Assembly (NCBI GenBank): GCA_020059465.1
Contig: JAGVBZ010000020.1
Coordinates: forward strand, 1 to 64,000
Direction of reading: 5' to 3'
Origin: Brevinematales bacterium
GTDB taxonomy: Bacteria; Spirochaetota; Brevinematia; Brevinematales; GWF1-51-8
DNA length: 64,000 nt
This document shows positions 1 through 64,000 of the stretch, piece by piece. Each line of letters begins with the position of its first letter. Position 1 is the stretch's first letter. Under the pieces are notes generated by a model. It was not told where the DNA came from, made no database searches, and saw only the letters and a program-made list of their open reading frames with translations. The position numbers were made by a program, and so were the translations under genes.

Positions 1-147
1 CGTACGCGGTATCGACAAGGCTGGTAAAACACCTGCGTGTGAGCACGGGCTGAATCTTTGTTGCCGGTTTCAGTTTCATATCGGGATTAGCCGTACGCAG
101 TACTTGCGAGGAACGCGGTTTTCCCTTATAATTTTTCGGAGACGAAA

Positions 148-651
148 ATGAAAAATGATGATCAAACATACAGGAAGCGGTATAAGAGTCCGCTTCCCAT
201 ATCCCGGCATATCGGCGATTTTCTGCAGGGGTTTGTACCCGAGAAGCAGAAGATCCTGAATCGTATCCGCGAATGCTGGGGGATTGTCGCCGGGGAGCAG
301 ATCGCGGCGCATGCGTATCCCGACGATATCGACTTCAAGACTCTGCTGATAAATGTGGACGACCCGATATGGATCAACGAACTGACTCTGCTCCGGGGCG
401 AAATATTCGCAGGACTGCACAACCGGATTCCCAGCCTGAAAATGCACGCCGATAAGATACGTTTTCGTAACGGGAAAGTCGTGAAGCCCGAGAAACAGAA
501 ACCTGTCCGGAAGAAGGCGATACCCGCGCCGCCGCCGGAGATAATCAATGAAATCGACGAAAACCTGAAGGTGATAGAAGACCCGGAATTGAAAAAAGCG
601 CTGCGAAGGTTTTTTATCAATACATATGAAACCAAGGAGACTGAGGAATGA
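148..651 (+). CDS. DUF721 / DciA-like family protein
   Basis: ORF with 'ISRHIGDFLQGF...ILNRIRECWGIVAGEQIAAHAYP' resembling the DUF721 pattern; stop overlaps the purB start (ATGA). Confidence 0.75.
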   Translation: MKNDDQTYRKRYKSPLPISRHIGDFLQGFVPEKQKILNRIRECWGIVAGEQIAAHAYPDDIDFKTLLINVDDPIWINELTLLRGEIFAGLHNRIPSLKMHADKIRFRNGKVVKPEKQKPVRKKAIPAPPPEIINEIDENLKVIEDPELKKALRRFFINTYETKETEE

Positions 652-2072
652 GTGACTATAAAAACCCGCTCGAAACCCGTTACGCCTCGAAGGAAATGCT
701 CGATATTTTTTCCGAGGAGCACCGTTATCTGACATGGCGGGACGTATGGATCGCGCTCGCGGAAACAGAGCATGAGATGGGGCTTTCGGTAACAGCGGAG
801 CAGGTCGCGGAACTGAAGAAAAAGCGCGGCGAATTGAATCTCGCGCGCGCGTCGGAAATAGAACGGGAAATCCACCATGACGTGATGAGCCATATCCGCG
901 CATACGGAGAGACCGCGCCCGGTGCCGCCGGAATTATCCATCTCGGCGCAACTTCGGCGTTTGTCACCGATAACGCGGAGATGATGATGACGCGCGAAGC
1001 GCTTCTGCTGATCAAACGCCGCCTCCTTTCGCTGATGGCGGTACTGCGTGGCAAGGCCGACCAGTACAAGGATTTACCCGTACTCGGCTACACCCACCTT
1101 CAGCCCGCCCAGCCCACATCGCTCGGGAAACGCATCAGCCTCTGGCTTTACGACCTTTATCTCGATTATAAGGATTTGGAATACCGTTTGGACGGATTGA
1201 TTACGCGGGGCGCGAAGGGTACGACCGGAACGCAGGCCAGCTTCATGAAACTCTTCGGGGATGACGAAGCGAAGGTGCGGGAGTTTGACAACCGTATCGC
1301 GCAGAAGCTGGGCTTCCGGGAAAGCGTACCCGTGAGCGGACAGACCCTGACCCGTAAGGTAGATTTCCAGATATTGTCGGCGCTCTCGTCGATCGGGCAG
1401 TCGGCGCACCGCGCGGCGAACGATATCCGAATCCTCCAGCACAGCTGGCAGGTCGAAGAACCGTTCTCCGAGAAGCAGGTGGGGTCGTCGGCGATGCCGT
1501 ATAAACGCAACCCTATTCTCGCGGAACGGATGTCGTCGCTCGCAAGGTACCTGATCAGCCTGCTGGATAACGCCGCCTATACGTTCGCGTTCCAGATACT
1601 TGAGCGGACTTTGGACGACTCGGCGAACCGCAGGATGCTGATACCCGAGTCGTTTCTTCTCACCGATTCGATACTGATAGTCTATACGAAGACGGTCGAG
1701 GGAATGAAAGTTTATCCGGAGGTGATCCGTACCGAGATGGTCGATAATCTGCCGTTCTATGCGACGGAGAATATCCTGATGGAGGCGGTTCAGCACGGTG
1801 GAGACCGTCAGGAACTCCACGAGATTATCCGGGGATTCGCCATGCGGAAGGTCGAGGCTGTCCGCGCGGGGAAGGATTTCGATATGCTCGGCGAGATGCG
1901 CGCGAGCGGGAAGTTCCCGATACCGGATGCGGAATGGGAAAAGATCGGCGATCTCAGCGCGTATATCGGGCGCGCCCCCGGTCAGGTGAGCGATTTCCTG
2001 CGCGAGACCATCGACCCGTTACTGGAGAAGGAAAAGGAATTTATCGGAATAAAAAGCGATATCCGGGTATAA
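648..2072 (+). CDS. purB: adenylosuccinate lyase
   Basis: Fumarase/lyase signature 'GSSAMPYKRNPILAER'; full length 474 aa. Confidence 0.95.
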   Translation: MSDYKNPLETRYASKEMLDIFSEEHRYLTWRDVWIALAETEHEMGLSVTAEQVAELKKKRGELNLARASEIEREIHHDVMSHIRAYGETAPGAAGIIHLGATSAFVTDNAEMMMTREALLLIKRRLLSLMAVLRGKADQYKDLPVLGYTHLQPAQPTSLGKRISLWLYDLYLDYKDLEYRLDGLITRGAKGTTGTQASFMKLFGDDEAKVREFDNRIAQKLGFRESVPVSGQTLTRKVDFQILSALSSIGQSAHRAANDIRILQHSWQVEEPFSEKQVGSSAMPYKRNPILAERMSSLARYLISLLDNAAYTFAFQILERTLDDSANRRMLIPESFLLTDSILIVYTKTVEGMKVYPEVIRTEMVDNLPFYATENILMEAVQHGGDRQELHEIIRGFAMRKVEAVRAGKDFDMLGEMRASGKFPIPDAEWEKIGDLSAYIGRAPGQVSDFLRETIDPLLEKEKEFIGIKSDIRV

Positions 2073-2127
2073 GAATAGGATTTGATAAATCGAAAAGAAT
2101 GTGTTATCTTATGAACGAGAGGTAGTA

Positions 2128-2793
2128 ATGAAATATTTTTTGTGTTTTATAACAAGCCTGTTTATCGCAGGGAGCATATACCCGCAGGCAGCGAACAAGG
2201 AACAATTTACAATCAAGAGTTATCCCGTCGAGGAAAAAGCGCTCAAGATAGAAATTTCTAAAATGTGGAAGGACGGGTGGTATCCCCGCGGAGTGACGTT
2301 CGACGGAGCCGATAAACTGACGGTGGTTTTTATAAAAAACGGTACGGAGATGTATAAAGACTGGCTGATCCGCTTTTCGTCCGCAGGCGCTATCAAACAG
2401 GATACGATTGCGGAAATCGGGGCTGGATGGATGCCGGTCGATATCACGGTAGGGTCCGGCAAATCCGTACAGCTTTTCCTGAAACCGAAGGAAGTCATCC
2501 GCGTATGGGATAATGCGATTATTACAGTCGAACTGATGCCGATTGTTATCCAGAAGGGCGAATATAAAAAATCCCTTTATTCTCCGAGCGGATTATTTCT
2601 TGACGGGGGGAATCTTGTCACATTGAAAATCCAGTCGCCCATCGAATCCTCGTTCAGCTTTATAATGCGTACCTATCCGGCGGACGATGCGTCGGTGATA
2701 CAGGGGATCGAGCAGGCGTCGGCGGAAGGACTTAAACCGTGGGGGATCGAGAAATCCGGCGGCGAGATGAAAGTGATCTACTTTAACTATTAA
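2128..2793 (+). CDS. secreted hypothetical protein
   Basis: ORF 2101..2793 with a likely start at 2128 (GAGAGGTAGTAATG); N-terminal signal peptide 'MKYFLCFITSLFIAGSIYPQA'. Confidence 0.6.
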   Translation: MKYFLCFITSLFIAGSIYPQAANKEQFTIKSYPVEEKALKIEISKMWKDGWYPRGVTFDGADKLTVVFIKNGTEMYKDWLIRFSSAGAIKQDTIAEIGAGWMPVDITVGSGKSVQLFLKPKEVIRVWDNAIITVELMPIVIQKGEYKKSLYSPSGLFLDGGNLVTLKIQSPIESSFSFIMRTYPADDASVIQGIEQASAEGLKPWGIEKSGGEMKVIYFNY

Positions 2794-2825
2794 TATAGCT
2801 TAGGTTCATTTACTATTTTCCTGCT

Positions 2826-3491
2826 TCATCGAACCTTCATCTCCATCTTATTCAGCTTCAGACCGTACAATACGGACAGGACGCCCAACGGGAGCACCAT
2901 AATGCCGCTCGGCAGCGTCAGGAAGCTCAGTTCAGGTATGCCGGTTATCATCCCGATAAACGCGCCGAGCTGGAGCGCGGATGAAAGTATCAGAAATACC
3001 GCCGCCGCCCTCAGTACGCCCTTCTGTTTCAGAAGCTCGAACGCCCATAGCATCATGGGAATGATCAGAATCGAATAACCTATCTGGTTGAAAAATCCGG
3101 CAATCGAACCGGGGGAGTTGAAGTACCATTGCGCTGCAATCCAGGTCAACCCGGATTTCAGCAGGCGCGGTACGAGCGCAAACTGCGCGGAGTATGAAAT
3201 ACTCACGAGTACGGCATAGACGGCAAAGAAAACGAGCGACAGGTTATACAGCGCGCGATTCTTACCCTCGATACTTTCGAGAGTCATAATCATGATAAAC
3301 CCGAAAGCGGGAGCGATCAGGAACGCGAAGAAAAATCCGAGTATATGTATTGACGGGTTTAATGAGATGAATGTGAGCTGCTGTTCGATCGGGCCGCCGA
3401 TGCTCATGAGCATAAATACCGGCCATAGCAGGAGTATTGCCGTATAAATTATCCCGCCCCAGATCAGGTACTTAGTAAAAGTGGATTTCAT
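2826..3491 (-). CDS. multi-pass membrane protein of unknown function
   Basis: 221-aa ORF with several hydrophobic segments; RBS-like GGAGGGTGAT upstream. Confidence 0.6.
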   Translation of the reverse strand: MKSTFTKYLIWGGIIYTAILLLWPVFMLMSIGGPIEQQLTFISLNPSIHILGFFFAFLIAPAFGFIMIMTLESIEGKNRALYNLSLVFFAVYAVLVSISYSAQFALVPRLLKSGLTWIAAQWYFNSPGSIAGFFNQIGYSILIIPMMLWAFELLKQKGVLRAAAVFLILSSALQLGAFIGMITGIPELSFLTLPSGIMVLPLGVLSVLYGLKLNKMEMKVR

Positions 3492-3510
3492 ATCACCCTC
3501 CTCAACAATA

Positions 3511-3534
3511 AAAAAGCCCCGATTAAGGGGCTTA
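3511..3534 (-). terminator. intrinsic terminator downstream of metK
   Basis: Minus strand AAGCCCCTTAATCGGGGCTTTTTT: 7-bp GC-rich stem plus T-tract just after the metK stop. Confidence 0.85.
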
Positions 3535-3538
3535 TATT

Positions 3539-4705
3539 CTACTTGATTTCTTTCTTTAATGCGTCGGCTTTATCCGTCTTTTCCCATGCAAACTCGGGCC
3601 GTCCGAAATGACCGTAACTCGCGGTACGGGTGTAGATCGGTTTCTTCAGGTCGAGCATCTTGACGATACCGCCGGGGGTCAGGTCGAACACTTTCTTGAC
3701 CGCTTCTTCGATCTTACTTTCCTCGACAGCAGCGGTGTCGAACGTATGCACCATGACGGATACCGGGAACGGTACACCGATAGCGTAAGCAAGCTGAACT
3801 TCGCATCGTTCGCAGAGGCCTGCCGCCACAACGTTCTTAGCGACATAACGCGACATATAAGCCGCGGAACGGTCGACTTTCGACGGGTCTTTTCCGCTGA
3901 ATGCGCCGCCGCCGTGACGTCCCATGCCGCCGTAGGTATCGACTATGATCTTGCGTCCGGTGAGGCCTGAGTCGCCGTGAGGGCCGCCGGTCACAAAACG
4001 CCCGGTCGGATTTACAAAATATTTCGTTTCTTTATCCAACAACCCGGTCGATTCAAGCACCGGCATAATGATAAGCTCAATGATCTGGTTCTTCATCTCG
4101 TCGTGTTTGGTGAAAATATCGTCATGCTGGTGCGAGACGACGACCGTATCGATCCGTTTCGGGGTATATCCCTCGTACTGGATCGTCACCTGACTCTTCG
4201 CGTCGGGGCGAAGCCATTTGACTTTACCCTCCTTGCGGAGCTTGGACGCGTGGAGAAGGAGCTTGTTCGCAAGCGATATCGGCGCCGGCATCAGTTCGGG
4301 AGTTTCCTTACACGCGAAACCGAACATCATACCCTGATCGCCGGCGCCCTGTTCCTTGAACATACTGGAATGAGCGGTGACGCCCTGCGAAATATCGGGA
4401 GACTGTTTGTGGATAGTGTTCAATACCGCCATCGAGTCGCAATCTAGGCCGTACTCGGGCTTTGTGTATCCGATTTCCTTCACTATCGAACGGATGACGT
4501 CCTGGAAATCGAAGACCGACTTTGTGGTGATTTCGCCGCCGACCAAAACCATACCGGTGGTGGTGAATGTTTCACATGCGACGCGTGAGTCCGGGTCATG
4601 CGCGAGACATGCATCGAGGATTCCGTCCGAAACCTGATCGCATATCTTATCCGGATGCCCTTCGCTGACCGATTCTGATGTAAATAAATATTTACGGTTA
4701 AACAT
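3539..4705 (-). CDS. metK: S-adenosylmethionine synthetase
   Basis: '[25 protein letters not shown]', '[13 protein letters not shown]', '[19 protein letters not shown]'. Confidence 0.97.
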
Positions 4706-4932
4706 ATATACCTCGCTCTTAATTCGTGACTCTAATTATAATACTTCGGGAAAAAATCGTCAATTAATTGAGCAGTATTAAGAAGCGGGTGATATTCATA
4801 ATAAAATAGTAGGATATAACCTGTCCGGATAGAACCGGATGACCGACAGCGGATTCAGCCCGGACGGTAAACCCATTGCGGGGAGATGTCATATGTGGAA
4901 AAACTATATCCCTGGTACGAAACAGCCATCGA

Positions 4933-5652
4933 TTAATACGGTTTGAGCGGGCCGGGTACTTTCAGGATATTGACGATATTGCCGGTCTGATCGGCGTACT
5001 GCACCAGATTCCCGGGATCGGGTATCCATTCGCCGTCGACCACATAGCAATAGATATGATAGCCGGGGGTCATCTTCATCTTAATCTCATACCATCCCGC
5101 ACCGACATATTTCATGGGGTTGGAATAGGGATTCCAGTGATTGAAGTCGCCGACCAGCATGACCGAATGCGCGGAATCGCTATAATAACGGAATATATAC
5201 TCGTTTTCCTTGAGAAGAAGGGGATATTTTTTATATGGGATAAAATCCTTATCGAGGGTGAAGCAGGAAACTTTCTGCCCGCTCTGATCGATAATATAAT
5301 TCGTGTTCAGCGGGTCGTCCATCCAGATACCGTCGACCATCAGTTTATAAAGATGTTTTCCTTTATCCATCCGTTTATCCCATGTATAGACCCAGATGTT
5401 GTTTGTTTTTTTCTCGAACAACAACGACGTCTTCCAACCGTTAAAATCCCCCGCGAGCACGACTGTTTTCGCGTCACCGATAAAAGTGAAAACGATTCCG
5501 TCCTCGAGCTTGAACGGCGAGTTGAACATAAAGTTCGGGTTAGTCAGGATAGTCTTGAATTTCGTTTCCTCGGACAGGACGGTCTTGAGCGCCTGGGCGT
5601 ACAGACCGCCGGACAATAAGGCTAATGTTACCGCGATTAAAAAACGGCGCAT
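4933..5652 (-). CDS. secreted protein with two CBM48/AMPK-type glycogen-binding-like domains
   Basis: Start at 5652 (MRRFLIAVTLALLSGGLYAQ signal peptide); tandem 'VVLAGDFNGW...YKLMVDGIWMDDP' and 'VMLVGDFNHW...YCYVVDGEWIPDP'. Confidence 0.75.
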   Translation of the reverse strand: MRRFLIAVTLALLSGGLYAQALKTVLSEETKFKTILTNPNFMFNSPFKLEDGIVFTFIGDAKTVVLAGDFNGWKTSLLFEKKTNNIWVYTWDKRMDKGKHLYKLMVDGIWMDDPLNTNYIIDQSGQKVSCFTLDKDFIPYKKYPLLLKENEYIFRYYSDSAHSVMLVGDFNHWNPYSNPMKYVGAGWYEIKMKMTPGYHIYCYVVDGEWIPDPGNLVQYADQTGNIVNILKVPGPLKPY

Positions 5653-5754
5653 ATTCCCCTCACAATGCGTTTTGTTAATTATCGGCATATTTTGGAAAGG
5701 GTTAATAGGTTGCCTCGGCTTCGCTCGGCCACCGGATGCAACATACCGATCCGA

Positions 5755-5790
5755 TTTCACACGCGGATGACGCGGATGAAATACAAATAC
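5755..5790. repeat. right-arm copy of the dispersed 'CACGGATTTCACGGAT'-type repeat
   Basis: 'TTTCACACGCGGATGACGCGGATGAAATAC'; related to segments at 35809 and 43083. Confidence 0.5.
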
Positions 5791-5862
5791 AACACGAATG
5801 AACGCAAATTTCTAAAACTGGCGGTTGGATTCCTGCCATCTTTTCGATAGATATATGATGTA

Positions 5863-6639
5863 TTAGAAATTTTTAAAAAGATTTGATAAGTATAATGGGT
5901 TATGAATCAGTATTACTTCATTGCTTAGTATAATGTATTTATTAGTAAAATACGCATTAGGATCAAATACCATCTCTTTTGGAAAGATTAGCTCGTAGTA
6001 ATTGGTTTTATTAATATATGTATATTTTTGAAGGATATTCTTAGATAGATTTAAATTTTTTATAGTTTCAGGATATTTTTGAGAATCAGAGTAAGACTTT
6101 AAAATTTGTTTTCCAATATCGTCTGCTTGAGAATAATAAAAAATAATGCTTGTTAAAAGAATATAAATAAAATATAAAATAAAAGATACCCATAGAAAAA
6201 CAAAAATATTAATAAAAAAGACAACGTTTAAACCATTTTTTATTCTATTAAACTGATTTTCTTTAATTTCATTTGAAAGCATAGCATCTTTCCAAATCTT
6301 ATGACAATAATAATCGTATAAAAAACTATATATAAAAGTTACTAGTAATGGAAGAATAAACCAAGAAAAGATACTTTCTATGGATTTTAGTAACTGAATC
6401 AAATCAAAGAATTCAATTCTGAGCAAAAACAAGGAAGTTGTGATTATTGTACCAATAACAACTAAAATATTTCTAAATTTATCATTTGTTTTCCGGCTTT
6501 TTTCAATGATTTCAAGATGGACAGGGGTAATATCGATTTTGGAATTATTTATATGACTATCCCTATATAATGAAAATAGAAACCAAATAATAACTCTTTT
6601 TAATCCTTTTGACTTTAATAAGGTAGATTCTTTGAACAT
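5863..6639 (-). CDS. AT-rich membrane protein of unknown function
   Basis: 258-aa ORF with about four hydrophobic helices; much lower GC than neighbours. Confidence 0.55.
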   Translation of the reverse strand: MFKESTLLKSKGLKRVIIWFLFSLYRDSHINNSKIDITPVHLEIIEKSRKTNDKFRNILVVIGTIITTSLFLLRIEFFDLIQLLKSIESIFSWFILPLLVTFIYSFLYDYYCHKIWKDAMLSNEIKENQFNRIKNGLNVVFFINIFVFLWVSFILYFIYILLTSIIFYYSQADDIGKQILKSYSDSQKYPETIKNLNLSKNILQKYTYINKTNYYELIFPKEMVFDPNAYFTNKYIILSNEVILIHNPLYLSNLFKNF

Positions 6640-6655
6640 TATGTCTCCAAACCGA

Positions 6656-9600
6656 TCATTTCACGAAATAATCCTGCAATGCCTTGACACTAGCCCCGCG
6701 ATTGATCTGCGCCTCGAGCGCGTCCGCCATCGCGAGGATTCCCTGAGAAGTCGTCACGAGCGGGATCCGGAGGAGGATAGCCGTTTTCCGGATATAAGTG
6801 TCGTCGATATGCGCCTGCTCCCCGGCGGGAGTGTTGAATATCATATGAATATTCCCGTTCTTTATTTCGTCGATAATATTCGGACGGCCCTCGTGGAGTT
6901 TCTTAACGATGTCGCAGGCGATGTTGTTTGCGTGAAGATATTCTGCGGTGCCTCCGGTCGCGATAATCTTGTAGCCGATTTTTGAAAGTTTACGGATAGC
7001 GGGGAGACACGAGTCTTTCGAGGCATTGTTGAGCGATATGAGGATATTTCCCGATGTCGGGAGCTTCATCCCAGACGCGATCTCCGCCTTAAGGAATGCG
7101 TGCCCGAAATCGTCGTCGATACCCATGACCTCGCCCGTCGATTTCATCTCGGGGTTCAGTACGGCGTCCACCTCGGGAAATTTATTGAACGGCAGGACTA
7201 CTTCCTTGACCGAGATATGCTTCGGTTCGATATATTTGTCATGCCCCATTTCAAGGAGTTTTTTACCCATCACCGTCCGGGTGGCGACCTTCGCCCACGG
7301 GACGCCGGTGGCCTTACTGACAAACGGGACGGTACGCGACGCGCGGGGGTTGACCTCGATAAAGTAAACCCGGTCGTCCTTGATCGCGTACTGGATATTC
7401 ATGAGGCCGATTACTTTTAAAGCCTTGCCCATCTCTATGGTTTGACTGATTATCGTGTCAATATGTTTTCGGTCGATCGAAACAGGCGGAAGGATCATCG
7501 CGCTGTCGCCGGAATGAATGCCCGCTTCCTCGATATGCTGCATGATACCCGCGACTACGACAGTTTCGCCGTCACCGCATGCGTCGACATCGATCTCTTG
7601 GGCGTTTTCAAGGTACTTGTCGATCAGGATCGGGCCGTGCAGCAGAGCCTCCTGCTCGGTCTCGAGATACTGAATAAGTTCGCTTTCTTTATAGACTATC
7701 ATCATCGCGCGCCCGCCGAGCACATAGGACGGACGGACGAGGATCGGATAACCGATAGTGCGGGCGGTCTCGATAGCCGATTCCACACTGGTCGCGGTTG
7801 CAGACGGGGGCTGGAGGAAACCGAGCTGTTCGATCAGCTTACGGAAACGGTCGCGGTCTTCGGCGATATCGATAGCGTCGGGGGATGTCCCGAGCACGGG
7901 CACACCCTCGCGGTGAAGCTGGAGCGCGAGACGGAGCGGGGTCTGACCCCCGAACTGGAGCACCACACCCATCGGTTTCTCGGTCTCGTATATATTCATC
8001 ACATCCTCGAACGTCAACGGTTCGAAGTAGAGTTTGTCGGAGATGTCGTAATCGGTGGAAACAGTCTCCGGGTTGGAGTTGACCATAATGCTTTCGTAGC
8101 CCATTTCCCGGAGCGCCATCGAGCAATGCACGCATGCATAGTCGAACTCGATACCCTGGCCGATCCGGTTCGGGCCGCTTCCGAGTATCATCACCTTCTG
8201 GCGGTTTGTCGGGAACGATTCGTCCTCATCCTCGTAGCACGAATAGAAGTAGGGTGTTTTCGCCTGGAACTCCGCGGCGCAGGTGTCGACCAGTTTATAG
8301 GTCGGGAGTACCCCGAGCGATTTCCTGTGCGTACGTACGTCGTGTTCGGAAGTGCGCCCTCCGAGAAGTTTCGCGATCTGCGCGTCGGAAAACCCCAACT
8401 GTTTGATCTCTTTCATTTTATCTTTATCGAACCATGAGAGACTTTTCCCGCTCGTTTCGTTCTCGGCCGTGAGGATTTCGCTGATATGTTCGATAAACCA
8501 CGGATCGATAAAGGACAGAGCGTATATTTCCCCGACAGTAAAACCTGCTTTGAGGGCGTCCTTGACATACAGCATCCGGTACTCGTTGGGGATAGTCAGC
8601 TTTTCGGTGATTATCCGGCGAAGTTCGGATGCTTCGGGGGGATTGGCCCAGTCGATCTTAGAATCAAAACCCGTCAGCCCGCGTTCAAGGGAACGCAATC
8701 CTTTCTGGAACGCTTCCTTGAACGTCCTGCCGATCGCCATAGTTTCGCCGACGGACTTCATTTGGGTGCCGAGCACCGGTTTGGCTTCCTTGAATTTTTC
8801 GAACGTAAAGCGCGGAATTTTTACGACCACGTAATCGAGCGTGGGTTCGAACGACGCTGGGGTCTCTTTTGTGATATCGTTGGGGATCTCGTCGAGGGTA
8901 TACCCGACCGACAGTTTCGCCGCGAATTTTGCTATGGGAAAACCGGTTGCTTTTGACGCGAGCGCGGAACTCCTTGATACGCGGGGATTCATCTCGATAG
9001 CGACTACGTCGCCGTTTTTCGGGTTTACTGCGAATTGAATATTCGATCCGCCGGTTTCGACACCGATCTCGCGGATAATCGCGATCGAGTAGTCGCGCAG
9101 GACTTGGTATTCTTTATCGGTCAATGTCTGCGCCGGAGCGACTGTAATCGAATCGCCCGTGTGTACGCCCATCGGATCGAAGTTCTCGATGGAACAGATA
9201 ATGACGACATTGTCCTTTGTGTCGCGCATCACTTCGAGCTCGTACTCTTTCCACCCGATGAGAGATTTATCGATCTGTACTTCGTTTTTTATACTGAGAT
9301 CGAGGCCTCGTTTTACAATCGTCTCGAATTCCTCGATATTGTAAGCAATACCTCCGCCTGTCCCGCCGAGGGTGTATCCGGGCCGGATGATCGCGGGAAA
9401 CCCGATACTTTCGACAGCAATAAGCGCTTCCTCGAGAGAGTGCACGACCGCGTTCTCGGGAACCTTCACTCCGATCTTGTCCATACATTGCCGGAAAAGC
9501 TCGCGGTCTTCGCCTTTGATAATCGCATCGTACTTCGCGCCGATCATCTCGACATTGTATTTTTCCAGGATACCCTTTTCATACAACTCGACCGCCATAT

Positions 9601-9889
9601 TGAGAGCGGTCTGCCCGCCGAGGGTCGGCAGAAGGGCGTCGGGACGTTCTTTTGCAAGGATTTGTTCGACATACTCCAATGTAATGGGTTCTATATAGGT
9701 ACGGTCGGCCAATTCGGGATCGGTCATGATGGTGGCGGGATTTGAGTTAATCAGAATGACTTCGTAGCCTTCTTCTTTGAGGGCTTTGCATGCTTGGGAG
9801 CCGGAATAGTCGAATTCGCAGGCCTGACCGATGACAATAGGGCCTGCGCCGATAATGAGAATTTTCTTGATGTCGGTTCGTTTCGGCAT
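6656..9889 (-). CDS. carB: carbamoyl-phosphate synthase large subunit
   Basis: '[37 protein letters not shown]'; duplicated ATP-grasp halves; C-terminal MGS domain. Confidence 0.97.
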
Positions 9890-10025
9890 GGAATAGTCCT
9901 TAGATAAAATTTCCAGCGAACCGCAGGGTATAGTGGATAAGTACCCGGTTCAATTACATATTATATCAGAATTATAGAAAAAAGTCACCTTTCAGCAAAA
10001 TAGATGGGAACGGGAAAGAGTTTCG

Positions 10026-10319
10026 TTACTTTTTTATCACCTGCACCGCTGGATAAGATTTACTGAAACGGCGGTCGATCTTACCGAGTTCGTCGGTAAC
10101 CTTCTGCGACATATAGTAAAGCCCGCCCTGATGCTTGACTAACAGTCCCTTATAGTGTACAGCAGGGACATCGTGGGCGTAATCGACCGAATGTAATATT
10201 TCCACCTTTTTCCAGTCGCCGCAGGTCACGAGTTTGGGGAGTTTTATTATTAAATCGGAATCGATTTTGCCGTTCTTCAGGGAATCGGCGTACTTTTTAG
10301 CCATAAATGACGGATCCAT
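10026..10319 (-). CDS. hypothetical protein (about 97 aa)
   Basis: ORF 10026..10382; start at 10319 preferred because of AAAGGAGATACTATG. Confidence 0.5.
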   Translation of the reverse strand: MDPSFMAKKYADSLKNGKIDSDLIIKLPKLVTCGDWKKVEILHSVDYAHDVPAVHYKGLLVKHQGGLYYMSQKVTDELGKIDRRFSKSYPAVQVIKK

Positions 10320-10522
10320 AGTATCTCCTTTGTCTATAAATAATACCCGGGGTACCGTAAGAACCAGTTTCTCCGGGCCCAAAATTTAGGTGGGTTTCCG
10401 CGTCCCGGCTTCGTGTATCCCTCGCAGGAGAGATGCAATTCCGCCGGAAGTAAAGAATCCCGTTAGAGTATATGTAGACCCCGAAATATGCGGTCTACAC
10501 GAATACCCCAGGCCTATTATTT

Positions 10523-10981
10523 TTAGATGAAACTTAAAAAAAGCAGCCACTCAACCGGTCGGATTACCGCGTCCAGAAGCGCGGGCTGTACGAAGGAAAG
10601 CCCGAAGATAGCATGCAGGTACACGATAAAAAACCCGAAATAGAGCCATCCCCGTAAAATCCCGACTAAAAAACCGAGAAAGTAGTCGATGATACCCAAT
10701 TTATTATACTTTTCTTCTTCCGCTTTTTTAAATACGCTGATCAGGACGATATAAAAAATGATCGCTCCAATACCCCCGATAATATACGATATTACACCGC
10801 CCTTCGGGGTGACGCCTATCAGTTGCGGGATTTTTACGATGATTCCCGCGAGCAGCATCGGTACGATTACCCTGAGTAGAAGCGGAAAATCCCCGCGCAC
10901 CCCCCTGCGTGTATCAAGGTACGCGAATGCGGTGAGTACGCCCACAAACACGATGATAAATAGCAGATAAGGAAAGGTCAT
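10523..10981 (-). CDS. CvpA-like small membrane protein
   Basis: Multi-helix protein with 'IDYFLGFLVGILRGWLYFGFFIVYL', CvpA-like. Confidence 0.5.
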   Translation of the reverse strand: MTFPYLLFIIVFVGVLTAFAYLDTRRGVRGDFPLLLRVIVPMLLAGIIVKIPQLIGVTPKGGVISYIIGGIGAIIFYIVLISVFKKAEEEKYNKLGIIDYFLGFLVGILRGWLYFGFFIVYLHAIFGLSFVQPALLDAVIRPVEWLLFLSFI

Positions 10982-11115
10982 CCAACCCTCTCTTACTTTC
11001 TTTCTATGAATATAGGATAATGTTAAAACGGCAAAAAGTCAATGGGTTTGTCATTCGTTTCGATAATTCTTGTCTTTTTTATTCCCAAGTAATACAATAA
11101 TTCGAGGAGCATCAT

Positions 11116-11514
11116 ATGCGTATCATTCAACCCGTTCTTGTATTGTTAGCAGGATTCCTGATGTCATGCCAGTCTTCGTCAACCTCCAATATGCCCGAAA
11201 ATGCGGGAAAAAGCGAATCCCATCCCGCCGGGGAAAAGCCGCTGCGGATAGAGGAAGGAAACAGTATGAATTATGCCGGGATGGTCATTAAAATCGAACG
11301 GATTGCCGATGTGTTTTTACAGTCCGATATTGGTTTCTCGGAACAGACTCATGTCGCGGTTACGGTCAAAAAGGACGGAAAAACTGTAAAATGGGACGCT
11401 GTCTACGGCTCGGTCACCAACGTGTTCGGGTATTATCTGAAGGTCAAGTACTGCGCGACCGGCACCTCCGATTGGAAATCGTTCGCCGAGTTTTTAGTGA
11501 CGCCTGTTAAGTAA
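11116..11514 (+). CDS. lipoprotein, unknown function
   Basis: Lipobox 'VLLAGFLMSCQSS'; GAGGAGCATCAT upstream. Confidence 0.6.
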   Translation: MRIIQPVLVLLAGFLMSCQSSSTSNMPENAGKSESHPAGEKPLRIEEGNSMNYAGMVIKIERIADVFLQSDIGFSEQTHVAVTVKKDGKTVKWDAVYGSVTNVFGYYLKVKYCATGTSDWKSFAEFLVTPVK

Positions 11515-11564
11515 CACATTTCATCACCTTTCCTATATTAACCCCTTTCTATAATTACTGGCAT

Positions 11565-11593
11565 TTGACAATAACTGAAGTGTATGCTATTAT
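11565..11593 (+). promoter_or_regulatory. sigma70-type promoter upstream of the MBL-fold operon
   Basis: TTGACA (11565-11570), 17-nt spacer, TATTAT (11588-11593). Confidence 0.65.
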
Positions 11594-11610
11594 TGGTATA
11601 TGCCAATAAT
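11589..11610. promoter_or_regulatory. candidate operator palindrome over the -10/start region
   Basis: Inverted repeat ATTATTGG-TATATG-CCAATAAT. Confidence 0.5.
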
Positions 11611-11619
11611 GGGGGCGTT

Positions 11620-12417
11620 ATGAAATTCGTCAGCTTAATCGACAACTACACCCGGAAAAAAGGGTTGACCGCCGAGCACGGGCTTTCGATCTATATTGAG
11701 ACGGAAAATGAAGGGATTTTATTCGATACCGGCCAAAGCGAGGCACTTATATCCAACGCTGTACGGCTTGGTGTCGACTTAAGTAAGATTGATTCGGTTG
11801 TCCTGAGCCACGGGCATTACGATCATACCGGCGGACTGATGAAAGTCCTTGAGATCAATCCCGGCGCGAAGGTGTACTTTCAAAAGGATGCGTTACTGAA
11901 GAAGTATAAAAACAACGGCGAATCCATCGGAATACCGTTCGATCCATTGCGAATCACTAATCCGGTCACAGTCAATATGCGGACTGCTATCGCCGAGAAT
12001 GTTTCCATCATATCCGATATTCCGATTATATATCCCGACGATATCCATTTCAGGGGATTCACGACCGAACGCGGCGGGGTGGTCAGCGACGATCTTTTTT
12101 CCGACGAATTGTTCCTGATGATCGAGAAAGACGGGTATCAGCATATCATTACCGGATGTTCGCACCGGGGTATCCTGAATATATTAAGTACTGCCGTCCG
12201 GGAATCGTCCCTCCCTATCGGCACGGTTTTGGGCGGGTTCCATATGATGGGGCAGGACGAATATGCGGTGAGCGCGGCGATAGAACGGATGAAAGAGTTC
12301 GGGCCGCGGCGGATCGGGGTGGGGCATTGCACGGGGATCGACGGATACGCGATGATGAAAAATGTTTTCGGTGAAAGTGTTTTCTATAACTCTACCGGAA
12401 CGGAAATTGAAATATAG
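11620..12417 (+). CDS. MBL-fold metallo-hydrolase
   Basis: 'VVLSHGHYDHTGGL', 'GCSHRGILNIL', 'GGFHMMG'; start chosen at MKFVSLIDNYT. Confidence 0.85.
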   Translation: MKFVSLIDNYTRKKGLTAEHGLSIYIETENEGILFDTGQSEALISNAVRLGVDLSKIDSVVLSHGHYDHTGGLMKVLEINPGAKVYFQKDALLKKYKNNGESIGIPFDPLRITNPVTVNMRTAIAENVSIISDIPIIYPDDIHFRGFTTERGGVVSDDLFSDELFLMIEKDGYQHIITGCSHRGILNILSTAVRESSLPIGTVLGGFHMMGQDEYAVSAAIERMKEFGPRRIGVGHCTGIDGYAMMKNVFGESVFYNSTGTEIEI

Positions 12418-12426
12418 GAAGGGTAT

Positions 12427-12849
12427 ATGCCGAGACCGTTAAAATGCAGGAGAATCGGGTTCACGCCGGGGATTACGTTCTTTAAGCCCGCAGGCGTACC
12501 GGTTCATAATCTGGAAATAATCGCACTGACATTGGACGAGACCGAGGCGATCCGCCTCGGCGACTTTGAAGGGATATACCAGGAAGAGGCCGCGCGCCGG
12601 ATGAACGTATCCCGGCAGACGTTCGGGAATATTATCGAGGCCGCGCGCCGGAAGATCGCGGACTGTGTGATTAACGGGAAGGCGCTCAAGATCGAGGGCG
12701 GTAACGTACAGGTTGCGGACTTGGGGCTTCGATGCCATTTCTGCGGGAATGAGTGGCATGACGGTTCCTCGAAATGCCCCAAGTGCGGGCATGAAGCGGA
12801 GCACGGTTCCTGCTGTAAAAAACGGAATTATAAAAAGACGGAGGAATAA
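12427..12849 (+). CDS. DUF134-family HTH protein with C-terminal zinc ribbon
   Basis: 'MPRPLKCRRIGFTPGITFFKPAG...LTLDETEAIRLGDFEGIYQEEAARRMNVSRQTFGNIIEAAR' and CxxC...CxxC tail. Confidence 0.85.
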   Translation: MPRPLKCRRIGFTPGITFFKPAGVPVHNLEIIALTLDETEAIRLGDFEGIYQEEAARRMNVSRQTFGNIIEAARRKIADCVINGKALKIEGGNVQVADLGLRCHFCGNEWHDGSSKCPKCGHEAEHGSCCKKRNYKKTEE

Positions 12850-12850
12850 T

Positions 12851-13222
12851 ATGATTATCGCGGTACCGACAATGAATGCCGACGGATTGAACTCGGCGGT
12901 TTACGGGCATTTCGGAAGCGCGCCGTTCTATACTCTCTATAACACCGACGACGGGGCGCTGGAAATTATCGACAACACTAAGAAAGAGCACGCGCACGGG
13001 CAATGTACCCCGGCGGCGGAACTTTCCGAGAAAAATGTAGGCGCGGTCGTCTGCGGCGGAATGGGTTTCCGCGCGATCAATAACCTTCGCGGGCTGGGGA
13101 TCAAGGTTTATCTGGCGGACGCCCCGGGCTCTGTGGACGATATTGTCGCGCTTTGGAAAAATTCCAAGCTTCGTGAAATATCCGACAACGACGCATGCGG
13201 AGAGCATCACGGCTGCCATTAG
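12851..13222 (+). CDS. NifB/NifX-family (dinitrogenase Fe-Mo cofactor biosynthesis-like) protein
   Basis: 'MIIAVPTMNADGLNSAVYGHFGSAPFYTLYNTDDG...GGMGFRAINNLRGLGIKVYLA'. Confidence 0.85.
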   Translation: MIIAVPTMNADGLNSAVYGHFGSAPFYTLYNTDDGALEIIDNTKKEHAHGQCTPAAELSEKNVGAVVCGGMGFRAINNLRGLGIKVYLADAPGSVDDIVALWKNSKLREISDNDACGEHHGCH

Positions 13223-13223
13223 G

Positions 13224-13363
13224 TGCTGCGCCCACTGTGTGAGGGCTAATCCCATTACGCGAGAACAGTAATAATAGTATTTGTCAGCCTGCGACAAAAG
13301 GGTGTGGCTACTCCCCACGTTAAGGCTGCTGCGCCCTCTGCGTGAGGGCTAATCCCATCACGC
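13224..13363. repeat. pair of direct ~37-bp repeats
   Basis: 13224-13260 and 13327-13363: TGCTGCGCCC(A/T)CTG(T/C)GTGAGGGCTAATCCCAT(T/C)ACGC, 34/37 identical. Confidence 0.8.
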
Positions 13364-13379
13364 AATATTTCTACATCAA

Positions 13380-13410
13380 CCTTCGACGTCACCCTGAGCA
13401 ACGTCGAAGG
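13380..13410. repeat. CCTTCGACGT/ACGTCGAAGG inverted repeat (REP-like)
   Basis: 10-bp arms around CACCCTGAGCA. Confidence 0.6.
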
Positions 13411-13475
13411 GAGGATGGTGTATAGAGACGATTCCTATTCTACCCCTAGTTCTCACAGATTCATATCCAATAATG

Positions 13476-13505
13476 AAAGCCCCTCTCTCATCGAGAAGGG
13501 CTTTG
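13476..13505 (-). terminator. probable terminator downstream of the 13526..14452 lipoprotein gene
   Basis: Hairpin AAAGCCCCTCTCTCATCGAGAAGGGGCTTT. Confidence 0.6.
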
Positions 13506-13525
13506 TATTACAAGTTCATTTATAA

Positions 13526-14452
13526 TCAGGGGGATACCAGCAGTGTATTCGACCCGGATGTGTTTACGGGAAGATAAAACTCAATAGGGCCGCTGCCCAG
13601 ATCGGCCTCGATCAGTACGGTGCCGATTATAGTATAATCCACATAATAACTGCCCGATGCGGCAAAATTCAGCACACCGATTAGCGATGCATAGGAGAAA
13701 TTCATCGGCAGATTGGACATGACAATCTGAGCGCCGGGAGTCCCAGTGTTGGAAATGGGAATAGGTGAAGAAGGAGTGTATGTCATTTTTTCCGAGTTCA
13801 CTCCCTCAAGGTTGACGGTATAGACCATCTGCTTTACCGTAGCGTTATGGGCGTCCTTATTGGAAACTATTACTTCCTTGATATTGATTTTTACCGGCTG
13901 GTTGCTGCCGAATGGGGGAGGAGGGCTGCCGATATCGGTTACATAGAATCCCTCTGTTTCGTTCATCTCGACAAAGGGCTGGATGAAGAAATCTTCTATC
14001 CCGACTTCAACCGCCGCAGTTCCGGAGACATTCAGGCTCAGTTCCTGAGTACCGAGGAAGGTGTCTGCGGTGAATTTGCCGGTAACCGTATAATTCAGGG
14101 ATTTCCCCGCATTCAGCTTATCCAATAATAGTGCCGCTTCCGCGGTGGGAAGCGTCAGGGGGAGTTTCATCCTGAGCGTCTGATTGCCCTTCATAGTAAA
14201 CGGTGTAGTATAGGTCATGTTCAGCGAGGTGACGCCCTCGATAACCGCCACATAAGTCACGCTTTTCACATCGCCGTCATGGGAATCCATATTCTTAATA
14301 TCGCATTCGATGAGCAGTTTGGTTGTGTCCCCGGGAAGCTCGACCAATTCATAATCGATGACAGTCACCTGCGGCTGCTGAAACATACTGTCCAGCGAAC
14401 ATCCGGCCGTAATTAAAATGACTGATAATAATCCTAAAATTCCCCTTTTCAT
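13526..14452 (-). CDS. lipoprotein with an internally duplicated domain
   Basis: Lipobox 'LITAGCSLD'; two halves sharing 'VK.(V/M).Y...(I/L)EGV.S..MTYT'. Confidence 0.65.
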   Translation of the reverse strand: MKRGILGLLSVILITAGCSLDSMFQQPQVTVIDYELVELPGDTTKLLIECDIKNMDSHDGDVKSVTYVAVIEGVTSLNMTYTTPFTMKGNQTLRMKLPLTLPTAEAALLLDKLNAGKSLNYTVTGKFTADTFLGTQELSLNVSGTAAVEVGIEDFFIQPFVEMNETEGFYVTDIGSPPPPFGSNQPVKINIKEVIVSNKDAHNATVKQMVYTVNLEGVNSEKMTYTPSSPIPISNTGTPGAQIVMSNLPMNFSYASLIGVLNFAASGSYYVDYTIIGTVLIEADLGSGPIEFYLPVNTSGSNTLLVSP

Positions 14453-14813
14453 TTTTCTACCTCCATTAATAAACATTAGTCCGCTATTAAAACGCAGTAT
14501 TTTTATAACTCATTACTCATATAGGAATAGCAAGTTTGTATTTTGAATAATGAACTATATTTATCGATTACGTTTTAAATTCTATATAAGAGTCGGGTTA
14601 TTGTCAAATATCCGGGGGTAGAATTTTAAATTTGGAACGGGTAAGAGTACTTATTTTCCGGCACACTATGCATCATTGTTTGGCAATGTTCAGCCGGTTT
14701 TAATAAAAACACCGCTCCAATATCGCGTGTCAGCGCTGCAGTCTGTGCATCAGCTTGCAAAAGTTCCGGTTCTCCTTTAAAATAATGAATCTATATTCCG
14801 AGGGAGCAGTCTC

Positions 14814-16604
14814 ATGATAACAAAAGAACAGCAGCGCACGAATTTCAGCGGCGAGTTTACGAAATCCGATCTGGTCGGGAAACGTGTTACGGTGAACGGG
14901 TGGGTATTGAATTACCGCGACCACGGCGACCTGACGTTCGTCGACCTCCGCGACCGTTCCGGGTACGTCCAGCTCGTGTTCGACCCGCAGGCTAATCCCG
15001 ACGCTCATGCCGCCGCGAAAAAGCTCCGTCACGAGGACGTTGTTGCCGCGACAGGCATAGTTCTCGAACGCCAGCCCGAACTGGTCAACCCCAGGATGGC
15101 GACCGGTAAATATGAAATCAAGATCGATAAAATATGGGTGCTGAATAAGTCAAAGACCCCGCCGTTCCAGCTTGACGAGCCGGAAATCGGGGAGGAAGTA
15201 CGCCTGAAATACCGTTATCTCGACTTTCGCCGCCCGCAGATGTACAACAACATGCTGATGCGGAGCAAGATGACAGGGACTATCCGTAACTTCCTTGACG
15301 ACAACGGGTTCCTCGAGGTGGAGACCCCGATCCTGAACAAGTCTACCCCCGAGGGCGCGCGCGACTTTCTGGTACCGTCACGGATGCAGCACGGGCAGTT
15401 CTACGCTCTCCCGCAGTCGCCCCAGATATTCAAGCAGATTCTCATGGTCGGCGGTATCGAACGGTATTACCAGATCGCGAGATGTTTCCGCGACGAGGAC
15501 CTGCGCGCCGACCGTCAACTCGAGTTCACCCAGATCGATATCGAGATGTCGTTCGTGACACAGGACGATATCATCGACATTATGAGTAAGATGATCGCGA
15601 AGATACTGAAAGATAACTACAATACCGATATCAAACTTCCCATCCGCCGGATGACATATAAGGACGCTATCGATAAATACGGTATCGACCGCCCGGATCT
15701 CCGGTTCGGGATGGAGATCGTCGATGTGACCGAAACCGTCAAGGACTGCGAGTTCCAGGTATTCAAGAACGTCATCGCCGCAAAGGGCATGATCAAATGT
15801 CTCCCCGTGCCCGACGGCAACCGTCTGTCCCGCAAGGATTTGGACGAACTGATCGCGTTCGTCGGACGGTACGGCTCGAAGGGGATGGCATGGATGCGGG
15901 TCAAGGACGGCAAACTCGAGTCGAATATCGTGAAGTACTTCTCCGACGATGTGCAGAAGAAGCTGATCGACGCGACCGGCGCGAAGGAGGGACATGCCCT
16001 GCTGTTCATCGGCGACGCCAACTCGAAGGTGGTTTACGATTCGATCGCGAACCTCCGTCTCGAGGTCGGCGAACGTTTCGGCCTCCGCGGCAAGGATAAG
16101 ATCGAACTCGTATGGGTCGTCGATTTCCCGCTGTTCGCGTGGAACGCCGATGAGAACCGTTGGGACGCAACCCATCACCCGTTCACCGCGCCTAAGATGG
16201 AGCAGATTCCGATGCTGGACACCAGCCCCGGCGAGGTGCTTTCCGACGCGTACGACCTTGTGATGAACGGCATCGAACTCGGAGGCGGATCGATCCGTAT
16301 CCACGACCCCGAGGTGCAGAGTAAGATTTTCCGCCTGCTGAATATAGACGACGAATCCGCGAAGGTGAAGTTCGGCTTCCTGCTGGACGCGTTATCCTTC
16401 GGCGCGCCGCCTCATGGCGGGCTGGCGTTCGGGTTCGACCGGATAGTCATGCTATTTCAGAAGCTGGATAATATCCGCGAGGTTATCCCATTCCCGAAGA
16501 CGCAGAAGGGGCAGTGCCTGATGAGCGAGACCCCGTCGGGAGTGACCAAGGTTCAGTTGGATGAACTGGGGATAAGAGCAGTCGAAGTCAAGGCGAATAA
16601 GTAA
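14814..16604 (+). CDS. aspS: aspartyl-tRNA synthetase
   Basis: 'GWVLNYRDHGDLTFVDLRDRSG', 'CFRDEDLRADRQLEFTQIDIEMSF', 'GGLAFGFDRIVM'. Confidence 0.97.
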   Translation: MITKEQQRTNFSGEFTKSDLVGKRVTVNGWVLNYRDHGDLTFVDLRDRSGYVQLVFDPQANPDAHAAAKKLRHEDVVAATGIVLERQPELVNPRMATGKYEIKIDKIWVLNKSKTPPFQLDEPEIGEEVRLKYRYLDFRRPQMYNNMLMRSKMTGTIRNFLDDNGFLEVETPILNKSTPEGARDFLVPSRMQHGQFYALPQSPQIFKQILMVGGIERYYQIARCFRDEDLRADRQLEFTQIDIEMSFVTQDDIIDIMSKMIAKILKDNYNTDIKLPIRRMTYKDAIDKYGIDRPDLRFGMEIVDVTETVKDCEFQVFKNVIAAKGMIKCLPVPDGNRLSRKDLDELIAFVGRYGSKGMAWMRVKDGKLESNIVKYFSDDVQKKLIDATGAKEGHALLFIGDANSKVVYDSIANLRLEVGERFGLRGKDKIELVWVVDFPLFAWNADENRWDATHHPFTAPKMEQIPMLDTSPGEVLSDAYDLVMNGIELGGGSIRIHDPEVQSKIFRLLNIDDESAKVKFGFLLDALSFGAPPHGGLAFGFDRIVMLFQKLDNIREVIPFPKTQKGQCLMSETPSGVTKVQLDELGIRAVEVKANK

Positions 16605-16625
16605 GAGGTAAAGAAAAGAGATATT

Positions 16626-17471
16626 ATGAAAAATATTCTCCCTACATATGATCAATTATTTAATTCGGTTATTGAATCTCTAAAATTATTAGGAGGATCT
16701 GGGAGTATTGAAGAAATCAATCAAAAGGTGTATGAACTTCAGGGTTTTTCTGATGAATTACTTGAAATTCCACATGGTGATAGTAAAGGAAATCGTACTG
16801 AATTAGAGTATAGACTAGCATGGACCAGAACATATTTAAAGATATATGGTATTCTTGAAAATTCAAACAGAGGAATATGGGCTTTAAAACCTGATTTTTC
16901 TAACATTTCTAATGTTGATCCGGGCGAAGTAACAAAAAAGGTAAAAGAAAAATCGAAACGAGATCGAAATAAAGAAAGAATCGAAACACAGGATGAAATA
17001 GAAGATTTTGAAGATTGGAAACAGAAACTTTTATCCATCATTCAAAACATAAGTGCATCGGCTTTTGAAAGACTTGTTCAGCGAATATTAAGAGAAAGCG
17101 GATTTACTCAAGTCGAAGTTACAGGTCGATCGGGTGATGGGGGAATTGATGGAAAAGGGATTCTCAGGGTTGGTGGTTTGATAAGTTTTCAGGTATTATT
17201 TCAATGCAAGAAATACCAAGGTACAGTAACACCAAACCTAATAAGAGACTTTAGAGGCGCTATGCAAGGAAGGGCAGATAAAGGTCTATTTATTACAACC
17301 GGGACTTTTACAAGAGATGCAATAAAAGAAGCTACTCGTGATGGAGCTCCGCCAATAGATTTAATTGATGGAGATTCTTTAGTTGATAAATTAAAAGAAC
17401 TGAAGTTAGGATTGAAAGTTGAAATAGTTGAAAAAATTGATATTGATGAAGACTGGTATTTGAAAATATAA
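16626..17471 (+). CDS. Mrr-type restriction endonuclease
   Basis: N-terminal wHTH region; catalytic 'GRSGDGGIDGKG...FQCKKYQG'; no methyltransferase adjacent; AT-rich. Confidence 0.85.
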   Translation: MKNILPTYDQLFNSVIESLKLLGGSGSIEEINQKVYELQGFSDELLEIPHGDSKGNRTELEYRLAWTRTYLKIYGILENSNRGIWALKPDFSNISNVDPGEVTKKVKEKSKRDRNKERIETQDEIEDFEDWKQKLLSIIQNISASAFERLVQRILRESGFTQVEVTGRSGDGGIDGKGILRVGGLISFQVLFQCKKYQGTVTPNLIRDFRGAMQGRADKGLFITTGTFTRDAIKEATRDGAPPIDLIDGDSLVDKLKELKLGLKVEIVEKIDIDEDWYLKI

Positions 17472-17491
17472 AAACGGATGTGAAAAACTTA

Positions 17492-17797
17492 TCATGAAAA
17501 GGAAAGAATAATTCCATTCTTCTCGATACTTTCGAGAAACCCGCTTCTATCATGCGCGGGACTCAGGATTAACGGCTCTATGCGAGCATCGATTTTTCGG
17601 CAGATACGGAATAACTCAGTATTCTTTTTTAAATAGTCCGTATCGATCGATTTTACCACAAGGGCGACGTCGATATCGCTGTCTTCATTTGATGTCCCGT
17701 TAGCGAACGAGCCGAATAGAATCATTTTATCGAACGGTATTACATCTTTAGCGAGTTTGCTGAATTTTCTCAGCTTTTCAAAAAGTTCTTTATCCAT
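17492..17797 (-). CDS. MNT-type nucleotidyltransferase
   Basis: 'KMILFGSFANGTSNEDSDIDVALVV' (GSxxxG...SDID). Confidence 0.85.
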   Translation of the reverse strand: MDKELFEKLRKFSKLAKDVIPFDKMILFGSFANGTSNEDSDIDVALVVKSIDTDYLKKNTELFRICRKIDARIEPLILSPAHDRSGFLESIEKNGIILSFS

Positions 17798-18183
17798 AAT
17801 AAAAATTCCTTCACGGCGGATAAAATTTCATTACATTTTTCGCGGGTAAGTATATCTAAAAGCATGTCTTTATCGTCGGGATAACGGGCATTAATACCTA
17901 AAGGCATTAATTCTTCGGAAAGTATTAAAAACACTTCAGGCAGATTATCAATAATCCCGCATTTTTGAATAAGAACAATAAGATTATGCGTAAACGGCGG
18001 CTCATCTTGCTTTTTCTTCCAGTATAATGCTTTAAGACCTTTTTCTATTATCTGATGCGAGAAGAAACCAACATGCAGGAATTGCTTCGCCGATAGCATT
18101 GCGGAGGCGGAGATTAAGTCATAATCTGCGAGGTCAATCCAATAGCTGATTCTTCTTTGAATAATGTCTTGCGGTTTTCCCAT
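17770..18183 (-). CDS. HEPN domain protein
   Basis: 'YDLISASAMLSAKQFLHVGFFSHQIIEKGLKALYW...NARYPDD'; 28-nt overlap with the MNT gene. Confidence 0.85.
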   Translation of the reverse strand: MGKPQDIIQRRISYWIDLADYDLISASAMLSAKQFLHVGFFSHQIIEKGLKALYWKKKQDEPPFTHNLIVLIQKCGIIDNLPEVFLILSEELMPLGINARYPDDKDMLLDILTREKCNEILSAVKEFLLWIKNFLKS

Positions 18184-18259
18184 ATACCCATTCTAATGAG
18201 TTGTAATGAAAAGTCAATATTTACATTGTTTGAGAAAATACCTGTCGACAATCGCTTAT

Positions 18260-19102
18260 TTATTTCTGCGCCGTCATGTCGGCGATTTTAGCATACGGGT
18301 GCGAATAACGCCCGTTTTGTGGGGTATAGGACTTCATATACCATTTCGAATTGATTTGTACAACGGATTTCGGGCAGAAGTTTAGACAGGCGTAGCAGAA
18401 ATAGCAACGGATGTTCTTCTGCCATACCGGTTTTTTATTCACCAGAGCTATTTTTCCCGCAGGGCAAACTTTTTCGCATATCCCGCAGCCGTTACACCCC
18501 TCGCCCGCATAGAAATAGTTGCTGACCCCGGAGAGCTTCATCATCCACATAGCAAATAGAATAAGCCGGTCGAAAAGGAAATTTAATACGGGGTTTTTTG
18601 AGACCGATACTCCTTCGAGATCAGTTTCATGATAGTTTTCGGCATTTCTTACTTTTTCTGCAATGACTTCGATGTGTGTAAGGGCTTTTTTCTCAATTTC
18701 CTGCATTTTCACAACTGGCAACGGTTTCCAGTGCCTTAGCTTAGGGTCGTTATCGGCCATATTAATCAGGAACGATGCGTTGAGGGAAGATTTCTTTTTA
18801 CGCAGGAGTTTGTCCATCTTTTTAAATCCGTAAAACTTTGTACCGCCCCGGGTAGTGACCCCGAATATATAAGATCCCGGCAGCGGAAACAGCTTCCGAA
18901 GAAAGATTTCTACCGGCACCGGGAGAGTCATGCCGTGAAGGGGGAAAACGATACCGATTTTGTCGCCGGCTGGTTCGATTCTTTCTTGTCCGAGTAGCTT
19001 AGCGATAGGAATCAACGTCGAATCAGGGAGGCGTTTTTGTAGCTCACGCGCCGCGAATAAGGAATTACCGCTTCCCGTAAAATAATAGATTTCGATAGGC
19101 AT
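18260..19102 (-). CDS. EFR1-family flavodoxin/ferredoxin protein
   Basis: Flavodoxin start 'MPIEIYYFTGSGNSLFAA' and two 4Fe-4S motifs 'CNGCGICEKVCPAGK' / 'CYFCYACLNFCPKS'. Confidence 0.85.
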   Translation of the reverse strand: MPIEIYYFTGSGNSLFAARELQKRLPDSTLIPIAKLLGQERIEPAGDKIGIVFPLHGMTLPVPVEIFLRKLFPLPGSYIFGVTTRGGTKFYGFKKMDKLLRKKKSSLNASFLINMADNDPKLRHWKPLPVVKMQEIEKKALTHIEVIAEKVRNAENYHETDLEGVSVSKNPVLNFLFDRLILFAMWMMKLSGVSNYFYAGEGCNGCGICEKVCPAGKIALVNKKPVWQKNIRCYFCYACLNFCPKSVVQINSKWYMKSYTPQNGRYSHPYAKIADMTAQK

Positions 19103-19121
19103 ATATTCCTCCAAAAATTAA

Positions 19122-19721
19122 CTATTCAACAATAAGATAAGAAGCGAGCATATCCGCCAGCAGTTCTAATGTTGCGAAAAACACCTCATCACTAAATTCG
19201 TCACGGTGCAGGATAAGGAAAAATAACGACATAAACAGCCCGTTCATTGCGTCCGGCTCTATTTTTTTCATCCAACCTTTTTCAATCCAATCGGTAAAGT
19301 ATCCTTTGAATTCGTCGAGATAACTATTCATATCGTCCGACTTCAGTTCGGGTGGGAGCTTGCGCATCAGGTACTCGAAGTCCTCCGAGTGCATCATCCG
19401 GTAGAGAGGGGTGTCGGAAAGGATACGGATGCCGTGGATGATAAAATCTTTAAAGCGCCCGCGGGGGGTTCCGACAGAATTCCTGATCATAGAGTAAAAA
19501 TTCTTCCTGTTCTCAAGCTGCATGATACGGGTAATATCGTAGTAAAGCATCTCCTTAGACGGGTAGAATAGGTAGAACGCGCCTTTGGAAATATTTGCGG
19601 CGCCGGTAATATCGTCGACCGTGGTTTTTCTCAGGCCGTATTTCTCGAACAGTTTCAGCCCCTCTTCGCGCAGGCTGGTTTTTACCATCTCCTTTTCCCG
19701 TGCGCTCCATGCTTTCGACAT
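19122..19721 (-). CDS. TetR-family transcriptional regulator
   Basis: HTH 'EEGLKLFEKYGLRKTTVDDITGAANISKGAFYLFYPSKEMLY'. Confidence 0.9.
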   Translation of the reverse strand: MSKAWSAREKEMVKTSLREEGLKLFEKYGLRKTTVDDITGAANISKGAFYLFYPSKEMLYYDITRIMQLENRKNFYSMIRNSVGTPRGRFKDFIIHGIRILSDTPLYRMMHSEDFEYLMRKLPPELKSDDMNSYLDEFKGYFTDWIEKGWMKKIEPDAMNGLFMSLFFLILHRDEFSDEVFFATLELLADMLASYLIVE

Positions 19722-19733
19722 TAAATTTCCTTG

Positions 19734-19763
19734 CTATGACTATTATTATATATAACGTCATAG
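19734..19763. promoter_or_regulatory. candidate TetR operator
   Basis: Inverted repeat CTATGAC-N16-GTCATAG immediately upstream of the TetR start. Confidence 0.4.
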
Positions 19764-19937
19764 TGTATTATGTTTTTACGGATTTGTCAATGTATTACAA
19801 CAGTATTTTTAAATACGGGAGGAGTTCAAGGGGTTTGGTTCTATAAAGAATTCCTTATCTAATATAATGATAACCAAAAAGGTAGAAATAAAATAAATAC
19901 TTATAATTATACCTTTTTACTTGAATAATCGGTAAAA

Positions 19938-22001
19938 GTGTTCTACAATAAAAAAATGGATAGTATCGTAAAAAAAGGTAAAATAATATTCTTTGCGCTG
20001 TTTATTTTATTGGTTTCCGCATCATCGTTGTTTACACAGGAAACGACAGTAAAACTCCGTGTCGCCGTCTCGGATTGGTGGCCGGTAATGTTTGTCGATA
20101 CCGATCAGACCGTCAAGGGTTTTTATCCCGATATTCTGGAATATATAGCTGAGCAGGAAGGTTGGGAGATCGAATACGTTCCGGGTTCATGGTCCGACGC
20201 CCTGAAGAATTTGCGGGAAGGCCGTGTGGATATTCTGATGTATCTTTATTGGACGGAAGAACGGGAAGAGTTTTTAGATTACAACAATGAGTATATGCTG
20301 AAAGTCTGGGGACAGGTGTTTGTCTCGGTTTCCAATTCCGATATTAAGAATATCGAGGGTATGAAGGGTAAAAAGGTAGGAGTAATTCGTGATTCACAGG
20401 ATGGAATTGTTTTTCAATCGATCTGCGAATCATTGAAAATCCCCATTATTACAATCCAGTACCCGGATGACGGAGAGCTTTTTAATGCGATTAAAGAATG
20501 TAAAATCGATGCGGCTGTCACCACCAGTCTTTTCGGGAATATCAATAAGAACAAATACCTGATCAGAAGCACCCAAATAGTATTTAACCCGCAGGGAACA
20601 TATTTTGCGGTAGCGAAGGGTAAGTATCCCCGGATTATCAGCGCTATCGATAAACACCTGATCCGTCTGAAAGCCGACCAAAATTCGATCTATTATAAAA
20701 AGATGGAGTACTGGTTCGAGATCAATCCTATTAAAGAGCAGGTCATTCCGTTATGGTTATTCGTTTCATCTCTTTCAATCTTCATTCTGTTCATCGGGGT
20801 TCTCTTTATTCTTTTTTATATCTACAGGAAATCTGCGAAGGAAAAACAGAGATATAAGGAAAAATTGATTCATTCCCAGAAGATGGAATCGATCGGTACG
20901 CTTGCCGGGGGGATCGCGCATGATTTTAACAATTTACTTTCAGTGATACGGGGCAACGCAGATTTGATTTTTTACGAGGGCGATAGGGCTGAAAAGGTCA
21001 TCGAATACACAAAAGAGATCATCAACGCAGTTAACAATGCCTCGTTCCTGACTACTCAGCTTCTGGCATTCAGCAGGAAAAATGTGTTAAAAATAACCGA
21101 TGTAGACGTCAATTTCCTGATCAAACAATCCTATAAGATGCTGAAACGGCTGATCGGCGAGGAGATCAGGCTGGAGATCGGTTATTCCGGCGAACCCTCG
21201 CTGGTTCGCGCTGACGAACGGTTGCTCATGCAGGTATTGATGAATCTGGCGCTGAATAGCCGGGACGCGATAACCGAGAACGGGGAAATTTCAATAGCGG
21301 TTCAGAATATCAATGTTACAGATGCAGAGATGTATGATAATCCCTCCGCAAGAACCGGCAGATTTGTTAAAATCAGTGTCTGCGACAACGGGTGCGGGAT
21401 TAAAAGTGAAATTCAAAAAAACATCTTCGAACCGTTTTTTACTACAAAAGAATCGGGAAAAGGGACGGGGTTGGGTTTGTCTGTGGTGAACGGGATTATT
21501 CATGAATTGGATGGATGGATAGTTTTTTCCAGCAAACCGGGTGTCGGTACATGTTTTAATATTTTTCTGGACTCTTCGCAAAACGAGGTCCCGGAACAGT
21601 GTAACGATTTGAAACACCGAAAGCTCGAGGATGGAAATCAGGAAGTAATCTTATTGATTGAGGATGAAATTTCCCTTTTGAAATGCGTGAAAAATGCTTT
21701 ACTGAAGTTTAATTACAAGGTGCTTACCGCGTCAACGCTTAAAAAAGCTCGGGGCGTGTTTGATCAGAATATCGAACATATCAGACTGGTTATTTCCGAT
21801 ATTTTCCTTGCCGACGGAAACGGGATGGACTTGGCAGACGAGTTTGCCGCGCAGAAAGAGGATCTGAAGATAATCCTGGTTAGCGGATACAGCGGGTCGA
21901 AGATAAAAAAAGATACCATTGATGAAAAAGGCATTAGATTCCTCAGTAAACCCTACTCGCTGGATGATTTATTTAAGGAGATCGAGGAGTCCTTACGCTG
22001 A
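19938..22001 (+). CDS. hybrid sensor histidine kinase (SBP3-like sensor, TM, HisKA/HATPase, receiver)
   Basis: Periplasmic SBP-like domain 'LRVAVSDWWPVMFVDTDQTVKGFYPDI'; 'GGIAHDFNNLLSVI'; 'ICDNGCGIKSEI'-type N box; receiver 'VISDIFLADGNG'. Confidence 0.9.
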   Translation: MFYNKKMDSIVKKGKIIFFALFILLVSASSLFTQETTVKLRVAVSDWWPVMFVDTDQTVKGFYPDILEYIAEQEGWEIEYVPGSWSDALKNLREGRVDILMYLYWTEEREEFLDYNNEYMLKVWGQVFVSVSNSDIKNIEGMKGKKVGVIRDSQDGIVFQSICESLKIPIITIQYPDDGELFNAIKECKIDAAVTTSLFGNINKNKYLIRSTQIVFNPQGTYFAVAKGKYPRIISAIDKHLIRLKADQNSIYYKKMEYWFEINPIKEQVIPLWLFVSSLSIFILFIGVLFILFYIYRKSAKEKQRYKEKLIHSQKMESIGTLAGGIAHDFNNLLSVIRGNADLIFYEGDRAEKVIEYTKEIINAVNNASFLTTQLLAFSRKNVLKITDVDVNFLIKQSYKMLKRLIGEEIRLEIGYSGEPSLVRADERLLMQVLMNLALNSRDAITENGEISIAVQNINVTDAEMYDNPSARTGRFVKISVCDNGCGIKSEIQKNIFEPFFTTKESGKGTGLGLSVVNGIIHELDGWIVFSSKPGVGTCFNIFLDSSQNEVPEQCNDLKHRKLEDGNQEVILLIEDEISLLKCVKNALLKFNYKVLTASTLKKARGVFDQNIEHIRLVISDIFLADGNGMDLADEFAAQKEDLKIILVSGYSGSKIKKDTIDEKGIRFLSKPYSLDDLFKEIEESLR

Positions 22002-23489
22002 TCATTTCACCGTGAATCTTATCTTTTCCCGTTTACAGATCTCCTGCGCGAGCTTGCGGCCGCCCATCCCCGCGGGAGGCAATCCGCCGCCCGGCGAACT
22101 CCATTGCCCGAATATATAGAAATTCTCCAACCCAGGCAGTTTCGATGGGAGATTCGTCATCATCGACTTGCGGGTCGGAAGCCAGCCTTCGTAACTGCCA
22201 TGCCAGTTCCCTGTATAACGGATGATCGTATCGGGAGTGGCGACATCGACGACCTCGACCTTGCTCTTGAAGTCGCCGAAATACCTTTCACATTCATCGA
22301 TTATCCAGTCGGCGATTCGTTTTTTCTCCGCTTCATACTTAGATTTATCATTCTTCTTGAGATTAACCCAATATTCGTACCCGAACGTGCTGATCATCGC
22401 CGTTGATGCGGTTTTCCCGGCGGGAGCCATCGAGTCGTCCGTGTTGAAGAGGCGTATAAAAACCTGCGACACGGTCAGTTTGCCGTCCTCGGTAACAAGG
22501 GGATTCTTCGCGGCGAACGAGAAGGACGACGGCATATTTTCGAACTTTCGCGCCAATCCGAGGGATACGTATACCAGCGACGGGAACGTTTTCCACTCCC
22601 GGAACGCGGTATCGTACTTCGGGTGCGAGTACTTGCCTTCAAGCATTTTATTCAGGGTGGTATATCCGTCCGCCGCGGAAATTACATAATCCCCGCGGAT
22701 TTCCTTGCCGTTGACGATTATCCCCACCGCTCTGCCGTCCTCTACGATAATCCTATCTACTTTATGATTGTAAAATACCTTGCCGCCGTTCTTCCTGAAC
22801 GTCGCTTCTATCGCCTGCGCGAATTTAAGCGACCCTCCGACAGGATATCCGTTCGATTTCGCGGCCATGAACCCGAGCATAAAAAATATTCCCAGCGAAG
22901 AGGTTTCTTCCATAGCTCCCACACCGTATATATCGTTAAAGAACTGCCGGAGTACGGGGCTTTTAAATTTGTTCGCGAACTTGCCGATAGCCATCCCGCC
23001 CCATTTGATGAACTTCGGCATGATACCCATCATTTTGAACATCAGCCCGAAGCTCTCGTCTTCCTTACGTGCGGGTATATCGAACTTCGAGAATGCGATA
23101 ATACCTTTGATGAATTGATTGATAATACGCTTATCGTCCGGGCCGAGACGGTACATCTCCTGCCGGAGCTTCTCCGGGTCGGTGTAGATCGTATAGGTAT
23201 CGCCTTCCCTGTTCTCCCATTTCAGGTAGATATCGCTCTCGATCATTTTACGCCCTTGAACCGCGCCGAGTTCCGTCCAAACATTGTATAGACTCTTTCC
23301 GGGCGACGATCCCATGAGCCAATGGATACAGAAGTCGAACGTGTATCCCTTGCGCGACCAGCAGGTACATACCCCGCCGGGCAGATTGTGCATCTCGTAG
23401 ATTTCCGTGTCGAACCCGTTCATAGCGAGATAAGTCCCGGCCGCAAGGCCGTACGCTCCGCCGCCGATTATCAATACTTTCTTTGCCAT
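22002..23489 (-). CDS. phytoene desaturase-like FAD-dependent oxidoreductase
   Basis: 'MAKKVLIIGGGAYGLAAGTYLAMNGFDTEIYEMHNLPGG'; C-terminal 'YIFGQWSSPGGGLPPAGMGGRKLAQEI'. Confidence 0.85.
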   Translation of the reverse strand: MAKKVLIIGGGAYGLAAGTYLAMNGFDTEIYEMHNLPGGVCTCWSRKGYTFDFCIHWLMGSSPGKSLYNVWTELGAVQGRKMIESDIYLKWENREGDTYTIYTDPEKLRQEMYRLGPDDKRIINQFIKGIIAFSKFDIPARKEDESFGLMFKMMGIMPKFIKWGGMAIGKFANKFKSPVLRQFFNDIYGVGAMEETSSLGIFFMLGFMAAKSNGYPVGGSLKFAQAIEATFRKNGGKVFYNHKVDRIIVEDGRAVGIIVNGKEIRGDYVISAADGYTTLNKMLEGKYSHPKYDTAFREWKTFPSLVYVSLGLARKFENMPSSFSFAAKNPLVTEDGKLTVSQVFIRLFNTDDSMAPAGKTASTAMISTFGYEYWVNLKKNDKSKYEAEKKRIADWIIDECERYFGDFKSKVEVVDVATPDTIIRYTGNWHGSYEGWLPTRKSMMTNLPSKLPGLENFYIFGQWSSPGGGLPPAGMGGRKLAQEICKREKIRFTVK

Positions 23490-23612
23490 CCCAGCCTCCG
23501 ATATCAGTGTTAATATTATAACAAACGGGGATAAAAAAAGCGACACGCGCGGGTGAATTATTTTATGGGCAGTTCTAAAAACCAATTGGAGTCATTTAAA
23601 AAAACACTCTTC

Positions 23613-23822
23613 ATTTCTTTCTGAACGGCCAGAAAGAAATGAAGCAAAGAAAGAGCCGCCGCGCTGATAAAGCTTAGGAGAAAAACCGGAAAATCAGAGT
23701 CGGGCGCAACTCGCATGTAAACTCTGTGTGAAGTGAAAGCGAGCCTGCATCGCACATGCGCCCTTGGTCGGATTTTCCGGTAGTAAAAAGCGCTTTATAA
23801 TGCGCGGACTAAACAGCCGAAA
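23613..23822 (+). repeat. ~210-bp structured dispersed element, copy A
   Basis: Hairpin ATTTCTTTCTG/CAGAAAGAAAT, nested stems CCGCGC/GCGCGG, ATAAAGC/GCTTTAT and CCGGAAAATC/GATTTTCCGG, tail AAACAGCCGAA. Confidence 0.8.
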
Positions 23823-23847
23823 GACATAATTCTTTAGGGGATTTGTA

Positions 23848-24062
23848 TTTGGCTGTTCTCTCCCGCCGCTGTGACGTGACTTTTGCTAAGCGAAACGGAA
23901 AGAACCGCCGTCTGTTCGAGCCTTGCTTTATCGCGCTTAGTAATTTCTTCGCGGCGAGTTACAGCGTTTCCCGTTTCGCGCTCCTGTGCTTTGGAGCGTC
24001 ATTTCGGCGGAGAACCTCTTTCTTTCGTTCTTTCTTTCTGGGTTCGCAGAAAGAAAGAACGA
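23848..24062 (-). repeat. ~215-bp structured dispersed element, copy C (inverted)
   Basis: Same layout on the minus strand: GTTCTTTCTTTCTG hairpin, CCGCCG/CGGCGG, TGACG/CGTCA, GCGAAACGG/CCGTTTCGC, tail GAACAGCCAAA. Confidence 0.7.
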
Positions 24063-24317
24063 AGGCTTTTTGTATTCTAAAGGAGTTTTTGAAACTCCCC
24101 TTATGAAGTACTATTGGATGTAGTTAACGTCTTACATTAAGGTATGTTTCTATTTCTGTTCCAACTCGAACAGGTCGCCCCGCTTCTGTACATCCATGTA
24201 CCCGCGGTACTTCTCACATCCTGTGAGTCGCGGATATTGTAAAAATACTTTATGCATATATATTTATATTACTGTATTATGATTACCAATTAATTTAATT
24301 CACGAATTAGAACAGGA

Positions 24318-27143
24318 TTACGTCTCCATCTCGAACAGGTCGCGGATATCTTCCCATGTCATCTTCTTGATGAACGTCGCGTCCTTATCGAGCATATTGT
24401 CGAATATGACGCGTTTTTTCTCCTGAAGGCGCGCGATCTTTTCCTCTATAGTGCCCTGCGTCATCAGCCGATACACGTGCACGACGTTGACCTGCCCGAT
24501 ACGGTGCGCGCGGTCGATCGCCTGGTTCTCCACAGCGGGATTCCACCACGGGTCGAAAAGGATGACTGCGTCCGCGCCGATCAGGTTCAGCCCGGTTCCC
24601 CCCGCGCGGAGGGAGATCAGGAATACCGGCACGTCCGAACGGTTGAACCTGTCCACCAGTTCCACACGGTCCTTCGTTTCGCCGTCGAGATACAGGTAGT
24701 CGATCTGGTTCTTGGAGAGTTCCTTCCGCAGGATTTTGAGCATCTGCACGAACTGGCTGAATACGAGCACTCGGTGCCCGCTGTCCATCGCTTCCTCGAG
24801 CAGTTCCACTAGCGCGTTCGTCTTGACCGATATTTCCTCGCTGTCGAGGTCGATCAGTTCGGGGTTGACCAGCCCCGGGTGGAGACATATCTGGCGGAGA
24901 CGGGTGAGCGCGGCGAGGAAATCGATATACGACCCCTCGATACCCTTCTTCTCGATCACCGAGTACAAATTGTTCCGCACCTTCGACAGTGTCTCGAGGT
25001 AAAGCGCCTTCTGGCGTTCGGTGAGTTCCATACTGACGGACTGCTCGATTTTGTCGGGGAGTTCCTTGATGACCGCCGACTTGGTACGACGGATAATGAA
25101 CGGGTGAATCATCTTGCGGAGCTTATTGACCGCGATCGTCCGCTCGTTCCGGTCGAACCCGTTGATAGGGATCTCGAACGATTTCTTGAACCATCCGTAA
25201 TGCCCCAGAAAAGACGGCATCACGAAATCGAAGATCGACCACAGCTCGGTAACATTGTTCTCGATCGGCGTACCCGTAATAGCGATACGGTGGCGCGAAA
25301 GAATGTCCTTGATACTCTGGGTGCGCTTGGCGGACTTGTTTTTTATATGCTGGGCCTCGTCGAGGATGCAGTAATTGAATTCGATGCTGCGGTACTCCTC
25401 GATATCGAGGTGGACAAGGTAATAGGATGTGATCGCGATGTCGTAGCTTGAGATTTCCGCGATCTTCGCGGTACGCTGGGATTTATTCCCGTCGACGACC
25501 ACCCACGACAGTTCGTCCGGGAAGAATTTTTTTATTTCCGCGACCCAGTTGTATGTCAGCGAACTGGGGCAGACGATGAGCGCCGGGCCGTTCCCTTTAA
25601 TAGTGTAAAGGTGTGTCAGCATCTGTACGGTTTTACCGAGACCCATTTCGTCCGCGAGGATCCCCCCGAAATGGAACGTATTGAGGAAATGAAGCCAGTC
25701 CGCGCCGAGTTTCTGGTAATTTCGCAGGATATGGGATATCCGTCCGGGGAGTTTGACCTTTTTTATCGAACGGTCGGCGTTCAATTCTTTCGGAAATTCC
25801 TTGAGGGCGCCGGGAAGTTCGGTCTTGATCGATTCCTGCAGGAGCCGGGGCAGGTTGAAACGGCGCATCCGCCATTTACCCGACATCTTGCGGATATCGA
25901 TCTCGTCCAGCAAATCTTTGACGAACGACAGTTCTTTCTCGCCGAGGCTGACAATCCTGTTCCCTTTGCGGACAAATCCGTGACGGAGTATCTCGTGAAG
26001 CTCGTTGAGCATCAGCATGATATCCCCGATCTGAAACTGGAAGTCCACTCCCAGCCAATCGATCGAACTGCCGTCGCCGGACGGGATTTGTTCCTCGTCG
26101 GTGATTTTTATCCGGCGTTCGGAAATCTGCCCGCTGACTATTTCTATAGTTTCGTCGCCCTCAATAATCTCGACAATATCCTGCACTTTCGGGAAAAACT
26201 TCTGGAACAGGTTTTCGTTATCGCGGGTCTCTATTTTATTGGTCTCAATCTCATTCAGGAACTCGAAGAAGTTCGAATAAACCTCGTTGACTACCGTCCT
26301 GATCTGCTGGTAAAACTCGGTATCCGGCGATATCAGCACGACCTCGTTTTCGCCGCACGGCAGGATTATTTCCTCGGACAGCAGGATCGCTTTACGGAGT
26401 TCGGGGAAATTCAACGGGCATTCGCGGTCTCCGGTATTCAGGAACCCCGCGACTGAATAAAAATCCTTTTCGGCTTTAAAACGGAAGCGTATTTTACGTT
26501 CGGCGATTGTGCGCACCTGGGGGAGTTCAATCATACGATCGATAAATTTCGCGCGGTCGCGCTTGGTGGTAAACAGCTTGATTTTCAACTCCGGGGAAAT
26601 AGGCGCGGCTCCTTCGCGGAAAAGCGTCTCGAGCATTTCGTCGCTTACCGGGGAGGTCAGAGGACGGATGGTTTCTTCGCTGATGAGAAGGTTGCCGGCG
26701 TTCGTCGGAAGAAGGATATTGTTCGCCGGGGACGGCAGTACAAGACTGTTCAGTTCATTATTAAAGAGGAGCCGCAGTGTATAGGTCTCCTCGTCAAAAC
26801 TGATACGGCGCTTCTTTTCGTTGATAATAAACCGCGCGCTGAATTTCAGCAGGGTATGGAGAAAATAAAAATCGACAGGAGTCCCGATCAGCAGGGTTTT
26901 TGCGTCGGGCTTCCCGATCAGCGTCTGGCGGTAATTCTTAAAATACCGGATGAAATTGGAGATCTCAAGCGGAACCTCCGAAAAATCGTCGAAAAACTCC
27001 AGCGAGAGTTCCTCGTTCTCGACCGTAGAAAGAATATAGCGCTGCAGAAGGGAGTTATCGGAGGATAGTGAGATTTTCAATTCACGCGCCAACTGTTTAT
27101 CGGTTAGGATTTCAACTGTAATATTCAGATCGTATAATTTCAC
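24318..27143 (-). CDS. SNF2-family DEAD/DEAH-box helicase
   Basis: 'GGILADEMGLGKTVQMLTHLY', 'LDEAQHIKN', 'FSQFVQML', 'LRAGGTGLNLIGADAVILFDPWWNPAVENQAIDRAHRIGQ'. Confidence 0.95.
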   Translation of the reverse strand: MKLYDLNITVEILTDKQLARELKISLSSDNSLLQRYILSTVENEELSLEFFDDFSEVPLEISNFIRYFKNYRQTLIGKPDAKTLLIGTPVDFYFLHTLLKFSARFIINEKKRRISFDEETYTLRLLFNNELNSLVLPSPANNILLPTNAGNLLISEETIRPLTSPVSDEMLETLFREGAAPISPELKIKLFTTKRDRAKFIDRMIELPQVRTIAERKIRFRFKAEKDFYSVAGFLNTGDRECPLNFPELRKAILLSEEIILPCGENEVVLISPDTEFYQQIRTVVNEVYSNFFEFLNEIETNKIETRDNENLFQKFFPKVQDIVEIIEGDETIEIVSGQISERRIKITDEEQIPSGDGSSIDWLGVDFQFQIGDIMLMLNELHEILRHGFVRKGNRIVSLGEKELSFVKDLLDEIDIRKMSGKWRMRRFNLPRLLQESIKTELPGALKEFPKELNADRSIKKVKLPGRISHILRNYQKLGADWLHFLNTFHFGGILADEMGLGKTVQMLTHLYTIKGNGPALIVCPSSLTYNWVAEIKKFFPDELSWVVVDGNKSQRTAKIAEISSYDIAITSYYLVHLDIEEYRSIEFNYCILDEAQHIKNKSAKRTQSIKDILSRHRIAITGTPIENNVTELWSIFDFVMPSFLGHYGWFKKSFEIPINGFDRNERTIAVNKLRKMIHPFIIRRTKSAVIKELPDKIEQSVSMELTERQKALYLETLSKVRNNLYSVIEKKGIEGSYIDFLAALTRLRQICLHPGLVNPELIDLDSEEISVKTNALVELLEEAMDSGHRVLVFSQFVQMLKILRKELSKNQIDYLYLDGETKDRVELVDRFNRSDVPVFLISLRAGGTGLNLIGADAVILFDPWWNPAVENQAIDRAHRIGQVNVVHVYRLMTQGTIEEKIARLQEKKRVIFDNMLDKDATFIKKMTWEDIRDLFEMET

Positions 27144-27190
27144 TCATTCCCCTTGGATTGGATGTTATCGAAAGTTCATGGAATTTTCTA

Positions 27191-28375
27191 TTACTTGGAA
27201 TCGTTCTTGAAGTACTTCTCGAAAATATACTGCGCGATCCGTTTTGCGCCGCCGGACGGGCCGATATGTTCCATCCCGATCTTCCCCCTGCGGGTGCGCT
27301 CGGCTTCGTTGTCCAACAGTGAAAGTACGGCGTTCACCGCGCCGTCGGGAAATTCGGTAAACACGAGCGAATCCCCCATCAGTCTCTGCTGTTCCTCGAA
27401 TCGGCGTTTCGTGGTCTGAGGCCCGGTGCCGGTAAACGCCACCACCGGTTTGCCGAGACCTGCCGCCTGCTCGTTCGCAGCCCCGGTCAATCCGATCAGT
27501 ACAGCCGATTCCTGAACGACGTTGACAAATACGCCGCGCCCGATCTGTACCCTGCACTTGTCTTTGACGAGATACGGGAACGGTTTGCCCTGCTCGAATG
27601 TCCATCCTTCTTTTGCGGCGCGCGCGGTCAGTTCTGCATCGGTAATCTGCCCGACCACCGCCGATGTGAAGTTCAGTTTCCGCCGCCGGGTCAGGAGTTC
27701 CGCCGCTTGCAGGATAAGCATGAAGTTTTCCAGCGCCTCTCCGCGCGTACCGGGCATCAGCCCGACTGTGGGCACTGAGGGGTCGAGCTTCAGGTCTACC
27801 GGCGCGGGATTAAGCTCGTCCATAATGACGCTGCCGAGGAACACGGCGGGGATATCTTTGTCCCGCATATTCGACGCGGTCAGTTCGTCGCGGGTGAACA
27901 CGTCAGAGGCCGTCTTGCGGATGAAACGTTCTTCTATCTTGTAATGAGGTTCGATATAATCGCTTTTAGAATGAATGTAAAACAGTATAGGTATGCCCGT
28001 TTTCTTGAGCGCCTTCCGGGTCAGCCAAAGCAGGAATACGTCCCCGACAACCACCGCGAGACGGATCCTTTCGCGCTGTGCGCGGATTTTTTTTACGAAT
28101 TTTACGGGAATGAGGAATCCCCCGGAAAACAGGTCGGCGAAAAACCCGCCGATAGTCTGGAACGAGAATCCTCCGGAGGGGGGAACATAGGACGATGCGA
28201 TGATATCGAATCCCGCCTTCTGGTACTCCGCGCTTTCGCTGACCAATGACGCGCCCGCGATACGCAGGTCTCCGGTTTTATTCCCTTCGAGTATAGCCTT
28301 CAACTGAGTCCCGATCAGTACGGCGTTCCGGTCTTCGCTGTAGCAGTCGCTAGTGAATAGAATGGTATCCTTCAT
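27191..28375 (-). CDS. lipid-A-disaccharide synthase-related (LpxB-like) protein
   Basis: 'GLMPGTRGEALENF', 'GLTGAANEQAAGLGKPVVAFTGTGPQTT'. Confidence 0.75.
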   Translation of the reverse strand: MKDTILFTSDCYSEDRNAVLIGTQLKAILEGNKTGDLRIAGASLVSESAEYQKAGFDIIASSYVPPSGGFSFQTIGGFFADLFSGGFLIPVKFVKKIRAQRERIRLAVVVGDVFLLWLTRKALKKTGIPILFYIHSKSDYIEPHYKIEERFIRKTASDVFTRDELTASNMRDKDIPAVFLGSVIMDELNPAPVDLKLDPSVPTVGLMPGTRGEALENFMLILQAAELLTRRRKLNFTSAVVGQITDAELTARAAKEGWTFEQGKPFPYLVKDKCRVQIGRGVFVNVVQESAVLIGLTGAANEQAAGLGKPVVAFTGTGPQTTKRRFEEQQRLMGDSLVFTEFPDGAVNAVLSLLDNEAERTRRGKIGMEHIGPSGGAKRIAQYIFEKYFKNDSK

Positions 28376-30226
28376 TTATTTCTCCGCGCCTGTTTTCTCG
28401 AGCGCGATGAAATCGTCGTACTGGGTGTTCTGGGATAGCCCCATGAGCATCCAGACGAGTATCCCGAGGAAAACGTTGTAGAAAATGGCGTCGAACAGGG
28501 ATATCAGCAGGAATCCGGTTAAAAGCGCGGCGCCGAGGATGGAACTTTTTATATTCCGGATACTTCGACGGTATGCGTATATCAGAAACGCGATAAAATA
28601 GAACATGTACACGGCGAATCCGGCAAACCCGGTCTCCACCAGTATGGAGAGGTATCCGTTATGCACGAACTGTACTGGGGAATTCTCATACTGAATGGGG
28701 TAGCGCTTTTGGAAATGGTAATGGAAATTCCCAAGCCCGACCCCGTATGCCTCGTTTCCGTCGTTCAGGATAGTCCACGCCGCATTGTACTGCTCGAGGC
28801 GTCCGCCCATATTCGGTATCTGCGACGGATTGGTGATATACTGCAGGCTGTCGCGGAACTTGGGATTCGGTACGATAAAGAATATCGCGCCGAGGATGAT
28901 GACTCCTGCGAAAAGAATCCACCTGCGGGAAAAAAGTATCATGATGAACCAGAATGCGCCGAGGAGGATAAGCGCTCCGCGCCCTGAGATCAGTAACGCG
29001 ATCAGGACGGTCAGTACGATCGCGGCGGTATAAACAGGCCATTCCCACCACGACAACCGTTTATAGTTAAAGAACATATAATGCGAAAAGAACATGGATA
29101 CCAGCACAACCAGGTATGCTCCCATGGAGCCGTACTGGAATATCGAAGTGAGGTTGCCGTCTCCGTCAGCCGCCTGTATCCATCCCAGGCTGGATGCCCC
29201 GAAGGTGATGTCGAGGGGGGATTTCAGCACAAGATAATGAACCACCGCGAATACGCCCCAGAGGATGATGCCGATAGCGCTCATGGAAATAACCCTCTGA
29301 TACGAAATACTGTCGGCGGGCAGGGATTTCATGAACTGGTAGAAGAAATAGAATAATGCGAAGATAAGCGCAGCGCCGATCGCTGTGCCTTTATCGAGCG
29401 CGAAAAATCCGCCGATGATCGCGATTGCCACGAATGCGGCGAGCGCCCAATCGCGGCGTCTCCATTCGAAGTAGATCGATCCTCTGACGGTAATAATATA
29501 TATTATGAGCACGACCACCGAAAGAAAAAGGAAAAATTCCGAGAACGACGGCAAGAGCGCGAACCCGAGCGACATACCGAGGAATGCCTCGAGCGATGTG
29601 TTCTTTTTGGAGCGCTTACCGCGTTGTTTATATATAGATAATATAATGATCAGAAGGGGTAAGATAACCGGGAAAGCCAGAAGCCACGCGGGGAGGATAA
29701 GACGTGTCGGTACCTGATTCTGCTTCATGATAAATTCGACTTTCTCCACGGATACATAATTCCAGTCGTTATGATTGATCTGGCATACCCATTCCATACC
29801 GCCCTGATTATCGAGAACAGATAACTCCCTCGATACCGTCGCGTTGGAACCCGCGAAGAGAGGGATATTAAACACATCCCCTTCGCTGATATTATAACTC
29901 AGCCTAAAATTCATCGAATAATTCGAGACCGCGCTGTAGGTGACATTCACTACGTAATACCCCGGCGTCAGTTTGACCGGGACGCTCTTTGCTAAAACGC
30001 CGCGCTCTCCGGAAAATCCGGTGATTACCGAGCCGGAGATTTTCCCCGCTTCGGTAGACAGGCCGTTGGTGCCGGTCAGGGTTATCGGGGGTACGGGTTT
30101 GGGCGGGGTGAACGACGCATAGCTGATCAGCAAATAGGTAAGAATGGCGACAATGCTCACGGCATAGGCGATCTTAGTCCACATCCAGTATTTATCTTTA
30201 TCGAAAAGTTTTTTAGGGTCGATCAT
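28376..30226 (-). CDS. O-antigen ligase/polymerase family membrane protein
   Basis: Many TM helices; C-terminal 'GVGLGNFHYHFQKRYPIQYENSPVQFVHNGYLSILVETGFAGF' typical of Wzy/WaaL-type proteins. Confidence 0.85.
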   Translation of the reverse strand: MIDPKKLFDKDKYWMWTKIAYAVSIVAILTYLLISYASFTPPKPVPPITLTGTNGLSTEAGKISGSVITGFSGERGVLAKSVPVKLTPGYYVVNVTYSAVSNYSMNFRLSYNISEGDVFNIPLFAGSNATVSRELSVLDNQGGMEWVCQINHNDWNYVSVEKVEFIMKQNQVPTRLILPAWLLAFPVILPLLIIILSIYKQRGKRSKKNTSLEAFLGMSLGFALLPSFSEFFLFLSVVVLIIYIITVRGSIYFEWRRRDWALAAFVAIAIIGGFFALDKGTAIGAALIFALFYFFYQFMKSLPADSISYQRVISMSAIGIILWGVFAVVHYLVLKSPLDITFGASSLGWIQAADGDGNLTSIFQYGSMGAYLVVLVSMFFSHYMFFNYKRLSWWEWPVYTAAIVLTVLIALLISGRGALILLGAFWFIMILFSRRWILFAGVIILGAIFFIVPNPKFRDSLQYITNPSQIPNMGGRLEQYNAAWTILNDGNEAYGVGLGNFHYHFQKRYPIQYENSPVQFVHNGYLSILVETGFAGFAVYMFYFIAFLIYAYRRSIRNIKSSILGAALLTGFLLISLFDAIFYNVFLGILVWMLMGLSQNTQYDDFIALEKTGAEK

Positions 30227-31167
30227 GATACCGCCTTCTGTTTTAATAGATATCCGTCTTCCTTGATTTTCGCCTTAATCCCCTTGAAATAAAAATGATA
30301 CCCGTTCAGGCGGATTTTAGCGATACATTTATCTTTTTCATTATTATCCCAAAGCTTCTTGATATCGTCGATAAACTTCTGTGAGGTCAGGTATTCTTCC
30401 TTAAAAAGCACACGGTCGAGCCAGTAATAGAATCCGCCGATCATAGTCATATTTTTTACAGCAAACGTCGGGTGCTTCCGGTAGAACATTACCGCAGCCC
30501 TGCCCTCGACCATCCGGTCGGCGAAGAAGTCCTGGATATGGTCGATACGGATACGTCCCTCGTAGTGCCAGATATACCCGGTCTTCGTGAGACGCTTGAC
30601 CTTGATGCCCGATTTCATCAGGCGCATCCCGAGGTCGAGGTCTTCCCATCCCTTGCGGAAGTTGACCTCGTCGAAACACTCCACACTCAGAAGGTGTTCT
30701 TTCCGCACGGATACGTTGGCGGTATCGAAAAACGCGCGCGAGTAGTGCCATGCGCTGTACGGTGTCTTATACGCGTCCTCAAGGTCCATAATACGGACGA
30801 GTTGACCCTGCACGATGAGGCGCGGGCGGCGCAGGTGCTGTTCGACATGCAATCCCACCAATTCCGGCGGCGCGATCACATCGCTGTCGATGAAGTGGAT
30901 AATTTCTCCGGAGGCGTTCCTGATTCCCGTGTTCCGTGCCGATGCGGGGCCGCCGTTGTCCTGCCGGATATATTTTACCTGCGGATAACGCTTGATAATC
31001 TCAGCCGAATTATCGGTTGATCCGTCGTCGACACAAATCAGTTCGAGATTGGGGTAGGTCTGACGGGTAAGGCTATCCAGAACCATTTCCATCATGAACC
31101 CGCGATTATAGACAGGGGTGACAACCGATACCTTCGGGGTACCGTTCTGCTTCATTTTTCTCTCCAT
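30223..31167 (-). CDS. family 2 glycosyltransferase
   Basis: 'VSVVTPVYNRGFMMEMVLDSLTRQTYPNLELICVDDGSTDNS...GGPASARNTGI'. Confidence 0.92.
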   Translation of the reverse strand: MERKMKQNGTPKVSVVTPVYNRGFMMEMVLDSLTRQTYPNLELICVDDGSTDNSAEIIKRYPQVKYIRQDNGGPASARNTGIRNASGEIIHFIDSDVIAPPELVGLHVEQHLRRPRLIVQGQLVRIMDLEDAYKTPYSAWHYSRAFFDTANVSVRKEHLLSVECFDEVNFRKGWEDLDLGMRLMKSGIKVKRLTKTGYIWHYEGRIRIDHIQDFFADRMVEGRAAVMFYRKHPTFAVKNMTMIGGFYYWLDRVLFKEEYLTSQKFIDDIKKLWDNNEKDKCIAKIRLNGYHFYFKGIKAKIKEDGYLLKQKAVS

Positions 31168-31471
31168 TCGGAACTATTATTGTAAACCCATAATGGAAAA
31201 AAGTCAATTCAGCTTCCCCGCCCGATATGATGTATACTAAAATTGAAAGCAAGTGCGAAAACTTCTCCTTCCTCAAATCAGTTCGGTGTGATTACGGATT
31301 ATCGGTTTTTAGATACAAGCTTTTTTATATCCGTCCACGATGCGCGGTATCGGGGATTTATAAATTTTCCTATTCCCCTCGTTTCATGCTATAATAGTTC
31401 GGCATCCCGTGAAGAAAACGGGACAAGCGCTCACCACAATTTTGTAAAATAATCCATTAATGGAGACACCA

Positions 31472-34291
31472 ATGAAAAAGAAACTTATCCTGATAGACGG
31501 CTCGGGCCTCATATTCCGCGCGTTCTATTCCCTTATCCGTAACCCTTTGCGGACATCCAAGGGCGAGAACACGTCCGCGATATTCGGTTTCATGAAGATG
31601 ATGCTGAAGATCATCCGGGATTATCGTCCCGACGGTCTCGCGGTGGCGTTCGATATATCACGAAAGACGTTCCGGCTCGACATGTACCCGGAGTATAAAG
31701 CGAACCGCGAGAAGACCCCCGACGAACTGAAGGCGCAGATTCCCAAGATCATTGATCTGGTACGTCTGATGAATATCCCCGCGCTCGCATACGAGGGATA
31801 CGAGGCCGACGATATCATTGCCACGCTCGCGGACAAGCTCAAGCACGATTACGATGTCAGCGTATTCACCGGCGATAAGGACCTTTATCAGTTAGTGGAG
31901 AGTAAGGTTAAGGTGATCGCCGTGGTCAAGGGTGTGAGCGAGGTGAAGGTGCTCGACCGTTTCGGGGTGAAGGCTGAAAAGGGGGTATATCCCGAGCAGA
32001 TACCCGATTTCCTCGGGATAGCGGGCGACAGCTCGGACAATATCCCCGGCGTGAAGGGGATCGGCGAAAAGGGCGCGATCGCGCTATTGGAGAAATACGG
32101 CTCGCTCGAGGGTATCTACGCGCATCTGGACGAGATCACCGGCGCGAATAAGAAGAAACTCGAAGACAGCCGGGATATCGCGGTATTGTCGAAACAGCTC
32201 GCCGTACTGAAACGCGATATCACGGTCGCGGACGAACCCGACTGGACGAACGAGGTACGGATGGAGAACGTATTCAATAAGGAGATGATCGCGAAGCTGA
32301 AGGAATACGAGGCGGGGTCGGTGATCGACGAGATCCAGAGGATGCTCGAAGGGAAGATCGGATCGCCCGCCGACGGCGAACTTCCGCTCGGTAACGCCGA
32401 GAAAAAAGCGAAACAGGAGTACTCCGAGGGACTTTTTTCAGACACCGCCCTGTTCGAGAAGGAAAACGACTCGTCGTTTGCCGCGCTCGACGGGACATAC
32501 GAACTCGTGACGACGAAGGAAACTCTCGACGGTATCCTCGCACGTATCCGCGCGGACAAGGTGTTCAGCGTCGACTTCGAGACTACATCTGACGATCCTA
32601 TCCGGGCGAAGATTATCGGTATCGCGGCGTCGTTCGGCGCACGGACGGGGTATTATATCCCGGTGAAGCACGACGTACCGACTGAGTTCGACAAGGCGGG
32701 AGTCGTGGAGCTATTCCGCCCCATTTTCGAGGACGAGTCGATTAAAAAGATCGGGCAGAACCTGAAATACGAGTACCGTATCCTGATGAACTACGGCATC
32801 GTCCTGCGCGGTATCGGGTTCGATTCGATGATCGCCGCGTATATCCTCGAGCCCCAGCGCACCCGTTATAACCTCGACGACCTCGCGCTGACGTACCTGC
32901 ATTATAAAACCATACACTATAAAGATATAGTTGTCGATACGAAGAACCGTACGCTCCTTGACGTGCCGATCGAACTGGTGCGGGACTACGCGGGCGAGGA
33001 CGCGGATATCGCGCTCCGTCTGCGGAACTTCTTCGAGCCGATGCTTGCGAAACGGAATGTCGAAAGCGTGTACTACGATATCGAACTCCCGCTTATTCCG
33101 GTGCTCGCGCGGATGGAGCATACCGGGGTGCTGATCGATTCGGCCTACCTCGGCGAACTCTCCGAACGCCTCGCGGGATGGATCGGCGAACTGGAGACGA
33201 AAATCTACGATATCGCGGGGGAGCGTTTTAATATCAATTCCACCCAGCAGCTCGGCGCGATTTTATTCGGGAAGCTGAATCTCCCGGTATTCAAAAAGAC
33301 CGCGGGCGGGAAACCGTCCACCGACGAAGAGACCCTTGAGGCGCTCGCGCCGGAACACCCCCTTCCCGAGCATCTGGTGAAGTATCGGACCTACACGAAG
33401 CTCAAAGGGACATATATCGACACACTCCCCGAACTGGTCAACCCTGTGACCGGACGGGTGCATACGAGCTTCAACCAGACGGTCGCGCAGACCGGGCGGC
33501 TCTCGTCGAGCGACCCTAACCTGCAGAATATCCCTATCCGCGACGATATCGGCAAAGAGATCAGGAAGGCGTTTATCGCCGCCCCCGGCAAGGTGCTTCT
33601 GTCGGCGGACTACTCGCAGGTGGAACTGCGGCTCTTCGCGCACTTCTCCGGCGACACCAACATGCGGAAAGCGTTCCACGACGGGGTGGATATCCATGCG
33701 AACACCGCGGCGCTGGTGTTCGGCGTACCGCTTGCCGAGGTGACGTCCGACCATCGCAGGGTCGCGAAGATGATCAACTACGGCATCAGCTACGGGATGA
33801 GCGCGTTTAGGCTCGCGAAGGAACTCGACCTGTCGCGTACCGACGCGCGCGGGTTTATCGACCGCTATTTCGACAATTTCCCGAAGGTGCGGGAGTTTAT
33901 GCGGAATACCCTAGAGTATGCGAGTAAGCACGGCGAGGTGCGCACCCTCCTCGGCCGGATGCGTCCTGTGCCCGAACTCAAGGGCAAAAAGATCGGCGAC
34001 CTGAACACCCTCACACATCCCGAACGCTTCTCGATCAACACGGTGGTGCAGGGCACCGCGGCGGATATCATGAAGGTCGCGATGATACGATTATGCAACA
34101 TCATCCGCGACAAGTTCCCGCAGGTGCAGATGATCCTGCAGATACACGACGAACTCGTGTTCGAGCTTTCCCCGGAACTGGTGGACAAGTTCAAACCGGT
34201 GGTGAAGGATATTATGGAGAACTCGGTGACGCTCGACGTTCCGCTGACTGTGGATGTGGGGGTCGGGAAGAACTGGGCGGAAGCGCATTAG
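31472..34291 (+). CDS. polA: DNA polymerase I
   Basis: 5'-3' exo 'LILIDGSGLIFRAFYS', 3'-5' exo 'SVDFETTSDDP', pol motifs 'SADYSQVELRLFAHFSGD', 'QIHDELVFEL'. Confidence 0.97.
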   Translation: MKKKLILIDGSGLIFRAFYSLIRNPLRTSKGENTSAIFGFMKMMLKIIRDYRPDGLAVAFDISRKTFRLDMYPEYKANREKTPDELKAQIPKIIDLVRLMNIPALAYEGYEADDIIATLADKLKHDYDVSVFTGDKDLYQLVESKVKVIAVVKGVSEVKVLDRFGVKAEKGVYPEQIPDFLGIAGDSSDNIPGVKGIGEKGAIALLEKYGSLEGIYAHLDEITGANKKKLEDSRDIAVLSKQLAVLKRDITVADEPDWTNEVRMENVFNKEMIAKLKEYEAGSVIDEIQRMLEGKIGSPADGELPLGNAEKKAKQEYSEGLFSDTALFEKENDSSFAALDGTYELVTTKETLDGILARIRADKVFSVDFETTSDDPIRAKIIGIAASFGARTGYYIPVKHDVPTEFDKAGVVELFRPIFEDESIKKIGQNLKYEYRILMNYGIVLRGIGFDSMIAAYILEPQRTRYNLDDLALTYLHYKTIHYKDIVVDTKNRTLLDVPIELVRDYAGEDADIALRLRNFFEPMLAKRNVESVYYDIELPLIPVLARMEHTGVLIDSAYLGELSERLAGWIGELETKIYDIAGERFNINSTQQLGAILFGKLNLPVFKKTAGGKPSTDEETLEALAPEHPLPEHLVKYRTYTKLKGTYIDTLPELVNPVTGRVHTSFNQTVAQTGRLSSSDPNLQNIPIRDDIGKEIRKAFIAAPGKVLLSADYSQVELRLFAHFSGDTNMRKAFHDGVDIHANTAALVFGVPLAEVTSDHRRVAKMINYGISYGMSAFRLAKELDLSRTDARGFIDRYFDNFPKVREFMRNTLEYASKHGEVRTLLGRMRPVPELKGKKIGDLNTLTHPERFSINTVVQGTAADIMKVAMIRLCNIIRDKFPQVQMILQIHDELVFELSPELVDKFKPVVKDIMENSVTLDVPLTVDVGVGKNWAEAH

Positions 34292-34301
34292 ATTGATTCT
34301 A

Positions 34302-34510
34302 CTTTCTTTCTGTCACCAGAAAGAAAGCTAGCAAAGAAAGAGTGTCCGCGCCAGATAAAGCTTAGTAGTAAAGCAGGGAAATCCGATTCGGGCGTAACTT
34401 GCATGAAATGCCCGCACAAAACGAAAGAAGGGTGTGCATCGGACAAACGCCCTCGGTCGGATTTCCCGGAAGCAAGAATCGCTTTAAAAAGCGCGGAGAA
34501 ACAGCCAAAA
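34302..34510 (+). repeat. ~209-bp structured dispersed element, copy B
   Basis: CTTTCTTTCTG/CAGAAAGAAAG hairpin, CCGCGC/GCGCGG, TAAAGC/GCTTTA, GGGAAATCCGA/TCGGATTTCCC, tail AACAGCCAAA. Confidence 0.8.
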
Positions 34511-34738
34511 ACAGAAGAGGAAATAATGTGTATTGATACTGTATTAGCCTTTCTCCAATTGTACGGTACCTATTTCGCTAATGATTTGAAATACCTTTAC
34601 TTTGAAAATACCCACTTTTAAAAGACATACTTTTACATTCTACCCTTCCCTTAGATATTCCAATTCTATAAATTCATACCTCACTTCAATTCTTACTTAC
34701 TCCAAATATAAGACGAAAGGAAAAATAATTTCAAAAAA

Positions 34739-34766
34739 TTGACTAAATATATATTTAAGATATACT
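34739..34766 (+). promoter_or_regulatory. promoter of the Shedu-like gene
   Basis: TTGACT, 16-nt spacer, TATACT, followed by GAGGG RBS and ATG at 34793. Confidence 0.55.
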
Positions 34767-34792
34767 TTTTGAAGTAAAAATGAGGGAAAGCA

Positions 34793-35644
34793 ATGGATTT
34801 TTCAGAGGAAATAAAAAGAATAAGCGAGGAATATGAATCAATAGGATATTATAAATCTCTTGATTTTGAAAAAGTAAAAAATGAATTGATAATACCGTAC
34901 CTTAAAGTATTATACAATCCAGCAACAAATGAACAAACCATACAAGAATGGTTAGAACAGCATACAGAATTAATACCTATGCCTATTGATAATGGTCATG
35001 GATTATATTTAGAATTTGTTATATCCAAATTTAAAATTGGAAATTATTTAATCACAGATTTCGCATATTTGACAAAAAATTCAGATTCATGGAAATTTGT
35101 ACTAATAGAACTTGAAAATCCACGTTATTCAATTTTTACTAAAAATGAAAAGAACCCAAAATTTTCTGAAAAATTTAATAAGGCATATGATCAGGTATCA
35201 AATTGGATTGGTTATATAAATGAAAATAAGAATGAAGTAGTAAAAAACATAGAAAGATTTTTAAGACCCATGGGAATAAAAAAATTAGAATTTAATTATG
35301 TATTATTATTTGGAAACAGAGAGGAAATACAATCTAATCATAGAAAACAAGATATGTGGGTTGAAAAAGGTAAAGGGGATATAAAACTAATACATTACAA
35401 TTCATTATATACTTCATCAAATCTTGATCTATTTATAGAAAAAGATATATTAAGTCATGAAGCAGATACCTTTAAATTGAAATATTTACATAGTATACTC
35501 GGACTTTTAAAATATCTGAAAAATGATGAAATATTCATTGATAAAAAATTTGATACAATAATAAGAGATATGGGAATAGATATTGATACATGGAGAAAGG
35601 GTCATTTATTAAGCGGAACATGGAGAGCTGGAAAAATGGTATAG
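34793..35644 (+). CDS. Shedu-like (DUF4263-like) putative nuclease
   Basis: 'TIQEWLEQHTELIPMP', 'ITDFAYLT', 'FVLIELENPRYSIF', 'AYDQVSNWIGYI', 'NYVLLFGNREEI...LIHYNSLYT': Shedu-type order of motifs; strongly AT-rich. Confidence 0.7.
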   Translation: MDFSEEIKRISEEYESIGYYKSLDFEKVKNELIIPYLKVLYNPATNEQTIQEWLEQHTELIPMPIDNGHGLYLEFVISKFKIGNYLITDFAYLTKNSDSWKFVLIELENPRYSIFTKNEKNPKFSEKFNKAYDQVSNWIGYINENKNEVVKNIERFLRPMGIKKLEFNYVLLFGNREEIQSNHRKQDMWVEKGKGDIKLIHYNSLYTSSNLDLFIEKDILSHEADTFKLKYLHSILGLLKYLKNDEIFIDKKFDTIIRDMGIDIDTWRKGHLLSGTWRAGKMV

Positions 35645-35684
35645 ACTTGCTATTTATTTGTACAGATACTGTAATCCCAGGACA

Positions 35685-35838
35685 TTTGGAATCCGTGTTC
35701 ATCCATATAATCTGTGAAATCCGTGTGAGATGGGGTCGGTATATCCGACGATCATCGAGCCTGTCTACCGCGTATTAGGGGAGCGTAGCGGGTGCAATGC
35801 ATGACCCTTTATTTCACGCGGACGGCGCGGATGAAATC
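35685..35838. repeat. dispersed 'ATCCGTGTTCATCC...' repeat arms
   Basis: 35690s 'CCGTGTTCATCCATATAATCTGTGAAATCCGTGTGAG' and 35810s 'TTTCACGCGGACGGCGCGGATGAAAT'. Confidence 0.6.
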
Positions 35839-35934
35839 ATCGCAAAATAATATTTAATTACTTGACTTTATAACGCCCTGCTGTAAAATAACACAGTCGG
35901 GATAGGTAAAAATTTTCGGGCGGAACGGGGTGTT

Positions 35935-36354
35935 ATGAATATATTTCTGCTAATCCTTTATTTTTTCACAGCGTATTATCTCATCAATACAGGGTTTCTT
36001 TTCTTCCTGCCGTTGATGATAAAAACGAAAAAAGATTATGATGTCATCAAGTCGTATCTCTATAAAAAAGCATTGCAGTTTCTCCTGGGAATAGCGGGGA
36101 TTATTGTGGGGATTCTTCGTCTGATATTTCCGCATGACGCGCCGATTATACTGGGCGATCTGATACCCGCTATTTTATCCATAGTCGTCGGACTAACCTT
36201 TCTCCTCGGGCATATTCGTTTTACGATAGGCCTGAGCCAGCAGCAGATGCAGGAGGGAAAGGAGATACTGGCGTCTTTGCAGATACCCATCGGGATTATA
36301 GCGTTTACTGCGGGAATTTTACACGTGTTTTTATGCGGTTTACCTCTTTTATAA
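35935..36354 (+). CDS. small multi-pass membrane protein
   Basis: 139 aa, about four hydrophobic segments. Confidence 0.6.
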   Translation: MNIFLLILYFFTAYYLINTGFLFFLPLMIKTKKDYDVIKSYLYKKALQFLLGIAGIIVGILRLIFPHDAPIILGDLIPAILSIVVGLTFLLGHIRFTIGLSQQQMQEGKEILASLQIPIGIIAFTAGILHVFLCGLPLL

Positions 36355-36372
36355 ATCAACCGGAGTGATAAT

Positions 36373-36852
36373 ATGAAAAAGTTATTGCAGAGAATTCTTT
36401 TTATTCTATTTTGCCAGTCTCTGTTTTTTCTGAGTATTTTTTACGTAAACGAGGCATATTACGCGCAGTGGACGGTCGGGTTTGTACTCCTGCTGTTCAT
36501 ATCTGTTTTCCTATCGTTCCGGATTATTCCCACCCAGAAAAAAACCAATAGATTAAAAGAATTGTCGCAGGATTATCTGAAAAATATGGATGAAGCGGCT
36601 GAAATAAAGAAATCGGCTATGCAACTGGAATTGACCTGCCCGAACTGCGAGAAGAGCAGTAATTACTGGTCGTATCTCGAAGATTATCATTGCGAGAAAT
36701 GCGGGTCAGGGCTTTGGTCGACTGAGATCAAGAAAAAACCGAAAGAATATACGGAACTTTTCGGGCGCAGGGAAGGGGTGAAGCAGTACATGGACCGGCT
36801 TTCCCCCGGTACCAAACGCGCCCTGAAGAAATACATCCTGAATCGGGAATAA
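36373..36852 (+). CDS. membrane protein with zinc-ribbon-like motif
   Basis: Two N-terminal TMs; 'CPNCEKSSNYWSYLEDYHCEKCGSG'. Confidence 0.65.
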   Translation: MKKLLQRILFILFCQSLFFLSIFYVNEAYYAQWTVGFVLLLFISVFLSFRIIPTQKKTNRLKELSQDYLKNMDEAAEIKKSAMQLELTCPNCEKSSNYWSYLEDYHCEKCGSGLWSTEIKKKPKEYTELFGRREGVKQYMDRLSPGTKRALKKYILNRE

Positions 36853-38576
36853 TGGAAAAATATCTGAATATCTTCAGAGAATGGGTATTGGATGCAGACA
36901 AACAAATACGGATGGGTATCGCGTATCTGTTATCGTTATGCATACCCGTTTTTATGCAGTTTTATCTGATGTGCAGGCAGTCCGCGTTGAGCTTCAGCGA
37001 ATCCGCGAATCTTTTTTTATCGGATATTGTAAGAATCCTCTCCGAGTATTCCCGTCTGCTGGTGGAAACAGTCAGGCAGAACGAAACCGTTGCGCTTTCT
37101 GTGGCTATCGGGATCATAGGCTTGGCGGTTCTGTACCGTCTGATCTATTTTATCCGGCATTTCCGTTTTACCCTGCAGAAAATCCGCACATTCTTCACGA
37201 ACCTATCTCAGGGAATACGTACTCTTTTTACCCGCGATTTCTACCGGCGGATATCACAGAATATAGACAGGTTTTTCGGACGACTGTCCTACGATGTCCT
37301 GATTTATATTTGGGAATGGGCGTCGATGAATCCCTATATCCACGACTCCGAGAAGCTCCGTGCGTTTTTCCACAATAAATGGGAACGGATCTATATTTGG
37401 TTCCAGCCGATCGTAAAAACCGTTACCCGTTTACTGAAACGCGCGGAGAAAACGGATCCGGCGAAAGTGTATTTTTCCCTGATGGATGAGGCGAAAGAGG
37501 CCGTAGTCACAAGCCCCGCTCATATAGCCCTGCAGAGAATATTCGACGAGGATTCGGCGGAGGTTCTCCAAATCCCGGAGATCGAAAACAAGATAAATGA
37601 ATGTTTATCCCGTTGGGAAAACGATTTATTATCCGGGATGCTGATTACGGGATTTCCCGGAAACGGGAAGAGCAGTATCCTAAAAGCGTTGAATGAACGG
37701 TATCGAGGAAAGTATGCGGTTAAGTATTATGCTCCCGATAGGGGCGCGGATCTCTGGAAAGACGCATATTTTATTGAGCTCTCGAATTATTCGTTCGATA
37801 AGATACCCGGGATGAAGAAATCGGTTATCATTTTGGATAATATGGAATGCCTTTTTACGCAGGTGTTCGACGGATTTAATGGAATCCAGAAACTTTTACT
37901 GCTGATCGAAAAGACAAAGAGCCGGGTTTTATGGATTATCGCCTGCGGGCAGGTGTTTTATCAATTCTATTCAAAATTCAGCCCGTTAAAAGACGTTTTT
38001 CCGTATTTTTTAGACCTTTCGATTCTGGACTACAATCAGATCGCGGATGTCCTGCAATGGGAAATAAACCAATCCGGGTATGAATTTCAATATGTTCCGG
38101 ACAGCAAACTATTGAAGAAGCTGAAAAAACGGATAAAAAGGAAAGATATCGATAACCGTGAAATACAGGGGCTGATACGGGATGAGTTTTTCCAGAGATT
38201 GTACGAGAAGGGGCTGAATAATCAGAATTTCTTTCACTTCTACTTTCTGAAGAGTATCCGAAATACGTCGGACAAAAAAGTTTTTATGGATATGCCGGAA
38301 TTCCTCGAGCTCAAGGAAGCCGTGGACCTTTCCCAGACCGATCTCTTTATTCTTCAGGCGATTATTCTGCACAATACGCTCAATAAGGAATCGTTAATGG
38401 AAATTTTGAATCTTGATTCTAATTCGGCATCCCTGAGACTTTCACTGCTGTATGAAAAAAATCTGATCAGGAAAAATATGGACGGGTTTAGTATTAATCC
38501 GGCGTTAGCGCCACAAATAATCCGGCTTCTGAAGCAGAAGAATCTATTGAACTTCCTCGAAGAAAGGAGGAATTGA
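36852..38576 (+). CDS. membrane-anchored AAA/STAND-like ATPase
   Basis: Two TM segments; Walker A 'GFPGNGKSSIL'; Walker B-like 'SVIILDNMECLF'; C-terminal wHTH-like region; TAATG overlap with previous gene. Confidence 0.75.
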   Translation: MEKYLNIFREWVLDADKQIRMGIAYLLSLCIPVFMQFYLMCRQSALSFSESANLFLSDIVRILSEYSRLLVETVRQNETVALSVAIGIIGLAVLYRLIYFIRHFRFTLQKIRTFFTNLSQGIRTLFTRDFYRRISQNIDRFFGRLSYDVLIYIWEWASMNPYIHDSEKLRAFFHNKWERIYIWFQPIVKTVTRLLKRAEKTDPAKVYFSLMDEAKEAVVTSPAHIALQRIFDEDSAEVLQIPEIENKINECLSRWENDLLSGMLITGFPGNGKSSILKALNERYRGKYAVKYYAPDRGADLWKDAYFIELSNYSFDKIPGMKKSVIILDNMECLFTQVFDGFNGIQKLLLLIEKTKSRVLWIIACGQVFYQFYSKFSPLKDVFPYFLDLSILDYNQIADVLQWEINQSGYEFQYVPDSKLLKKLKKRIKRKDIDNREIQGLIRDEFFQRLYEKGLNNQNFFHFYFLKSIRNTSDKKVFMDMPEFLELKEAVDLSQTDLFILQAIILHNTLNKESLMEILNLDSNSASLRLSLLYEKNLIRKNMDGFSINPALAPQIIRLLKQKNLLNFLEERRN

Positions 38577-39427
38577 TGCCGCAGACGAATATCACGAACG
38601 AAATGATAAATGGTGGAAATCAGGCGATTCAATTTGACACGGATTCGCTGATAAAAATCGCCATCGTTCTCGCGATCGTTATTATCGCGTCGCGCCTCCT
38701 GCGCCTGTATATGAATAAGATGGCGGAGAAGATAGTAAAAAAACGTATCATCATTAAAAATCTCATTCCTCTATCGAACCTTCTCCTGTATCTGGGCGCA
38801 AGCCTCTTCATCGTATTCGGCGTACTCCGGGTGTCGTCCGACCTGCTTCTAACGCTTGGCGTATCCGCAGGGGTGGCGATCGGGTTTGCCACACAGAATC
38901 TGTTGGCGAACATATTTTCAGGGCTGGTGATCATATTCACCCGTCCCTTTAATATCGGGGACAAGATCGAGGTCGGTAATTATTACGGCGAGGTGATCGA
39001 TATCAGCCTGCTCCGGATTCAACTCCAGACCCCCGACGATTCGACGATCAATATTCCTTCTAAATTATTTCTGGAGCAAAGTTTATCTAATTCAAACGGC
39101 GGCGCTTTGGACTGTCAGGTTGTCACCGAAATGTATTTCCCCGGGAACTCCGATATGGACAGGATCAGGCAGATAGCATGGGAAGCGGTTCTCTGCTCGC
39201 CGTATACGTTCCTGAAAAAGCCGGTGAATATTTTATTTAAGGACGAGATCAAGTACTATTCGGTGATAAAAATGAAAGTCAAATCCTATGTCTACGACCA
39301 TAGGTATGAGTTTACTTACAGCTCGGATCTGATGCAGAGAATCAAAAAGAAAATCCAGAACGAAAAACTGATCCCCGACGGTTTTTATTTGAACTATTCA
39401 TCTGCAAATCAAAAATTCCCGGAATAA
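38576..39427 (+). CDS. MscS-family small-conductance mechanosensitive channel
   Basis: 'LGVSAGVAIGFATQNLLANIFSGLVIIFTRPFNIGDKIEVGNYYGEVIDISLL'; TGATG overlap with ATPase gene; AGGAGG RBS. Confidence 0.92.
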   Translation: MPQTNITNEMINGGNQAIQFDTDSLIKIAIVLAIVIIASRLLRLYMNKMAEKIVKKRIIIKNLIPLSNLLLYLGASLFIVFGVLRVSSDLLLTLGVSAGVAIGFATQNLLANIFSGLVIIFTRPFNIGDKIEVGNYYGEVIDISLLRIQLQTPDDSTINIPSKLFLEQSLSNSNGGALDCQVVTEMYFPGNSDMDRIRQIAWEAVLCSPYTFLKKPVNILFKDEIKYYSVIKMKVKSYVYDHRYEFTYSSDLMQRIKKKIQNEKLIPDGFYLNYSSANQKFPE

Positions 39428-39541
39428 CTTTGCTGTCTGCCCCGTTATATGCGGGGGTTTTCCCGGGACGACTTGCGTTGAAGAGCACGGTATTTTCCGG
39501 CTGTAATTGTTTATTAGTATTCAGCATTTAAGTGTGGCGGA

Positions 39542-40255
39542 TTATACAGTATATTTCTCCCACTTCTCGACGTTTACACCTTTAATCACAAGCCACAAAG
39601 GAAGTAATAATTCCCCGATAAATGTAAACCGGCCGATTTTAACATCGAGGTTGGGGAAAAGAAAGAAAGTAAATGAATCTATCAGATATCCGAAGCACCC
39701 AATCATCAGTAAAATACCAAATACTTTTGGAATGAAACCCGATTTGAAAATTAAATATCCAAGGGGGAACAACCATAGGCCCCAGAATATCTGAGCAATC
39801 ATGATTCCATGTTTATGCATATCAAGGAAGAACATTACCTGAGTATTCAACTGATCCGGCTGGAACGCCGCACCTTTTAATAATAACAGCGCGGCAAACT
39901 GGTTAAGCTCGTTAATAAATGCGATGGGAACTCCGGCTAGGGCTAAAATAACCATAAGCAGAGCAAGATTTTTATTGACCGGTTTGAGTAACTTATACAA
40001 CAATAACGGCAGCAGGATAAAAACCGTCTGTCCGATGAGAAAGGCAACGATACCGCTCCGAAATAATCCTTCGGAGGCTAAAATATTGGTAACTGTTGCT
40101 GCAGGATCGCCGGGTAGAACAAGTTTTGAGGTGACAAATAGGCAGAATATATTCAATGGAACCAGACATAGGTATATGATACCTGCAACTCTTGCATTAT
40201 GAAGCGGGGATGTTTTGGAATCATTTGCGTTACTTTTATTCGACGTCATTATCAA
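39542..40255 (-). CDS. DUF4386-like membrane protein
   Basis: 'ARVAGIIYLCLVPLNIFCLFV...LLPLLLYKLLKPVNKNLALLMVILALAGVPIAFINELN'. Confidence 0.7.
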   Translation of the reverse strand: MIMTSNKSNANDSKTSPLHNARVAGIIYLCLVPLNIFCLFVTSKLVLPGDPAATVTNILASEGLFRSGIVAFLIGQTVFILLPLLLYKLLKPVNKNLALLMVILALAGVPIAFINELNQFAALLLLKGAAFQPDQLNTQVMFFLDMHKHGIMIAQIFWGLWLFPLGYLIFKSGFIPKVFGILLMIGCFGYLIDSFTFFLFPNLDVKIGRFTFIGELLLPLWLVIKGVNVEKWEKYTV

Positions 40256-40347
40256 CTCCTTTTCTTTCTATTGCAGCGAGGTATTATATTTCTATGTTTC
40301 TATATCACTGAAAGCGCGTATTTTCTTTCGCGATACTTTTCACTTAA

Positions 40348-41466
40348 TTACGCCAACTCCGCGAGTTTGACGATAAGCCGTGTCAGGTTGCCCAAGTCCC
40401 CGGTACGGATGTACTCCGATGTGGAATGCACCGCTTCCATTCCGGTCGCGAGCGTGAGCGCGGTGATGCCGTGCTGGTTATAGATATTCGTGTTCGACCC
40501 GCCGCCCGTGCGTTCGTACCTCGGCTCGATTCCGATACCCTTGACCGCGGAGTCGGTCAGCCGTATGATATCCGAGTCCATATCCTGATGGAATCCCTTG
40601 TATGCCTCGGTATGCGTGAGGTCGATCCGCACCGCTTCACGGCGGTAACGCTCGGTGATGGTATTGACAAGATCCTCGAGAGTGCGGATATCGGCGAGGT
40701 TATGCGAACGGAACTCGCCCTTGATGCGGCACTCCTCCGCCACAATATTCGTGGCCTTTCCGCCCTCGATCAGCCCGACGTTAGCGACCGTATCGTCGTT
40801 AATCACACCCTGAGGGAGTTCGGACACAATTTTCGCGGCGATCTTGATGGAGTTGATGCCCTTATCCGGTTCGATACCCGCGTGAGACGCCCGTCCGGTG
40901 ACAACGATATCGTATATGTTATGGTACGGCGCGGCGATAATCACACCCCCGACGGAACCGTGGGAGTCGAGGATATAGCCGTAGTCCGCGTGTATCTTGG
41001 AAAAGTCGAGGTAGGTCACGCCCGCAAGGCCGATTTCCTCAGCCGATGTGAACGCGAACATGAGGTCGCCGTGCGGCATACCAGTTGCGATAATCTCCTC
41101 GATCGCGACAATCATCGCGGCGACGCCGGACTTATCGTCGCCTCCAAGAATAGTGGTACCATCGGAACGGACGACGTCCCCGTCCAGCACGGGTTTGATC
41201 CCGAGGCCGGGCTCGACCGTGTCCAAATGGGCGTCGAAGAACAGCGACTTTTTCGGCGATGGGGAGTTCGAACGGAGCTTCACGAGCATATTGCCGGACT
41301 CCATACCGGCGGCGGCATGGGTGTACGGCAGGAACTCTATTTCCAACGGGAGGCCCGCGAAGCGCTCGCGGAGATAATCGAACATTTTTTCCTCGCGCAG
41401 GGATAGGGAATCGATTTGTACGATCCGCATGAATTCGTCGACTGTGCGCCGGGTAATATCGGTCAT
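40348..41466 (-). CDS. M20-family (PepT-like) peptidase
   Basis: 'FFDAHLDTVEPG', 'LGGDDKSGVAAMIVAIEE', 'FTSAEEIGLAGV', 'RTGGGSNTNIYN'. Confidence 0.9.
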   Translation of the reverse strand: MTDITRRTVDEFMRIVQIDSLSLREEKMFDYLRERFAGLPLEIEFLPYTHAAAGMESGNMLVKLRSNSPSPKKSLFFDAHLDTVEPGLGIKPVLDGDVVRSDGTTILGGDDKSGVAAMIVAIEEIIATGMPHGDLMFAFTSAEEIGLAGVTYLDFSKIHADYGYILDSHGSVGGVIIAAPYHNIYDIVVTGRASHAGIEPDKGINSIKIAAKIVSELPQGVINDDTVANVGLIEGGKATNIVAEECRIKGEFRSHNLADIRTLEDLVNTITERYRREAVRIDLTHTEAYKGFHQDMDSDIIRLTDSAVKGIGIEPRYERTGGGSNTNIYNQHGITALTLATGMEAVHSTSEYIRTGDLGNLTRLIVKLAELA

Positions 41467-41548
41467 ATGAGCCTCTTTGATAGTGATGTATAAGACAGCA
41501 GTATTATAGTTGGATGCTGCAAATATGACAAGAAAGCGGCAGTAAGAA

Positions 41549-41575
41549 ATGGGGCGCGGATAGACCGCGCCCCAT
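41549..41575 (-). terminator. hairpin terminator downstream of the peptidase-like lipoprotein gene
   Basis: GGGGCGCGG/CCGCGCCCC 9-bp stem, 10 nt after the minus-strand stop. Confidence 0.6.
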
Positions 41576-41584
41576 CTTGTGATG

Positions 41585-42886
41585 TTATTTTTGCATTAAT
41601 TCGGCAATAGCTAGTTCCAATTTGGCAAGTTTATCTTTGAACGCCTTTTTATCCGGGATGACAGCAGAGTTGTTTTTATTTACTATCATCTTCATAAACT
41701 CATTCGGATAAACATAACCCAATGTTTTTGCCTTTTGTTCCAGCACATCTTTCCCCTTTTTATCGAGGCTCCTATAAAAATATACATACTTTAAAAACAC
41801 TGTCTGCCAATCGATAATCAGTTGATCGTCCACGGAGATTTTTTTTGCGTTCAGCCATATTTTCCATTCTTTATCCAGATCAGCGATACTTTTCTTATAC
41901 ACCGCCTGAAAATCGAAATTATTTCCAAATAGTTTTACAACAGATTCTATACCGTATTTTACGTTCAGGTACTCGATAAAACTTGCCATGAAGTTATAGG
42001 ATGCGAATGTATATGACTGCAACCATTCAAATTCCTTGGGATGAGACATGTAATATGAAACGGTATTAGTATTCCCGATTTTAAGCAGACAGAGGGTGTA
42101 AAGAAAAAGTGGGATCGCATCGTAGGTTCCAGTCTTATCGTATGGATTAAGAAAGTATTCTGTATATCGTGCCAATCCTTCGTTCATCGCCTTGTTATTA
42201 TCAAAGCTAAACAGGAATCCGTGAGTAAGTTCGTGGATGAGAACACTTTGGTTATGCGGAGCAAAATAGAGTATGGCTGTATTAAACGCATTTAAGTCCC
42301 ACGACCATCCTGGTTTGCCCTCGAGATAAACGATGAATTTTTGTTTAGGATATTTGATTTTCAGAAACTCTCTTAGTCTTTCGGTATTCTTTACAGCCTC
42401 GGCGATATAATCGTCTATAGAGTTGGTCTTAAAATCGTCCGGCCTATAGAAAAACCTGAAGTGTTCGGTTACCTTTTCATTATAAACTTTTACCGGTGAA
42501 ATACTCCCATCCTTTTTAATAACTAAAGCGGAATTATAGTTCCCGAACTCATTGATACGAATGTTGGGATTGTCAAAGTCGTGGATCCACTGGTCTTCCC
42601 ACATCCCGTCGAATACGCAGACGAACTTATAAAGGTATTCGCCCGCCGAAAGCGGAAAAACCGTAGTCCATACGCCGTTGGAATAGGCGAGCGGCGAGGC
42701 TTTGTACTTCCATCCGTTGAAACCCCCGCCGATATAGACTCCCTTGAGACGATTCGTCAGTTCGACGTTGACCCATTCGTTCTTGAATGTGAACGTATAA
42801 GACTGCTTTTCTTCCGGCTTTACACCCTGCGAGCATCCCCACACCGCAAGCAGAGAAACAATAATAATCCCCAATCGTACTTTCAT
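41585..42886 (-). CDS. lipoprotein with CBM48-like domain and gluzincin-type peptidase domain
   Basis: Lipobox 'LAVWGCSQG'; 'GVYIGGGFNGWKY...EYLYKFVCVFDGMWEDQWIHDFDNP'; 'VLIHELTHGFLFSFDNNKAMNEGLARYTEYF' (HExxH + downstream E). Confidence 0.75.
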   Translation of the reverse strand: MKVRLGIIIVSLLAVWGCSQGVKPEEKQSYTFTFKNEWVNVELTNRLKGVYIGGGFNGWKYKASPLAYSNGVWTTVFPLSAGEYLYKFVCVFDGMWEDQWIHDFDNPNIRINEFGNYNSALVIKKDGSISPVKVYNEKVTEHFRFFYRPDDFKTNSIDDYIAEAVKNTERLREFLKIKYPKQKFIVYLEGKPGWSWDLNAFNTAILYFAPHNQSVLIHELTHGFLFSFDNNKAMNEGLARYTEYFLNPYDKTGTYDAIPLFLYTLCLLKIGNTNTVSYYMSHPKEFEWLQSYTFASYNFMASFIEYLNVKYGIESVVKLFGNNFDFQAVYKKSIADLDKEWKIWLNAKKISVDDQLIIDWQTVFLKYVYFYRSLDKKGKDVLEQKAKTLGYVYPNEFMKMIVNKNNSAVIPDKKAFKDKLAKLELAIAELMQK

Positions 42887-43014
42887 ACCCTTCTCCTCAA
42901 TCGTCGATTTGATACAGGATATTATAATTTTATATATGGAGTTTGGCAAGGATTTTGGGGGGAATCTAAGGAGTGCGAATTGGTTTGAATGTTTTTCGTA
43001 TGATAACACGAACG

Positions 43015-43110
43015 TCTTTTTCCGTGTTCATCCGCATATTCCGCGTGAATCCGCGTGAGGTCGGATGGGATGATTCGACACCATTTCACACGGATTTCAC
43101 GGATTGAGAC
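43015..43110. repeat. dispersed 'CCGTGTTCATCCGC...TTTCACACGGATTTCACGGATT' repeat
   Basis: Left arm 43020s, right arm 43083-43108; related arms at 35685-35838 and 5755-5790. Confidence 0.65.
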
Positions 43111-43166
43111 GATTATCGCGGAGATAGAAAAGAATAATAGGGGAAAGAAGGAATAAAATGTGAAAA

Positions 43167-44141
43167 TCATTTCACTTCGATCACCACATTCCCTTTTTTA
43201 TGCCCCTGCTCGACATACCTGTGAGCTTCGGCGATTTGCTCCAGCGGATAGCTTCTATCGATGACCGATTTAATCTTCCCCGCCTCAATCAACTCTTTCA
43301 GGTAGATCAAATCCTTTGCCTTCTCGTTTGCCGGCCTTGTACCCATCGCTGAAAAAACAGCTTTTTTACCTTTGCTTTTCGATGTGAACATCATCTGAAA
43401 AAGAACCGCCGGCGTCGGCAGTGTGGTAATATAAATTCCCGTCCTCTTGAGCGAGCTTTTACAGCGTGAAAATGAGTAATTGCCAACCACGTCAAAAATG
43501 ATATCGAAGGTTCTGCGGGTATTAGTAAAATCTTCTTTTTTATAATCGATTACCATATTTGCCCCAAGCGAAGTGACCAATTCCATGTTAGCGGTGCTGC
43601 AAACGGCAGTCACTTCCGCCCCGAAATGTTTGGCAAGCTGAACCGCATAGGTTCCTACGGATCCGGAGGCACCGTTAATGAGAACTGTTTGTCCGCTCCG
43701 GATTTTCCCGTTATCCCGGAGGAAAGGCAATGCGATCAGCGCCCCGTCGCATACCGCCGCGGCTTCCGTATAACTCATGTTGACAGGTTTGATGCCCAGC
43801 GCCCCTTTTTCAGACAGGCACTTGTATTCGGCGTGCGCCCCGGTATTCATATGTATGGAACCGAAGATCTGGTCTCCCTTCTTATACAGGGTAACGTCTT
43901 TTCCGGCCGCCTCGATTTCTCCCGCCAGCGCATCGCCTAAAACAGGGTTGCCCGGTCTGGTAAGCCCGGAAAAAAACCTTGATATGAACGGTTTTCCCAT
44001 TCGGAAGACAGGATCGGTCGAACCGACTACAGTCCCGTAAACCCGGATTAATACCTCATCGTCCTTCGGAACCGGTTTCTCCATTTCTTCGATCTTCAGC
44101 ACATCGGGAGACCCGTATTTTGTACAAACTGCGGCTTTCAT
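43167..44141 (-). CDS. MDR-family NAD(P)-dependent dehydrogenase/quinone oxidoreductase
   Basis: 'GQTVLINGASGSVGTYAVQLAKHFGAEVTAVCS'. Confidence 0.88.
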   Translation of the reverse strand: MKAAVCTKYGSPDVLKIEEMEKPVPKDDEVLIRVYGTVVGSTDPVFRMGKPFISRFFSGLTRPGNPVLGDALAGEIEAAGKDVTLYKKGDQIFGSIHMNTGAHAEYKCLSEKGALGIKPVNMSYTEAAAVCDGALIALPFLRDNGKIRSGQTVLINGASGSVGTYAVQLAKHFGAEVTAVCSTANMELVTSLGANMVIDYKKEDFTNTRRTFDIIFDVVGNYSFSRCKSSLKRTGIYITTLPTPAVLFQMMFTSKSKGKKAVFSAMGTRPANEKAKDLIYLKELIEAGKIKSVIDRSYPLEQIAEAHRYVEQGHKKGNVVIEVK

Positions 44142-44153
44142 GAATTTTCTCCA

Positions 44154-45143
44154 TTATAATTGTTCTTTACAGACAGTAACCACGACATTTCCCTTTTTAT
44201 GCCCTGCTTCGACATACCTGAAAGCCTCGGCTATTTGTTCAAAGGGATATACTCTGTCAATAACCGTCTTTAATTTTCCCGCTTCGGAAAGTCCTCCGAG
44301 GAAAATCAGATTATTCAGGCTTGGATCCGCGCTTGCCCCTTTTACCCGTTTTCCCCCGACTATCGAGGTCCATAACGATTGAAGCATTTCACCGATTTCG
44401 ATGACTGCTCCCAGATATAACCCCTTTGGCTTGAGAAGTTTTTTGCCTTCTTTAAAGGACACCTTTCCCACCACATCGAAAACGACATCGTATAACTCGC
44501 CGCTTTTCAAATAGTCTTCTTCTGTATAATCGATCACCCTGTCTGCTCCCAATGATTTCACCAACTCTGCGTTCACAGTACTGCAAACCCCGGTCACTTC
44601 CGCCCCGTAATACTTGGCAAGCTGAACCGCAAACGTACCGATTCCGCCGGACGCGCCAATTATCAGAATTTTCTGCCCGGCGCGGATTTTTCCGAGGTCT
44701 CTGATATAGTAAAGCGCGGTATTTCCCGCAAGCGGAATAGCGGCCGCCTCTCCCCATGAAATATTCCCCGGTTTTTTTGTTACAAAGCCGTTTTCGGGTA
44801 AACAGATGTACTCAGCATGGGCGCCGTGGCCCGATTTGGGGGTTCCGAAAACATGGTCGCCTATTTTGAATTTTTTTACGTCTTTTCCGGCCGCCTCAAC
44901 CTCTCCCGCCAGATCCATCCCAAGAATATTGATTTTTGGTGTTTTTGAACCAAACATCATTCGCGCTATACCCACAAACGATTTAGGAACAAATGTAAAA
45001 TTACGGATATTACAGTCTGAGGTTGTTACTGTTGTCGCATGTGTTCTTATCAGGATTTCTTTATCCCCCGGAACAGGTTTTTCCACCTCGGTAAGTTGAA
45101 GTTCATCCGGCGGCCCGTATCTTGTGTGTAAAATCGCTTTCAT
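44154..45143 (-). CDS. MDR-family NAD(P)-dependent dehydrogenase (tandem paralogue)
   Basis: 'GQKILIIGASGGIGTFAVQLAKYYGAEVTGVCS'. Confidence 0.88.
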   Translation of the reverse strand: MKAILHTRYGPPDELQLTEVEKPVPGDKEILIRTHATTVTTSDCNIRNFTFVPKSFVGIARMMFGSKTPKINILGMDLAGEVEAAGKDVKKFKIGDHVFGTPKSGHGAHAEYICLPENGFVTKKPGNISWGEAAAIPLAGNTALYYIRDLGKIRAGQKILIIGASGGIGTFAVQLAKYYGAEVTGVCSTVNAELVKSLGADRVIDYTEEDYLKSGELYDVVFDVVGKVSFKEGKKLLKPKGLYLGAVIEIGEMLQSLWTSIVGGKRVKGASADPSLNNLIFLGGLSEAGKLKTVIDRVYPFEQIAEAFRYVEAGHKKGNVVVTVCKEQL

Positions 45144-45257
45144 ACATATCTCCTATGAATATTAGAATTTATTGGGATGCAATCTCTATAATTCCGTTTT
45201 TCCTGCGCCCTCTCTGTCAGACTGCGTGCGGAATTCTTTCATCTTATACAACGAAAT

Positions 45258-45301
45258 AATCCTTAAAATATTTCGTTTATCGAAAATATTTTAAGGATTA
45301 C
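45258..45301. repeat. long AT-rich near-perfect inverted repeat
   Basis: TAATCCTTAAAATATTTCG / CGAAAATATTTTAAGGATTA: 19 paired positions with one extra A in the right arm. Confidence 0.8.
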
Positions 45302-45363
45302 TGTACCGGAATATAAAGATTCAATTCTTGCGCATTATTCACGGATGGATGAGAGGTTTTTAA

Positions 45364-46356
45364 CTAGCTGAAGAACGGCACCTTCAGGAAATGCCCGATG
45401 GTAAAGTAAATATACATCGCGAGGATAAATACCGCTTCGATTCGCTGAAGTTTATTCCCGGTCGTCACAAATATCTGGATCACGGTGCCGGCAAGGATAA
45501 GGAACGGGATATCGAAATTCAGGATGGATGTAGAGACCGGCATCGGCATTGCTATCGCGCAAAGGCCCAGTACGAACATCGCGGTAAATATATTCGAAGC
45601 ATAGATTTCTCCGATACTGACTTCCGCCTTATGTTTGAACGTCGCGGAAAGGGCGACCGACAGTTCCGGGAGTGAGGTGCCGAACGCGAAGATCAGCACT
45701 CCCATCGCAAGAGGGGAGATCCCGATACGCGCGCCGATATCCTGCCCCGCGAGCAGGGTGATATTCGCTCCGGCGATTACGCCGAGCACCCCGAATACCG
45801 CGAACATAATATGCAGAGCTATCTTTTTATCTTTACCTTTGTTTTGCTTCAGTTCCGTGTCCTCATGGGAGGATTGACGGGCGGATTTAATGACAGAGAT
45901 AATATAAGGAATATACATTGCCACCAGTATAATACCGTCCAGACGGCCGAGTTCGCCGTCGCGCGCGAGGATAAAAATCAGCACGGTGGAGAGGATCATC
46001 CAAGAACTTTCGCGGTTCCTGATATCGGTATGGACCTCCATCGGTTTGATGAGCGCGCAGAGCGCGGTAACGAAAGTCAGGGTGACGAAGTTCGAGCCGA
46101 TAATATTTCCGATCGATATGTCGGAGTTTCCCTGCAGGTTTGCGAAGAAAGATACGGTAAATTCAGGCAGCGACGACATGACGCTGATACCCAGAATAGT
46201 TATCACTATCTCGCGTACGCCGAAAAATTTGGCGATAGGCGTAAGCTTACGTACCGCAAGCTCCGATCCCGACCATAGGAATCCAATTCCTATGAGAAGG
46301 AAAAGTATCGCGGTAAACCAGTTTGCCGTGACGAGAGGTGCGAGAAAGTCGAACAT
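45364..46356 (-). CDS. sodium/calcium exchanger family protein
   Basis: Duplicated alpha-repeats 'GNIIGSNFVTLTFVTALCALI' and 'FAFGTSLPELSVALSA...GEIYASNIFTAMFVLGLCA'. Confidence 0.88.
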   Translation of the reverse strand: MFDFLAPLVTANWFTAILFLLIGIGFLWSGSELAVRKLTPIAKFFGVREIVITILGISVMSSLPEFTVSFFANLQGNSDISIGNIIGSNFVTLTFVTALCALIKPMEVHTDIRNRESSWMILSTVLIFILARDGELGRLDGIILVAMYIPYIISVIKSARQSSHEDTELKQNKGKDKKIALHIMFAVFGVLGVIAGANITLLAGQDIGARIGISPLAMGVLIFAFGTSLPELSVALSATFKHKAEVSIGEIYASNIFTAMFVLGLCAIAMPMPVSTSILNFDIPFLILAGTVIQIFVTTGNKLQRIEAVFILAMYIYFTIGHFLKVPFFS

Positions 46357-46374
46357 AATGCCCCCTGAATATGT

Positions 46375-46956
46375 CTATTCTATTTTATCACACCCAACGG
46401 ATTTGTCCAGCGTTTTATCGTTCGCCGGAGTCACATGGGCGCTAATGCATTCGATCGCCGAGACGAGAAACCAACCCGCGAGGAACAGGGAGAACCATTG
46501 CCATACGGCGGGTGAGAATTCCGGGACTATCGCGCGGTATCCGGCGAGCGCGATAATTCCCCCGAACGCGATCGTGCCGTTCCAGCGGCCGAGCCGTGTG
46601 CGTACAAACCCTTTCCGGCGGATGCAGAGCAAAATATAAGTTATTCCCGCCGCGAGAGGGGCTATGAAAAAATAACCGATGAAATATCCCGTAAACTGGA
46701 AGTATATCGCCACAGCGAGGATGAACGCGAAATCCGCGGCGAAGTCGAACGCTTTCCCGAAAAGACGATGCACTCCCGAACGCCGCGCGAGTATCCCGTC
46801 TAAGATATCTGTCGCCGCCGCCGCGAGAAGCACGATAAGTACCGCCGTATAATTATAAGTGAGTTCGCAGTAAAAGAACGGGATGATTAGCAGGAGACGG
46901 ACTGCGGTCAGTACCTGCGCCGCCGCCCAAAGCGGGTAGTTTTCCTTCGCAGACAT
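46375..46956 (-). CDS. CDP-alcohol phosphatidyltransferase family protein
   Basis: 'TDILDGILARRSGVHRLFGKAFDFAAD' = DGxxAR...GxxxDxxxD. Confidence 0.88.
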   Translation of the reverse strand: MSAKENYPLWAAAQVLTAVRLLLIIPFFYCELTYNYTAVLIVLLAAAATDILDGILARRSGVHRLFGKAFDFAADFAFILAVAIYFQFTGYFIGYFFIAPLAAGITYILLCIRRKGFVRTRLGRWNGTIAFGGIIALAGYRAIVPEFSPAVWQWFSLFLAGWFLVSAIECISAHVTPANDKTLDKSVGCDKIE

Positions 46957-46958
46957 GT

Positions 46959-47726
46959 TTATTTCAGTTTATTCTGCATAAATTTAGCGTAATTAACAAT
47001 CTCCGCGTCGAGTTTCTTCTCGGTATCGGGGGACTTTTTTTGATCGGGCATAGTCATAGCGAATTTCGTCTTATCGATCACTTTTGCGCCCTTGTCCTTC
47101 AGCAGGGTCAGATCGAATTGAAATTCTTCCTCCGACTCTAACGGGCCGCCGCCCGTATGGACGATAAATATTTTGACCCCGGACAAGTCATGTTCTGCGA
47201 TGAAGTCCTGCAGCGCCGGGCGGATCATGCTGCCGTAGACAGGGGATGAAAGGACGATTGCGGCGGGCTTTTTCGTGTCGATCGCGAGCGATCCGGACGC
47301 GGTATAGAGAGTCACCGCATACTCTGATCCTGAGATATTTTCCGCGAGACGGGTCACCACCGACTTGGTAAACGGGCTTCCTCCGGGATGATAAACAACG
47401 GCTATTTCCCTGGAGGCATTCGAAGCACCTGTTTTTACCGGCGCGTAGTTCTTCGGAAGGTCGAATATACCGATCACCCATGTACCGAGGCTCATCGGGA
47501 GAACCATCACGAACGTAAAGAAGTAAAAAAGCACCATCAGGAGATGAGAGAAAAAGTTTATATCGCCGGGTATCCGGTATACGAACGTATGAAGCCACAG
47601 GAGCGCGAGCGGTAACAGCACCATTCCTACGCGCATTCCGAACGGGAACATCCGCGCGGTCGGGAGAAGAAACAGCGAAAGGCTGCTGATAATAATAATT
47701 GCGGTGAAAACAATTCCGAATGTCAT
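46959..47726 (-). CDS. membrane-anchored flavodoxin-like protein
   Basis: N-terminal TMs then 'EIAVVYHPGGSPFTKSVVTRLAENI...IVLSSPVYGSMIRPALQDFI'. Confidence 0.65.
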   Translation of the reverse strand: MTFGIVFTAIIIISSLSLFLLPTARMFPFGMRVGMVLLPLALLWLHTFVYRIPGDINFFSHLLMVLFYFFTFVMVLPMSLGTWVIGIFDLPKNYAPVKTGASNASREIAVVYHPGGSPFTKSVVTRLAENISGSEYAVTLYTASGSLAIDTKKPAAIVLSSPVYGSMIRPALQDFIAEHDLSGVKIFIVHTGGGPLESEEEFQFDLTLLKDKGAKVIDKTKFAMTMPDQKKSPDTEKKLDAEIVNYAKFMQNKLK

Positions 47727-47788
47727 GGTTCGCTCCTCATACAAGTATTCCCGGTGCAACTCATCCTGCAGCATAGGGAAAACGATTT

Positions 47789-48337
47789 CTATTCTTTACT
47801 CTTTCCGGCAATATAGGGTTTATTGATATATTCCAGCCCTGCAACTGTCCTGTCCAAAATATCCCGCAGTTCGCCGATATTTTTAGCGCCGATCAGTTTC
47901 ATCTCATGCCGCTCGTCGAGAAGGGTATCCGCGAGCTTAGAACTCCATCCCTCTGACCAATCCGCGACTACGATAGGTTTCCGGTAGCACCAAGCGTACG
48001 CGAGCTCGGACAAAGTGCCTGCGCCGCCGCCGATGCCGATGATAACATCCCCCGCGAGAACGTTTGTCATATTCCGCGCGAACCCTATGCCGGACGGGAT
48101 AGTGATAGTCGAGTAGGGGTTTGCGCTGAACAGGTCGTCGTCAGGGGTAATCGATACGACTATCCCGCCGGCCTCGTGAGCGCCCTGCGCCGACGCCGAC
48201 ATGACGCCGTCGCGGCCGCCGTTGATCAGTACCCATCCCCGTTCGGCGATAATTTTACCTACCTCGTACGCGATTTTATTATTGATTTCCTTCTCTATGC
48301 TGTCTCCGACTACGGTGATCTGTACTTTTCGTGTCAT
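47789..48337 (-). CDS. LOG-like / TIGR00725-type Rossmann protein
   Basis: 'ERGWVLINGGRDGVMSASAQGAHEAGGIVVSITP', 'VIIGIGGGAGTLSELAYAW'. Confidence 0.9.
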   Translation of the reverse strand: MTRKVQITVVGDSIEKEINNKIAYEVGKIIAERGWVLINGGRDGVMSASAQGAHEAGGIVVSITPDDDLFSANPYSTITIPSGIGFARNMTNVLAGDVIIGIGGGAGTLSELAYAWCYRKPIVVADWSEGWSSKLADTLLDERHEMKLIGAKNIGELRDILDRTVAGLEYINKPYIAGKSKE

Positions 48338-48466
48338 GAATTATCCTTCGGTTTAATAGACATAATTGTAAGAAATACAAGGGATAATGTCAATTCGCTT
48401 CCGGGAAAGGAGATTACTCTCGCACATAGAAAGGGCTGACGTATGAGGTTGATGTCGAACTGCTAT

Positions 48467-48497
48467 TGTCATTGCGAGGCCTACGCCGAGGCAATCT
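48467..48497. repeat. GTCATTGCGAGG...GCAATCT intergenic repeat
   Basis: 'GTCATTGCGAGGCCTACGCCGAGGCAATCT', a motif widespread in bacterial intergenic regions. Confidence 0.7.
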
Positions 48498-48519
48498 ATT
48501 TTATACCTTCTATGCAACA

Positions 48520-48575
48520 AAACAGACCGCTTCACCCCGCATACACCTTCATTCTGATACGCGGAGTGAAGCAGT
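48520..48575 (-). terminator. hairpin terminator downstream of the CsgG-like gene
   Basis: Minus-strand CUGCUUCACUCCGCGUAU / GUAUGCGGGGUGAAGCGG pairs fully with G-U wobbles, followed by UCUGUUUUGUU. Confidence 0.55.
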
Positions 48576-48664
48576 GATAAACATCCTTGTTTTTCAACAA
48601 TCCCTGCATGCACCCATTATCGAATAGTTTTTCGTTTATTGTAACGGGTAATGAACAGGGGGCA

Positions 48665-49894
48665 TTAGAATAACGGGATTTTTATACCCGCGTCGAGATA
48701 GTATGCCAAACCGCTTCCGTCTTTCATGTTTATCTTATACCCGACCCCGCCTCCTGCATAAAGAAAACTGAAGAATGTGACATTCGCGTTCAGACTGAGT
48801 TTCAGCAGTTTTGAGTCGGCAGACTTAAAATCAAAATTGGCATAAATAAGCGCTGTGAGACAGAGATCGACAATCAGCGCATCCAGTGGGGAACGAAGCA
48901 ATTGAAAGCCGTAACTGACCTTTGTTGTCATCGCGCCGGCGATGTTGCCTAAAAAGTTCGGAAGGGCGTATCCCATCCCGATGCTCATAAAGAATCTTCC
49001 AAAATAGAAATCGTATGAAAGTATGGGCGTATTCAGGTCGGCCATTCCTATGCTCAGGGAACCGGACATGGGAACATGATAAGTGACCACCCCTTCTTTC
49101 GGCAGAGTATCTAAAAACTGGCCTTTCCCTACCATCATTGTCACCGAACCCATACTCATAGTAGGGTCGACGGAATTGATGGATAGTTCGCCCACCTTCT
49201 CTTTTCCTGCGTAGGTTTTATTTCCCGTGATATCGGAGATTTTGTACTGATTGACGAACACATCGAAAAGCATTCCCGGCTGAACATTGTTTTCCGCCCC
49301 GAGGTTGATCACGAGCTTATCGCCGTTATCTTTTCTCAGGTCGAGTATTACACCCAGGCCTTTCGATTTCTTCTGGTAATCGTCGGAAATCAGACCGGAC
49401 GCTTTGAGTATTTCCGAATTCTTTCGGCCTACAAGTACGTCCGCGAGATCGTTCATCTTCGCGGGAATCTCGCTCGACTTCATCACCTGAAAACTGGCCG
49501 AATTCAGGATGGCCCCGGTGGAAGTATCGATTACCCTGACTGTTACGGTAAAAATTTTATCCCACTCGATAACGCTTCCTGAAATGATAGCCTGAACCCC
49601 AAAAACTTCACCGACTTTTGCAGCGGTATCGGAATTGACCACTCCCGCAATCGCCAGTTTCTGCTCCTCGAGTATCTTTGTCAGCAGCACCCGTTCGTAC
49701 ATATTATATACACCCGTGCGTACCAGCGCAACGCTCAGCATTTCCGCGATGCTGATCCCCGCGTCTTTGATATCGACGTTGCCTCGAACCTCGAACTGCA
49801 TCACCGCGACGGACATTTTTTTACCGTCCTGCGAATACCCCGGAAGACCCCCAAATAATGTAATAAAAAGCAATCCTGTGATCAAACGCGACAT
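48665..49894 (-). CDS. CsgG-like secreted protein
   Basis: 'VAVMQFEVRGNVDIKDAGISIAEMLSVALVRTGVYNMYERVLLTKILEEQKL...VGEVFGVQAIISGSV'. Confidence 0.75.
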   Translation of the reverse strand: MSRLITGLLFITLFGGLPGYSQDGKKMSVAVMQFEVRGNVDIKDAGISIAEMLSVALVRTGVYNMYERVLLTKILEEQKLAIAGVVNSDTAAKVGEVFGVQAIISGSVIEWDKIFTVTVRVIDTSTGAILNSASFQVMKSSEIPAKMNDLADVLVGRKNSEILKASGLISDDYQKKSKGLGVILDLRKDNGDKLVINLGAENNVQPGMLFDVFVNQYKISDITGNKTYAGKEKVGELSINSVDPTMSMGSVTMMVGKGQFLDTLPKEGVVTYHVPMSGSLSIGMADLNTPILSYDFYFGRFFMSIGMGYALPNFLGNIAGAMTTKVSYGFQLLRSPLDALIVDLCLTALIYANFDFKSADSKLLKLSLNANVTFFSFLYAGGGVGYKINMKDGSGLAYYLDAGIKIPLF

Positions 49895-50009
49895 GACAAC
49901 CTCCATACAAACTTTATGTTTTCTCCATGATTATTATGAGAATATTCTATTATTTTTCCAGCATTATTGCAAGAATTATTTATAACATAAGATAAAAATA
50001 AAATAATTA

Positions 50010-50038
50010 TTGACAATAATAAATAATCATTGTATAAA
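50010..50038 (+). promoter_or_regulatory. consensus-like sigma70 promoter
   Basis: TTGACA, 17-nt spacer, TATAAA. Confidence 0.65.
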
Positions 50039-50103
50039 ATATATTATTATTTTGTATTAACCGGTTTATCGTTTTATTTTTGGTATATATCAAGGAGGTT
50101 GAT

Positions 50104-51780
50104 ATGCAAAAGGTATTATTCGGGTTGAGAAATGTTAAGGGGATAGTCAGGTATTTACTACCGGCTATAGTGTTGTTTATCTCCGCCTGCGGGTATACGC
50201 TAAAGCCGTCGGTGCACCCGTTGAGCGGGGACGGAAATGTATATTCCTCACAGTTTCATCAGCCGATACCAGCATCGGAATGGGGACCGGGGTATTGGAA
50301 AGTACCTGAAAATGCACAATTGGTATTCCAGACCGGTTATGCGATTTATTACATCGATAAAGAGGGAAAGATTTTCAATGCCTATAACAATATTCTGTCT
50401 GATTACTATTCCAAAACAATTGTACCTCCCTCCGCAAAAAAAGTCTTTGTACTTCTTAACGGTTTAGTTTGTCATTTAGACAAGGACGGCTATCTTTATG
50501 ATACTCCGAAGAATAAAAAGCTAATTTATGCAGTACCCAATTCGGATAACAAAATAGCTGAATATCCAAAACTTCCCGACAATGTCCGTTTCATCTTCCA
50601 ATTTATAGACTTCCGCGACTTCCAATCTTATAACTATATTCTATATTTTATAGATACCGACGGCAATGTCATAGACGCGCGGACACTGGAGCCTGTTAAG
50701 AATTTAAAATCCCAGCTTGTAAACGTTCCTGCCGACTGTCTATATGCCTTTCCAGTAAAAAGTCAGGATGGAATAAACGTCATGTACTTTAATAAGAACG
50801 GGAAATTGTATAATAAGGAGGATAAAAAAGAAGACCCCGGTTATTTCATCCCGCCTGCTGCTAAATTTATTTTCCCAGGGTGGGGAAATATTCTCTATGT
50901 CGCTCCGGATAAGAAGGAAAACTATTCCAATAAAATCGCGCTGCAGCAAAACGGCGGTGTATACGAGGCGTTGACGCAGTCCGCGTGGGGAACTTCAGTG
51001 AAAAAGGATGGAAAGGATGTGTTTTCCCCGTATACTGTTCCCGCGGACACGTTGAACGTATTCTCTTCGGAGAATATCCTGTTCTACCACGCAAAGAACG
51101 GGAATGTCTATACGGTTGCGGATAAACAGCAGGTTAAAGGCGCATCGGTTCCTACCAATGCCCGATTTATCACATCATCGAAGGTGGGCAGCGGGGTAAC
51201 CTATGTCGGCGCAGATAATAATATCTACGACGCTCTCGACGGGGCGATGATATCCGCCGCGTATGACAAGAAAAGCGAGTTTGAGGGCGTGTTCATCAAA
51301 GCAAAGAAAAGCACCTATAAATTCACGGTGACGAATAAAGACGGTAAGATCGAAGAAAAAGAGATTGGCATATCAACAGGCGGTACTCCTAAAACGGTTC
51401 CCCCCGATGCGAAAGATTTCTGCGGGGCCGTACTTTACAAAACGCCCACTTTTATCTATACAAAAGGGAATCAGTTATATAACGCGATGATCCCGGATAG
51501 TCCCAGTCCCGTTTTCGATAAAAAGAATTTTCCCAAGGGTTGGAATATTGTCGTACCCAAATATGTGCGCATGGTCTTTTATTCCGAAAACCTGAGCGAC
51601 GTAGGTACCGACTTTTATTACGTCAGCCTGATCGACGGATGCGTCTACGATTTGGTATGGGGTATTCGGATGCATGTAGACGGGGTTCCCTACTATATCC
51701 CGAACCATGCGAAATGGGTCATAGCGCTCGATAGCGGTAAACTGCTCTATGTGGCGGATATTCCCGAAGTGAAAAAATAG
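50104..51780 (+). CDS. lipoprotein with repeated 'P..A...F......YYID..G.(I/L)Y.A' units
   Basis: GGAGG upstream of ATG at 50104; lipobox 'IVLFISACGYT'; repeated motif through the chain. Confidence 0.7.
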   Translation: MQKVLFGLRNVKGIVRYLLPAIVLFISACGYTLKPSVHPLSGDGNVYSSQFHQPIPASEWGPGYWKVPENAQLVFQTGYAIYYIDKEGKIFNAYNNILSDYYSKTIVPPSAKKVFVLLNGLVCHLDKDGYLYDTPKNKKLIYAVPNSDNKIAEYPKLPDNVRFIFQFIDFRDFQSYNYILYFIDTDGNVIDARTLEPVKNLKSQLVNVPADCLYAFPVKSQDGINVMYFNKNGKLYNKEDKKEDPGYFIPPAAKFIFPGWGNILYVAPDKKENYSNKIALQQNGGVYEALTQSAWGTSVKKDGKDVFSPYTVPADTLNVFSSENILFYHAKNGNVYTVADKQQVKGASVPTNARFITSSKVGSGVTYVGADNNIYDALDGAMISAAYDKKSEFEGVFIKAKKSTYKFTVTNKDGKIEEKEIGISTGGTPKTVPPDAKDFCGAVLYKTPTFIYTKGNQLYNAMIPDSPSPVFDKKNFPKGWNIVVPKYVRMVFYSENLSDVGTDFYYVSLIDGCVYDLVWGIRMHVDGVPYYIPNHAKWVIALDSGKLLYVADIPEVKK

Positions 51781-51868
51781 ACGATTGAGAGTTACATATA
51801 GCGCGGCCCCGCCGATAGGCGGGTGCTATGCGCTCTAATTCCGATATGAAGCACTTCGACAGAAAATA

Positions 51869-51907
51869 AACATAGCCCGTGATGAGGATTTCATCACGGG
51901 CTATGTT
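51869..51907. terminator. bidirectional terminator between convergent genes
   Basis: Perfect 17-bp stem AACATAGCCCGTGATGA / TCATCACGGGCTATGTT. Confidence 0.8.
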
Positions 51908-51928
51908 GTTATTTGGTAAAAAATTATG

Positions 51929-52837
51929 CTATGCAGTGACCTTTCTGTTGAACAGCATGCCCAAGAGGTACATGACGCCGAATGTCAGCGCGACCCCGAT
52001 CAGGCCGGCAATTCCTGTCGATAACGCGGGATTGGCAATACCCGCGAAAGAGTAGTCCGCCAACGGCGAAACGAAGGAGGGCGCGGTCTCGTGGAGCGCG
52101 TTGAACTTCGCCGCGACCCATTCCAGCCCGTCGGGGAAACCGCTTGCGAACGGGCTTAGGACGAGCGCGACTACAGCCGCAGATGCGAGGGGAAGCCCCG
52201 CAGACATCTTCTCCGATGCCGTTACTTTGCTGTTCGCGAACGCCAGCCCGAGGAGCGCGGTCAGAAGTCCCTCCCCGATACCGATCAGGATATGCACCGA
52301 CAGCATCGCGGGTAGACCCTGCGATAACGCGATAGTCCCGCCGATACCCAGTTCGATAGCGCATGCTCCGGCCGCGAGCACAGCCGAAAGCCATGCCCCG
52401 GCGAACAGGAGGCCGTATTTCATTACCGGATTGCCGGATATTTTTTCATTTTTATAGAGCGCCCGCAGTATGATACCGGGGATCGCGCCGATCAGCGCTA
52501 TATTGATGATATTCGCGCCGAGGACGCTGAGGCCGCCGTCGGCGAAAACGAGGCTCTGGATCGCGAGGATAATAGACATCGAGATCACCCCGAACGGTGC
52601 GCCGAGGAGGAGGATGGCAAGAGTGGTGCCGATCAGGTGGCCGGAAGTCCCGTCCATGACCGGGAAATTTATCATCTGCGCCGCGAAGATCAGGGAAGTG
52701 ACCGCCGCGAACTTCAGCGCGGTGGGTTTTTCCTTAGACCGGTACGCCAATACCGCAGCGGTGGTGACTCCCGCGGCGGCTACACCCGCAGTAACCGGGC
52801 AAATCGCACCCTGAAGCATATACTGAGGAATATGCAT
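51929..52837 (-). CDS. CbiM-family ECF transporter component with C-terminal PDGLE-like domain
   Basis: 'MHIPQYMLQGAICPVT...DGTSGHLIGTTLAILLLGAPFG'; C-terminal 'FPDGLEWVA...SPLADYSFAGI'. Confidence 0.85.
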   Translation of the reverse strand: MHIPQYMLQGAICPVTAGVAAAGVTTAAVLAYRSKEKPTALKFAAVTSLIFAAQMINFPVMDGTSGHLIGTTLAILLLGAPFGVISMSIILAIQSLVFADGGLSVLGANIINIALIGAIPGIILRALYKNEKISGNPVMKYGLLFAGAWLSAVLAAGACAIELGIGGTIALSQGLPAMLSVHILIGIGEGLLTALLGLAFANSKVTASEKMSAGLPLASAAVVALVLSPFASGFPDGLEWVAAKFNALHETAPSFVSPLADYSFAGIANPALSTGIAGLIGVALTFGVMYLLGMLFNRKVTA

Positions 52838-53074
52838 ATTTCTCTCCGTGAAAATTATTTAATATATAGTAATTTATAGAATATTTTTGTCAAGCAAAAA
52901 TAGTTAAAATACTGCGAATATTACATTTATAAACTATTGCTACAATCAGGTATATGTTGAATCGAGCTGAATGATAGAATATCATTTATATGAAATTAAC
53001 CCGCCTGTCATTTGCTTTATTTTCAAGTCCCCGTTAAAATTAATATTTGCAATTTTCACAGCAGAGGTTGAATC

Positions 53075-55009
53075 ATGCCCGCGATCAAAATCGGCAGCGG
53101 AGAGCTGGACGTACAGGACGGAAAACGCATCATCGATGTGCTGAAAGAATTGAAGGAGAACCGCGCGGCGGCGAAAGAGTTCGGCGTGTCCGGCGACTTG
53201 GACGACGCGATTATCGCCGAGTATAACGGTATCATGCGCGATCTTTCCGCCCCTCTCGACGAGGACGGCTACGTCAAATTCCTTACGCCCCGTACGATCG
53301 AAGGACTGGACACCCTGCGCCACAGCGCGTCGCATATTATGGCGATGGCGGTGATGCGGCTCTACCCCGGCACCAGGCTCGGAATAGGCCCTACCATCAA
53401 AGACGGGTTCTACTACGATATGGATATCGAGGGGACAGTCACCGACGAGGACCTCGCGCGTATCGAGGACGAGATGCAGAAGATTATCGATGAAAATATT
53501 ACGGTCGAACGGATAGATGTCTCGTTCGACGACGCGAAAAAGATATTCCATAAGATGGGACAGGATTATAAGATAGAACTGATCGATGAACTGAAGGCCG
53601 AGAAGATCACCATGTACGCTCAGGGCGATTTTACCGACCTTTGCCGCGGCCCGCATATCCCGTCGACCCGGCACCTGAAGGCGTTCAAGCTGTTATCGGT
53701 GGCGGGAGCGTACTGGCGAGGGAGCGAGAAGAATAAGATGCTGACCCGTATCTACGGGACCGCGTTCGCCGATAAGAAGGAGCTGAAGGAACATCTCGCG
53801 CTTCTCGAAGAGCTGAAGAAACGCGACCACCGCAAGGTGGGCAAGGAACTCGGACTGTTCAGTTTCCACGAGGAAGCGCCGGGTATGCCGTTCTGGCATC
53901 CGAAGGGTGTTATCCTGAAGAACATACTGGTCGATTTCATGCGCGGTAAGCTGAATGAGCTGAATTATATAGAAATTCAGACTCCGCAGATATTGAAGGA
54001 CACTCTTTGGACACGTTCCGGGCATATGGAGAAATATAAAGAGAATATGTTTTTTACCGGTACGGTCGAGGGGGAAAACCTCGCGATAAAGCCGATGAGC
54101 TGTCCCGGCGGATTTCTCGTCTACCGCGAGACAAAGCATTCGTACCGTGAACTGCCGCTCAAGGTAGCCGAATTCGGCATCGTGCACCGTTACGAACGTT
54201 CCGGGAACCTGCACGGGCTTTTCCGGGTACGCGGGTTTACTCAGGACGATGCGCATATATTTATGACCCCCGAACAGATCGAGGGGCAGATCATAGAATT
54301 GATCAAGCTGATCGACGAGGTCTACTCGGCGTTCGGCTTCCAGTATAAACTAGAGTTGTCGACACGTCCGGAGATGTCGGTCGGTTCCGACGAGATGTGG
54401 GAAAATTCGACCGAATCGCTGCGGAAGGCTCTTGTGCAGTCCGGTAAGGAGTTTAAGATAAACGAAGGCGACGGGGCGTTCTACGGCCCGAAGATCGACT
54501 TCCATCTTGAGGACGCGCTCGGACGTACGCACCAGTGCGGGACTATCCAGCTCGATATGAACCTGACCGAACGGTTCGACCTGACCTACACGGGAGCGGA
54601 CGGACAAGAGCATAGAGTAGTGATGCTGCACCGCGCGATTTACGGAAGCCTCGAGCGGTTTATCGGGATACTGATCGAACATTTAGCCGGGAAGTTTCCC
54701 GTATGGATTTCACCGGTGCAGGCGGTAATTCTGCCGGTATCGGATAAGTTCAACGAGTATGCCGGGAAGGTGCTCGCGGAAATGAAGAGCGCGGGTATCC
54801 GCGCGGAAGCGGACTTCTCATCGGAGAAACTTGGGTACAAGATCCGTCAGGCGACCCTCGGAAAAGTCCCATATATGCTCGTAGTGGGCGAGAAAGAAGT
54901 CGAGAACGGGGGTGTTTCGGTGCGTCATCGCGATAAGGGCGATCTGGGCGCGGCGGGTATTCCGGAATTTATTAAAAATATACTTGATGAAAATCAAAAA
55001 AGACTATAA
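53075..55009 (+). CDS. thrS: threonyl-tRNA synthetase
   Basis: 'HSASHIMAMAVMRLYPG', 'RGPHIPSTRHLKAFKLLSVAGAYWRG', 'GVVHRYERSG'-like 'FGIVHRYERSGNLHGLFRVRGFTQDDAH'. Confidence 0.97.
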   Translation: MPAIKIGSGELDVQDGKRIIDVLKELKENRAAAKEFGVSGDLDDAIIAEYNGIMRDLSAPLDEDGYVKFLTPRTIEGLDTLRHSASHIMAMAVMRLYPGTRLGIGPTIKDGFYYDMDIEGTVTDEDLARIEDEMQKIIDENITVERIDVSFDDAKKIFHKMGQDYKIELIDELKAEKITMYAQGDFTDLCRGPHIPSTRHLKAFKLLSVAGAYWRGSEKNKMLTRIYGTAFADKKELKEHLALLEELKKRDHRKVGKELGLFSFHEEAPGMPFWHPKGVILKNILVDFMRGKLNELNYIEIQTPQILKDTLWTRSGHMEKYKENMFFTGTVEGENLAIKPMSCPGGFLVYRETKHSYRELPLKVAEFGIVHRYERSGNLHGLFRVRGFTQDDAHIFMTPEQIEGQIIELIKLIDEVYSAFGFQYKLELSTRPEMSVGSDEMWENSTESLRKALVQSGKEFKINEGDGAFYGPKIDFHLEDALGRTHQCGTIQLDMNLTERFDLTYTGADGQEHRVVMLHRAIYGSLERFIGILIEHLAGKFPVWISPVQAVILPVSDKFNEYAGKVLAEMKSAGIRAEADFSSEKLGYKIRQATLGKVPYMLVVGEKEVENGGVSVRHRDKGDLGAAGIPEFIKNILDENQKRL

Positions 55010-55047
55010 AATGAGTCGCCGTGTAAGTTTAGTAAAGGAGGATTAAC

Positions 55048-55599
55048 ATCGCTGAAAGAGACGGGCTGCCGCCCAAACCCCAGCCTAAGGACAAGCTTCG
55101 GATAAACGAAGCGATCAAGGAGAAGGAAATCAGGGTGATCGGGAGCGACGGTTCCCAGGTCGGAGTGATTTCGGTAGAAGAAGCGTTGAGAATGGCCGCC
55201 GAAGAGGAACTCGATTTGGTCGAGATTTCCCCCGAAGCCGACCCGCCGGTATGTAAGATTGTCGATTTCGGCAAGTTTATATACCAGCGTGAAAAGAAGG
55301 TGAAAGAGGCGAAGAAGAAGCAGAAGATTATCGAGTTGAAGGAAATGAAGTTCAGCCCGAAGATCGATAAGCACGATTACCAGTACCGGGTCCAGCATAT
55401 TCTGAGCTTCCTCGATAAGGGCGATAAGGTCAAGGTGACCATCCGTTTCCGGGGGCGCGAGATGAGCCATACCGAATTCGGGTTCGAACTGATACAGAAG
55501 ATACTTGAGGAAGTCAAGGAGTTCTGTACGATCGAAAAACCGCCGAAGCTCGAAGGAAGAAGCCTGACTGCGATACTTGCGCCGTTAAAGAAGAAATAA
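55048..55599 (+). CDS. infC: translation initiation factor IF-3 (probable AUC start)
   Basis: 'LRINEAIKEKEIRVIGSDGSQVGVISVEEAL...DLVEISPEADPPVCKI'; AAAGGAGG at 55034-55041, 6 nt before in-frame ATC; ORF track starts internally at a GTG. Confidence 0.92.
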   Translation: MAERDGLPPKPQPKDKLRINEAIKEKEIRVIGSDGSQVGVISVEEALRMAAEEELDLVEISPEADPPVCKIVDFGKFIYQREKKVKEAKKKQKIIELKEMKFSPKIDKHDYQYRVQHILSFLDKGDKVKVTIRFRGREMSHTEFGFELIQKILEEVKEFCTIEKPPKLEGRSLTAILAPLKKK

Positions 55600-55618
55600 T
55601 ACTGTTCGGAGGAAATAA

Positions 55619-55816
55619 ATGCCCAAGATTAAGACGAACCGTTCCGCCGCGAAGCGTTTTTTTGTCAGCGGCAGCGGTAAACTGTTGCGCAGAAATGCGG
55701 GCAAGAGCCATCTTTTATCACATAAATCGAAAAGAAGAAAAAGAGCTCTTGGTATAAATTCTGAAGTGTTCAAAGGCGATCAGACGCGTCTCAAACGGCT
55801 GGTTCCCTACCTATAA
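55619..55816 (+). CDS. rpmI: 50S ribosomal protein L35
   Basis: 'MPKIKTNRSAAKRFFVSGSGKLLRRNAGKSHLLSHKSKRRKR'. Confidence 0.96.
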   Translation: MPKIKTNRSAAKRFFVSGSGKLLRRNAGKSHLLSHKSKRRKRALGINSEVFKGDQTRLKRLVPYL

Positions 55817-55834
55817 AATGAATGGAGGAAATGA

Positions 55835-56191
55835 ATGAGAGCACGATACACTGTTGCCGGGCGTGAGAGACATAAAAAGGTACTCAAGCGCGCCAAAGGC
55901 TTTTTAGCTTCCCGCAGATACCGTATTAAGGTCGCCAAGGAAGCTGTTACCCACGCTATGCGTCATGAGTATGTCGGGCGCAAGCAGAAAAAGAGAGACT
56001 TCCGCGCCCTTTGGATCACCCGTCTGAACGCGTTCGTACGCGCCGAGGGGATCACATACTCCCGTTTTATCAACGGGCTGAATAAATCGAAGGTCGACAT
56101 CAACCGTAAGCTGCTTGCTTATCTCGCAGTCACCGATCCCGACGCATTGCGGAAATATGTCGAGATTGCCAAGGTGGCAGTCGGCAAATGA
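55835..56191 (+). CDS. rplT: 50S ribosomal protein L20
   Basis: 'HKKVLKRAKGFLASRRYRIKVAKEAVTHAMRHEYVGRKQKKRDFRALWITRLNA'. Confidence 0.97.
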   Translation: MRARYTVAGRERHKKVLKRAKGFLASRRYRIKVAKEAVTHAMRHEYVGRKQKKRDFRALWITRLNAFVRAEGITYSRFINGLNKSKVDINRKLLAYLAVTDPDALRKYVEIAKVAVGK

Positions 56192-57045
56192 GAGGAGTCC
56201 GCAGTTTTGCGACATCCTTCTTACTCTTACTGATAACAATCATTTCGGGAGCCGGCCCTTTATGGGGAAGGCTTCCGAATTTGCATTTACTGGATAACTA
56301 CTATAATAAAGAAAACGAGACGCTATTATTCCTGGAGTACCAGAACATCGGTCTTCAAAGTACGTCCCTGCACGCCATGATATTTTCAGTGGAGTACGGG
56401 GTTAATCAGAATTTAAAGCTCGGTTTCAATGTGCCCTATCTGGTGATGAACGGCGGCAACGATTCTGGGGTTTTCGGCAACCTGTCGGGCTTTGTAAAAT
56501 TTTCCCTCGCAAAATCGGATGTGCTGAACTGGCTTCTGTCCGGCGAGCTATATTTTCGTTTCGCAACCGGAATTTCGTCCGATGAAGGGATTCGATGGGT
56601 GAAGGGTGTTCCGAATAATTATTACCCGTTCGTATCGAAGACGACCCTGTTCGCGCCGGCAGTAATTGCATCATTCCTGATAAGCGAACTCATGCTGAAT
56701 ACTTCGGTAGGATATAAAAGCGAAGGAGCCGCGGACGAGGGTGTGTTTGATTTTGCGATCGAGTACGATAGAATCGACTTTCAGGTTTCCATCGATTATT
56801 TTTTCAAAATCCCTATCATTCCTAAAGACGATCTGTACTTTTTCTTCCGTCCGGCGGTATACTTTGATTATAAATTGAACCTCAGTGAAAAAATCATGAT
56901 TCCCGACATGTTTCTTACGACTGTAGAATTAAATTTCAAGTTAAAGAATATACTTCGCTGGAAGTTCGTACTATCAATCCCGCTTTACAGTAAATCGCCC
57001 ATCGACTCATATATGTTTTCCGTTCAGATAGGAAAGTCTTTTTAG
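56188..57045 (+). CDS. outer-membrane-like secreted protein, unknown
   Basis: 4-nt ATGA overlap with rplT; signal peptide; beta-rich sequence ending in F. Confidence 0.65.
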   Translation: MRGVRSFATSFLLLLITIISGAGPLWGRLPNLHLLDNYYNKENETLLFLEYQNIGLQSTSLHAMIFSVEYGVNQNLKLGFNVPYLVMNGGNDSGVFGNLSGFVKFSLAKSDVLNWLLSGELYFRFATGISSDEGIRWVKGVPNNYYPFVSKTTLFAPAVIASFLISELMLNTSVGYKSEGAADEGVFDFAIEYDRIDFQVSIDYFFKIPIIPKDDLYFFFRPAVYFDYKLNLSEKIMIPDMFLTTVELNFKLKNILRWKFVLSIPLYSKSPIDSYMFSVQIGKSF

Positions 57046-57168
57046 AGCGTTGTAAACGACCCGCATAACGTGGGCGGAATAGAGTCAGTTAAACGTAATT
57101 AATGGTTGGCATAAGAGATACTGCATGAATATAAACTGCCGAGGTTGGGAATCGTCCTTTAGAATTGG

Positions 57169-57774
57169 ATGCGGAAAGTCGATAAATACTTTACAACGAT
57201 TGAGGGTTTCATGGATATCAGAGAACTCTCCGAGAAGGATTTTACATTTCGACTGAAGGAAACTGCGCTAAAAAGTGGGGTATATTCTGAGGAATTTTCC
57301 CGTTATGCCAGCGAATTATTCAACCGTTATTATCCCCAGGGATATAATATCGCGAGGTATTACGGGCTGGCGCACGACGATGCTTCGGACGCTGTGCAGA
57401 GCGCGATTATAAAAACATTCCATTCTATCCGGAAATTCGACCCGAAGCGGCCGTTCAAGCCGTGGTTCTTTAAAATAGTCATGAATTGCGTCCGCGATAA
57501 ATACAACGAACTTCGCAGGCTGCGCCACGAGATGCTTGAAAGTGCACAGGACATATCAAAAGAAATTTTCGAAGAATTTCACATTAGGGAGTCTTTGAAC
57601 GGTATTATTAGTAGACTACCGGAAAAATTGAAGTCTGTCGTCCTTCTCCGCGTCTATGCCGATTTGGAATTCGAATCAATATCTAAAATCTTGGGAGTAA
57701 GCGTCAGACAGTTGCATAACCGACTAAAAGAGGCGTATATTATGATAGAAAAATCGCTCAACGAAGGAGCGTAA
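57169..57774 (+). CDS. RNA polymerase sigma-70 family (ECF-like) factor
   Basis: Region 2 'DDASDAVQSAIIKTFHSIRKFDPKRPFKPWFFKIVMNCVRDKY', region 4 'RLPEKLKSVVLLRVYADLEFESISKILGVSVRQLHNRLKEA'. Confidence 0.88.
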   Translation: MRKVDKYFTTIEGFMDIRELSEKDFTFRLKETALKSGVYSEEFSRYASELFNRYYPQGYNIARYYGLAHDDASDAVQSAIIKTFHSIRKFDPKRPFKPWFFKIVMNCVRDKYNELRRLRHEMLESAQDISKEIFEEFHIRESLNGIISRLPEKLKSVVLLRVYADLEFESISKILGVSVRQLHNRLKEAYIMIEKSLNEGA

Positions 57775-57777
57775 TCG

Positions 57778-60288
57778 ATGCCGAGACGAATTGATAATGT
57801 TGAAAACTTTCTACGTGAACATACATATTCCCACAATCGCACTGAGTTCGGCGATGTGTGGAAGAATTTCTATCAAACAAGATTTAAGGAGGAACATATG
57901 GCTGAGAAAAAGGGTGGCCTGAAGGTGTTTGTATGGGTATTCAGTTTTCTTGTGGTAGTCGGCGTAGGCTGGTTCGCACTCACTAAATTCAGCGCGGTTC
58001 AGCTGAAGGGCAAAATAGACAGCGGAGAAGCAATTTTGGTATCTATGACTGTGGGTCAGGTGGATGCTAAAAAGGGTGACGGCTCCGAATGGAACCCGCT
58101 TTATTCGGACGATACGCTCCAGATGGGCGATGTTGTCCGTACCGGGATTAAATCCTACTGCGAACTCCAGATGGTGAATAAAGGGATGTTCCGTGTTGAG
58201 GGCGACACCGAACTCATTGTCGCTTCTCTCATCGGGGACAACGGTAAGATGGACGCGAAAATAAAACTCTCCAAGGGACAGGTCGCAATCAAACCGAAGA
58301 AGCTGGATGAAGGCGAAGTATTCCAGGTAGAGACTTCGTCCGCGATAGCCGCAGTCCGCGGTACAACTTTCAGTATCACGGTGGACGATGAGGGTTCGAC
58401 CAAGGTCGCTGTTTCGGAGGGGAAGGTCTCTGTAACCCCGAAGATTAAATCCATCGAAAACGCCGAGAAGAAGGGGCAAATCAGCAAAGATTCAATGGCG
58501 ATGCTGAACGAGGAACTTGTCAAATCCGTCGATGTTGTTCCCGGCGAGGAAATGGTCCTCGACCAGAAGAAAATCCAAACGATGGATAAAGCGATCGGGC
58601 AGGCTATCGAAGAAGTCGCAAAGGAAAGCGGCCCTATCACCGGTGAAAAAATGATGGCGTCCAAAGCTGAGATTTCCGGCGCGATTGTCACTAAAGCGAT
58701 GGCAGTGATTGTGGATGAGGGTGACCTGAAGGTTTCTCCGAAGGAAATGGTCAACGCGTACAGTATTTCCGCGAGTGTGGTAACCAAACAGGTTATTTCC
58801 GAAGAAAGTAAAAAGACGCTCGAGATGGTGAGCGAGGATAAGATCGTTAAAGACATTGAACAGCTTGCTAAGATCACGATCGACGCCACACCCTCCGGTG
58901 CGGAAGTTTATCTGAACGATGAATTCATAGGACTTGCTCCGGTACAGAAACTGGTAGTTAAGGAAAAAACCTACAATCTACTGCTGGTAAAGGAAGGTTA
59001 TAATAATTATACCTCGCCTATCAAGGCCGGACAGGCTTTGAATGTTTCAATGAAGGTTGAGATTCAGCCGGTTGCGGCTGCTCAGACTAACGCAGCAGTG
59101 CCGGTCGCGACCAACGCGGTAACGCCCGTAGTTGCTCCGGAAAATGTTATTGTTCCTGAAACTGATAAACCCAAGGTCGACAAGCCCAAGGTCGATAAAC
59201 CGAAAGTAGATAAACCGAAGGTGGACAAACCGGTAGTCGATAAGGATCCTATCGTTGAGCCTGAAAAGACGCCTGTGGTACAGAAGCCGAAGGCCGGCGA
59301 TCTAATCTGGAACAAAGCCATCGATATCACCCTGAGCGCCGGTTCGATCAACGATCCTGTCTACTATGAGGGTAAAATTTACACAACCGCGGGCAACAAC
59401 CTTTATATACTCTCGAAGGACGGCACGGTGCTGAAATCGATCGCGATTTCGCCCTCCGATCAGACTTTGACTCGCCCGGAGGTCGGAAACGGTCTCATTA
59501 TGGTGGGGTCGGATAAGGGTAAGATATATGCCTATAAGCCTAACGGCGATCTGGCATGGAAGTCCGATTCCGGTAGTCCCGCGTTCCCGTCAGCGTCTCC
59601 TGTGGCAGGCGGCGGTGTGGTTGCGGTGCCGACGATGGATAAGGGTTTACAGGTTTTCGATAAGAACGGTTCGCTGAAGGCGTCGGTCGAAACGAAAGAA
59701 GTGATCTTCTCGTCGCCGATCATCCTGAAGGGCGGTTCTCTGCTGGTGTACGCGAACGATACCGGCGATGTGATCGGATACGATATCGCGAGTAAGACCA
59801 AGATATGGACTCAGTCGTTCGGCATCAAACGTATCACCTATCCGTTTGTCGGAAACGACAGCGTGGTGGTCATACTTGACCGGAGTTCCGGATTACTGAT
59901 CGGTTTCAACCCCGAAACGGGTAAGGAGTTGTGGAGAACCACAATCGGCGATCTGAAGTCTACCGAGGTGAACCCTGTCTATGACGAGGGTTATGTTATC
60001 CTGGTGAACGCCAGTAAGACGACGGTTTACGCGGTCAAGGCGTCCAGCGGCAGTAAAGTGCTCGATAAGGATATCAAGGGAAAAATCACCGGTAAGCCTT
60101 ATGTCAATAAAAAAGTGGTCTATATCGGCACCTCCGACGGTACTGTGATCGGGTACGACCTTGGCTCGAAGAAAGAAGTGGTCAAGTTCTCGCCTGAGAA
60201 GGGTTCCGGGGAAGTCACGATTGTAGTCGCGGACAGCGAAGGTGTTTACTCGGTTGACGATAAGGGAATGACGAAGATACAGAATTAA
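57778..60288 (+). CDS. FecR-domain protein with PEGA-like and PQQ-type beta-propeller domains
   Basis: TM, 'VDAKKGDGSEWNPLYSDDTLQMGDVVRTG', 'SSAIAAVRGTTFSI', PEGA-like 'IDATPSGAEVYLNDEFIGLAPVQKLVVKEKTYNLLLVKEGYNNY', propeller repeats; alternative start at 57898. Confidence 0.85.
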   Translation: MPRRIDNVENFLREHTYSHNRTEFGDVWKNFYQTRFKEEHMAEKKGGLKVFVWVFSFLVVVGVGWFALTKFSAVQLKGKIDSGEAILVSMTVGQVDAKKGDGSEWNPLYSDDTLQMGDVVRTGIKSYCELQMVNKGMFRVEGDTELIVASLIGDNGKMDAKIKLSKGQVAIKPKKLDEGEVFQVETSSAIAAVRGTTFSITVDDEGSTKVAVSEGKVSVTPKIKSIENAEKKGQISKDSMAMLNEELVKSVDVVPGEEMVLDQKKIQTMDKAIGQAIEEVAKESGPITGEKMMASKAEISGAIVTKAMAVIVDEGDLKVSPKEMVNAYSISASVVTKQVISEESKKTLEMVSEDKIVKDIEQLAKITIDATPSGAEVYLNDEFIGLAPVQKLVVKEKTYNLLLVKEGYNNYTSPIKAGQALNVSMKVEIQPVAAAQTNAAVPVATNAVTPVVAPENVIVPETDKPKVDKPKVDKPKVDKPKVDKPVVDKDPIVEPEKTPVVQKPKAGDLIWNKAIDITLSAGSINDPVYYEGKIYTTAGNNLYILSKDGTVLKSIAISPSDQTLTRPEVGNGLIMVGSDKGKIYAYKPNGDLAWKSDSGSPAFPSASPVAGGGVVAVPTMDKGLQVFDKNGSLKASVETKEVIFSSPIILKGGSLLVYANDTGDVIGYDIASKTKIWTQSFGIKRITYPFVGNDSVVVILDRSSGLLIGFNPETGKELWRTTIGDLKSTEVNPVYDEGYVILVNASKTTVYAVKASSGSKVLDKDIKGKITGKPYVNKKVVYIGTSDGTVIGYDLGSKKEVVKFSPEKGSGEVTIVVADSEGVYSVDDKGMTKIQN
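59167..59241 (+). repeat. 15-bp x5 tandem repeat encoding KPKVD
   Basis: Five in-frame units KPKVD KPKVD KPKVD KPKVD KPVVD with synonymous codon drift. Confidence 0.9.
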
Positions 60289-60305
60289 TTTCATAAGAAT
60301 AGCGG

Positions 60306-60335
60306 AACGCCCGGTCTTCGGATCGGGCGTTTTTT
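60306..60335 (+). terminator. intrinsic terminator after the FecR-propeller gene
   Basis: AACGCCCG-GTCTTCGGAT-CGGGCGTTTTTT. Confidence 0.85.
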
Positions 60336-60492
60336 ATTGCCAAATCGGCGAATCATTCTTATAATAAGGGCGGTATCAAAACCGTCGACATATATAATTG
60401 AGTATTGATATATCAAAATCATACGTTCGATAGACTCCGCCGGCACGCCGGGTATAAGCGGTTTCAAAATATGCTGCCGGGTCTATAGGGGG

Positions 60493-61257
60493 ATGATTTC
60501 AACGGAGATGCCGATGAAACCTGGAAGCACGGGTTATTGGATATTCACGGGACTGATCGCGGTTCTATTGGGCTTTGTGGGTTTTGGGATCGGGACATAC
60601 AACAATCCGGTCACGATAATGATACGGAAGGCGCAGGTGCTTGCGGCCAAACCGGATGTCGAGAGCAAGAAGAACGCCATCGAGGCGCTGAACGAAGCTC
60701 ATGAATATATCGACGTCGCGATGGAGAAGCTGAAGGTCGAGGAATCCCGCCAGATGTTCGCCCTTGCCCTCGGGGAAATGCTGATGAAGAGCGATATGTA
60801 TCTGGAGGCGGTCAAGTACCTTGAAATCGCTTATTCCATTCTCCCGGGAGATTATTCCATCAATTACGATCTCGCGTTCTGCACCATGCGGATGTACCAG
60901 TTTGCGGCCGACCCCCAGAAAAAGGAAGAACTTTACCAGAAAACCATTCACCACGGATCGATCGCATACGGCCTTCGCCCCGATAATCCGAATATCAACT
61001 ACCTGATGGGAATTTTAAAATTCGACAAGGGCGACCTCAAGGCCGCGATGAAGAACTTCACGGTCATTCTCGATAAATACCCCGACGACGTCGATACCCT
61101 CTTGGCTGCGGCGCGGATTTACTACGAGTGGGGGGATTACGACAAGGCGCAGAAAATTTATATCAAGCTGGAGAGCATTCTCCCGGAAGGCCACTCCAAA
61201 CTGAAACTGATCGAAAAAAATATGCAGAACCTGAGCGGGAGTATGGCGGATGAATGA
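60493..61257 (+). CDS. membrane-anchored TPR protein
   Basis: N-terminal TM; TPR-like helices 'AVKYLEIAYSILPGDYSINYDLAF', 'AMKNFTVILDKYPDDVDTLLAAARIYYEWGDYDKAQKIY'. Confidence 0.8.
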   Translation: MISTEMPMKPGSTGYWIFTGLIAVLLGFVGFGIGTYNNPVTIMIRKAQVLAAKPDVESKKNAIEALNEAHEYIDVAMEKLKVEESRQMFALALGEMLMKSDMYLEAVKYLEIAYSILPGDYSINYDLAFCTMRMYQFAADPQKKEELYQKTIHHGSIAYGLRPDNPNINYLMGILKFDKGDLKAAMKNFTVILDKYPDDVDTLLAAARIYYEWGDYDKAQKIYIKLESILPEGHSKLKLIEKNMQNLSGSMADE

Positions 61258-62329
61258 TTTGGCTTACTATGCCGCGTTAAGCTCGAACGACCTGATCGGC
61301 CCGAAACGTTTCATGAAGATTATCGATGGATTTGGGTCGCTTGAACCCTTTTTTAATCTTTCCCCCTCCGAGCAGATAGGTTTCCTCGGTATAAAAAGCG
61401 ACGACGCCTCGGCGCGTTTTGAAAGGATGCCGGAAGCGGGGCAGAAGATTATCGACGATTGCGCGAAAAAAGAGATTTGTATGGTCACGATCGCCGACGG
61501 GGAATACCCGTCACCCCTGAAAACAATCACCGACCCGCCGTATATCCTGTACTATTACGGAGAGTTTAACCTTTCGATACCCCTCGTAGCCGTAGTCGGC
61601 ACCCGCGAACCGTCGGCGGAGGCGCTGAACATCAACCGTTATTTCGTATCGGAACTGGTCAATTATAATATCGGGATTGTCAGCGGTATGGCGCGCGGGC
61701 ACGATACCGCCGCGCATGAAGCCGTTATCGAGAATAACGGGTATACGATCGCCGTACTCGCCTGCGGGGTGGATATCGTTTATCCCTCGTCCAACCGCGA
61801 TTTATACCGCTCCCTGCGGGAAAGCGGGACGATTGTTTCGGAGTACCCGCCGGGTGTCCGCCCGGATAAATGGCGCTTTCCGCTGCGGAACCGGATCATC
61901 AGCGGGCTTGCCAATGCCGTGCTGATCGTGCAGGCCCCGGTGAACTCAGGCGCGCTGATTACCGCGAAGTACGCCGAGACACAGGGGCGCGACGTATACG
62001 CGGTGCCGGGGAATCCGATGGACGCCCGCTACGGGGGCACCAATCAGCTTCTCCAGCGGGGGGCGAAGGTGGCGGTCAGCCCCGAGGAGATCGTGCTTGA
62101 CCTGACCGGCACGAAGCATCCCGCCGTGCGCCGGAAGGTGACCGAAATGCCCGCGCTCGATGCGGACGAGATGCAGGTGTTCGGTATCCTGTCGCAGGAG
62201 AGGCATGTCGACGAAATTGCCGGGATATCGAAAATTCCGATGGGGGAATTGAACGCGATGCTGACGCGGCTCGAACTGAAGGGAGTTGTCCTCCAGTATC
62301 CGGGCCGGTTCTATATCAGGAATCTATGA
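61250..62329 (+). CDS. dprA: DNA-processing protein DprA
   Basis: 'VAVVGTREPS', 'GIVSGMARGHDTAAHEAVI', 'FPLRNRIISGLANAVLIVQAPVNSGALITAKYAETQGRDVYAVPG'. Confidence 0.95.
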   Translation: MNDLAYYAALSSNDLIGPKRFMKIIDGFGSLEPFFNLSPSEQIGFLGIKSDDASARFERMPEAGQKIIDDCAKKEICMVTIADGEYPSPLKTITDPPYILYYYGEFNLSIPLVAVVGTREPSAEALNINRYFVSELVNYNIGIVSGMARGHDTAAHEAVIENNGYTIAVLACGVDIVYPSSNRDLYRSLRESGTIVSEYPPGVRPDKWRFPLRNRIISGLANAVLIVQAPVNSGALITAKYAETQGRDVYAVPGNPMDARYGGTNQLLQRGAKVAVSPEEIVLDLTGTKHPAVRRKVTEMPALDADEMQVFGILSQERHVDEIAGISKIPMGELNAMLTRLELKGVVLQYPGRFYIRNL

Positions 62330-63246
62330 TGACAGGCTGGATAATCGTCGTTTCAATCATTGCTTTTTTCGCTGTTCTTATCCTTATTATCAATATGACC
62401 GACTTCTGGATGAAACCTGCGGTATCTGAGAAACGCAGTTTTTGCCCCGATATCGTGATGACATCGAAGGGGAACAGGACTGCCGCGCTGATGGTGCACG
62501 AGTATCACGGCACGCCCGAGTCGCTCCGTTATCAGGGCGAGGCGCTTGCGAAACGCGGGATGGATATCTATATCCCGGCGATGCCCGGCGCCGCCGATTC
62601 GCTTGAAGATATGCGGAAGCTGTCCCCGCCGGATTTCCGGGTCTGGTATGTATTCCTCAGGGATTACTATATTAACCTGACCGCTCAGTATGAAAGTATA
62701 ATCATAGTCGGCGCGTCGATTGGCGGAAGCCTTGCGCTGATGCTCGCGGCGGGGGTAAGCCCTCAGCCCCGCGCGATAGTGACCCTTGCGTCTCCGGTAA
62801 AGATCACCGGCAGGCATTTCCGCAAACGCCTTCTCCGTAACACGATGCTCCGGTTCTCTGGATTGCTCGCGCTGTTCAGCAAAGAAGTTCCGACACGGGA
62901 GATGTCCCCCGAGGCGCGGAAGCTGGTGGATTTCCACGGGGTCGACGGGGTACTGTTTCCCGCATCGGTGCATAGCCAGAAAATCGGGCTTCGCGGTGTA
63001 CGGAAAGCTCTGCGCGGGGTGAAATGCCCGGTATTGGCTATTCATGCGGACGGGGACGCGACGGTCGGTAGTGAGAATATCGACCTGATCGCGCGCGGGG
63101 TGTCGTCGGATATCGTGGTGAAAAAACGCCTCGATCTTTCCGCCGATACGCTCAGCCACCGTCACCGTCTCGCGTCGCATACATTGGCGCGCGGCGAGAT
63201 CCGCCGCTGGATCGGCGGGTTTCTCGGCCTGACGGAGGGAAAATGA
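62326..63246 (+). CDS. membrane-anchored alpha/beta hydrolase (carboxylesterase-like)
   Basis: 'AALMVHEYHGTPESLRYQGEALAKRGMDIYIPAMPG', nucleophile 'VGASIGGSLALML', 'LAIHADGDATV'. Confidence 0.85.
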   Translation: MMTGWIIVVSIIAFFAVLILIINMTDFWMKPAVSEKRSFCPDIVMTSKGNRTAALMVHEYHGTPESLRYQGEALAKRGMDIYIPAMPGAADSLEDMRKLSPPDFRVWYVFLRDYYINLTAQYESIIIVGASIGGSLALMLAAGVSPQPRAIVTLASPVKITGRHFRKRLLRNTMLRFSGLLALFSKEVPTREMSPEARKLVDFHGVDGVLFPASVHSQKIGLRGVRKALRGVKCPVLAIHADGDATVGSENIDLIARGVSSDIVVKKRLDLSADTLSHRHRLASHTLARGEIRRWIGGFLGLTEGK

Positions 63247-64000
63247 GTACCGCGTCGCTGACACTGATCATCGCCGGGGCTATCATGCTGGGGTTGTCGA
63301 TCGATATCATCCTGCGCGGTACGCGAAAGCTCAACATAGCCGCGTCCGTATTTATCGGGTTGTTTGCGCTCGTCATCGCGAGCGAGGGGATCAAGGGGTA
63401 TCTTTTATCGGTAGCGCGCGTAGGCCTCGCGTCCGGGTTCATCCGCGCGGAGTTTGCATTTATTATCCTGTTGGCTTCATCGTTCTATCTTTTTACCAAC
63501 CATTTCCCGCGGGGGGAGTACTGGAAGATCAAGAGGGGCTTCATGTACTCGCTGATTGCGATGTCCGCGGTCTTCGTCGTCGTTTCGATACTGGGGCTGG
63601 ACAGGTCGTCCGCCAGTTATGTCATGGTTTTTGATAACGGGATGTATGTTCCCGAGGTTATGATCGAATACAATTTCTTACATTATATAATGGCTGCGTA
63701 CATCGGGGGGATAGCGTTTTATTCGCTGTATCTGATTGTTGCGAAAGCGAAACGGGTTCGATTGATCTACCAGAAACAGCAGATCAGGTACTTCCTGACC
63801 GCCGCGGGGATATTCGGAACCCTGTTTTTCCTGACCCAGCTGTTCCGGAACGAATTTCCCCCGACATTGAAATACATCATGCTTGCCACGGGCGGCGTAA
63901 TATTCGCCTCGATCACATTTTATTCTATCATCGTATACCGGTTCGGAAGCCTGCGGAAAACTGTATCGAGGGTAGGTTCCGAATTCGCGGTTTCGCTGAT
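63243..64000 (+). CDS. multi-pass membrane sensor protein, truncated at window edge
   Basis: Open frame from ATG 63243 (ATGA overlap) to window end; 'MSTASLTLIIAGAIMLGLSIDIILRG...' with about seven hydrophobic segments; resembles a 7TM sensor N-terminus. Confidence 0.5.
   Translation, partial: MSTASLTLIIAGAIMLGLSIDIILRGTRKLNIAASVFIGLFALVIASEGIKGYLLSVARVGLASGFIRAEFAFIILLASSFYLFTNHFPRGEYWKIKRGFMYSLIAMSAVFVVVSILGLDRSSASYVMVFDNGMYVPEVMIEYNFLHYIMAAYIGGIAFYSLYLIVAKAKRVRLIYQKQQIRYFLTAAGIFGTLFFLTQLFRNEFPPTLKYIMLATGGVIFASITFYSIIVYRFGSLRKTVSRVGSEFAVSL

Follow-up and report, generated by a model that had tools for sequence, protein, structure and literature searches.

A patchily distributed repeated DNA element with structured, mostly convergent arms in a Brevinematales bacterium

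In this work, three structured segments in a window of 64,000 nucleotides (positions 1 to 64,000 of contig JAGVBZ010000020.1 of a Brevinematales bacterium) were found to belong to a repeated DNA element with a patchy distribution. Arm A (23609–23814, + strand) and arm C (23855–24061, – strand) face each other, and arm B (34298–34503, + strand) stands alone. With moderate confidence, we favor the explanation that the element is a MITE-like mobile non-coding DNA element whose arms would fold as single-stranded triplex-pseudoknots.

The preliminary description of the window had regarded A, B, and C as one family, each with a hairpin, a purine linker, nested stems, and an AACAGCC tail. All of these parts were found in their places in the three segments, and a single covariance model matches each segment end to end (cmsearch E 5e-43 to 4e-41). 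The model was made from 19 copies from the window's own genome, namely A, B, and C and 16 from elsewhere in it, and its E-values, which rest on a short calibration, are 4.2e-41 for arm A (subtype I, 151.6 bits), 3.8e-41 for arm C (subtype II, 151.7 bits), and 5.4e-43 for the solo arm B (subtype I, 158.3 bits). A genome-wide search, as had been advised, gave about 24 full copies of the arm in the 3.19-Mb draft genome and 29–59 model matches in each of three congeners, and of 37 further genomes from the order, class, and phylum, only 5 matched the model, each weakly; all of these genomes are drafts, and several hosts are metagenome bins in which contigs can be misassigned. No Rfam family matches the element at the gathering threshold, and when the A/C region was scanned at a low threshold, all matches were sub-threshold and to unrelated families. 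No similarity to the element was found in phages or E. coli, nor to arm B in plasmids. A literature search by sequence string did not find the element, and as it covered open-access papers alone, this is weak evidence of novelty. The sole Rfam match of the window at the gathering threshold is a 6S RNA at 10340–10517 (– strand).

The fold of the arm is reflected in both folding strength and covariation. Folding of A, B, and C is stronger than that of 200 shuffles (z –3.9 to –5.4). Among 101 distinct arms, 84% of the pairs are standard, against 69.5% after shuffling, both sides have changed at 36 pairs, and the covariation score is 0.328 compared with 0.123, although the shuffle tests leave the relatedness among arms in place. 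Furthermore, sliding the structure by one to three columns lowers the score to at most 0.122. The earlier claim that stem sequences differ while pairing is kept is thus borne out. On the + strand of arm A, sequence and folding place the P1 hairpin at 23609–23644, with the loop AACGGC at 23624–23629. It is followed by the purine linker CAAAGAAAGA (23645–23654), which sequence and third-strand covariation suggest as a third strand, and by the predicted pseudoknot strand GCCG (23655–23658), whose partner, from sequence and covariation, is the loop portion CGGC at 23626–23629. The nested stems occupy 23659–23807 and, according to sequence, folding, and covariation, include P2 (23659–23664 with 23802–23807), P3 (23667–23673 with 23792–23798), and P4 (23686–23695 with 23771–23780), while the core loop AACTCGC / TCGCACA lies at 23708–23714 and 23750–23756 (sequence and folding). 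In arm C (– strand), the P1 hairpin at 24026–24061 was placed by sequence and folding, and its loop CGAACC has, by sequence and the pseudoknot test, the partner GGTTC, the reverse complement of 24012–24016. In arm B (+ strand), the stretch from the P1 hairpin through the linker to the pseudoknot strand covers 34302–34344, with the loop bases CAC opposite GTG at 34342–34344. GC-rich short palindromes seem to have been inserted within the linker (CAAAGAA|CCCCGCACAAGAATGCGGGACAAGC) of the arms at L109, L110, L111, L116, and L118 and within the P1 hairpin of those at L095, L096, L099, L113, and L121, as if a second small repeat targets the arm.

The bases right after the purine linker are complementary to the 5' hairpin loop, and an H-type pseudoknot is predicted, with the pairings CGGC/GCCG in A, CAC/GTG in B, and GAACC/GGTTC in C. 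Watson-Crick complementarity of at least 3 nt between loop and tail is present in 83 of the 85 distinct genus arms with a readable hairpin, compared with a mean of 37 and a maximum of 48 when the tails were redealt (500 shuffles). Across phyla, 175 of 244 cells are paired, against 86 ± 7.7 after shuffling (61 distinct loop/tail combinations). Moreover, the linker AAAGAAAG is the mirror of the hairpin's purine strand, as in a class II intrastrand triplex. Where the inner pair is T-A, AAAGAAAG is followed by A in 50/50 arms, and where it is C-G, in 0/13 (28/28 and 0/11 among distinct arms, p 6e-10), a pattern that would fit an extra A·A-T triad, with a statistic weakened by relatedness. The third-strand covariation, like the wobble counts given below, comes from related sequences and could partly mirror descent. 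The linker would also be compatible with an A-rich minor-groove RNA pseudoknot.

A similar layout is known from the PIT elements, i.e., the BoxC / TMECO motif, which are repeated in bacterial genomes and consist of a pyrimidine stretch, a loop, a purine stretch, a short spacer, and a second purine stretch in the class II purine motif of an intrastrand triplex (PMC4666352). Their Y - R - R order with a mirror-symmetric third strand is found in the present arm by sequence and third-strand covariation. On the other hand, the motif is GGGNGAGGG in the PIT elements and AAAGAAAG in the present arms, which in addition have the loop-to-tail pseudoknot and a long structured body with a conserved core, stand in convergent pairs, and occur in several phyla. 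Purine-motif triplexes were reported to be unable to form in RNA, and the triplex repeats block DNA polymerase in vitro and are without promoter or terminator activity (PMC4666352). By analogy, this combination of polymerase block without promoter or terminator activity may be a lead for the role of the arms.

Arms A and C had been described as an inverted pair of copies. They do face each other, but they are not independent, being two arms of one unit, as is evident from the outer terminal repeats. They also differ in subtype, A being of subtype I and C of subtype II. This MITE-like unit of 534 bp (23567–24100) was delimited by terminal inverted repeats with identical TTAT outside them. The left repeat GGGCAGTTCTAAAAACC (23567–23583, + strand) is IS5-type, with one mismatch to GGGNNGTTCTAAAAACT, and the right repeat is GGGGAGTTTCAAAAACTC (24083–24100, – strand). 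Inspection of the flanks, which had been recommended, identified TTAT target-site duplications at 23563–23566 and 24101–24104 (both + strand). Because IS5-type terminal repeats occur together with a 4-bp duplication, the A/C unit appears to have moved as a MITE, and its mobility is well supported. The arms of the genus mostly form convergent pairs of subtype I and subtype II, about 450 bp from hairpin to hairpin, and exact 4-bp duplications are present in 9 of the 21 genus units bearing A/C-type terminal repeats. The alignment to congener G002 ends at window position 23569, the left end of the unit; a clean empty site was not found in the congeners, where the left junction is clean and the right flank differs.

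Judging from its repeats, the A/C subfamily is carried as an IS5-type MITE, since the same repeats (GGGNNGTTCTAAAAACT-type) are present on both sides of a G002 ORF with DDE_Tnp_1 and DUF772 and around other small elements. The enzyme for the A/C unit is thus likely an IS5-family DDE transposase, known in congeners with the same terminal repeats. A relative of the IS5-type transposase in G001 has an internal stop, and no match to such a transposase was obtained in the draft of the window's own genome. MITEs often outlast their source IS, so the missing transposase lowers only the claim of current mobility. Terminal inverted repeats as in the IS5-type IS of the congener, a 4-bp target duplication, and the lack of a coding gene are shared with IS5-family MITEs, from which the A/C unit differs in bearing two long structured arms that are found elsewhere without these repeats. 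Arms of the other subfamilies are without the IS5-type repeats, no outer repeats are common to 18 other arm pairs, no terminal inverted repeats were seen around arm B, and an autonomous element bearing these arms was not found. Four loci with genes between convergent arms (L283, L311, L339, L347) were considered as autonomous units and contain ordinary genes only; an aldehyde dehydrogenase was recognized by eye in L283 and a transporter in L339. The same-strand arm case L314 also has ordinary genes.

Other small repeats were observed as well. G002 has a second MITE family of about 200–265 bp with IS5-type terminal repeats and no arms (L406, L407, L408, L412, L413). The 3' end of an SNF2-like gene (CTCGAACAGGTCGC) recurs nearby in the window (24155–24180 and 24318–24346), and in G001 and G002 a repeat of it, about 29 bp long, surrounds inserted genes (L451, L452), which makes it a possible integration site. 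Another repeat, GGGGTATCCCTAATT or near it, adjoins genus arms at L097, L098, and L100.

The element also recurs in distant bacteria. A short linker pattern gave many A-rich chance matches on viral contigs, and therefore a stricter pattern of hairpin and linker was used for the cross-phylum search of GTDB genomes, in which the counts are lower bounds and the organisms named are those found first. The strict pattern has over 120 occurrences. Its hosts include Caballeronia, Paraburkholderia, and Burkholderia, in which there are convergent pairs about 450–530 bp apart, as well as Lysobacter, Neisseria, Xanthomonas, Selenomonadales, Chitinophaga, Uhrbacteria, and Ruminococcus. Convergent arms with the module of hairpin, linker, and pseudoknot are present in Pseudomonadota and Patescibacteria too, and the module alone in Bacillota, Bacteroidota, and Fusobacteriota, the last including a plasmid that bears it. 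The module count per genome reaches 275 (143 + 132), and the reversed-pattern control gave zero. In Spirochaetota, the module was detected in 12 of 296 genomes and 5 of 138 genera, and this patchy pattern fits horizontal spread. In Ralstonia (56.6 bits) and other Burkholderiales, the alignment to the own-genome model continues through the body. Of 130 arms, 18 have the core AACTC ... CTCRRACA downstream and none has it upstream, and the stem around the core has a mean of 6.9 pairs compared with 1.6 after shuffling (19 distinct cores). Many arms of other genera have the module only, so that, of the two, the body varies more. In one genome, long CAAAGG and CAACAG simple repeats lie between convergent arms (L343, 2580–2990). 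At L314 (65–535), an ORF across the module reads KKVTNKNSAKKVTNK, and hence some of the small proteins in annotations may be translations of repeat arms.

The preliminary description had proposed a selected fold, either as an ncRNA or as mobile, MITE-like DNA. The conserved fold is upheld by the covariation, and the MITE-like mobility by the terminal inverted repeats with 4-bp duplications and the patchy distribution, whereas the ncRNA part finds neither a wobble asymmetry nor a matching Rfam family. The alternative that survives best, which we nevertheless consider improbable, is that the arm is a structured RNA (an ncRNA or a 3' UTR element), whose 5' pseudoknot would be met first in read-through transcripts, with the mRNA being stabilized or ended. 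Pseudoknots with A-rich linkers are classic folds of RNA, the stems and the pseudoknot covary, the arms face inward so that both flanking transcripts meet the forward fold, and some copies, such as arm B, lie just past stop codons. However, the well-aligned arm stems contain 46 G·U against 66 A·C (12 against 16 in subtype I, 34 against 50 in subtype II), while tRNA stems from the same loci contain 13 G·U against 2 A·C, and so the arms lack the one-stranded bias toward G·U rather than A·C that is expected of a functional RNA. An earlier subtype-blind wobble count on a rougher alignment was mixed by helix and is superseded by the subtype alignments. In addition, folding is slightly better for the reverse strand than for the forward strand, in line with base composition, and both strands of arm B fold equally well with DNA parameters. 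The wobble counts and the reverse-strand folding argue against selection on one RNA strand. Thus, the fold is more likely one of DNA than of RNA, because G·U is no commoner than A·C, unlike in tRNA. Compensatory stem changes alone are no proof of RNA, and the wobble test points in the opposite direction here.

Arm B lies directly 3' of the polA stop codon. G002 has another arm at the same place, with a different hairpin, pseudoknot, and apical loop that are still complementary, and G003 has no arm at the polA site. This would mean either two insertions at one hot spot or segments exchanged in place. About 290 bp past arm B, a gene at window positions 34793–35644 was recognized to encode a Shedu SduA C-terminal domain (PF14082, E 7.7e-22), and the product is a probable anti-phage defence protein. 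The different hairpin and loop of the G002 arm would also be expected if there were no selection on the fold and template-switch (quasipalindrome) correction during replication copied one strand of a palindrome onto the other, and the near-perfect Watson-Crick stems without wobble bias agree with this. We consider such an origin unlikely, as cross-phylum conservation extends to the linker and the unpaired bases of the core, and the pseudoknot pairing is no simple palindrome.

Slightly less probable still is a bidirectional intrinsic terminator, in which outward-reading P1 hairpins followed by T-rich sequence would end transcription. T-rich tails do follow the outward P1 at 24022–24065 (+ strand) and 23644–23609 (– strand), but three terminator-like sites against 1.2 expected is a weak excess, the P1 of arm B is not terminator-like, and related triplex elements are without terminator activity (PMC4666352). 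Furthermore, a terminator leaves the pseudoknot, the core loop, and the cross-phylum conservation unexplained. A REP-like element, on whose folded single strand an IS200/IS605 or RAYT Y1 transposase would act, is very doubtful despite the subterminal hairpins, the dispersed intergenic copies, and the DNA-level fold, since Y1 transposase (PF01797) is absent from the window's genome and from G001 and G002, with one match in G003, the arms are inverted rather than same-strand hairpins, and the terminal repeats of the A/C unit are DDE-type and come with a 4-bp duplication. G005 has five PF01797 matches, and reverse transcriptase (PF00078) was found in 0 of 13 genomes; the search for either enzyme acting in trans, suggested previously, hence came out negative for the window's genome. 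REP/BIME, BOX, and ERIC repeats are intergenic, hairpin-rich, and present in many, mosaic copies, and in all of this the arms resemble them. Unlike these repeats, the present element has a pseudoknot and a core conserved across phyla and a much longer unit, and there is no Y1 transposase in its genome.

To return to the favored MITE-like DNA element, we hypothesize that a single strand of the arm would form the T/C-rich hairpin, whose purine strand would take the AAAGAAAG linker as an antiparallel third strand. The pseudoknot of the hairpin loop with the bases past the linker would lock the third strand, and the nested-stem body would bear the conserved internal loop (AACTC / TCRRACA). The usual unit would consist of two convergent arms, and an IS5-family DDE transposase acting in trans would have moved, or carried, the A/C unit as a MITE. 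The single-stranded state could be provided by the lagging strand or by the excised donor. The folded arm would then stall DNA polymerase and favor template switching or exchange between copies. More tentatively, and with clear doubt on our part, the arms may represent a new class of mobile DNA in at least six phyla, with inward arms, a triplex and a loop-tail pseudoknot, a core in part of the family, and recognition as single-stranded DNA by a conserved putative factor. If true, one compact fold without an Rfam entry would be reused by repeated elements of distant bacteria, with copy numbers per genome that sometimes reach the hundreds, and would offer a clear test case for selection on single-stranded DNA folds in bacterial genomes. 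It may also explain many of the stray repeats around genes.
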